A stretch of DNA of 36,113 nucleotides from Clostridia bacterium (GTDB taxonomy: Bacteria; Bacillota; Clostridia; Oscillospirales; CAG-272): the NCBI GenBank assembly GCA_017628075.1, contig JAGBZV010000232.1, forward strand, positions 1 to 36,113. Reading direction: 5' to 3'. The first letter of the stretch is position 1; each line of letters starts with the position of its first letter. A program made the position numbers and the translations under genes. Below the pieces are notes generated by a model. That model was not told where the DNA came from, did not search any database, and saw only the letters and a program-made list of their open reading frames with translations. Below, in pieces: positions 1 to 36,113 of the stretch.

Positions 1-68
1 TCGATGAAGAGGATGTCGCCTTCCTGAACCTTGTACTGCTTTCCGCCAGTTTCAATGACTGCAAACAC
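1..68 (-). CDS. rplU: 50S ribosomal protein L21, N-terminal fragment cut by window edge
   Basis: Reading the minus strand from 68 gives a GTG start and 22 codons that match the L21 N-terminus (VFAVIETGGKQYKVQEGD and onward; the start is read as Met). The gene runs off the left edge, so only the first beta strands are visible. L21 is a large-subunit ribosomal protein that contacts 23S rRNA. A GAGGTG Shine-Dalgarno lies 6 nt upstream of the GTG. A consensus promoter and a roughly 90-nt leader precede it, as expected for the rplU-rpmA operon. Identification rests on the well-conserved ETGGKQYKV motif. Confidence 0.9.
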   Translation of the reverse strand, partial: MFAVIETGGKQYKVQEGDILFI

Positions 69-157
69 GAAAAGCACCTCACTTTCGTTAATAGACTCGC
101 TGAGTAACAGGCCGAAGAACCCGTGTGTTCTCCAGTTATACGCCAAATCTCAAGCGG
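69..157 (-). promoter_or_regulatory. 5' leader of rplU, candidate L21 leader RNA
   Basis: About 90 nt separate the predicted transcription start from the rplU GTG. The minus-strand RNA holds a short hairpin, AGAAC-ACACGG-GTTCT, near 115-131. Firmicute rplU genes often carry an autoregulatory L21 leader, so position and size fit. I cannot confirm the family from primary sequence alone. Confidence 0.45.
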
Positions 158-163
158 CATATT

Positions 164-193
164 ATTATACCATATTTCGCCGTGCTTTGTCAA
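164..193 (-). promoter_or_regulatory. Promoter of rplU
   Basis: On the minus strand a perfect -35 TTGACA (188-193) is followed after 18 bp by a perfect -10 TATAAT (164-169). The -10 is preceded by TGG (extended -10). This is a strong housekeeping sigma promoter, suitable for a ribosomal protein operon. Confidence 0.85.
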
Positions 194-263
194 GGTTTTC
201 CCTGCTTTTTCGCGGCGGAACAGGCAAAATAATTGTAAATATTTTATGAACCCAAGCTGTCTG

Positions 264-1118
264 TCATGACAGCCCGTGATGGAGCTTCGATGCCGTCAGC
301 GTATTGCGCAGAAGCATCGTGATGGTCATCGGTCCGACGCCGCCGGGCACCGGAGTGATCGCGCCCGCGCGCTCCGACGTTGAGGCAAAGTCGACGTCGC
401 CCGTCAGCTTTCCGTCCTCACGGCGGTTCATGCCGACGTCAATGACGACCGCACCCTCCTTCACCATATCTCCCGTGATAAAGTCCGCACGGCCGATCGC
501 AACGACGAGAATATCCGCCTCGCGCGTGTGCGCCGCCAGATCCTTCGTTCTGGAATGGCAAACCGTAACCGTACCGTTTGCACCGAGCAGCAGCATCGCC
601 ATCGGCTTACCAACGATATTGGAGCGGCCTACGACCACGCATTTCTTTCCGGAGATCTCAATCCCCGATTTTTCCAGCATGACCATAACGCCCGCTGGGG
701 TACACGGCAGAAAATCCGGATTTCCGATCATGATCTTGCCCGTGTTGACCGGGTGAAACGCATCGACGTCCTTATCGGGAGCGATGGCGTTGATCACACG
801 CTCCTCATTGATGTGTGCGGGAAGCGGAAGCTGCACGAGAATGCCGTCGATCCTGCCATCCGCATTCAACTCAGAGATCCTTGCAAGCAGCGCATCCTCA
901 GCGGTATCCGCCGGCATTTCTATCACCTCGGAATACATACCGACCTCGCCGCAGGCACGGTGCTTATTGCGCACGTAAACCTGTGACGCGGGATTCTCAC
1001 CGACAATGATGACCGCCAATCCGGGCGTGACGCCCTTTGCCTTCTGCTCCGCAACCTCTGCAGCGATTTCCGCGCGGGTTTCCGCAGCGATCCTCTTACC
1101 GTCAATTATAAATGCCAT
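264..1118 (-). CDS. folD: Bifunctional methylenetetrahydrofolate dehydrogenase / methenyltetrahydrofolate cyclohydrolase
   Basis: FolD interconverts 5,10-methylene-, 5,10-methenyl- and 10-formyl-tetrahydrofolate with NADP in the cytoplasm, feeding purine and fMet synthesis. The 284 aa are full length. Visible signatures are the catalytic Tyr48/Lys52 in [20 protein letters not shown] near 115-125, the cofactor-binding [11 protein letters not shown] near 160-170, and the C-terminal [10 protein letters not shown]. The gene lies 5 bp after lgt and is probably translated from the same mRNA. The stop is followed by the promoter of the next operon, and I see no clear terminator. Identity is secure. 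Confidence 0.97.
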
Positions 1119-1123
1119 CTCCG

Positions 1124-2152
1124 TTACTCCTCCGTCGTTTCGTCCTGATCGGCTTCCGTTTCACCGCAGTCTGTTACGCTATTCTCCGCTTCACTCCGCA
1201 CACGGTCTGCCGGCATCGCTCCCGTCTTCTTTTTCTTGCTCTTGCGGGGCTTGTCCGAGAACAGGCTTTCATATTCCTGTGCATCCTGCTCCTTTGCAAG
1301 GATGGGGCGTGCACGCTTGGAGAGAAGATGGTAGAACAGAATTCCGAACAGCACGCAGCCAAGCGCGAGAAGCTGAGAAACCCGGACGTTGCCAAGATAC
1401 AGCGAGTCCGTGCGGAAGCCTTCGATGAACATTCTTCCAAGTCCGTACCATACGAGGTAGGAGAACAGGATCTGTCCGTCAAACTTCTTATTTTTGTAGC
1501 GAATATTAAGCAAGATAAAGCCCAGAATATTCCAAAGGGACTCGTAGAGAAACGTCGGATGCGCATAGTAGAGCGCAGCGCCGTTGACGTTTTCGATCGT
1601 CATGATCCACGGGATCTCCTGTCCCGCAAAGCGGGAGGTCTGGAAGGTTTTTCCGAGAAACTCGTATTTGAGAATGGTACCGTAGGCCTCCGCATTGAAA
1701 AAGTTGCCCCATCTGCCAATGGCCTGTGCAATGGCAACGCCCGGGGCGACCATATCGAGGAACTTCAGCGCGCTCTTCTGCTTCAGATAGCACAGAACCA
1801 GGATGGTCAATCCGCCGCCGATCAGACCGCCGTAAATGGCAAGTCCGCCGCGCCAAATGGCAAAAATATCGAGAAACGACTCATACCGTCCCCACGTCAT
1901 GGCAACGTAGTAGAGTCTGGCGCCGAGCACGCCGAAAAACACCACCCAAATGGCATAGTCAAGCACGTCGTCTGCAGAAAATCCCTCCTGCTTGCCGCGC
2001 TTAATGGTATAAAGCACCGCCAGAACGATGGCCGTCGTAACAAGCAGTCCGTACCAGGCAATCTTAAAATTTCCCACCTCAATCAGGAATTTTCCGATTT
2101 CCCACGGTCCGAGCCCAAGGTTGGGAAAACCGATAACGTTTGTGGAATTCAT
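1124..2152 (-). CDS. lgt: Prolipoprotein diacylglyceryl transferase
   Basis: Lgt is an integral membrane enzyme that moves diacylglycerol from phosphatidylglycerol to the lipobox cysteine of prolipoproteins. The 342-aa protein has about seven membrane segments. It carries the Lgt signatures [13 protein letters not shown] and [13 protein letters not shown], plus the C-terminal [13 protein letters not shown]. The tail after about residue 290 is charged and Lys/Glu-rich (KSKKKK), a cytoplasmic extension beyond the usual core. GAAGG stands 9 nt before the ATG. It follows the M16 gene by 67 bp and abuts folD. A lipoprotein substrate, the parvulin at 4851-6008, lies in the same gene run. Confidence 0.96.
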
Positions 2153-2219
2153 GTTTGCATACCTTCACTTTCGAAATGCAAAAGTTCCTTTCTGATTTAT
2201 GTTCGTGTAAAAGCGTCGC

Positions 2220-3509
2220 TCACGTCACAACGCAGCGGCAAAGCTGCTTTGGAAGATACAGCGTATCAAGGACGTAAAACAGATCCTCTTTTGTGATCTG
2301 CATCATCACGTCCACTGGAGTGAACATATCCGTCCCCTCCATTTCGCAATCCAGACATTCGGCAGCCATGTCCTCTGCCGATTCAAATGCCGTTACAGCC
2401 GATGCGTACATGACTCTGCGGCAGCGTGAAAACTGCGCATCCGTAATATCGTGCAGCGCACGGCGGTCGGCAAGATACTGCCTGATCTGCGCATCCACTG
2501 CATCGCACTGCGCACTTTCTGCGGAGATTAGCGCGTAGCCGTAGGTATCCGCGTATTCATATTCCGCACCGAAGCGGCCGTTGATCAGACCGCGCGTATA
2601 CAGATCGGCGTAAATGGGGGACGATCTGCAGAACAGAATATCATTGAGTATATCAGCCGCAGCGGCTCTCCTCATGCGCGCCGCAGAATCGGCAGGCAGT
2701 ATGGGATCCTTAAAGCCCAGATACAGAAGCGGAATCGCCGCATCCGCCTGATACTGCACCGATTGCACGGCAGGATATACAGGCTCCGGCACAAAAATGC
2801 GCTCCGGAGCCGGGTGCTCACCCCTCTCGGGCAAGCAGCGATCCAAAACAGAAAGCACACCGTCCGCCTCTACTCTGCCGGCAACACACAGTGTCATGTT
2901 ATCCGGGCGGTAAAACGCCTTGTGGCAGGTATACAGCAATTCCGGCGTGATCTGTCGGATGGAGGCCTCCGTTCCGCCGACGTTGTCGCGGATGGGATGC
3001 GTATGGTACATCGCCTCCATCAGGCCGTAATAGCCGGCCTGCACGGGCGTATCGTCGTACATACGGATCTCCTGAGCAATGATGGCGCGCTCCTTTTCTA
3101 CGTTTTCCTCCGTGAAATACGGATGGAACAGAAAATCAAGCAGGATCTCCAGCGCCGGATACGCAGCATCCGTCGTAGAAAACTGATACGCGGTCAGATC
3201 CGGCGTCGTATACGCATCCGCATTGGCACCGATTCGGGCAAAGCGCGCAATCGCGTCCTCCTCACCGTCCCGTGCGGCAAACATCTTATGCTCAAGAAAA
3301 TGCGCCGTTCCCGCAGGAAGCGTCATCACCTCTCCCCCCGGAAGGCAGAAGGTGCGGTCGTTGGCTCCGAAATTCACCCCAATCACACCGCAGGTAACCG
3401 CAGAACGCTTGGGAAGCACACAAACCGTCAGACCGCTTCTGTGACGGATGCGGCTATAGGACTGACGCAGGCGAGCAGACGTCAGCGTTTCAATCACAGC
3501 AGAACGCAT
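2220..3509 (-). CDS. yfmH: M16 zinc peptidase, EF-P modification-associated YfmH type
   Basis: This is the catalytic member of a pair of M16 (insulinase/processing peptidase-like) proteins. The 429 aa contain the inverted zinc motif HFLEH near residues 85-90 and the downstream glutamate in EKERAIIAQEIRMYDD. Bacillus homologues (YmfH, named YfmH in some databases) are linked to 5-aminopentanol modification of elongation factor P; their biochemical role is unclear. ATG 3509 was chosen because AGGAGG lies 9 nt upstream; ATG 3518 would touch the Shine-Dalgarno. The gene overlaps the end of its partner by 20 bp, which suggests coupled translation. No efp gene is in the window. Confidence 0.88.
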   Translation of the reverse strand: MRSAVIETLTSARLRQSYSRIRHRSGLTVCVLPKRSAVTCGVIGVNFGANDRTFCLPGGEVMTLPAGTAHFLEHKMFAARDGEEDAIARFARIGANADAYTTPDLTAYQFSTTDAAYPALEILLDFLFHPYFTEENVEKERAIIAQEIRMYDDTPVQAGYYGLMEAMYHTHPIRDNVGGTEASIRQITPELLYTCHKAFYRPDNMTLCVAGRVEADGVLSVLDRCLPERGEHPAPERIFVPEPVYPAVQSVQYQADAAIPLLYLGFKDPILPADSAARMRRAAAADILNDILFCRSSPIYADLYTRGLINGRFGAEYEYADTYGYALISAESAQCDAVDAQIRQYLADRRALHDITDAQFSRCRRVMYASAVTAFESAEDMAAECLDCEMEGTDMFTPVDVMMQITKEDLFYVLDTLYLPKQLCRCVVT

Positions 3510-4836
3510 CGTCCTCATCCTCCTCCAAATCCATATCCGTTCCCGTTCCGCACAGGAAATACACCGTATCCTCCGTCAGTGCATCCGCGCATCGGGCAAG
3601 ATCCCGAGCCGTCACGCCCAAAACCTGCTCCACCGTCTGCTCCGGGGAGGTTTCAATCCCTGCCGCACGGCGGTTTTCGTACCAGGCGCCCAGGGCTGCT
3701 GCACTGTCTTCAATCTCGCGATATGCGGAAATAAGCGATTTTCTTGCCGCTTCCAGCACCTCCGGAGGAACCTTTCCATGCCGGATCACGTCAATCTGTG
3801 CACGAATGGCCTCCCTCGCAGCTTCGAGGCGGTCCGCGGAAATACCGCAGGTAATGAACATCGTCCCCTTCTGTCCGTCCGGGAACGCCGAGCAGTCGTA
3901 GCACAGCCCCATCCGCTCGCGCACCTCCAAAAAGAGAAGCGACGAAGCGGAGCCGCCAAGCAGCTCGCAAAACAGGGCAAATTTGTAAAAATCGCGGTCA
4001 GCAAGCACCGCCGCACTCCGATACCCGATGCACAGCCTGGATTGTCTGACATCCATATGCTCGCACACCTCGCGTACGGGCTGCCTGGCACGCCGAATGA
4101 CCTGCGTTTGTGGGGAACGGAACGTATCCTCCGCGCTGCGGTACCGACCGAGCGCAGATACGAATCCAGAAAGCGCCGCCCTCACCTGCTCCGGCATCTG
4201 ACGGCCAACGTAGGTCACCGATACGGGAGCGTGGCGAAGCATATCGGTATATGCCTGCCAAAGTGCCTCCGGCGTCACGGCAGCAGCCGATTCCAGCGTG
4301 CCGCGTGCCGGCACGGAGAAGACCTCGTCCGCAAACATGATCTGCTCCAGACGGTGCATGGCCAGCACTGCCTTATTATTGCTTTGTGCGCGGATGGCCT
4401 CCGCAAGGTTCTTTTTTTCTCCCTCCGTATAGGAGGAAAGAAATACGCCGCGCTCCGTTCGCGGATGGAAGAGGACATCGCAGAACGTTTCTATGAGTGA
4501 AGAAAACAGCGGACCCTCGTTTTCATCCTCGGGAGGGACCGCATCCTGCTCAAGACAATGCAGGCGGAATACCACAAGCTGCGCCTCTCCGGACTTTCCG
4601 CATCGGCCGGCAAGTCCGGCGTTGTACAGCGTATCCAGCCGTACTGCAAGCGCATCCTGCGTCGGATACGCCTCACAGCCGCGGCACAGCACAGAGGGGA
4701 GCAGCGCGTAGGCGGACGCCGTGCTTGCATCAAGCGGCAGCGTAAAGGTAACGGACAGGTAATCCGTCAGAAAGGTGTCCTTCGGAATAACGTACAGGGA
4801 CGCTCCGGGACACAGCGTATGCTCAGTGAACCCCAT
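3490..4836 (-). CDS. yfmF: M16 peptidase-like protein, non-catalytic YfmF type
   Basis: This is the partner of the preceding M16 peptidase: 448 aa with M16 N-lobe and C-lobe architecture but no HxxEH in the corresponding region (around ASAYALLPSVLCRGCEAYPT), so it is probably a non-catalytic subunit. The pair matches YfmF/YfmH, known from Bacillus to be needed for normal EF-P modification. An upstream in-frame ATG at 4944 would overlap the parvulin gene by 94 bp. ATG 4836, just after that gene's stop, gives the family-like start MGFTEHTL. GGAGAG is 18 nt upstream, so initiation probably relies on coupling. The start is less certain than the identity. Confidence 0.85.
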   Translation of the reverse strand: MGFTEHTLCPGASLYVIPKDTFLTDYLSVTFTLPLDASTASAYALLPSVLCRGCEAYPTQDALAVRLDTLYNAGLAGRCGKSGEAQLVVFRLHCLEQDAVPPEDENEGPLFSSLIETFCDVLFHPRTERGVFLSSYTEGEKKNLAEAIRAQSNNKAVLAMHRLEQIMFADEVFSVPARGTLESAAAVTPEALWQAYTDMLRHAPVSVTYVGRQMPEQVRAALSGFVSALGRYRSAEDTFRSPQTQVIRRARQPVREVCEHMDVRQSRLCIGYRSAAVLADRDFYKFALFCELLGGSASSLLFLEVRERMGLCYDCSAFPDGQKGTMFITCGISADRLEAAREAIRAQIDVIRHGKVPPEVLEAARKSLISAYREIEDSAAALGAWYENRRAAGIETSPEQTVEQVLGVTARDLARCADALTEDTVYFLCGTGTDMDLEEDEDDAFCCD

Positions 4837-4850
4837 AACCGAAGCGCCAA

Positions 4851-6008
4851 TCAGCTCTCCTTGTCCTTGTAAAGATTGCCCAGTGAAACCGCATAGCTCC
4901 AATCGGCGATCTCCTCGTAGCGGTCGGACGGCAGCTGCGTCCAATTTGCGCTTACCTCGTCAATGAGCTGATAGAAGCGCAGAGCGGTATAGGTCTCGCT
5001 GATCGCGGCAAGATTCTTATCCATGTACTCTGCATTTTTTGCACAGCGCAGAATGATGTGATACCCGTAATCGGATTCGACGATGTCACTGATCTGGCCT
5101 ACCTCCAGCGCAAACGCCGCATCCTCAAAGGATTTGACCATCTCGCCGCGGAAGAAGTGATAGCCGTTGGGCTCCGACTTCATTCCGGGATCCTCGTTAT
5201 ACTGATTCATCAGCGTATCGAAATCCTCCCCGTTGTTCAGACGGCTCAGGATATCCTGTGCAAGCGCGAGATTTTTCGCAGCGTCCTCACCTGCATCGTT
5301 CTTGATAAGGATGTGCTTTGCGCATACGTACGCATCGGTATCCAGCATCGCACGGATATCCGCCTGATTGGTCAGAATCTGTCCGTTTTCACGGTAGTAT
5401 GCATCAAGCTTGCTGTAAAGCGTTTCCATTTCGCCCTGATATGCAAAAAAGTATTCCGTCATGTAGTACATATCCAGCGCCTCGCGGAACGTGTCAAGTC
5501 CACCGAAGGCCGCAACGAACTCCGCATTCTTGCGGTCAAGCGCCAAAAGCTCTCCCTCGGACAGAGAGATACCGTAACGGGCACATTCCGCCTGCACGGC
5601 ATGGTTGCGGCGGATCTCGCGCAGATACATATCCGTTACGTTCGCCTTCATTTCGGGATTCGTGGTCCAGTATTCTTCCTTACCATTGTCAAAGTAATTC
5701 TTGTAGAGAAGCTGATAGTAGCGGTATTCGTCGTAGGACACCGTATCCCCGGTCGTTTGGTCACCGTGATCGAAGGCAAATACGTACTCAATATCGGGAA
5801 AGGCGCTCTGCACGTCGGCAAAGGAATATTTTTCGTACTCCTCCGGCGTCAGCGTCACTACACCGGTCGTGCCCACGGCATTGTTGCCGCCAGCGGAGGT
5901 GCCGGCTCCATCACCCGATCCCTGATTGCCGCAGGAAACGAGCGCTGTGCCAAGAAGCACCGCAGTAAGGCAAGCAGCAAACAGCTTTTTAACGTTGGAA
6001 TGTTTCAT
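4851..6008 (-). CDS. Parvulin-type peptidyl-prolyl isomerase lipoprotein (PrsA/SurA-like)
   Basis: An extracytoplasmic foldase of 385 aa. The N-terminus has a positively charged stretch, a hydrophobic core and the lipobox LVSC near residue 26, followed by a Gly/Ser-rich linker, so it is predicted to be lipid-anchored outside the membrane. A SurA/PrsA-like N-domain is followed by a PPIC rotamase domain at about 230-330 (AKHILIKND, FDTLMNQYNEDPG, GEMVKSFEDAAFAL, SDYGYHIIL). It is the first gene of the run leading to lgt, whose product would lipidate it. A TATAAT box lies about 60 bp upstream. The exact family member (PrsA or another) is not resolved. Confidence 0.9.
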   Translation of the reverse strand: MKHSNVKKLFAACLTAVLLGTALVSCGNQGSGDGAGTSAGGNNAVGTTGVVTLTPEEYEKYSFADVQSAFPDIEYVFAFDHGDQTTGDTVSYDEYRYYQLLYKNYFDNGKEEYWTTNPEMKANVTDMYLREIRRNHAVQAECARYGISLSEGELLALDRKNAEFVAAFGGLDTFREALDMYYMTEYFFAYQGEMETLYSKLDAYYRENGQILTNQADIRAMLDTDAYVCAKHILIKNDAGEDAAKNLALAQDILSRLNNGEDFDTLMNQYNEDPGMKSEPNGYHFFRGEMVKSFEDAAFALEVGQISDIVESDYGYHIILRCAKNAEYMDKNLAAISETYTALRFYQLIDEVSANWTQLPSDRYEEIADWSYAVSLGNLYKDKES

Positions 6009-6069
6009 AGGTTGTATGTAATCCTTTCTTTTCAGCGATTGTTTCGCATAATACCAAATAGGTATCTAT

Positions 6070-6098
6070 ATTATACCGCAAATTTGTGTCCGTTTTGT
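6070..6098 (-). promoter_or_regulatory. Candidate promoter of the parvulin-yfmF-yfmH-lgt-folD run
   Basis: A perfect -10 TATAAT (6070-6075, minus strand) lies 61 bp upstream of the parvulin ATG. The -35 at 17-18 bp spacing is weak (ACAAAA or CACAAA). The region diverges from the rpe promoter at 6163-6191. Confidence 0.5.
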
Positions 6099-6162
6099 GA
6101 CGATATGAAAAAAAGTATCTCATTCCGCAAAATATATGGCCTCTGAAATTTCAAGCAAAGGC

Positions 6163-6191
6163 TTGACAGACCAGGGAAAAAAGGGTATAAT
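6163..6191 (+). promoter_or_regulatory. Promoter of rpe
   Basis: TTGACA (6163-6168) and TATAAT (6186-6191), separated by exactly 17 bp, form a perfect housekeeping promoter. Transcription should begin near 6198, leaving a leader of about 220 nt before the rpe ATG. Confidence 0.88.
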
Positions 6192-6197
6192 ATAAGA

Positions 6198-6415
6198 CAG
6201 AAATCAAAAATCCCCGACAGCGCACAAGATCGCTGCCGGGGAGTATCGGAAATACGCCCCGGCCGGCCATGTGTTCCACCGTCCTGTGCTTTGCACGCCC
6301 CGGACCGGCACTGAGGGTGTATGGAATTCCGGCACGACTTGCGTGCCCCATCCGCATTGTATGCATACCGTGCGCCTGCTGACACGACGGGCGACAAACA
6401 CAAGGAGATGACATC
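6198..6415 (+). promoter_or_regulatory. Long GC-rich structured leader of rpe, family not recognised
   Basis: About 218 nt between the strong promoter and the rpe ATG hold no convincing ORF. Visible helices: a start-proximal hairpin at about 6210-6241 (CCCCG-A-CAGCG against CGCTG-C-CGGGG); a perfect GGCACG-ACTTG-CGTGCC near 6330-6346; and CGCCTG...CGGGCG near 6371-6391. GCCCCGGCCGGC and GCCCCGGACCGGC are near-repeats about 40 nt apart. The Shine-Dalgarno AAGGAG sits near the end. Read on the minus strand, the first hairpin is followed by TTTTTGATTT, so it could instead terminate antisense transcripts. It matches no riboswitch I know. Confidence 0.45.
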
Positions 6416-7090
6416 ATGAATCAACCGATCAAAATCGCGCCCTCCCTGCTTGCTGCAGACTTTTCCGAGCTCCGGCGTGAGGTCCGGGCAATCGAGGATG
6501 CAGGAGCCGATTGGCTGCACCTGGACGTCATGGACGGACACTTTGTTCCAAACATTTCCTTCGGCGCACCTATCATCGCCGCACTCAGACCGCACACAAG
6601 GCTGTTCTTTGACGTGCATCTTATGATCGAGGATCCCATCCGCTACATCGCGGACTTCGTCCGTGCCGGTGCAGACAGCATCACCATTCATTACGAAAGC
6701 TGCGAGAATCAGCTTGAGGTGCTCTCTGCCATCCGCGAAGGAGGCTGCCGTACCGCCATCTCTATCAAGCCTGCAACACCCGCGTTCGTCCTTGAGCCGC
6801 TGCTCCCGTTCGTGGACATGGTGCTTATCATGTCCGTTGAGCCTGGATTCGGCGGTCAATCCTTCATGCTGGAAACCATGCAGAACGTCGAGGCCGTATC
6901 CCGCATGATCCGCGACAGCGGTCTGCCGATCGAGATCCAGGTAGACGGCGGTATCACCGCAGAAAACGCAGATATTCCGGCATCCTGCGGCGCCAACAAT
7001 TTCGTTGCAGGATCCGCTGTATTCCGTGCAAACGACTATTCCGCAGCAATTGCTGCGATCCGCGACCGCGCAGCAGCCGCTTACCGATAA
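6416..7090 (+). CDS. rpe: Ribulose-phosphate 3-epimerase
   Basis: Interconverts D-ribulose 5-phosphate and D-xylulose 5-phosphate in the pentose phosphate pathway; cytoplasmic TIM barrel. The 224 aa are full length. Family signatures are IAPSLLAADF at the N-terminus, HLDVMDGHFVPNISFG with metal-binding His/Asp, the HLMIEDP strand, SVEPGFGGQ, and VDGGIT at the phosphate-binding end. AAGGAG lies 8 nt before the ATG. It is followed after 9 bp by a membrane protein gene, so the two are probably cotranscribed. Confidence 0.96.
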   Translation: MNQPIKIAPSLLAADFSELRREVRAIEDAGADWLHLDVMDGHFVPNISFGAPIIAALRPHTRLFFDVHLMIEDPIRYIADFVRAGADSITIHYESCENQLEVLSAIREGGCRTAISIKPATPAFVLEPLLPFVDMVLIMSVEPGFGGQSFMLETMQNVEAVSRMIRDSGLPIEIQVDGGITAENADIPASCGANNFVAGSAVFRANDYSAAIAAIRDRAAAAYR

Positions 7091-7099
7091 GGAGATACC

Positions 7100-7942
7100 A
7101 TGCCAAAAATCGTCAATCGTTCCCCCGAACGACACAGCGAATCCGAGAGAGAAGCACTTGCCCGTGCCCGTACCGCCAAAGCCATTCTGCGCGAGCAGGA
7201 AGCGGAGCGGAAGCGGCAAACGGAGCTGCGCCAGCAAAGAAGCTCGGCCTTTTTCCGCAGCACCGGCTACCTTTGCTGTATGCTGTACGCACTTTTAAAC
7301 CTTCTGCAGTTTGCCGCGTACGCCGTAATCATCTTCCCTACCAAGGGACAGCCCTTCACCGAGATGGTCCGCGGCGGCATTTCCATCTCCGGACACGCCA
7401 TCTTCTTCGCAGTCGCCCTGTTCTGTGCCGCCCTGTATTCGCTCATCCGCTTCAAGCGGGAGGTCCGCGCCCCCGGTACGGTAAAGAAATTCCTTTCGCA
7501 CAGCTGCGTATGGTTTACGGTGATCACGGCGTCCCTGATTGCCGTGCACGGCATTTACATGGACCTTTTGTACAACCAATACGACGTTACGACAGCAGGA
7601 ATCTTCCTTGGCCCATCGTATCTCATCGTGTTCGCAGCATTTGCCTTCTCTCTGTGTCTGACTGCAGTCAACCGCGTTTACCGTCTTGCACTTCCCTCCG
7701 CACTTCGTGTGCTGATCCATCTTGCCTGCGTGGTCACGCTGATCTCCGTGTTCTTCCAGGGAATCGCTCACGGCTTTGCATCCGCCTCGGATCTCCTGAT
7801 CTTCCTCATGGTCTTTTCCGTCATCTACGCCCTCCTTGCCACCCTGTACTTCAGTATTCAGGGCGCAGTCGACCGCGAAAAGAACGACGAGCAGGAATAC
7901 GAATCCATCTACAACATCCCCACGGGCAAAAAACAAAAATAA
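7100..7942 (+). CDS. Uncharacterised polytopic membrane protein
   Basis: I do not recognise this 280-aa protein. Residues 1-50 are highly charged and Arg/Glu/Ala-rich, predicted helical and probably coiled-coil, facing the cytoplasm. About six hydrophobic segments follow (roughly 55-80, 90-115, 130-155, 165-190, 200-220, 230-255). The tail is short and polar and ends in Lys (GKKQK). There are no catalytic motifs. AAGGAG stands 7 nt upstream of the ATG, and rpe ends 9 bp before, so translation from the rpe mRNA is likely. It is followed by a cluster of hairpins and a strong terminator. A link to pentose metabolism is only suggested by proximity. Confidence 0.75.
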   Translation: MPKIVNRSPERHSESEREALARARTAKAILREQEAERKRQTELRQQRSSAFFRSTGYLCCMLYALLNLLQFAAYAVIIFPTKGQPFTEMVRGGISISGHAIFFAVALFCAALYSLIRFKREVRAPGTVKKFLSHSCVWFTVITASLIAVHGIYMDLLYNQYDVTTAGIFLGPSYLIVFAAFAFSLCLTAVNRVYRLALPSALRVLIHLACVVTLISVFFQGIAHGFASASDLLIFLMVFSVIYALLATLYFSIQGAVDREKNDEQEYESIYNIPTGKKQK

Positions 7943-7950
7943 TGGTCCTC

Positions 7951-7978
7951 GAGGTGTTGCAGGTTCCTGCAGCACCTC
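7951..7978 (+). repeat. Inverted repeat, 13-bp stem with 2-nt loop
   Basis: GAGGTGTTGCAGG (7951-7963), TT, then CCTGCAGCACCTC (7966-7978), with one G-U pair. It begins 8 bp after the membrane protein stop. No T-tract follows, so it may act as an mRNA 3' end stabiliser rather than a terminator. Confidence 0.6.
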
Positions 7979-7994
7979 CAAGGAAGCTCCCCTT

Positions 7995-8039
7995 GCCCCT
8001 CAGCTGAGGGGCATTTTCATGCGAGTTTCGCATGAAAAT
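7995..8039 (+). repeat. Two adjacent perfect inverted repeats
   Basis: GCCCCTCAGCTGAGGGGC (7995-8012) is a perfect 18-bp palindrome. It is directly followed by a perfect 12-bp stem, ATTTTCATGCGA / TCGCATGAAAAT (8013-8039), with the loop GTT. The first palindrome recurs, with one changed loop base, at 11779-11796. Neither is followed by a T-tract on plus. Confidence 0.6.
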
Positions 8040-8066
8040 CGGGAAATTCGGTTCACTTTGTAACCC

Positions 8067-8109
8067 GGGGTTGTTGCAAGTTTTCAACTTGCGACAACCC
8101 CCTTTTTTT
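8067..8109 (+). terminator. Rho-independent terminator after rpe and the membrane protein
   Basis: A 16-bp stem, GGGGTTGTTGCAAGTT (8067-8082) against AACTTGCGACAACCCC (8086-8101), has a 3-nt loop and one G-U pair. It is followed by C and seven T on the plus strand. Confidence 0.9.
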
Positions 8110-8123
8110 AATTCTCATTTCGC

Positions 8124-8148
8124 AAAAAATGCCTTCACAGGCGCTTTT
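8124..8148. terminator. Small hairpin with A-tract and T-tract, possible bidirectional terminator
   Basis: GCCT-TCAC-AGGC, flanked by AAAAAAT on the left and GCTTTTT on the right, could act in both directions between the convergent rpe and kinase transcripts. The stem is only 4 bp without the A/T pairs, so it is weak. Confidence 0.4.
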
Positions 8149-8152
8149 TCAT

Positions 8153-8196
8153 AAAAATATGCACCCCAAAAGGTGTCCGACCTTTGGGGTGCATAT
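8153..8196 (-). terminator. Rho-independent terminator of the sugar kinase operon
   Basis: ATATGCACCCCAA (8157-8169) pairs with TTGGGGTGCATAT (8184-8196). After a bulged A, AGGT pairs with ACCT, with loop GTCCG. Read on minus, the stem is followed by TTTTTAT (8157 down to 8151). It lies about 80 bp after the kinase stop. Confidence 0.85.
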
Positions 8197-8276
8197 CTGT
8201 GAGAGAAGCCAGTACATTTTTCAGAATCGGTCAGCCGTCTGCACCGTCCCGGCGCGCGGCGCCGCTGCGCATCAGA

Positions 8277-9383
8277 TCAGCGATACTTTGCTACGATCGC
8301 CTTCATATCCGCAAGCTGAGCCTCCATGTCCGCAACGAGCTTCATCTGCGTGCGTGCGCGGTAAAGGTTCTGGTTCTCGTAATGCAGGCTGAAGTACACG
8401 TCACCGTTGAGGTGGTCGCCAAGGAATCGCATACCGCATTCCAGCGTCATGAGGATCGCAGACATCGGAAGAAGATCCTTTTCCACGTCGTTGAGTGCAT
8501 CCTTTGCCTCGGAAAGGAATCCGCGGGTGTACGCCTCAAAAAGCTCCGGCACAAAATAGACGCGGGACAGATCCTGCTCATCCTCAGCCGCAGAGGACGC
8601 ACCAAAGCGGATGGAATCACCGAAATCATACAGCGCAGAGCCGGGCATAACGGTGTCCAGGTCAATGACGCAAACACCCTCGTCTGTTGCGTTGTCGATC
8701 ATGATGTTATTCAGCTTGGTATCGTTGTGCGTAACGCGAAGCGGAATCTCACCGGATGCAATGCGGGACGTAATCTCGCCGCAGATATCCTTGTGCGCAA
8801 GGAAGAACGCAATCTCCTCTGCACAATCCTTTGCACGGCCGGAAACATCGTTTGCAACGGCCTCCTCAAAATCGCGGAAGCGCTTCGGTGTGTCGTGGAA
8901 CTTTGCAATCGTTTCGTGCAAGGTATCCGCCGGATACGCATCCAGCTGACGCTGGAACTTGCCAAACGCCTTTGCTGCGTTCTCAAAGAGAATCGGGTGC
9001 TCGACGGACTGATAGCTGGTCGCATCCTCGATGTAGTTATACATTCTCCAATAACGGTTCTGATCATCCACGTAACAGATCTCGCCATCCAGCGTTTCAA
9101 TGCAGGTCAGCGTCTCCCGATTGGTATCCCCTCCGTTTTCACGGATGATGTTCTTGAGATAATCGGTAACGTTCTTGATATTCTCCATCAGTGCAATGGG
9201 ATTGGTAAATATCTTGGTATTGATGGTCTGCAGAATATAGCGTACAGGCCGCTCTGCACCGGCATCACACGCGATGACGTAGGTTGCATTGATATGGCCG
9301 TTTTCAATCTTATCGATGCCAATGATGGGGCCGGCAATCTGAAAGCGCTCTGCAAAAAACTGAATATCGGGATACTTAATCAT
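8277..9383 (-). CDS. Phosphotransferase of the aminoglycoside kinase fold, NahK-like hexosamine/hexose 1-kinase
   Basis: A 368-aa APH/choline-kinase-fold enzyme. The catalytic loop THNDTKLNNIMID (Brenner-type HxD....N) and the metal-binding VIDLDTVMPGSALYDFGDS are plain. The full pattern, including GHINATYVI near residue 30, resembles N-acetylhexosamine 1-kinase (NahK), which makes sugar 1-phosphates in the lacto-/galacto-N-biose pathway. ATG 9383 is preferred over 9389: GGAGG is then 9 nt away, and the start overlaps the upstream stop as ATGA. The upstream partner is an NDP-sugar pyrophosphorylase-like gene. Substrate is inferred, since no phosphorylase or transporter is nearby. Aminoglycoside resistance is unlikely. 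Confidence 0.8.
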   Translation of the reverse strand: MIKYPDIQFFAERFQIAGPIIGIDKIENGHINATYVIACDAGAERPVRYILQTINTKIFTNPIALMENIKNVTDYLKNIIRENGGDTNRETLTCIETLDGEICYVDDQNRYWRMYNYIEDATSYQSVEHPILFENAAKAFGKFQRQLDAYPADTLHETIAKFHDTPKRFRDFEEAVANDVSGRAKDCAEEIAFFLAHKDICGEITSRIASGEIPLRVTHNDTKLNNIMIDNATDEGVCVIDLDTVMPGSALYDFGDSIRFGASSAAEDEQDLSRVYFVPELFEAYTRGFLSEAKDALNDVEKDLLPMSAILMTLECGMRFLGDHLNGDVYFSLHYENQNLYRARTQMKLVADMEAQLADMKAIVAKYR

Positions 9384-10285
9384 TTCCATAAACCTCCGGG
9401 ATAAACATTCTGGGCAATGCAGTCAGCAATAAAGCTCTGCACCGTTGCCTTGTCTTCATGATATGTGACGCCGTACCACTTTGCCATGGTCTGCAAAACC
9501 GTTACGTCAGCCGCACCGGATTTCATCGCCGCATCGACGATATTGGGGAGCAGGAATTCGTCCTTAAGCGGGTTCTTCAGATTGGCAAAAAATTCGCGCT
9601 CTCTGGATTCGATCTCATCAAAGAAGGATGCCGTAAAGCCCCACATATTCATGGAAACGATGGAATCCTCGAAAACGTCAACCCAACCGAGCTCCTCCTC
9701 GTAGAACTGTGTCTGTCCGTCGTTGCGCTGGATCTTTGTGCGCTCGGTGATCGAGGTCAGAAGGCCGTTTTCATCCTTCGTGCAGATGCCGCGTGCAACG
9801 TGACCGTTCTCAGAGAGGGTATTTTTGAGTACAAATCCGCACATACAGTAGTGGCAAACGCCGTCGTCCTTGGTATTTGCAAGGAACCGGCCAACCTTTG
9901 CAAAGGAATCTGCACCGTAGAAATCATCGGAATTGATCACGGCAAAGCAATCGCCCGCAACCGCTTCCTTTGCACAAAGAAGCGCGTGTGCCGTACCCCA
10001 GGGCTTGACACGTCCTTCAGGAACAGAAAAGCCGTCGGGAATATCGTTGATATCCTGGAATGCGTACCGTACCTCGATCGCACCGCGAATACGCGCGCCG
10101 ACCGTTTCCTCGAAGATCTGATGGTTTTCCTTTTTGATGATAAAGACCACGCGATCAAATCCAGCACGGATTGCATCGTAAATAGAGTAGTCAATAATAA
10201 ATTCACCGCCGGGGCCAAGAGGATCGATCTGCTTGAGTCCACCGTAACGGCTGCCCATACCAGCGGCCAAAATGACAAGTGTCAT
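9380..10285 (-). CDS. Sugar-1-phosphate nucleotidyltransferase family protein
   Basis: A 301-aa protein beginning with the pyrophosphorylase signature LAAGMGSRYGGLKQIDPLGP. The Lys and Gly-rich loop bind NTP; FAVINSDDFYG near 115-125 supplies the metal-binding Asp; WGTAHALL is also typical. The expected reaction is sugar 1-phosphate + NTP to NDP-sugar + PPi, but the substrate cannot be read from sequence. It is the first gene of a two-gene operon with the NahK-like kinase and overlaps it by 4 bp, so the pair could turn a free sugar into an NDP-sugar. Starts at 10285 or 10291 are possible; a GAGAG 7 nt away favours 10285. Confidence 0.83.
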   Translation of the reverse strand: MTLVILAAGMGSRYGGLKQIDPLGPGGEFIIDYSIYDAIRAGFDRVVFIIKKENHQIFEETVGARIRGAIEVRYAFQDINDIPDGFSVPEGRVKPWGTAHALLCAKEAVAGDCFAVINSDDFYGADSFAKVGRFLANTKDDGVCHYCMCGFVLKNTLSENGHVARGICTKDENGLLTSITERTKIQRNDGQTQFYEEELGWVDVFEDSIVSMNMWGFTASFFDEIESREREFFANLKNPLKDEFLLPNIVDAAMKSGAADVTVLQTMAKWYGVTYHEDKATVQSFIADCIAQNVYPGGLWK

Positions 10286-10341
10286 AGTCATACTCTCACT
10301 TTCTCAGTTAATCGGGAAATTTGCACCCGTATACACTTATT

Positions 10342-10370
10342 ATTGTACCACACTTCTGCAAAAAATGGAA
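10342..10370 (-). promoter_or_regulatory. Promoter of the nucleotidyltransferase-kinase operon
   Basis: TACAAT (10342-10347, minus) is preceded by TGG, an extended -10. The -35 at 17 bp is weak (TTCCAT). It lies about 55 bp upstream of the start codon, between the spo0A terminator and the gene. Confidence 0.55.
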
Positions 10371-10400
10371 GTGCTTTTCATAAATTTCTTGGAATTTTAC

Positions 10401-10445
10401 AAAAAAAAAGCAGGGGCGATACTCCACAGTATCTGCTCCTGCTTT
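10401..10445 (-). terminator. Rho-independent terminator of spo0A
   Basis: On minus, AAAGCAGG pairs with CCTGCTTT, and inside it GATACT pairs with AGTATC. The stem runs straight into nine T (10409 down to 10401). It begins 12 bp after the spo0A stop. Confidence 0.92.
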
Positions 10446-10456
10446 GGCATTTATTC

Positions 10457-11374
10457 TTATCTGCTTCTTCTTGACAGCCGCAGACGGTCGGAAATCATCG
10501 CAATGAACTCGGAATTGGTCGGCTTTCCGCGGTTGTTCTGAATGGTATATCCGAAATACTCGTTGAGCACGTCCACGTCCCCTCTGTCCCACGCCACCTC
10601 GATTGCATGGCGGATAGCACGCTCCACGCGGGAAGACGTCGTTTTATATTGCTTTGCAACGGTCGGATACAGCATCTTCGTCACGTAATTGATGATGTCG
10701 GGATCCTCAGTTGCCATTAAAATAGCCGTTCTCAGATACTGATAGCCCTTGATGTGTGCCGGAACTCCGATCCGGTGGATGATTTTCGTCACCTGTGCCT
10801 CCAGCTCGTGGCCGTCCTCGTCGCCACTCACGCCGTGAAGCCGCTCCGGACCTGCAAGACCACCGGGCATCAGATTCATCGGGTTGTCGCGGTAGTCGTA
10901 ACGCGGATGCTCCACCGCACCCTCGTCACCGGAAAAGACGGCCGGGATACATTCTCCCTGCACGGTGCTGTCCGCGTGTCCGCCGTCCCATCTGCCGCTG
11001 CACGCTCGCTCGGCAAGCATTGAAAGAACCTTCCACAGATCTCTGTAATCAAGCGGCTTCGTGACGCAATAGGAGGCACCGGCACAGGAGGCCTCCGCAA
11101 ACAGATTTGCAGCACCCGCATAATTGATAAATATAAACTGCGGGCGGACCAGATGCTTTCCGCCAATCCTGCGCACCGACTGAATGACGCCAAGCCCGTC
11201 AAGCTTGGGCAGCCACGCATCCACAATTGCAACGTCCGGGTCGTTTTGGAGAATCTGCTGCACCGCATCCTCACCGTTTGACGCCTCAAGAAGCTCAAGC
11301 GTACCGTAACGCCTGATATTTTCTCCGAACAGCATTCTCGCATCCGCTCCGAAATCCGCAAATAAAACCTTCAT
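10457..11374 (-). CDS. spo0A: Sporulation transcription factor Spo0A
   Basis: Master response regulator of sporulation that binds 0A boxes when phosphorylated. The 305 aa comprise a receiver (1-120) with phospho-acceptor Asp52 (AIVDAWLPKLDG) and Lys106 (VTKPLD), an unusually long Gly/Asp-rich linker (about 120-190), and the Spo0A DNA-binding domain with GVPAHIKGYQYLR and the recognition helix TTSSRVERAIRHAIEVAW. Oddities: the acidic pair that normally binds Mg is Asp7-Phe8 instead of Asp-Asp, and the switch Thr/Ser position holds Asn84. ATG 11374 was chosen because GGGAG is 6 nt upstream. It is transcribed alone, with its own promoter and terminator. Confidence 0.96.
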   Translation of the reverse strand: MKVLFADFGADARMLFGENIRRYGTLELLEASNGEDAVQQILQNDPDVAIVDAWLPKLDGLGVIQSVRRIGGKHLVRPQFIFINYAGAANLFAEASCAGASYCVTKPLDYRDLWKVLSMLAERACSGRWDGGHADSTVQGECIPAVFSGDEGAVEHPRYDYRDNPMNLMPGGLAGPERLHGVSGDEDGHELEAQVTKIIHRIGVPAHIKGYQYLRTAILMATEDPDIINYVTKMLYPTVAKQYKTTSSRVERAIRHAIEVAWDRGDVDVLNEYFGYTIQNNRGKPTNSEFIAMISDRLRLSRRSR

Positions 11375-11467
11375 ACTCGACTCCCTCATTTTCTCGTTTT
11401 TGATGTATCAAGAGAGCATCCCCACCACTGTCTGACAGCGCAGAGGTGCTTCGTGTTTTCATGTAAT

Positions 11468-11496
11468 ATATTACCATACGGACACCGGATTGTCAA
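11468..11496 (-). promoter_or_regulatory. Promoter of spo0A
   Basis: On minus, TTGACA (11491-11496) is followed after 17 bp by TAATAT (11468-11473). This is a housekeeping-type promoter giving a 5' untranslated region of about 85 nt. The sequence upstream is very AT-rich, like UP-element DNA. I did not find a convincing sigma-H promoter. Confidence 0.78.
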
Positions 11497-11576
11497 CGGT
11501 TTCTCCACAAAAAATTATTTTTTCGAATCCCTAAAAACGACGATATAACCAAATTTTCATATTTTTAATTTGTTAT

Positions 11577-11585
11577 TTTGTCGAT
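11577..11585 (+). promoter_or_regulatory. Candidate Spo0A-binding site (0A box), 8 of 9 matches
   Basis: TTTGTCGAT matches the established 0A box TTTGTCRAA except at the last base. It lies 81 bp upstream of the spo0A -35 hexamer, in AT-rich DNA, in the same orientation as the second box. Confidence 0.45.
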
Positions 11586-11628
11586 TAATTTTCGGAATTT
11601 TATCTTTTTATCTGTTTTTTAGTCATAT

Positions 11629-11637
11629 TTTGTCGAA
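11629..11637 (+). promoter_or_regulatory. Candidate Spo0A-binding site (0A box), perfect match
   Basis: TTTGTCGAA is a full match to the 0A consensus TTTGTCRAA. It starts 52 bp from the first box, about five helical turns. A plus-strand TATGAT hexamer begins one base later. It may serve spo0A autoregulation or a plus-strand transcript. Confidence 0.55.
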
Positions 11638-11775
11638 TATGATACGATTTAGGAAAATGAGCGAACATTCCGCCGATTGCCTGCTTAAGACCGCACCGCA
11701 AGTGAACGCTCCCCATCCGATGCGGATTCCCGCAGAAGCACGGGAGGCACCGATCAACCGTTTTCCGGTATAAGC

Positions 11776-11809
11776 AATGCCCCTCAGCCGAGGGGCATTG
11801 AACTTTTTT
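11776..11809 (+). terminator. Hairpin with T-tract between spo0A and spoIIIAH
   Basis: AATGCCCCTC-AGCC-GAGGGGCATT is followed on plus by GAAC and six T. On minus no T-tract follows, so it does not look like a terminator for spoIIIAH even though it lies 43 bp after that stop. The core is nearly the palindrome at 7995-8012. Confidence 0.55.
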
Positions 11810-11841
11810 ATTTACAGCTTCATCGCCTGCAAAGCGCTCCG

Positions 11842-12558
11842 TCATTTTTCGATGATTTTGACGTTGACCGGAAGAATTCCCGCTGTTTCGTAAACGATCT
11901 CCTGGATCTGCGCCACCTCATTCGGCAGAAGCGCCGAGGTTTTGACGATGATGCTTGCCAGATCCCCGCTGATGACCGCCACACAATCGGCAAAGCCCTT
12001 GCCCTTGATCAGCGACTCGATGGCGGCCTCGTGCTCGATATCGGCTGCGATCCGCGATATCTGTGCAAACGCCTCCGACTGTACGTCCGTCAGATTTGCC
12101 GCACCCTCCACAACCTCCTGCAAGACCGCAATCGCCTCGTCACGCGCACGCTGACGATTGATCTGCGAAACCGCAAAATACTCATCCTTTTCCGTACTGT
12201 CGTTTTCGTTCTCGAGGACCTCTCCTACAGAAACCGATCCTCCGTCCGTGCCGGGGTTATCCTTCAAAAGCGCATTCGACGCCGTACGCTCTGCCATAGA
12301 CCAATTCAGATATACCGCAAAGCCGATGACGAGCACCGAGGCTGCCGTCAGAAAATGCCGTCTGTTCTCCCTGACCGCTTCTGCCGCAGCACGCATCCAG
12401 GGAGGCATACGCCCGCCGTCCTCCACAATCTCACACAGCGCCTCAAGCTCCTCCTCTCCGCACAAAAGCGTATCCGTTTCAGACGAGGAAACGCCCTCCC
12501 CACACACCGATTCCGCTTCCTCTCCGTGTCCAAGATAATGCCTGCCAAGTAATTGCAT
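11842..12558 (-). CDS. spoIIIAH: Stage III sporulation protein AH (SpoIIIAH-like)
   Basis: Mother-cell half of the SpoIIIAH-SpoIIQ channel across the forespore membranes. The 238 aa hold one membrane segment at about 69-88 (FLTAASVLVIGFAVYLNWS) and a ring-forming YscJ/FliF-like domain at about 150-237 (ALLPNEVAQIQEIV, PVNVKII). The Bacillus protein begins with its membrane helix. Here about 65 acidic, Cys-containing residues precede it on the mother-cell side. ATG 12558 has an ideal AAAGGAG 7 nt away and lies 12 bp after spoIIIAG. An internal ATG at 12408, with GGAGGA 10 nt upstream, would give the canonical short form. Last gene of the operon. Confidence 0.9.
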   Translation of the reverse strand: MQLLGRHYLGHGEEAESVCGEGVSSSETDTLLCGEEELEALCEIVEDGGRMPPWMRAAAEAVRENRRHFLTAASVLVIGFAVYLNWSMAERTASNALLKDNPGTDGGSVSVGEVLENENDSTEKDEYFAVSQINRQRARDEAIAVLQEVVEGAANLTDVQSEAFAQISRIAADIEHEAAIESLIKGKGFADCVAVISGDLASIIVKTSALLPNEVAQIQEIVYETAGILPVNVKIIEK

Positions 12559-12570
12559 AAAAGCTCTCCT

Positions 12571-12954
12571 TTACTCATGTATTCCCTTTATTCCGACCCA
12601 TACCCGATCTGCCGCAACGTCCAGCGCCGCGCAGATCAGATTCAGAATGTCAAGACGCGTCTGTGCTCCGCCGTCGCCGCGATACGTCAGCGCGATCCCG
12701 CGGACACGCGGTACGCGAACGCCCTCGCCCTCCTCCTCAAGCGTAATAAGAACGGAAACGTCGTCTACACCCGGCAGCGTATCTGCCATCTGTGCAATTC
12801 TATGCGCGTATTCCTCCCGATATGACTGCCCAACCACCTCCCCTCCCGAAGCGCCTCCCGATGCCGACAAAAGAAGCAGCAATCCAAGAATTGCCACTCC
12901 AGCCGCCCACGGAAGAAACGGATATTTTCGCAAAAACACACGGATGTCATTCAT
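12571..12954 (-). CDS. spoIIIAG: Stage III sporulation protein AG
   Basis: A 127-aa subunit of the SpoIIIA-SpoIIQ feeding-tube complex in the outer forespore membrane. One membrane segment at about 13-31 (LPWAAGVAILGLLLLLSA) is followed by a small ring-building domain resembling type III secretion components (ITLEEEGEGVRVPRVRGIALTYRG, ending in VWVGIKG). It is shorter than the Bacillus protein (about 229 aa), with a compressed linker. It overlaps spoIIIAF by 8 bp. Identity rests on position and the C-terminal pattern. Confidence 0.88.
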   Translation of the reverse strand: MNDIRVFLRKYPFLPWAAGVAILGLLLLLSASGGASGGEVVGQSYREEYAHRIAQMADTLPGVDDVSVLITLEEEGEGVRVPRVRGIALTYRGDGGAQTRLDILNLICAALDVAADRVWVGIKGIHE

Positions 12955-13438
12955 CGTACGCCTCCTTTACAGTACACGGACACAAAAGCGTTTCCTCGGT
13001 CAGAATCCGCAGCTTCTCCATTACGATCCTGTGTGCGCGGTCCCGCAGCGTCAGCGTGACGGCAATCACACTCACAGAGCCGTCCTCCTCGCGCATAGTA
13101 GTCAGCGTGATATCCTCGCCGGAAATCGGCACGCCCGTCCTTGCCTTCAGCAGTGCCGCAAGTGCCGTGCAGATCTCCTCCCGCGCCAATGCAATCACCC
13201 CCTCCGCATATTGTCCGCTCCCAATTCCGGAAATCTCCGCGTCCGGAAGAAGCGTAATCCCATCCCCAAAAAGGCGAGAGAGCACCGTACCGAGAGGAGA
13301 AAGCAACGTCAGCAGCAGCACGAGCGCAGAAAGAAAGCGCATATAGGGCAACAGCGCGCTCCCTCTCCTCCAGAGAGAAAGCATAAGGGACATTATAAGC
13401 GTCAGCACGATCAGCGTGTAAACCGGTGCAGCAAGCAT
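12947..13438 (-). CDS. spoIIIAF: Stage III sporulation protein AF
   Basis: A 163-aa protein with two N-terminal membrane helices (about 5-22 and 33-50, including YMRFLSALVLLLTLLSPLG) and a soluble domain after about residue 70. The YMRFLSALVLL region is typical of the family. It is part of the membrane base of the SpoIIIA complex in the mother cell. GGAGGAG is 7 nt before the ATG. It overlaps the following gene, spoIIIAG, by 8 bp, as in compact spoIIIA operons. Confidence 0.88.
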   Translation of the reverse strand: MLAAPVYTLIVLTLIMSLMLSLWRRGSALLPYMRFLSALVLLLTLLSPLGTVLSRLFGDGITLLPDAEISGIGSGQYAEGVIALAREEICTALAALLKARTGVPISGEDITLTTMREEDGSVSVIAVTLTLRDRAHRIVMEKLRILTEETLLCPCTVKEAYDE

Positions 13439-13493
13439 CAGAAATCTCCTCCCGAAATCAAGGTGCGCCGCATACCGGCGCCACCCACGCTCA

Positions 13494-14546
13494 TCAAGTG
13501 CCGATGCACAGCGACAGCATCAGAAGATACAGCACCGATGCGGCAATCACGATCGCCAAAAGAAATCCCCCAATGGAGGCACAGTCGCGCAGGATATCCG
13601 CCTCCCGCGTCATCCCGAGCAGGGAGGCCAGCGCAGCAGATAAGGACAGTGCCGCCCGGAGCAGGATCACCTCACAGATCGGCGGAAGCATCTGCCACAG
13701 CAGCAGTGCCGCCCCGAGCACCCCTACCGTTCGCTTCACAAGAGAAAATCCCGCCGCAACGGTGCTCGCCGCTTCGCTGACCGCACCGCCGATGATAGGA
13801 ACCGTCCCCGACAGCGTAAAGCGCACCGCACGCATGGTCACGGAATCTGCGGCCCTGGAAAGCACCGTCTGATAGGATAAAACGGCACAAAGAATCGTCA
13901 TCATGCCCCCGATGAGAAACAAAAACTGCTTCCTGAGCAGCGCAGACAGCTCTGACAGCACCGATCCCCCTCCCGCACCCGCTGCCAGAGAAAGCCCCGT
14001 GCAGACACGCAGAAACGGAAAGCAGACACCCGTACACAGCACCTCCATAACCGAGAGAAACAGCGCCATTCCCACCGACGTCACGGATGCGGTAACTACC
14101 GCGCCGCGCATAGCAGAGAGCGTACACAGCGTAGTCAGTGCCGCCGTCATTGCCGTATGTATTTCCGCAAGATAGGATGCCGATGACGCAAACGCACCGG
14201 CAAGTGCCTCAAAGCCAATCAGCGCACATACAAGCGCACTGATCCCGCACAGAAAATCGTCGTGCACGCCGCGCGCCTCACCGCGGTACAGCCGCCATAT
14301 CGCGCAAAGAAGCAGGATCCCGCACAGTCTTGCGCACAGCGCTCCTGCGCCGACACCCTCGCCGCGCAGGGCATCCCATATCCGCGACAGTGCCGCCTCT
14401 CCGTCCAAAAGACGAAGCACCGCATCGGAGGATGGCATCTGTCCGTCAAGCCCAAACGCATCCGGCAGTGTATTGATAAAGGCACCCCCGCCCGCCTCCT
14501 CCCAAAAGGAGCGCAGCGTATCCCCGGCTCGTTCGCTTACAGACAT
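13494..14546 (-). CDS. spoIIIAE: Stage III sporulation protein AE
   Basis: Polytopic core of the SpoIIIA complex, 350 aa with about eight membrane segments. Family features include the VTASVTSVGMAL region, ALLRKQFLFLIGGMMT, and a well-conserved SGTVPIIGGAVSEAASTVAAG stretch followed by TVGVLGA. It is shorter than the Bacillus protein (about 399 aa) and starts with a soluble segment instead of a signal-peptide-like helix, so its N-terminus probably stays in the cytoplasm. It overlaps the spoIIIAD stop by 10 bp. It ends 55 bp before spoIIIAF, the widest gap in the operon. Confidence 0.92.
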   Translation of the reverse strand: MSVSERAGDTLRSFWEEAGGGAFINTLPDAFGLDGQMPSSDAVLRLLDGEAALSRIWDALRGEGVGAGALCARLCGILLLCAIWRLYRGEARGVHDDFLCGISALVCALIGFEALAGAFASSASYLAEIHTAMTAALTTLCTLSAMRGAVVTASVTSVGMALFLSVMEVLCTGVCFPFLRVCTGLSLAAGAGGGSVLSELSALLRKQFLFLIGGMMTILCAVLSYQTVLSRAADSVTMRAVRFTLSGTVPIIGGAVSEAASTVAAGFSLVKRTVGVLGAALLLWQMLPPICEVILLRAALSLSAALASLLGMTREADILRDCASIGGFLLAIVIAASVLYLLMLSLCIGT

Positions 14547-14953
14547 AACAGCGCCTCCGCCATCGACAGAATCTCCTCATACAGCGGCAGACCGATGCAG
14601 AGCAGAACGGCCCGTCCCGCAAGCTCAACCCGATCCGCAAGCCCGCCCTCACCAAGATCGCGGACCGTATCCGCGCTGAGCTGCACCGTCATCCCGACGG
14701 CCATCGCACGGAACAAAACCTGTGCGTGCTTGTCCGAAAGAAACGGCAAACACACCCGGCGCAGCTCTGACAGCACAGGAACCGCAAGCTCAATCGCCGC
14801 TGCAGCGAGCACCGCACACAGACAAGCACTCACCGCCCCCGCAAAGCCGCCGCGCGCACACCCACGCAAAACCGTCAGACAAAGTGCCGCAAGGACAGCA
14901 CAGCCGCACAGCCGCAAGACGTCCGTATAGGATTGCTGCAGAACCGTACTCAA
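14537..14953 (-). CDS. spoIIIAD: Stage III sporulation protein AD
   Basis: A small membrane protein of 138 aa with about four helices. Similarity to AC and to flagellar/type III export components such as FliQ is established for the family. The central HAQVLFRAMAVGMTVQLSADTVRDLGE matches the typical KYAKILLKALGIAYLTQFAADICRDAGE pattern in position and character. It overlaps spoIIIAC by 4 bp (ATGA) and spoIIIAE by 10 bp. It is unusually rich in Ala, Leu and Cys. Confidence 0.9.
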   Translation of the reverse strand: MSTVLQQSYTDVLRLCGCAVLAALCLTVLRGCARGGFAGAVSACLCAVLAAAAIELAVPVLSELRRVCLPFLSDKHAQVLFRAMAVGMTVQLSADTVRDLGEGGLADRVELAGRAVLLCIGLPLYEEILSMAEALLCL

Positions 14954-15144
14954 AGCCCAAACACCCCGCGCACGGAAGCAATGAGCTGCTCAAGCTGTCC
15001 GATCAGCATCAGAAGCACGAGAATCATTCCCGTCACACTGACCAAAAGCGCCTGCTCCTCCCTGCCCGACCGCGACAGCACCTGACAGATCACGGATACG
15101 AGAAACCCAATCCCGCTCACACGGAGAATCAATGTAATGTCCAT
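14950..15144 (-). CDS. spoIIIAC: Stage III sporulation protein AC
   Basis: A 64-aa protein with two membrane helices (DITLILRVSGIGFLVSVICQ and VSVTGMILVLLMLIGQL), the expected size and arrangement for SpoIIIAC. ATG 15144 was chosen because GGAGG lies 6 nt upstream and the product begins MDITLILR as in the family. A longer reading to 15228 would run into spoIIIAB. It overlaps spoIIIAD by 4 bp. Confidence 0.92.
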   Translation of the reverse strand: MDITLILRVSGIGFLVSVICQVLSRSGREEQALLVSVTGMILVLLMLIGQLEQLIASVRGVFGL

Positions 15145-15164
15145 GCTATGCCTCCCCAAATACC

Positions 15165-15674
15165 TTATAACAGAAGCAGAAGAACCACGCCGCCCGCTGA
15201 AGCGGACAGCGTTCTTGCAACACGGCACCGTGTGGGAAGCGCAGCCGCAGCCTCCGTATGAAGCTGCTCAAGCATCCCTCGCACGTACGCGCATCTGCCG
15301 CGCGTATGCTCGCGGTCCTCCGTTCCAAGGATCTCAAAAAACGAAGTCAGAAGTGCCGATTCTTCCCGTTCCAGACAAACCGATACCCCGCACGCAGCAT
15401 ACGCTTCCGCAGCAAGACCCGCCGCCCCGCCATTCGCATACCGCGCACGCACGTCGGGCAGAAACCCGCATCGCTCAAGCTCCTCCTCACCAAATGCAGA
15501 AAACAGCTGCGACAGCGGAAGTCCCATCTCCCCGATTCCAACCTCAAGCGCAGATACCAAACGGCAGAAGCCGCGCAGCATGCGCACACGCCGCTCCCAT
15601 TGCGCGCACAGCGCACCTCCGGTGTACAGCGCCGCCGCTCCGCACAGCACGGCGCCGACAATCCTGACCGTCAT
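15165..15674 (-). CDS. spoIIIAB: Stage III sporulation protein AB
   Basis: A 169-aa protein with an N-terminal membrane helix (MTVRIVGAVLCGAAALYTGG), a soluble helical domain with the family-like LVSALEVGIGEMGLPL and FFEILGTEDREH, and a C-terminal hydrophobic tail. Similarity to GspF-type secretion proteins is known for this family. ATG 15674 overlaps the spoIIIAA stop as ATGA, and AGGAGG is 4 nt upstream. A longer in-frame reading upstream lies inside spoIIIAA and is not used. Product acts with the other SpoIIIA proteins in the mother cell. Confidence 0.92.
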   Translation of the reverse strand: MTVRIVGAVLCGAAALYTGGALCAQWERRVRMLRGFCRLVSALEVGIGEMGLPLSQLFSAFGEEELERCGFLPDVRARYANGGAAGLAAEAYAACGVSVCLEREESALLTSFFEILGTEDREHTRGRCAYVRGMLEQLHTEAAAALPTRCRVARTLSASAGGVVLLLLL

Positions 15675-16600
15675 ACTGCCTCCTCCCGCAAAAAGGAAAA
15701 CGCATTTCCCTGCCGGAAAAGCCGTACGTATTGGGCAAACACGCCGCATCTGTGAAGTGCGGAAAAGCACGGACGGCACAGAAGCTCCGCAAGCGTATGC
15801 GCGTGCGCCGTTGCGATCAGCGGAACGCCTCCTGCCTGTGCACGCAGGATCGCCTCGGCCTCCTCCTCGCACCCGATCTCGTCACATAGAACCACCTGCG
15901 GTGCAAACGCACGCACCGCAAGCGAAAGCCCCATCCCACGCGGATATTCCGTCAGAACGTCCGCACAGCACGCAGAAAGCGAGTCCTCCCATAGCTCCCC
16001 GGACGTATCAACGACTGCCGCATTGACAGCGCGCATCCCCGCCTCTCCACTCGTCAACGCACGCAAAATCCCTCTCAAAGCCGTCGTTTTTCCAACGCCC
16101 GGAGGCGCATACAGCAGCGTCGGAAGCACGCGCATCCCATCGGGAGCAAGGGAGGCGTCACGCCCGGAAAAATCCGCTGTCCCGCACAAAACGTCTAAAA
16201 GCTGTGCCTGCATTCTGCGCGTTGCAGGCGCAGGACTTGGAAAACGGATGCACAGCGTCCGGATCTGCTGCAGGCGATCCGGCATTCCGTTCCGGCACAG
16301 GAGCCGACCGCCTACTCCCACGCGCACACCGGGCATTTCCATCGGAGAGAAATATCCGCGCCGCAGCCCCTCATCATATGTATGCACCGATCCGCCGCAG
16401 AGTCCGCCAAGAATTCCGTGCAGCTCCTCCACGGTCAGTGCCGCCCGCGGAAGCGGGACGATACGCGCCCCCTCCCCGTCGGAATACGTCACGCTGCTCA
16501 TAGCGCCCACACGCAGATGAAGCTCCGATATCTGCCGCTTCCCATCTATATTCAGCCTGTCCCGCAGCAGCGGCGGCAGGCTGCGCATGATTCTGTCCAC
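15671..16600 (-). CDS. spoIIIAA: Stage III sporulation protein AA, secretion-type ATPase
   Basis: First gene of the spoIIIA operon; cytoplasmic ATPase of the mother cell related to type II/IV secretion ATPases. The 309 aa contain Walker A APPGVGKT (165-172) and a Walker B-like QVVLCDEIG at about 234-242. IATAHA near 265 is the sensor-like segment. The start is GTG 16600 with AAGGA 11 nt upstream; an in-frame ATG at 16588 is the alternative but has no nearby Shine-Dalgarno. The operon begins about 80 bp after the tgt terminator, so it has its own promoter. A sigma-E promoter is expected but I could not locate it firmly. Confidence 0.93.
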   Translation of the reverse strand: MDRIMRSLPPLLRDRLNIDGKRQISELHLRVGAMSSVTYSDGEGARIVPLPRAALTVEELHGILGGLCGGSVHTYDEGLRRGYFSPMEMPGVRVGVGGRLLCRNGMPDRLQQIRTLCIRFPSPAPATRRMQAQLLDVLCGTADFSGRDASLAPDGMRVLPTLLYAPPGVGKTTALRGILRALTSGEAGMRAVNAAVVDTSGELWEDSLSACCADVLTEYPRGMGLSLAVRAFAPQVVLCDEIGCEEEAEAILRAQAGGVPLIATAHAHTLAELLCRPCFSALHRCGVFAQYVRLFRQGNAFSFLREEAV

Positions 16601-16681
16601 AAAGATTCACGTCCTTTGCTTTTTGTTGCTGTTATTCTATGCGCCCCTCCCCCCAAAAAAGAACCGGAATCCAGCAGAGAG

Positions 16682-16729
16682 AAAAAAATATCCCCCGACA
16701 GAATGTGCAGATTACACATTCGTCGGGGG
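16682..16729 (-). terminator. Rho-independent terminator after tgt
   Basis: CCCCCGAC (16692-16699) pairs with GTCGGGGG (16722-16729), with an inner 7-bp helix GAATGTG/CACATTC and loop CAGATTA. On minus the stem is followed by a T-rich run (16688 down to 16682). It separates the mutL-tgt transcript from spoIIIA. Confidence 0.9.
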
Positions 16730-16749
16730 TCGTATTTGGGGATAATGCG

Positions 16750-17907
16750 TTATTTATAATCCGGTCGGGTTGCAAGCAGATCGTGATACTGACGGTAGAA
16801 CTGCTCGTAGCATCCCGCATCCAGCGCCTGACGGATCCTTGCCATCAGATCGTTGTAGAAAAAGAGGTTATGAAGAACCGCAAGCCGCATTCCAAGCATT
16901 TCCTTGGCCTTGAGCAGGTGTCTGATATAGCCTCGTGAGTAGTGACGGCAGGCCGGACAGCCGCATCCCTCGTCGATGGGACGGGAATCGCGCTCAAATT
17001 TGTTGTTGAGAATGTTCATCGTGCCGTGCCATGTAAAAAGATAGCCGTGTCTTGCGTTGCGGGACGGCATAACGCAATCAAAGAAATCCACGCCGCGGTA
17101 AACCGCCTCCACAATATTCTGCGGCGTTCCGACACCCATCAGATAGCGCGGCTTATCCTTGGGCATATGCGGGTGCAGCGTTTCGATGATGTCGTACATG
17201 ATCTCCGCAGGCTCACCGACGGCAAGACCGCCGATCGCATATCCGGGAAGATCCAGCTCCTCGATCTGCTTCATATGCTCCACGCGCAGATCCCGATACG
17301 TACCGCCCTGATTGATACCGAACAGAAGCTGGCTCGGGTTGATGGTTTCGGGCAGTGCGTTGAGTCGATTCATTTCCTCACGGCATCGGTACAGCCAGCG
17401 CGTGGTACGCGCAATAGACTGCTTTACGTACTCATAGGGTGCAGGGTTCTCAATGCACTCGTCAAACGCCATCGCAATCGTCGAAGCGAGATTGGATTGG
17501 ATGCGCATGGATTCCTCCGGTCCCATGAAAATACGCTTTCCGTCAATGTGGGACTGGAAATGCACGCCCTCCTCGTTGATGCGGCGAAGCTTTGCAAGCG
17601 AAAAGACCTGAAATCCGCCGGAGTCCGTGAGAACCGGTCTGTCCCAGTTGAAGAATTTGTGAATACCGCCCAGATCACGGATGACCTCGTCACCGGGTCT
17701 GACGTGCAGATGGTAGGTGTTGGACAGCTCCACCTGACATCCAACCTCGTAAAGATCCTGTGTGGAGATACCGCCCTTGATCGCGGCAGACGTACCAACG
17801 TTCATGAATACGGGTGTTTCGATCACGCCGTGCACGGTATGAAACCGTCCGCGGCGAGCGTTTCCCTCCGTGGAGAGAAGCTCGAATTTTGGTTTGAATT
17901 TTTCCAT
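16750..17907 (-). CDS. tgt: tRNA-guanine(34) transglycosylase
   Basis: Exchanges guanine 34 of GUN anticodons for preQ1 in queuosine biosynthesis. The 385 aa are full length. Signatures: TPVFMNVGTSAAIKGG, DSGGFQVFSLAKLRR around the catalytic and substrate-binding residues, DCVMPSRNARHG with the nucleophile Asp, and the zinc site CGCPAC followed by a distant His. ATG 17907 gives the family start MEKFKPKFELL, with AAGGA 10 nt upstream; a longer reading to 18036 would overlap mutL. It is last in the miaB-ricA-mutS-mutL-tgt run, 77 bp after mutL. Confidence 0.95.
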   Translation of the reverse strand: MEKFKPKFELLSTEGNARRGRFHTVHGVIETPVFMNVGTSAAIKGGISTQDLYEVGCQVELSNTYHLHVRPGDEVIRDLGGIHKFFNWDRPVLTDSGGFQVFSLAKLRRINEEGVHFQSHIDGKRIFMGPEESMRIQSNLASTIAMAFDECIENPAPYEYVKQSIARTTRWLYRCREEMNRLNALPETINPSQLLFGINQGGTYRDLRVEHMKQIEELDLPGYAIGGLAVGEPAEIMYDIIETLHPHMPKDKPRYLMGVGTPQNIVEAVYRGVDFFDCVMPSRNARHGYLFTWHGTMNILNNKFERDSRPIDEGCGCPACRHYSRGYIRHLLKAKEMLGMRLAVLHNLFFYNDLMARIRQALDAGCYEQFYRQYHDLLATRPDYK

Positions 17908-17984
17908 TCTGACAAATTCCTTTCTTAGGATTCCTTTGCCGCCGCACAGAGAAAACAGCTCTGCACGGCATTCGATCTTATAAC

Positions 17985-20129
17985 TCAGATCCGGCCGAAG
18001 CGGCCCTCGATCATACTCTTGGTCATAGTAAAGCACACCGGTCTTCCGTGCGGACAGTATCGGATCGCAGGATCGGACAGCACGCGGTCACAGATCCACT
18101 TCAGATGTGCCGCATCATACACTCTCCCTGCCTTGATTGCCGCCTTGCACGATGCCTGAAAGAGCGCCCTCTCCCAGCGTGCGTTTTGTGTCAGCGCGGC
18201 GCCTCCATGTCCGTCGCACAGATTCGAAACGGTTTCCGAGAATGCATCTGCAGCAGCCTGCACGGACAAAAACGACGGAATTGCCAAAATCCGCACGCCC
18301 GTGTCCTGCAGCAGAAAGTCAAAGCCGATGGCACGGATCTCCTCACCGAACTCCTCTGCGGCATTCATCTCCACCGCCGTCATTGAAACGTCCAAGGGAA
18401 CCAACAGCGCCTGCACCGTCGTTTCGCGGGATCTGACACCTGCCTTGAACTGCTCAAACAGGATCCGCTCGTGCGCAGCGTGCTTGTCCACAAGATACAT
18501 CGTATCGCCGCATTCGAGCACAACGTAGCACTGGAACAGCTCTCCGACCATACGGTACTGCGGCACCGTATGCACGGCTTCGGCCAAAGGCACATCCGCC
18601 TCGTCTGCACACACAGGTGTCTTATCCGGTACGGCGGCAGTATCCGATACGTGTGCCTTTGCCTCCGGCCGCACCGCATCATGCCCGCGTTCCGTCAAAG
18701 CCGCTTCCTTTTCCCGGTGCCGTGCTTCAGACGCTCCGTCGTCCGTCCGGACAGTCGTCCGTACGGAATTCTCCTCACGTGCGGGCGCGCCGAAGCCGCG
18801 CGGCACGGATATCGGCAGATGATCCAAGGCGGTTTCCTCTACCGCAGGCGATTCCTTGATCCCGCAGTACGCAGATGCCTTGGGCATCGAGCCTCCGTCC
18901 GTTTTTTCCTGTGCAAAGCGGCTCTCCCGTTTGGTCTGCTCTGCCGCGGTCGCCTGTGGCTCACCGCCGGAAGAAGACTGCTGCTCTCCCGCAGATACGT
19001 CCAGCGTTTGCAAAAGATCCTTTGCGGGTATCGGTGCATCGCCGCCGCGCCCCTCCACTACGGGAACGAAGGGGTGGAGCAGCGTGCGCTGTGCCTGCTT
19101 CCGCGCGGATTCCTCAACGAGCTTCAGCTCCGGTCGGGACAGGCTGCTCTCCAGCGCACCGCGCACGGCGTAATAAACCGATTCAAATACCACGCGCTCA
19201 TTGGAGAATTTGACCTCCAGCTTTGCCGGATGCACGTTGACGTCAACCGACGCCGCATGCATCTGCAGATACAGAACCGCACACGGAAACTTATCGGAGG
19301 GTATGTAGGTTGAAAATGCTTGCTCCAGCGCAGCGGATACCGTCTTGGAGCGGATATATCGGTTGTTGATAAAGAAAATCTGCAGATTGCGATTGCCCCG
19401 AACGTTCTCCGGCGATCCGATATAGCCTGACACGCTCACGCCGTCGAAGCCGCCGCGGATCTCAATGCTTTTCTTCGAGAAGTCACGGCCGAGCACCGCG
19501 TAAATAACCGAGCGGCGGCTTCCGTCGCCGGCAGTCGCATATTTGAGTTCCCCATCCATGATAAAGCGCAGGGTGATCTCCGGATGCGAAAGCGCGATTT
19601 TTTCCACGTATGCGGCAACGTTTGCCGCCTCCGTGCCGTCCTTTTTCAAAAATTTCAACCGTGCAGGCGTATTGAAAAAGAGATTTTCGACGATGACTGA
19701 GGTTCCCTGCGGGCATCCCGCATCCGCCAGATTTGTGACGCGCCCGCCGGAGGATTCCAACAGCGTGCCCGTGGCGTCCTCGCCCCGCCTCGTCATGATA
19801 CGCAGCTCCGAAACCGCAGCAATCGCTGCAAGCGCCTCCCCACGGAATCCAAGCGTCGCAATGGAGTTCAGGTCGTCGGCCTCCCGGATCTTGCTCGTCG
19901 CGTGCCGCTTGAGCGCAACGGGGACGTCCTCGCGTGCCATGCCGCATCCGTTATCGGAAACGCGGATGAACGAAACACCACCGCGCTTGATCTCTACCGT
20001 TACGGTATCGGCTCCGGAATCAATGGCGTTCTCTAAAAGCTCCTTGACGACAGAGGCCGGACGGTCAACGACCTCTCCTGCCGCAATCAGGTTTGCAACG
20101 TGAAAATCAAGAACATTGATAATGCCCAA
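17985..20129 (-). CDS. mutL: DNA mismatch repair protein MutL
   Basis: A GHKL ATPase that links MutS mismatch binding to strand nicking. The 714 aa contain the ATPase motifs ELLENAIDSGA, SDNGCGM and GFRGEAL, then a long polar linker (about 350-510), then a dimerisation/endonuclease domain with DKHAAHERILFE (the DQHAxxExxxxE motif with Gln changed to Lys), SCKAAIKAG and CPHGRP. It therefore looks like a nicking-competent MutL. The start is taken as TTG 20129, with GGAGG 7 nt upstream, giving the family start GIINVLD. The gene lies 42 bp after mutS, which carries an internal stop. Confidence 0.95.
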   Translation of the reverse strand: MGIINVLDFHVANLIAAGEVVDRPASVVKELLENAIDSGADTVTVEIKRGGVSFIRVSDNGCGMAREDVPVALKRHATSKIREADDLNSIATLGFRGEALAAIAAVSELRIMTRRGEDATGTLLESSGGRVTNLADAGCPQGTSVIVENLFFNTPARLKFLKKDGTEAANVAAYVEKIALSHPEITLRFIMDGELKYATAGDGSRRSVIYAVLGRDFSKKSIEIRGGFDGVSVSGYIGSPENVRGNRNLQIFFINNRYIRSKTVSAALEQAFSTYIPSDKFPCAVLYLQMHAASVDVNVHPAKLEVKFSNERVVFESVYYAVRGALESSLSRPELKLVEESARKQAQRTLLHPFVPVVEGRGGDAPIPAKDLLQTLDVSAGEQQSSSGGEPQATAAEQTKRESRFAQEKTDGGSMPKASAYCGIKESPAVEETALDHLPISVPRGFGAPAREENSVRTTVRTDDGASEARHREKEAALTERGHDAVRPEAKAHVSDTAAVPDKTPVCADEADVPLAEAVHTVPQYRMVGELFQCYVVLECGDTMYLVDKHAAHERILFEQFKAGVRSRETTVQALLVPLDVSMTAVEMNAAEEFGEEIRAIGFDFLLQDTGVRILAIPSFLSVQAAADAFSETVSNLCDGHGGAALTQNARWERALFQASCKAAIKAGRVYDAAHLKWICDRVLSDPAIRYCPHGRPVCFTMTKSMIEGRFGRI

Positions 20130-20171
20130 GGCCACACCTCCTTCCAAAAAGCACATTCATATAGCGTCTTA

Positions 20172-21803
20172 TTATTCCCCAGCCATATTTTTCAGATCAT
20201 TCAGTAAATTCATTGCCGCAAGCGGCGTCAGCGTATTGATATCTGTTTCCAAAAGCCGCCGTCTGATTTCCCCGGCAGCAACGTCACGCTCCTCTGCAGC
20301 AGAGAAATCCATGGCAAACTGCTCCTCGATAGGCGCAATCGTCCGTCTTCCGCGCACCGTCACAGCCTCGCCCTCATCCAGTGCGGCAAGAACCTCCTTG
20401 GCACGTCGGATGACCTCTGCAGGAATTCCGGCAAGCTTTGCGACCTCAATACCGTAGCTGTCGTCGGCAGGTCCGGGAATGATTTTACGCAGGAAAATGA
20501 TATCGTCGCCCTTTTTCTTTGCCGCAATGTTGAAATTGACGACTCCCTCAAGCGTGCCCTCAATCTCGGTCAGCTCGTGGTAGTGTGTGGCAAACAGCGT
20601 TTTCGCGCCGATCCGCTTTCCAAGCGTATATTCGAGTACCGCACGCGCAATGGACATTCCGTCGTAGGTGGACGTACCGCGCCCGATCTCATCGTAAATG
20701 ATCAGGGACCGGCTCGTTGCGTGTGCGAGAATGTATGCAACCTCCGTCATTTCCAGCATAAAGGTGGATTGACCGGATGCCAGATCGTCCGATGCGCCGA
20801 CACGCGTGAACACACGGTCCACAACGCCGATGCGCGCCGACCTTGCAGGCACGAAGGAGCCGATCTGTGCCATAATGCAGATCAGGGCAACCTGCCGCAT
20901 ATACGTTGATTTTCCTGCCATATTCGGTCCCGTGATGAGTGCAAGACGCCTTGCCCCCGTATCGAGCTGGGTATCATTGGGAACGAAATAGCTGTCACCT
21001 GCGAATTTCTCAACGACAGGGTGGCGGCCGTCACGGATGTCGATAACATCCCCCTCGTCCACCTCCGGGCAGACGTAGTGATTGCGGTTAGCCGCCTCCG
21101 CAAGAGAGATGTAGGTGTCGATATCGGCAAGCAAAGCCGCCGATGCCTGGATACGCGCGGCATGGACACACAGCGTTTCACGCACACGCTGGAACAGCTC
21201 GTATTCAAGCGCGTAGCTCTTATCCTTGGCACCGAGCACCGTTGCCTCCATGTCCTTGAGCTCCTGCGTGATATAACGCTCTCCACCCGTCAGCGTCTGC
21301 TTTCGGATGTAGCGATCCGGAACCATATCACGGTATGAGTTTGTGACCTCAATATAGTATCCGAACACCTTGTTATAGCCGATCTTGAGCTTAGGACTCC
21401 CCGTTGCCTCGCGCTCGTCCGCCTCGATCTTTTCCTTCCAGGCACTTCCGTCATGCATGATATCGCGCAGACGATCCACGTCCTCGGAATATCCGGGACG
21501 GATAAAGCCACCCTCACGCACGGAAAACGGCGGTGCATCGTCAATGGCGTCGTTGATGCAGCGGTACAGGTCGGTCAGCTCGTCAAGCTGCGCGCCAACC
21601 CTTGCAAGCTCCGGACAGTCGATCTCCGACAGCAATGCCTTGATGGGAGCGATCACCGCGATGGTATTGGCAATTGCACGCATATCGCGCGGACCGGCCG
21701 TATTGTAAATGACGCGCGTGATCAGCCGTTCCATATCCAGAACGTCACGCAGATACATACCGATCTCCTCGCGCTGCAGATAGTGCTCAAAAAAGGCACG
21801 CAC
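20172..21803 (-). CDS. mutS: MutS, C-terminal part downstream of an in-frame amber codon
   Basis: These 543 codons carry the lever, clamp and ATPase domains of MutS. Walker A is GPNMAGKSTYM, the Walker B/D-loop region is DEIGRGTSTYDG, and the signature segment SGQSTFMLEM and FATHYHEL are present. The reading frame is the same as that of the upstream part: TAG at 21810-21812, then two codons, then GTG 21803. Joined, they would make a normal MutS of about 873 residues. If translated alone, initiation could use GTG 21803 with AGGA 4 nt upstream, producing a protein without mismatch-reading domain I. Sequence quality of the ATPase part is intact, so any inactivation is recent. Confidence 0.88.
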   Translation of the reverse strand: MRAFFEHYLQREEIGMYLRDVLDMERLITRVIYNTAGPRDMRAIANTIAVIAPIKALLSEIDCPELARVGAQLDELTDLYRCINDAIDDAPPFSVREGGFIRPGYSEDVDRLRDIMHDGSAWKEKIEADEREATGSPKLKIGYNKVFGYYIEVTNSYRDMVPDRYIRKQTLTGGERYITQELKDMEATVLGAKDKSYALEYELFQRVRETLCVHAARIQASAALLADIDTYISLAEAANRNHYVCPEVDEGDVIDIRDGRHPVVEKFAGDSYFVPNDTQLDTGARRLALITGPNMAGKSTYMRQVALICIMAQIGSFVPARSARIGVVDRVFTRVGASDDLASGQSTFMLEMTEVAYILAHATSRSLIIYDEIGRGTSTYDGMSIARAVLEYTLGKRIGAKTLFATHYHELTEIEGTLEGVVNFNIAAKKKGDDIIFLRKIIPGPADDSYGIEVAKLAGIPAEVIRRAKEVLAALDEGEAVTVRGRRTIAPIEEQFAMDFSAAEERDVAAGEIRRRLLETDINTLTPLAAMNLLNDLKNMAGE

Positions 21804-21809
21804 CGTTTC

Positions 21810-21812
21810 CTA
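21810..21812 (-). other. In-frame amber codon interrupting mutS
   Basis: The minus-strand reading is CGC AGA TAG GAA ACG GTG, with no frame change on either side. One C-to-T change would turn a CAG Gln codon into TAG, and Gln fits the polar helix (RRQETV). No other complete gene in the window uses TAG as its stop. Confidence 0.9.
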
Positions 21813-22793
21813 TCTGCGCCAAATCCGGCGAACGTCGGTCAGCGGCATCTCGATCCATCGGCGCAAATTACGCGCACCCATGGCAGTACGGGTGTGGTCA
21901 AGCACCCAGAGCAGCGAGCCGCGCTTTTCCTTTTGGCGCATCGTTTCGCAAAGCTCCAGATTGCGCCGCGTGTTGACGTCCATTTCCACATACTGTCCAC
22001 CAAAATACGTATGCAGCGTGCGAATATAGGAAATATCCGTCTTCTGCGTTTCCTCCACGTAGTCAAGCAGTGCGCCGACGGCGGCCCGCATCACGCTGCC
22101 CTGTGCCGAATCGGGAATCTGCGCAGCGCCCTCGCCAAACTGGCGGCGCACGCGCGCCTCAGCGCTCACAGCGTCAAAGCGGTATGCCTGTCCGTCCTCA
22201 ACCATAGCGTGCAGACGGTCACAAAGATACGTTCCAAGCGCCTCATTCTGCGTGCGCGAAACGTTGAGCAATACCTCACGCGGCGTGTAGGCACCGAGCT
22301 CGTTGATGATATACGCATCTGCGCTCTCCCCCTCGGCAGCCGTCACGGAAACGTCCCCCGTCGAAATATCAACGAAGGCAGCGGCGGCGGCCCCATCGGT
22401 GAGCATCACCGCGCAAAGATAGTTATTCGTGCTTTCATCAAGCATGGAATTTTCAATCAGCGTGCCGGGCGTAATGATACGGACGACGTCGCGTTTGACG
22501 ATTCCCTTTGTCGTTGCAGGGTCCTCAAGCTGCTCGCATATCGCAATCTTGAAGCCCCGTGCGATCAGACGGCTGATATACGTTTCAGAGGAATGATACG
22601 GAATCCCGCACATCGGGGCGCGCTCCGCCTCGCCGCAATCGCGGCCTGTCAGCGTCAGCTCAAGCTCCTTGGATACGGTTATGGCGTCCTCGTGGAACAT
22701 TTCATAGAAATCACCCAGGCGGAAGAACAGCACGTAATCCTTGTATTTTTCCTTGATTGCAAGATATTGCTGCATAAACGGTGTGACAGCCAT
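21810..22793 (-). CDS. mutS: MutS, N-terminal part upstream of an in-frame amber codon
   Basis: The first 327 residues of MutS: domain I with the mismatch-reading FFRLGDFYEMF (Phe-x-Glu), the connector domain, and the beginning of the core ending at WIEMPLTDVRR. The ATG at 22793 has AGGAG 10 nt upstream and lies 33 bp after ricA. Translation should stop at TAG 21810-21812, giving a fragment without the ATPase. It would bind neither ATP nor MutL and so would not repair mismatches. The amber is a single-base event in an otherwise normal gene (see findings). Confidence 0.88.
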   Translation of the reverse strand: MAVTPFMQQYLAIKEKYKDYVLFFRLGDFYEMFHEDAITVSKELELTLTGRDCGEAERAPMCGIPYHSSETYISRLIARGFKIAICEQLEDPATTKGIVKRDVVRIITPGTLIENSMLDESTNNYLCAVMLTDGAAAAAFVDISTGDVSVTAAEGESADAYIINELGAYTPREVLLNVSRTQNEALGTYLCDRLHAMVEDGQAYRFDAVSAEARVRRQFGEGAAQIPDSAQGSVMRAAVGALLDYVEETQKTDISYIRTLHTYFGGQYVEMDVNTRRNLELCETMRQKEKRGSLLWVLDHTRTAMGARNLRRWIEMPLTDVRRIWRR

Positions 22794-22826
22794 CGTTTTA
22801 TATCTCCTGTCTTAAAATATCCTGGA

Positions 22827-23228
22827 TCAATGGCAGCCCCGGCAGGTCGAGCAGTCGTGCGTACAGCCGGATGCTTCATCCGAAGGACGCTCGCCCGTAA
22901 TCTGGTATGTGATCTCCTCGTTGACACAGTTCATGAATCTGTTGACCTCCTCCTGGGCCTCGTTGTATTCCACGAGAACGGGAAGTGCGGAGATCTCGGC
23001 ATAGAGGCTGTTGATGCGCGCCTCAATGGCGTGGATGACCTCCATATCCTTCTCGTCCTTCTTGTATTCCTCCGTCAGCGCGATCGTCTGCACGTTGTAT
23101 TCCGTCATCTTGTACTGAAGATGCGAATCGTTTTTATAGGCCTCCGTTGCAGCCTCCATACGCTTGATGCGGGCATCCTCCTTGATTGCACGGCCAAGCT
23201 GTGCGGCCAATTCCATAATAGCGTCCAT
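22827..23228 (-). CDS. ricA: YlbF/YmcA-family regulator, RicA-like, with C-terminal Cys cluster
   Basis: A 133-aa, mostly helical protein of the YlbF/YmcA (Com_YlbF) family. In Bacillus RicA, RicF and RicT form a complex that binds iron-sulfur clusters and supports RNase Y mRNA processing, biofilm formation and sporulation. The tail after residue 119 has four cysteines (CTHDCSTCRGC), suitable for cluster binding. Assignment to RicA rather than RicF rests on synteny: in Bacillus ymcA lies between miaB and mutS, as here. ATG 23228 has GGAG 9 nt upstream; an upstream in-frame ATG at 23252 overlaps the Shine-Dalgarno. Confidence 0.82.
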   Translation of the reverse strand: MDAIMELAAQLGRAIKEDARIKRMEAATEAYKNDSHLQYKMTEYNVQTIALTEEYKKDEKDMEVIHAIEARINSLYAEISALPVLVEYNEAQEEVNRFMNCVNEEITYQITGERPSDEASGCTHDCSTCRGCH

Positions 23229-23274
23229 TGTTGTATTCTCCTTTGATATCAAAAAATTTATAGTGGTTGCTCCA

Positions 23275-24717
23275 TTACAGGACAGCCTCGCCCCAAAGAT
23301 TGTAGGTCTCCGCTGCCGTGATCCTGACGGGAATCACTCTGCCCGTCAGCGATTGATCCGGATCTGCCGGGAAATGCACCAGCTTTCCGCCGTCCGTCCG
23401 TCCTGCGTACATCGTGCGGTCACCCCGGCTCAGGCCCTCAACAAGAATCATATACTCTTTGCCGACGCACGCCAGGTTCTTTTCCAGCATGATCTCGTTC
23501 TGTACCGCAAGCAGCCGCGCCATACGGTCCTGCTTGACCTTTTCAGGAAGCTGCTCCATGCGGGCAGCGGGTGTCCCCGTGCGCGGCGAATATATAAACG
23601 TGAAAAGCTGGTCGCAGCGCGCAATGCGCACCGCCTCCAGGGTTTTCTCAAAATCCTCCTCCGACTCGCCCGGGAATCCCACAATGATGTCAGAGGTCAC
23701 GGTAATATCCGGCATCCTCTGCCGCATATACGCAAGGATATTCAGATACGACTCCGCCGTGTAGCGTCGGTTCATTGCCGCAAGCACCCGATTTGAGCCT
23801 GACTGCATGGGCAGATGGAAATGCTTTGCCGCCTTTTCGTTTTCTGCCATCACGTCAATCAGCCGATGCGAGGCATCCTTTGGATGCGAGGTCATAAAAT
23901 GCACGCGGAAATCCCCCTCCAGCGCACAGATTGCCGCAAGCAGATCGGGAAACTCCACACCCTCGTCAAGGTCGTGTCCCCACGAATTGACGTTCTGTCC
24001 AAGCAAAGTGATCTCGCGGTATCCGTTTGCTATCAGCCCCCGGATCTCCTCAAGAATGGCGTGCAGCCGGCGAGAGCGTTCTCTGCCGCGCACGTAGGGT
24101 ACGATACAGTAGGAGCAAAAGTTGTTGCACCCGTACATGATGGATACCCATGCCTTTCTGGCATCTGCCCGGCGCACGGGAATTCCCTCCGCGATACAGC
24201 CGGGATCGCCGGCATCCAGGAAAAACTGCCGCTTGCGTCCGGCAATATATGCGTACAGGATCTGCGGCAGACGATAGAGCATCGACGTGCCGAACAGAAT
24301 GCTGACGTAGGGATAGCTGTGCTTGATGCGTTCCTTACGCGTTTCCTGAGAAACCATACATCCGCAGATGCCGATAATCAGCTCCGGATTGCGCTCCTTG
24401 AGGTGCTTGAACTGTCCGGTAATAGACAGCGCCCGCTCCTCCGCATGCTCACGCACGGCACAAGTATTGATCAGAATAAGATCGGCATCCGCCGCGGTAT
24501 CGACAGGCACGTATCCCATCGCCTCTGCCATTCCGGCAAGCCGTTCGCTGTCCGCTTCATTTTGCTGACAGCCAAAGGTCTGGATATAATAACGCCGTTC
24601 CCTGCCATTCTCTGCCAAAAACGCCTCGTTCCATCCGGCGATTTTCGCAGTATACGCACGCTGCTCTGCAAGCTCCTCCTCGGATACCGTGCGCGTGGTT
24701 CTGCTGATATCTGTCAT
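23275..24717 (-). CDS. miaB: tRNA-2-methylthio-N6-dimethylallyladenosine synthase
   Basis: A radical-SAM methylthiotransferase that converts i6A37 to ms2i6A37 in tRNA. The 480 aa have the UPF0004 domain with three cluster-binding Cys (QTFGCQQNEAD, INTCAVRE, GICGCM), the radical-SAM motif CNNFCSYC near 205, and a TRAM domain after about 405. All cluster ligands are present. ATG 24717 directly follows the stop of the upstream transglutaminase-like gene (TAAATG), with GGAG 9 nt upstream. The N-terminal 40 residues are a charged extension. It heads the translation-and-repair gene run ending with tgt, which also modifies the anticodon loop. Confidence 0.96.
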   Translation of the reverse strand: MTDISRTTRTVSEEELAEQRAYTAKIAGWNEAFLAENGRERRYYIQTFGCQQNEADSERLAGMAEAMGYVPVDTAADADLILINTCAVREHAEERALSITGQFKHLKERNPELIIGICGCMVSQETRKERIKHSYPYVSILFGTSMLYRLPQILYAYIAGRKRQFFLDAGDPGCIAEGIPVRRADARKAWVSIMYGCNNFCSYCIVPYVRGRERSRRLHAILEEIRGLIANGYREITLLGQNVNSWGHDLDEGVEFPDLLAAICALEGDFRVHFMTSHPKDASHRLIDVMAENEKAAKHFHLPMQSGSNRVLAAMNRRYTAESYLNILAYMRQRMPDITVTSDIIVGFPGESEEDFEKTLEAVRIARCDQLFTFIYSPRTGTPAARMEQLPEKVKQDRMARLLAVQNEIMLEKNLACVGKEYMILVEGLSRGDRTMYAGRTDGGKLVHFPADPDQSLTGRVIPVRITAAETYNLWGEAVL

Positions 24718-25911
24718 TTATTCCGTCTCCTCGGATCTGTTCTCATAAAATAGCTGCACCGTCATGCCGCCGCCCGCCACAGAAGCGTGGTAGATGCGGT
24801 TCACCGTGCGCAGCTTCGGCAGATCGGATTGTGCTTCGTCTGCGTTCACGGCCGCAATGGCTTCGTTCAGGTATTCCTCAAGTGCATAGTCGGGCAGACC
24901 GACCTCGCGCGGAATACAAAGCTCCGCCCAATATGTCCCCTCCCGTCTTGCTTCCGTCAAAATACGGACAAGCAGCGCGGGGATCTCCTCCTCGGTATCG
25001 GCAAAGCAGCCCTCTCGCTCGTAAAAGTGGTTCGTGTCGCCGCCGCTGAGCTGAAGATAGCCATCCGGCGTATGATCCGCGCCCATCTCCTCAAGCGACA
25101 AAAAATAATAACCGTGAAACGGAAGCTCGATCGCCGCAGCGTCGTTCCACATCACATCCGTATAACCGGGCACGTCCTCGGGCATCAGCGCATTCCAGGC
25201 GTGCCGGAACTCTGCCGTACCGTCCGTTGCCATACCCGTCACGGTCATGCAGCTGATCCCTGCCTCCCGGCAAAGGTATGTATACGCAGCCGCATAGCCT
25301 GTGCTGTCCGAAAGTCCGAGCACCAATGCGTCGTACGCCGTACTGCCGACGGCAGATACAGTGTCCCCATCCTGTGCCGAATAGGTCACCCGTGACACAA
25401 GCGCATCGTGCAAGCCGCGTGCACAGTCCCATCCGCCCTCGGTCCGGACACCGGCAAGCAGTACTCTCGCAGCCTCACGCATTGCCTTGCGACGCTGTGC
25501 GTCGTCCTCCATATAAGTCAGCCTTACGCAGGCGGAATACGCCCCTGCCTCCATCCTGGATTCCTGCCACAGCACGTCGCAGTATTCCGGTCTGTCCGCA
25601 GAAAGCGCCTGTACTGCACGGATGAATTCCTCCTCCGTCGGCACGAAGGCAACGCGCCGCGAGGTCCGACGGCGTCCGTCCGCAGCCCACTCAATGGCCT
25701 CGTATACCTGCTGCTCACGCGCATTCAGAGAGTTATAGCACCATAGCCCCTCCCTCACGTCTGCAGTGCCTGCACCGCCTGCTTCCGCTGCGGTGTTGGA
25801 AAAAATATGCTGTGCCAGCGCATGTGCGCAAAAATACATACCAACGCAGATAAGCAGACACAGCGGCAGCACGCTCCAGCGCTTGATGCGCGCCTTTGTG
25901 CTTCGCTTCAC
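24718..25911 (-). CDS. Membrane-anchored transglutaminase-like protein with Ser at the catalytic Cys position
   Basis: A 397-aa protein with one N-terminal membrane helix (about 13-33) and an extracytoplasmic domain. Residues 190-260 look like a transglutaminase core: SDSTGYAAAYTYLCREAGI, then FRHAWNAL with His237, then TDVMWND with Asp252. The usual GVCxGYA cysteine is replaced by Ser203, so classic transglutaminase or protease activity is doubtful. A Ser nucleophile or a binding role is possible. GTG 25911 is chosen (GGGAGG 8 nt upstream) over GTG 25920. The gene runs directly into miaB and has its own promoter. No specific function can be assigned. Confidence 0.72.
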   Translation of the reverse strand: MKRSTKARIKRWSVLPLCLLICVGMYFCAHALAQHIFSNTAAEAGGAGTADVREGLWCYNSLNAREQQVYEAIEWAADGRRRTSRRVAFVPTEEEFIRAVQALSADRPEYCDVLWQESRMEAGAYSACVRLTYMEDDAQRRKAMREAARVLLAGVRTEGGWDCARGLHDALVSRVTYSAQDGDTVSAVGSTAYDALVLGLSDSTGYAAAYTYLCREAGISCMTVTGMATDGTAEFRHAWNALMPEDVPGYTDVMWNDAAAIELPFHGYYFLSLEEMGADHTPDGYLQLSGGDTNHFYEREGCFADTEEEIPALLVRILTEARREGTYWAELCIPREVGLPDYALEEYLNEAIAAVNADEAQSDLPKLRTVNRIYHASVAGGGMTVQLFYENRSEETE

Positions 25912-25964
25912 GAAAAACACCTCCCTGCCTTTATGATCGGCATAATTCTTCTGTGTTTCATATT

Positions 25965-25993
25965 ATTATACCATATTATCTGCATAATCTCCA
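25965..25993 (-). promoter_or_regulatory. Candidate promoter of the transglutaminase-like gene and miaB run
   Basis: On minus, TATAAT (25965-25970) is preceded by TGG, an extended -10. The -35 (TGGAGA at 17 bp) is poor. It is 53 bp upstream of the start codon and divergent from the gltX promoter. Confidence 0.6.
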
Positions 25994-26106
25994 TGAAATC
26001 GGCACGGAATTTACACATTCTTCACATTTCAAGGGCGTTTTTTTCTGCGCCCATCGCATTTAACCCTCAAACGCAAAAATATCCCAAAGAAATTCAAATA
26101 AAAGGA

Positions 26107-26135
26107 TAGACAAATGCCGCTGATTGTGGTATACT
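26107..26135 (+). promoter_or_regulatory. Promoter of gltX-glnS
   Basis: TAGACA (26107-26112), 17 bp, then TATACT (26130-26135), with TGG just before the -10. Transcription should begin near 26142, giving a leader of about 73 nt. No T-box motif (AGGGTGG) is present in it. Between this and the divergent promoter, about 110 bp hold nothing recognisable. Confidence 0.78.
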
Positions 26136-26214
26136 ATTGTATATGTACAGTTATTTTGGCACAGATATTTTATTTGCGGCACTCCGCAATTCCGATTCAG
26201 AAAGGATATACAAC

Positions 26215-27897
26215 ATGGATTACCAAGCACTCGCAGAGCTTCTTTTTCCAAACGTCACCGCAACGGTCGAGGAAATCGAGGCACGCTACCCCGCACGTAA
26301 CCTGCCCGAAGGCGCAAAGGTTACGCGGTTTGCGCCAAGCCCCACAGGATTCGTCCACTTCGGCGGTATGTATCAGGCCGTGGTCGACGAAAGACTCGCA
26401 CACCAATCCGGAGGTGTATTCTTTTTGCGTATCGAGGACACCGACGGTCAGCGTGAGATCAAGGGCGCAGTCGAAGCACTGCTGCGCACCCTCTCCGACT
26501 ACGGTGTAGCATACGACGAGGGCCCCCGCATCGACGAAAACGGAAACCTCCACGAGGTCGGCGCATACGGACCGTACAAGCAGTCCCAGCGTGCAGAGCT
26601 GTATCACGTTTTCGCAAAGAAGCTCGTTGCCGAGGGTAAGGCATACCCGTGCTTCACAACGGCAGAGGAGCTTGAGGAGATCCAGGAAACCGATAAAAAG
26701 GCGGAGATCAAAAACACCGACTGGCACGTTGCAGCAGAGCAGAAGCGCGCCGCAATGCTGGCAGGAAGAGTCTTCACCATGGAGGAGGTCCGCGCACACC
26801 TTGCGGCAGGCGACCCCTTTGTGATCCGGATCCTTGCAAACGGCGATCCCGACAAGAAGACGAAATTCACAGATCAGGTCAAGGGCAGCCTTGAGGTACC
26901 GGAAAACGACGAGGACTTCGTTCTGCTCAAATCCGACGGCATCCCCACCTATCACTTTGCGCACGCAGTTGACGACCACCTCATGAAGACCACGCACGTC
27001 ATTCGCGGCGAGGACTGGCTTCCCTCCCTGCCCAAGCACATCATGCTGTTCAACTACCTCGGCTTTAAGATGCCCAAATATCTGCATACCGCACAGATTC
27101 TGAAAACCGATGAAAACGGCGGCAAAAAGAAGCTCTCCAAGCGTGATATGGGTGCCAAGATGGACGACTACCGCGAGATGGGTTACGTCACAGAGGCGGT
27201 TTGGGAATACCTGCTCACCCTGCTGAATTCCAACTTTGAGGAATGGCACGCGCAGAATCCGGACAAGTCCTGCCTTGACTTCCCGTTCAATATCAAGAAG
27301 ATGGCAACGTCTGGCTGCCTCTTCGATTTCACAAAGCTCAACGACGTTTCCAAGAACGTCCTCTCCAAAATGACCGCCGACGAGATCTACACAAAGTTCC
27401 TTGATTGGGCACAGCAGTTTGATCCTGCGTTTGCCGCGTGCCTTGCAGCGGATCCCGACAAGGCAAAGGCAATCTTCGCCATCGGACGCGGCGGAAAAAA
27501 GCCGAGAAAGGATTTGACCACCTGGAAGGACGTCAAGCCGTACATGAGCTTCTTCTACACCCCGTATTTCAGCGTTGACCGCACGCCCCTTGCACGCTTT
27601 CCCGAGGAGGACGTTACTGCCGTCTGCACGCGCTTCCTTGAATCGTGGGATCCGGCAGACGAGATGGGCGCTTGGTTTGATAAGATCAAGGGAATCGCCG
27701 ATGCACTCGGATACGCCTCCGATATGAAGGCGTATAAGGCAGACCCTACGGCATTCAAGGGCAGCGTTGCCGACGTTTCGATGTTTCTGCGCGTCGCTGT
27801 AACCGGACGGGAAAACGCCCCCGACCTCTATACCGTCATGCAGATTCTCGGAGACAATGAAACACGTGCACGTATCCAGGCACTTATGAACGTATAA
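26215..27897 (+). CDS. gltX: Glutamate--tRNA ligase
   Basis: A class I aminoacyl-tRNA synthetase that charges tRNA-Glu. The 560 aa are longer than typical bacterial GluRS (about 470-490), with extra sequence in the middle and C-terminal parts. The HIGH-type motif lies in RFAPSPTGFVHFGG, and the KMSKS-type loop is KKKLSKRD. FLRIEDTDGQREIKGA is characteristic of GluRS rather than GlnRS. ATG 26215 has AAAGGA 8 nt upstream; an upstream in-frame ATG at 26137 lies at the transcription start and is rejected. glnS follows 12 bp later, so both are in one operon. Confidence 0.93.
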   Translation: MDYQALAELLFPNVTATVEEIEARYPARNLPEGAKVTRFAPSPTGFVHFGGMYQAVVDERLAHQSGGVFFLRIEDTDGQREIKGAVEALLRTLSDYGVAYDEGPRIDENGNLHEVGAYGPYKQSQRAELYHVFAKKLVAEGKAYPCFTTAEELEEIQETDKKAEIKNTDWHVAAEQKRAAMLAGRVFTMEEVRAHLAAGDPFVIRILANGDPDKKTKFTDQVKGSLEVPENDEDFVLLKSDGIPTYHFAHAVDDHLMKTTHVIRGEDWLPSLPKHIMLFNYLGFKMPKYLHTAQILKTDENGGKKKLSKRDMGAKMDDYREMGYVTEAVWEYLLTLLNSNFEEWHAQNPDKSCLDFPFNIKKMATSGCLFDFTKLNDVSKNVLSKMTADEIYTKFLDWAQQFDPAFAACLAADPDKAKAIFAIGRGGKKPRKDLTTWKDVKPYMSFFYTPYFSVDRTPLARFPEEDVTAVCTRFLESWDPADEMGAWFDKIKGIADALGYASDMKAYKADPTAFKGSVADVSMFLRVAVTGRENAPDLYTVMQILGDNETRARIQALMNV

Positions 27898-27909
27898 AAG
27901 GAGACCGAC

Positions 27910-29571
27910 ATGGAAGAGATCAAAGAAATAAAAGCCTCAAATTTTATCTGGGACGCAATTGAAGAGGATCTGGCTGTGGGCCGCTATCCCTCCGTTCATA
28001 CACGCTTCCCGCCGGAGCCAAACGGCTACCTGCACATTGGCCACTGCAAGGCGCTCGTCATTGACTTCGGTACCGCAAAGCGCTTTGGCGGCATCTGCAA
28101 CCTCCGTATGGATGATACCAACCCCGCAAAGGAAGACACCGAATACGTCGACGCCATCAAGGAAGACATCCATTGGCTCGGCTTTGACTGGGACGACCGC
28201 TTCTTCTATGGCTCCGATTACTTTGAGGCCGATTACGAATATGCGGTTGAGCTGATCAAAAAAGGACTTGCATACGTCTGTGAGCTGACAGCAGAGCAGT
28301 TCCGCGATCCCAAGTATTGCGGTGACGTCAACACCCCCGCCGTTTCTCCGTGGAGAGATCGTCCCATCGAGGAATCTCTGGATCTGTTCGCCCGCATGAG
28401 AGCCGGCGAATTCCCGGAGGGTAAATATACCCTGCGTGCAAGGATCGATCTTGCATCCGGCAATTTCTGCATGAGAGACCCCGTTCTGTACCGTATCCGC
28501 TACATCGAGCACCACAGACAGGGTACGAAATGGTGTATCTATCCCATGTACGACTTTGCACACCCCATCCAGGATGCCATTGAGGGCATTTCTCACTCCC
28601 TGTGCTCTCTGGAATATGAAATTCACAGACCGCTTTACGATTGGGTTATTGAAAACTGCTCCGTACCGTCGAAGCCCCGTCAGATCGAATTCGCCCGCCT
28701 GAATATGACGAACACCGTTATGTCCAAGCGCTTTTTGCGCCATCTCGTGGAATCCGGCCTGGTCGACGGATGGGACGATCCCCGTATGCCCACGCTGTGC
28801 GGTCTTCGCCGCCGCGGCTATACCCCCGGATCCATTCTCGATTTCTGCTCCCGCATCGGCGTATCCAAGGCAAACTCCCTTGTGGAGATCGGCCTTTTAG
28901 AGGCGTGCGTACGTGATGAGCTCAACGAAACGGCACCCCGCCGCATCGCAGTCCAAAATCCCATCAAGATTATCGTTGACAACTATCCGGAGGATAAGGT
29001 CGAGTACTTTGCAGTACCCAACCATCCTCAGCATCCGGAAATGGGCACAAGAGACGTTCCCTTCAGCCGCGAGCTGTATATCGACGCATCCGACTTCGCG
29101 CTCGTGCCTCCCCCCAAGTTCCACCGTCTTAAGCCCGATTCTGAGGTGCGTCTGATGGGCGCATATATCATGAAATGCGGTGAGATCGTTCTCAACGACG
29201 ACGGCACGATCAAGGAGATCCACACGACCGTTGACCTTGAAACCGGAAACGGAAATCCCGCTGACGGCAGAAAGATCAAGGGTACGATCCACTGGCTCTC
29301 TGCAAACCACGCAGAGGAAGCAACCGTTATCCTCTACAACCGCCTCTTTACCGAGGAAAACATGAACGAGATCGACTCCGCAGACTACGATCAGTATCTC
29401 AATCCCTCCTCTGCCGTCCGCGTTGAACACGTCAAGATCGAACGCGCGCTGGCAAACGCTGCTCCCGGCGAGCAATTCCAGTTCGTCCGCGACGGATACT
29501 ACTGCAAGGACACCAAGTTTGACAACACCTTCAACCGCGTTGTTACCCTCAAGGATTCCTTTAAGGCCTGA
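27910..29571 (+). CDS. glnS: Glutamine--tRNA ligase
   Basis: Charges tRNA-Gln directly. The 553 aa are full length. Motifs: HIGH as FPPEPNGYLHIGH, RMDDTNPAKED, DFAHPIQDAIEGISHSLCSLEYEIHRPLYDW (a GlnRS hallmark, in pieces), and MSKRFL for KMSKS. An anticodon-binding beta-barrel domain covers about 340-550. AAGGAG lies 8 nt before the ATG. Many Firmicutes lack GlnRS and use GatCAB with a non-discriminating GluRS, so a true GlnRS here probably has a history of transfer. It is followed by a strong terminator. Confidence 0.95.
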   Translation: MEEIKEIKASNFIWDAIEEDLAVGRYPSVHTRFPPEPNGYLHIGHCKALVIDFGTAKRFGGICNLRMDDTNPAKEDTEYVDAIKEDIHWLGFDWDDRFFYGSDYFEADYEYAVELIKKGLAYVCELTAEQFRDPKYCGDVNTPAVSPWRDRPIEESLDLFARMRAGEFPEGKYTLRARIDLASGNFCMRDPVLYRIRYIEHHRQGTKWCIYPMYDFAHPIQDAIEGISHSLCSLEYEIHRPLYDWVIENCSVPSKPRQIEFARLNMTNTVMSKRFLRHLVESGLVDGWDDPRMPTLCGLRRRGYTPGSILDFCSRIGVSKANSLVEIGLLEACVRDELNETAPRRIAVQNPIKIIVDNYPEDKVEYFAVPNHPQHPEMGTRDVPFSRELYIDASDFALVPPPKFHRLKPDSEVRLMGAYIMKCGEIVLNDDGTIKEIHTTVDLETGNGNPADGRKIKGTIHWLSANHAEEATVILYNRLFTEENMNEIDSADYDQYLNPSSAVRVEHVKIERALANAAPGEQFQFVRDGYYCKDTKFDNTFNRVVTLKDSFKA

Positions 29572-29628
29572 TGCGGCATACGCCCCGTGCGGGATGCAGT
29601 CCCGCAAAAACGCCATACAAACGATTAC

Positions 29629-29669
29629 GGACCGGAGATGCAGAAGCATCTCCGGTCCGCTTTGCTTTT
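29629..29669 (+). terminator. Rho-independent terminator after glnS
   Basis: A perfect 13-bp stem GGACCGGAGATGC / GCATCTCCGGTCC with loop AGAA, then GCTTTGCTTTTC. It sits between convergent glnS and the small minus-strand gene. On minus no T-tract follows. Confidence 0.8.
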
Positions 29670-29671
29670 CT

Positions 29672-30088
29672 TCATTTGTGATCGTGCGCGTCAAACTTGC
29701 CGTGCAGATCGTAGTACCAGGCGCCGTCTGTCATGCGGAAGCCGAGCCACTTGATCAGATGCTCACACGCAGAAGCACCGCCCTCAAAATACGCCTCGTG
29801 CGTGCCCGTCAGATCCATAAAATTGAGCGTCTGCCGTCCCATAATGAACAGCGCCTCCTCGTCGTCAACGCCGGGTGCGCAAACGAGATCCAGGATCCGT
29901 CCGATCACGCGCTCGCCAACCGCCTCTCCGACCGTAAACTGAGAAATGCCGACAAACGTATCCTCGTCGTCGGGGCCCTCGCCCAGATGCGCCTGATAAC
30001 ACAGCGCACCGGCGCGGAACGGAACGCCGCACTGTGCACACAGTGCACGCTGAAGCGCCTCGTCCTGAATCGGCTTAATAATCAGCAT
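29672..30088 (-). CDS. Small GNAT-like (acetyltransferase-like) protein of unknown function
   Basis: A 138-aa acidic protein. Order and character of its segments recall GNAT folds: an N-terminal strand (MLIIKPIQD), a middle VGISQF-type strand, an ILDLVCAPGVDDEEALFIMGRQTLNF segment (strand then helix) and a C-terminal HLIKWLGFR...WYYDL. A clear acetyl-CoA loop (Q/RxxGxG/A) is not seen, so activity is uncertain. AGGAGG lies 7 nt before the ATG, overlapping the rluB stop region (TAA then GGAGG), so it is the last gene of the scpA-rluB operon. Two Cys (CAQC) occur near residues 17-20. Confidence 0.6.
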   Translation of the reverse strand: MLIIKPIQDEALQRALCAQCGVPFRAGALCYQAHLGEGPDDEDTFVGISQFTVGEAVGERVIGRILDLVCAPGVDDEEALFIMGRQTLNFMDLTGTHEAYFEGGASACEHLIKWLGFRMTDGAWYYDLHGKFDAHDHK

Positions 30089-30100
30089 ATCCGCCCCTCC

Positions 30101-30985
30101 TTACTGCTTCGGCTTTCTCGCGCCCTTGGGTGCGTGAGAGAAGTGCTCAGTAAAGCGCACACCTGCACGACCGGCACGGTGAGAGGGAGAATGTGACTTG
30201 CGCTTGATATCGGCAATCGCATCTGCACGCTCGTCACGCGCCGCGTGCTTGAACCGATCAGCGCCCTCCGGCATCAGATGCGAAAGCTCCTGCGGCGTCA
30301 GGTAGCGCCACTTTCCGAGGCGCAGATTTCCAAGCGGAATCTCTCCGATGGCAATGCGCTTCAGTCGGATGATCTTCAGACCGACCTGCTCGCACATCTT
30401 TCTGATCTGACGGTTTCTGCCCTCATAGAGCTCCATCTGCAGCGTTGCGTGCGTGTCATCCTTTTCCAGAACCGTCACGGCCACGGGACGGATGGGCGTG
30501 CCGTCGATCTCAAGGGGAGATCCCAGCTGCGCAAGCTGTGCATCGGTCGGAATTCCTTCGATACGGACGTTATAGTATTTGGGCACCTCGTGACTGGGGT
30601 GCATCATGTAGTTTGCAAAATCGCCGTCATTTGTAAGAATAAGCATACCCTCGGAAACCTTATCCAGCCGGCCGACGGGATACACGCGACAGCCAACGTC
30701 AGCGACAAGCTGCCTGACGCACTTGCGTCCAAGGTCATCGTCCATCGTCGTAACGTAGCCGCGCGGCTTATTCAGCACGATATAGGTCTTCTTCTCGGTG
30801 TTGTCCGGCAGGTAGATACGGCGTCCGCCATAGCGGACCTCATCCTTTTGGGGATCGATCTTCTGACCGAGCACGGCAGGCTCGCCGTTAACTGTAATCT
30901 CACCGTTTTCAATGGCACGCTCTGCTGCACGGCGCGATATCACACCGGCGTCTGACATATATTTTTGAAGTCTGATTGTTTCCAT
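30101..30985 (-). CDS. rluB: 23S rRNA pseudouridine synthase, RluB/RsuA family
   Basis: Isomerises a uridine of the 23S rRNA peptidyl-transferase region. The 294 aa have an N-terminal S4 RNA-binding domain (1-55; MSDAGVISRRAAERAIENG), the catalytic motif GRLDKVSEGMLILTNDG with Asp108, the KPRGYVTT loop, and EGRNRQIRKM near 210. A basic tail of about 40 residues (Lys/Arg/His-rich) follows the core. ATG 30985 begins METIRLQKYM, as in the family. Longer readings upstream overlap the carboxypeptidase. RluB versus a close paralogue cannot be decided, but synteny with scpAB supports RluB. Confidence 0.93.
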   Translation of the reverse strand: METIRLQKYMSDAGVISRRAAERAIENGEITVNGEPAVLGQKIDPQKDEVRYGGRRIYLPDNTEKKTYIVLNKPRGYVTTMDDDLGRKCVRQLVADVGCRVYPVGRLDKVSEGMLILTNDGDFANYMMHPSHEVPKYYNVRIEGIPTDAQLAQLGSPLEIDGTPIRPVAVTVLEKDDTHATLQMELYEGRNRQIRKMCEQVGLKIIRLKRIAIGEIPLGNLRLGKWRYLTPQELSHLMPEGADRFKHAARDERADAIADIKRKSHSPSHRAGRAGVRFTEHFSHAPKGARKPKQ

Positions 30986-31004
30986 GTCCTTTGTTATCCT
31001 TGCT

Positions 31005-32366
31005 TTATTTGATCTTGAATAGCGATTTGATCCTCTGCCAAAGCCCCGGCTTCTGATATGCCGGTACGTTCTCACACGCATACAGCGGTACCTCTGCGTA
31101 TACCGTACCCGTGTCTGCATCCGTATACACCACGCATCCGACCACGTCCCCGGCCGATACCGGCGCATACAGGAACCGCGGACAGCGAAGCTCGCGCCGG
31201 ATCTCACCGTGACTGCGCAAAAGAATGACTGCATGAGCGTCCGTGTTTTTCACCGCCGTGCTCACGACGCTTCCGCTTTGTACCGCACCTCCGCCCGCAA
31301 GAGCGGCTCCTACCACGGGCAGAACGGCATACTGCTCTCCCGCCTCCGTCAGCACCACACGCTCTACCTGGGAAAATCCCCATTCGTAGAGCGCCGTGTG
31401 GTCGTTCCAATCGTCCGGTGCGTCAAGCGTCACGCAATACAGCGTAATTCCATCCCGCGTACACGCAGACACAAGGCAGCGCCCCGCATCCTTGGTATAT
31501 CCGGTTTTTATACCGATGCACCCCTCAAGGTTCTTGAGCAGCTTATTGTGGTTGATCAGCAGACGCACACCCTCACTGCCGCACAGAGGGATCTCCTTTT
31601 TATAGCAGGAAACCGACGCTCTGAACGCCGGGTATTCCATTGCGGCACGTGCAATGACGGACAGCTCCCGCGCCGTCGTATAATGCTCTCGGTGAGAAAG
31701 CCCGTGCGGATTCATAAAATGCGTATCGGTTAAGCCAAGTGACGCGGCACACGCGTTCATTTTCGAGGCAAACGCATCAAGCGATCCCGCGTGCGCAATC
31801 GCCAATGCCGCCGCGGCATCGTTTGCACTCTCCATAAGGACCGCATCGAGAAGTTGTCCGGCAGTAAGTGACTCTCCCTCGTACAGATATATAGAGGAGC
31901 CCTCCACGCCGACCGCCTCCGGGGGAATTGTAACAGACGCGTCAAGATCCATGCCTGCAGAGAGCACCGTCAGCGCCGTCATGATCTTGGTTGTGCTTGC
32001 CATCGGCATCCGCGTATCCGCGTTGAACGCCCAGAGCACACTGCCCTCCTCATCCACAAGGATGGCAGACGATGCAGATATCGTGCCCGGAAACTCCTGT
32101 GAAACGGTCCCCACGGAAATCACCGGAAGCTCCTCATCAGGAGCAATCGTATCCGGTGCCGAGGCATATACTGCCGTCAAAAGCGAACAAAGCAGTACCG
32201 ATACCAGCAAGCACCGTATCGTGCAGAAGCGAGCTGCACCGCCCGTATGAGAACAGCGGGATCTGTGCAAGCGTCCGAATAAACGTGTATTTTTCAAAAC
32301 GGAGGCCTTCCTTTTCAGCAAATTCGGCAGGAGCACCGCAATCGGTAAGCTCCCCTTTGACGCCAT
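31005..32366 (-). CDS. D-alanyl-D-alanine carboxypeptidase, peptidase family S11
   Basis: A penicillin-binding-protein-type enzyme that trims the terminal D-Ala of peptidoglycan stem peptides outside the membrane. The triad is complete: SxxK as S124TTK127, SxN as S180AN182 and KTG as K286TG288. An N-terminal membrane or signal helix lies at about 50-68. A C-terminal domain (about 345-450) ends in a basic amphipathic helix (LWQRIKSLFKIK), typical of S11 membrane attachment. Location next to gerW, scpA/scpB and rluB suggests the spore-cortex type (DacB-like). The start is uncertain: ATG 32366 has a poor Shine-Dalgarno, while TTG 32297 has AGGAAGG 8 nt away. Confidence 0.9.
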   Translation of the reverse strand: MASKGSLPIAVLLPNLLKRKASVLKNTRLFGRLHRSRCSHTGGAARFCTIRCLLVSVLLCSLLTAVYASAPDTIAPDEELPVISVGTVSQEFPGTISASSAILVDEEGSVLWAFNADTRMPMASTTKIMTALTVLSAGMDLDASVTIPPEAVGVEGSSIYLYEGESLTAGQLLDAVLMESANDAAAALAIAHAGSLDAFASKMNACAASLGLTDTHFMNPHGLSHREHYTTARELSVIARAAMEYPAFRASVSCYKKEIPLCGSEGVRLLINHNKLLKNLEGCIGIKTGYTKDAGRCLVSACTRDGITLYCVTLDAPDDWNDHTALYEWGFSQVERVVLTEAGEQYAVLPVVGAALAGGGAVQSGSVVSTAVKNTDAHAVILLRSHGEIRRELRCPRFLYAPVSAGDVVGCVVYTDADTGTVYAEVPLYACENVPAYQKPGLWQRIKSLFKIK

Positions 32367-32402
32367 TCTATGCTGCGTTGGTGTCCGTTATGTGTATCAG
32401 CG

Positions 32403-32891
32403 TTACTGTGCGGCGTCCTCGCCGTCCTGCTGTTCGTCCGCAGACGCTTCAGCCGTATCAAAGGCTTCGTTCTTTTCGTTTTCGGGGTCTGCCTTTTTCT
32501 TTTTGGGGATCATAGCCTTGATCTTTTCGATGATCTCGGGTGCACGCTCCACGAGGGAGGAAATATTGTAGCCCAGATCCGCCGGCTTGGAGGTCGGGTT
32601 GGATACGTTCATCATCTCAACGGAGCCGTCCGAATGTACGACGATAAATGCAACCGGAACAACGGTCACACCGGATCCGCCGCCGCCGCCAAAGTTATTG
32701 TTTCCCGCAGTTTTTTTGCTTTCGTAGTCAACACCGCCCGAAGCAATGCCCATAGAGATCTTTGACACGGGAATGATGGTCGTACCGGAATTCGTTTCGA
32801 TCGGCGTACCGATAATCGTATTGGCATCCACGACCGTACGGATGTCCTCCAGTGCATTTGCAATGATACCGGAAACCTTAGTTTCTGCCAT
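32403..32891 (-). CDS. gerW: GerW/YtfJ family sporulation protein
   Basis: A 162-aa member of the YtfJ (GerW) family, needed in Bacillus for lysozyme-type germination behaviour and found in spores. Characteristic features: GIIANALEDIRTVVDANTIIG at the start, TIIPVSKISMG, a glycine-rich loop (FGGGGGSGV), and VVPVAFIVV. The tail is acidic and Lys/Glu-rich. It lies 36 bp before the carboxypeptidase and 102 bp after ytfI in the same direction. GAGGA is about 6 nt upstream of the ATG. Confidence 0.93.
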   Translation of the reverse strand: MAETKVSGIIANALEDIRTVVDANTIIGTPIETNSGTTIIPVSKISMGIASGGVDYESKKTAGNNNFGGGGGSGVTVVPVAFIVVHSDGSVEMMNVSNPTSKPADLGYNISSLVERAPEIIEKIKAMIPKKKKADPENEKNEAFDTAEASADEQQDGEDAAQ

Positions 32892-32993
32892 AGTGAAGTC
32901 CTCGCTTTCTGAATTTTGGAATTGCAGATACGCATCCCTGTGGGATGCCGTGCTTGCTGTAATAGGAAATGGGCGCCTCTGTACCGCTCGGAT

Positions 32994-33794
32994 TCAGCGC
33001 TTCAATTCGCGGATCATCTCGGCGCGCGCCTGTGCTTCCTTTTGCTGACGCGCCAGCTTTTCCTCCGCGGATTCCTTACGCCGCGCCTCCGTCTGTACGG
33101 AGAGTGCCGCAGCGCCGCCGGAAATCAGAAGTGCGGCAATCTGCCACAGCGCAATGGAGAACGTAATTTTCCCTCGTACAGAGGGCTTCTCCGCGCAAAA
33201 GTCGGCGTATATGGAGATCCGGTTTTTCCGTACACGCCGGAACATCCGGGTATGGGAGAGCAGATTCCAGAGATTCTCCATCGCAGCCCATGCCCATCCG
33301 TACAGAATTGCCGTGCTTGCGGGCTCCTTTGAGCCTGCAGTAATATCAAGATAGGAAATATTTACGCGGAGATACTTGCCGAATCTGTCGAGCAGCACCC
33401 CCGTCAGCACGAGCACGAGCTTGATAATATGCTTTACGCCGCGCTTCCTTGGCGTATAACCGCTGTGTGCGGTGCGTTTTTCCGCACGCTGCTGTGCACG
33501 CTGCTTTTTCTGCTTACGGCGCTCCGCCTTCTTTTCCTTTGCCTTGGCTGCCGCCTCTGCCTTTTTCCTCTTTTTTTCGTAGAGGCGCTCCAGCGCATCG
33601 CGCCGGAATCGCTTTAGATTGGGAAGGCGCTTTTTACGCGGCAAGATGCCGATTCGAAAGAACAGTACCCAAATTGCAAGACGGAAATCAACGTGCCGCG
33701 CGGAGTCAAAGGTACAGACGATGCGGAGGGGAACGACGAACAGAAGCACGAAAAACAAAAGAATCCCGAGCAAGATCATCGCCGCCAGGCTCAT
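32994..33794 (-). CDS. ytfI: DUF2953 domain protein (YtfI-like), membrane-anchored
   Basis: A 266-aa protein with an N-terminal membrane helix (about 4-25), a very basic Lys/Ala/Arg-rich stretch with coiled-coil character (about 68-115), and a DUF2953-like soluble part (KHIIKLVLVLTG, ILYGWAWAAMENL, RISIYADF, GKITFSIALWQIAALL). DUF2953 genes sit next to gerW in many spore formers, which supports the assignment. The function is unknown; a sporulation role is inferred from neighbours. The C-terminal 35 residues are again charged and helical. Confidence 0.82.
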   Translation of the reverse strand: MSLAAMILLGILLFFVLLFVVPLRIVCTFDSARHVDFRLAIWVLFFRIGILPRKKRLPNLKRFRRDALERLYEKKRKKAEAAAKAKEKKAERRKQKKQRAQQRAEKRTAHSGYTPRKRGVKHIIKLVLVLTGVLLDRFGKYLRVNISYLDITAGSKEPASTAILYGWAWAAMENLWNLLSHTRMFRRVRKNRISIYADFCAEKPSVRGKITFSIALWQIAALLISGGAAALSVQTEARRKESAEEKLARQQKEAQARAEMIRELKR

Positions 33795-33821
33795 TACGTA
33801 CTCCCCCCAAAAACCGTTTGA

Positions 33822-34454
33822 TTAAGTATCTGATGCGTGCAGACTTGCAATCGCATCCGGATTGGCGCTGCCGTCACTCGTTTCGCCGCGTGCAAGGAAT
33901 TGCTCCGCAGGCGGAAGCTGTGAAAGACTTTCAAGACCGAACACCCGCAAAAAGGCGTCCGTCGTTCCGAACAGCATTGGTCTTCCCGGAACGTCGAGCC
34001 GTCCGCAAGCGGCGATCAGGCCCTTTTCGACCAACGAGGATACCACGTATCCGGTATCCACGCCGCGCACCTCGTCAATGTATGCGCGCGTTACAGGTTG
34101 ATTGTAGGCGATGATGGCCAGCGTTTCCAGCGACGCACGTGACAAATGGCTGCCGCGCTTGACGCCAAGCGCGCTCCTGATATACGGCAGATAGCGCTCT
34201 CTTGTGACGAGCTGACAGCCGGCCTCGACACGAATGAGCTGAATGCCGCGCCCCTCATAACGGGAGGAAAGCTCCTCTGCACACGCAAACGCCTCCTCCT
34301 CGGTCACGCCCAGCGCCTCTGCAATCGTTTCGTAGGATAAAACGTGACCTGCGGCAAACAAAATTGCCTCAAAGGCCTCAAGCATGGACGCAGCATCGAG
34401 CGCCTCGGGGGCCTCCTCTGCCAAAAGCTCAGAACGGATCTCTGTATCAGTCAT
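33822..34454 (-). CDS. scpB: Segregation and condensation protein B
   Basis: A winged-helix kleisin-associated subunit of the Smc-ScpAB condensin complex, which organises and separates chromosomes. The 210 aa contain the typical LEAFEAILFAAGHVLS, SRASLETLAIIAYNQPVTRAYIDEVRGVD, and GRPMLFGTTDAFLRVFGL. ATG 34454 has GGAG 9 nt upstream. A longer in-frame reading to 34544 would overlap the scpA end. It follows scpA by 28 bp. Confidence 0.96.
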   Translation of the reverse strand: MTDTEIRSELLAEEAPEALDAASMLEAFEAILFAAGHVLSYETIAEALGVTEEEAFACAEELSSRYEGRGIQLIRVEAGCQLVTRERYLPYIRSALGVKRGSHLSRASLETLAIIAYNQPVTRAYIDEVRGVDTGYVVSSLVEKGLIAACGRLDVPGRPMLFGTTDAFLRVFGLESLSQLPPAEQFLARGETSDGSANPDAIASLHASDT

Positions 34455-34482
34455 CGGATCAAACTCCTTTTTGTTTGTAATG

Positions 34483-35310
34483 TCACGGCTTCTCCTCGCC
34501 CGGTACGTCGTCGTACAGACCTGCGTAATCCTCGGGAACCGCATTCTCCGGATTCAGCGTGCAGAAAAACTCACAGCCGTACTCATCCAGCTCCTCCGGG
34601 TATTCCCCATCCTGCTTCTGTGCGGAAAACCGCTTTTCAAGCAGAACGTATCCGTCCTTGACGAGCGAAAGCACGGCGATAAACAGTGCAACGATCTCGC
34701 TTTTTGAGGAAACGCTGTCAAACAACGACAGAAACGGCTGTGTGCCGCCGCGTGCAAGACGGGACGTAACCTCGGTAATTTTATCGGATACAGGAACAAT
34801 GGTCTTTTTGATGATAGGATTGATGCCCGTCATGGGCGGCGGAGCCTCCGTATCCTTTTTGGAAAAGAGGCGCGCCAGCGCACGCTGAAGCAGCGCGATG
34901 TCGTGCGGTGCAATGTCGCCTGAATCGGCGGGCACCTCGTCCTCGTCCTTCGTCCAGCGGGCAGAATAGTAGGCATACTGCCCCTCCAGATAGGCGGCTG
35001 CCTCCTTGGCCTGTCTGTAAGCAAGAAGTGCAGCTGCAAGGCGAGCACGCGGATCCTCCTCCTCAATGCCCTCAGGCTTCGGAAGAAGCATCCGGCTCTT
35101 GATGAGCATGAGTTCACTCGCCATGACGATAAACTCCCCGGCGATCTCCATATCCGTGTGCTTCATGCGGTCAAGATGCGCCATGTACTGCTCAAAGATT
35201 ACGGTGATCTGAATGTCCGCAATCTCCATCTTGTTTTTTGCAATCAGCGTCAGAAGCAGATCAAGAGGTCCCTCAAAGGTATCAATTTTATAGGTCAGCG
35301 TATCACTCAT
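34483..35310 (-). CDS. scpA: Segregation and condensation protein A
   Basis: The kleisin of the Smc-ScpAB complex; it bridges the Smc heads and binds ScpB. The 275 aa begin with the family pattern KIDTFEGPLDLLLTLIAKNKMEI, then FIVMASELMLIKSRMLLP. The C-terminal winged helix around 185-240 binds an Smc head (FLSLFDSVSSKSEIVALFIAVLSLVKDG). The acidic tail after 245 is slightly longer than usual. It is the second gene of the operon after the M50 protease, with 38 bp between. Confidence 0.96.
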   Translation of the reverse strand: MSDTLTYKIDTFEGPLDLLLTLIAKNKMEIADIQITVIFEQYMAHLDRMKHTDMEIAGEFIVMASELMLIKSRMLLPKPEGIEEEDPRARLAAALLAYRQAKEAAAYLEGQYAYYSARWTKDEDEVPADSGDIAPHDIALLQRALARLFSKKDTEAPPPMTGINPIIKKTIVPVSDKITEVTSRLARGGTQPFLSLFDSVSSKSEIVALFIAVLSLVKDGYVLLEKRFSAQKQDGEYPEELDEYGCEFFCTLNPENAVPEDYAGLYDDVPGEEKP

Positions 35311-35348
35311 ACAGCCAAGTCCTTTTTATGAATTTACTCAGAAGTTGC

Positions 35349-36065
35349 TCAGAAAATCGGAATCAGTCCGACAAGCCATTCCATTCCCTCCATGACGGCA
35401 CGGACCACAAGCTGCAGGGGCTTATCCAGAAAGCCAAGCCACAGACCGACAAGAAGCACGATTCGGATGATATGCTCGTAGCGCATCACCTGGAAATACA
35501 GTCTTGGCGGAAGGAAGGTCAGAAAGATCCGGGAGCCGTCCAACGGGGGGACGGGCAGGAGATTGAATACGGCGAGCGAAACGTTGAGTGCGTAGAACAA
35601 ATAGAAAAACAAATGGGTATACGATACGAGATTGACAACGAACATGGAATCCGTATTGGCGTATACCGCACCGCCCACCTCAATGAGCACGCCCGTGCGC
35701 ACCATAATCAACCAGAACAAGTGATAAAACAGCAGTCCGACGAGGCCCATAACGAGATTTGACGCCGGACCTGCGGCGGCGGTGATCGCCATGCCGCGCC
35801 GCGGATCTTTGAAATTCCGCGGATTGATTGGTACGGGGCGCGCCCAGCCGAATCCAAACAGCAGCATCATCACCGTACCGAGCGGATCAAGATGCTTTAG
35901 CGGATTGAGCGTCAGACGGCCCATGCTGCGTGCGGTAGAATCTCCCATCCGATACGCAGCCAAGCCATGCGCAGCCTCGTGCAGAGAAAGCGCAAGCAAT
36001 ATGACCGGTATCCGAAGCAAAAGCATCGGAATGTCGGAAAACAGATTTTGAAAAACAGACAGCAT
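35349..36065 (-). CDS. Site-2 protease family (M50) membrane protein
   Basis: A 238-aa intramembrane metalloprotease-type protein with about five membrane segments. Zinc motif HEAAH (29-33) lies in the first helix region, and the second motif is NLLPVPPLDGSRI. GPASNLVMG marks the middle helix. This compact form (YwhC-like, no PDZ or CBS domain) often lies upstream of scpA in Clostridia. Its substrate is unknown. GAGG is 10 nt before the ATG. The promoter is probably beyond the right edge. Confidence 0.92.
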   Translation of the reverse strand: MLSVFQNLFSDIPMLLLRIPVILLALSLHEAAHGLAAYRMGDSTARSMGRLTLNPLKHLDPLGTVMMLLFGFGWARPVPINPRNFKDPRRGMAITAAAGPASNLVMGLVGLLFYHLFWLIMVRTGVLIEVGGAVYANTDSMFVVNLVSYTHLFFYLFYALNVSLAVFNLLPVPPLDGSRIFLTFLPPRLYFQVMRYEHIIRIVLLVGLWLGFLDKPLQLVVRAVMEGMEWLVGLIPIF

Positions 36066-36113
36066 TACAGTCTTGCCTCACATACTTTTCGTTCGATGAT
36101 AGAGCGAATCTCA

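Follow-up and report, generated by a model that had tools for sequence, protein, structure and literature searches.

The mutS gene of an uncultured Clostridia bacterium is interrupted by a single amber codon, which raises the question of whether the stop marks a real loss of mismatch repair, a gene decoded or divided in an unusual way, or an error in the deposited sequence. The window, i.e., the whole stretch of DNA analysed (36,113 nucleotides), is the entire contig C167 of a fragmentary draft genome that comprises 1,762,976 bases in 242 contigs with a completeness of 80.8%. The 80 named relatives used for comparison are metagenome-assembled Clostridia and their kin, many of them recovered from the guts of goat, sheep, deer, buffalo and other herbivores. 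The gene belongs to a minus-strand run composed of miaB, a small conserved ORF, mutS and mutL, the features of which are as follows:

23275..24717, minus strand, miaB, intact, upstream of mutS
22827..23252, minus strand, small conserved ORF, intact, upstream of mutS, with no NCBIfam match at 1e-30
20172..22793, minus strand, mutS (MutS1), a single frame with one internal TAG
21813..22793, minus strand, N-terminal part of mutS, 327 aa, with MutS_I, MutS_II and the first part of MutS_III
21810..21812, minus strand, internal amber codon TAG, codon 328, within domain III, at a column where most relatives, like E. coli MutS, have Gln
20172..21803, minus strand, C-terminal part of mutS read from GTG 21803, 543 aa, with the rest of MutS_III, MutS_IV and the MutS_V ATPase
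17985..20156, minus strand, mutL, intact, directly downstream of mutS

Elsewhere in the window, gltX and glnS are adjacent on the plus strand (26212-29571). A 597-aa open frame on the plus strand opposite mutS (21453-23246) is probably a shadow of mutS codon usage.

Read from 22793 to 20172, mutS spans 2622 nucleotides (873 codons plus the terminal stop). An uninterrupted single reading frame is expected of MutS1, but here the frame contains exactly one internal stop, the TAG at 21810-21812, with open flanks in the same frame on both sides; an earlier note on this DNA was accurate in describing one amber stop, at codon 328 of about 873, with no change of frame across it. The same note had placed the stop between the connector and the lever domains. 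This location does not hold, since the Pfam MutS_III profile (194 positions) is covered from 1 to 54 by the N part and taken up again at 60 by the C part, and the break thus falls within domain III. The gene otherwise resembles bacterial MutS1 (NF003810 and TIGR01070) in its length, its position upstream of mutL, the presence of domains I–V in order and a glutamine column shared with E. coli MutS (from the alignment of the MutS of the genus relative G007 to E. coli MutS chains), and differs from it in the amber codon. The two equivalog models match both halves in consecutive stretches; the C part scores above both cut-offs and the N part alone falls below them (346.5 of 480 and 318.3 of 641.7 bits). 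The translation includes GPNMAGKST and GDFYEMF, which we take to be the Walker A region of the ATPase and the N-terminal mismatch-reading motif, respectively. Motifs at both ends are thus present, and mutL downstream is intact, as had been proposed. Apart from a MutS2 with an Smr domain, no other MutS-family match was found in the genome, and mutS is the sole MutS1 gene found there.

Relatives provided 109 loci matching MutS1 (103 distinct sequences, that of the window excluded), and the column of codon 328 is covered in 102 distinct sequences, with glutamine in 95, leucine in six and glutamate in one. A Gln codon occupies the column in all seven genus relatives aligned, and none of the 97 full-length mutS sequences from relatives carries a stop codon. 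The sister comparison thus supports the glutamine origin that had been suggested for the TAG, and, among the relatives examined, the stop is particular to the genome of the window. When the C part of mutS was used as a query against 59 genomes, an open MutS1 frame of 785–966 aa was recovered in 54, so that the broken frame of the window stands out by more than chance. The other five are the genome of the window, two in which the gene is apparently cut at contig ends (G002 and G055) and two with weak MutS-like matches only (G015 and G018). The latter two genomes, 94% and 91% complete, respectively, gave nothing for MutS1 at 1e-100, which may reflect either a lost mutS or gaps in the assembly.

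An old pseudogene would be expected to show its age, and the sequence was examined for signs of decay. Across the 97 full-length relatives, 199 columns are conserved at 97% or more; the MutS of the window departs at one of them (I466S), and the relatives themselves show no departure in 61 cases, one in 17 and more than one in 19. Its amino-acid distance to G007 is 0.161, and that between G007 and another genus member, G008, is 0.172. The ratio of private nucleotide changes at codon positions 1 and 2 to those at position 3 is 1.27 for mutS, 1.41 for mutL, 3.0 for miaB and between 0.54 and 1.67 for nine other window genes (the genes at 264 and 1124, which are without orthologues, were left out), and the mutS value thus falls inside the range of 11 other window genes (0.54–3.0). 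For the C part of mutS taken separately, this ratio is 1.19 in the window, 0.31 in G001, 0.33 in G008, 1.36 in G003, 1.43 in G005 and 1.75 in G007. At 464 columns invariant in other members of the genus the genome of the window has 15 private residues; the sisters have 2 (G001), 2 (G007), 3 (G008), 5 (G005), 12 (G003), 25 (G004) and 80 (G006), the values for G001 and G007 being those of near sisters whose own private changes are hidden. We read the 15 private residues and the ratio of the C part as lineage distance, though this is not a clean zero. An old pseudogene is accordingly rejected, in view of no clear relaxed selection or decay and no further lesions in mutS. Both halves of the gene still look constrained as judged from these comparisons, and, because there is no clear decay, the stop is on balance either very recent or not real.

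Comparison of window genes with their counterparts in relatives brought up no second broken gene. At 14537-15255, what first appeared to be a break proved to be a set of overlapping small genes from what resembles the spoIIIA cluster. A scan for in-frame stops was extended to 229 kb (the window plus 20 further stretches) and returned 437 stops with more than 60 open codons on each side, 28 of which, that of mutS among them, have a coding-like frame on both sides. Nineteen of the other 27 lie between proteins that match different families (in two cases, at 24718 of the window and at 5425 of contig C212, by a weak match on one side), three lie between genes that are also separate in relatives, and five lack a family match on at least one side, including one TAG (position 10596 of contig C205). 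No second split gene is therefore shown in the 229 kb scanned, with five candidates that lack a family match on a side, and mutS is the only conserved gene there shown to have an in-frame TAG.

A control with essential genes was used to estimate how often draft genomes of this family contain internal stops; these surveys cover in-frame stops. With the MutS of G007 as query, 369 of 395 family genomes gave a match, and stops were counted in the best 150 of these 369. The mutS gene was flagged in three of them, namely the genome of the window, G368 and G332; re-alignment confirmed the stop of G368 (locus L169), an internal TAG that falls at query residue 12, but showed no internal stop in G332, so that confirmed internal stops occur in 2 of the 150 best-listed family genomes, that of the window counted. 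AlaRS, searched likewise, matched in 357 of the 395 genomes, and two among the best 150 of these 357, G138 (L173) and G349 (L174), have an internal stop in alaS, with one match each and a single stop each, internal by re-alignment. In a sample of the order (157 genomes), mutS is represented by 148 matches from 147 genomes, with stops flagged in the genome of the window and in G485 (1 of 147 matches once the former is excluded); the stop of G485 (L175) is located 20 bases from a contig end. Stops were found neither in alaS among the best 150 matches listed for the order sample nor in gltX among 135 matches (151 family genomes). Leaving out the mutS of the window, the listed matches give 2 stops in 296 for mutS and 2 in 435 for the essential genes (alaS, 150 and 150; gltX, 135), a pooled count in which some genomes recur across samples and which includes the alaS and gltX of the window's own genome. 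On these numbers, there is no clear excess of stops in mutS over essential genes.

The gene alaS is essential, whereas mutS is dispensable. Stops in alaS can hence hardly be real nulls, and those of G138 and G349 are probably sequence errors; in mutS, by contrast, a real null is possible. The stray alaS stops resemble that of mutS in being one isolated stop in an open, conserved frame, and, as it is difficult to account for them other than by sequence errors, error becomes the first choice for mutS as well. We thus infer that the TAG probably stems from one wrong base in the consensus of a fragmentary metagenome-assembled genome. A sequencing or assembly error was one of several readings on the earlier list, and it comes out here as the likeliest of them, supported by the alaS control. 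According to this explanation, a normal, functionally constrained mutS would carry one isolated miscalled codon, the organism would make an ordinary full-length MutS and the stop would be without biological function. The fragmentation and incompleteness of the assembly, the alaS stops in comparable drafts, the mutS count without clear excess over essential genes and the single departure at 199 conserved columns all argue for it. On the other side, the 229 kb scanned show no second split gene, so there is no visible abundance of such errors in this genome; the control depends on two alaS cases, the other two essential-gene samples having none; and a genuine nonsense mutation of very recent date would leave the same picture. 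A literature search found no paper joining metagenome-assembled genomes, pseudogenes, sequencing errors and in-frame stops.

Such a mutation is the main competitor of a consensus error and is possible, though we hold it to be the less probable of the two. In this case a real and very recent nonsense mutation would have inactivated mutS, leaving a 327-aa product devoid of the clamp and ATPase domains and making the strain, or a majority of the sampled population, mismatch-repair deficient (a mutator). It is favoured in that no second split gene was shown in the 229 kb and that no MutS1 gene besides mutS was found, and mutators with mismatch-repair defects are well known, so that even a real null would be of a known kind. 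One report gives 5% mutators among environmental isolates of S. maltophilia (PMC8875331), and another a mutator frequency of up to 30% in some natural, host-associated populations (PMC10292718). A marine Vibrio in which mutS is reported to carry a mobile element (PMC5296598) resembles the present case in that a single event would inactivate mutS and leave mutL intact; the difference is that here the lesion would be a nonsense codon, in the draft genome of an uncultured bacterium. Against a real null stands the rate of stops in mutS, which does not clearly exceed the rate in essential genes. The lack of clear relaxed selection also gives it no support but is neutral on timing, as a recent null would leave none.

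Readthrough of the TAG by means of a suppressor tRNA or a reassigned amber codon, with full-length MutS being made, is very improbable. Of 22 tRNA matches in the genome, ARAGORN typed 21, the remaining one being truncated at a contig end, and no CUA anticodon occurs among the 21 typed in this 80.8% complete genome. A pattern of a CUA anticodon arm plus T-loop had three matches, namely two tRNA-Arg(TCT) genes and one place that ARAGORN leaves uncalled (19 of the 21 typed genes conform to the generalised pattern). PylS was not detected above the cut-off in the 80.8% of the genome represented; in 13 of 14 control genomes, too, the PylS model gave a hit of some strength, above the cut-off in one. 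RF1 is present and above its cut-off. These results go against the suppressor tRNA and readthrough that had been offered as readings of the stop, but as the genome is incomplete and a tRNA gene could be absent from the assembly, a missing suppressor tRNA is weak evidence. Readthrough would agree with the constraint on both halves of mutS, with the presence of glnS in the window and with the rarity of TAG as a terminator, which ends none of 34 window genes; of 128 orthologues from seven genus genomes (loci L157-L165, L167 and L168), three end with it, each of them in G003. TAG further ends 7 of 119 long segments with a stop and 3 of 177 picked segments, counts taken from census versions unfit for split-gene counting (one noisy, one missing mutS). 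Readthrough is opposed by yqfD, a conserved gene on C205 that terminates with TAG, by mutS being the only in-frame TAG shown in the 229 kb and by the lack of a stop at the column in all relatives examined.

A mutS working in two pieces, with the N fragment and a C fragment started at GTG 21803 reassembling, or with the C fragment having a role of its own, is just as hard to credit. The restart suggested earlier is correct as to its elements, the GTG being located six bases past the stop with an AGGA just upstream that overlaps the stop, and domains IV and V are kept in the C part. However, all seven aligned genus relatives have GTC or GTA at this valine codon, so the restart is not conserved; moreover, the break lies within domain III and the full-length relatives (97 of 97) have no stop. 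Least credible of all is the idea that a lineage nearly emptied of TAG terminators tolerates or weakly suppresses amber codons, with reduced full-length MutS acting as a leaky, tunable mutator.

Readthrough, recoding and a working split MutS are thus unlikely, and the locus gives the impression of an isolated base-level error or of a gene lost very recently, and not of a new biological system. Considering that single internal stops occur in the essential alaS of drafts of this family (2 among the best 150), a lone mutS stop in such a draft genome is no ground for calling the organism a mutator unless reads support it. If reads confirm the TAG, the gene would add another mutS null to those known, this time from an uncultured bacterium of the gut; otherwise the stop would have little importance.
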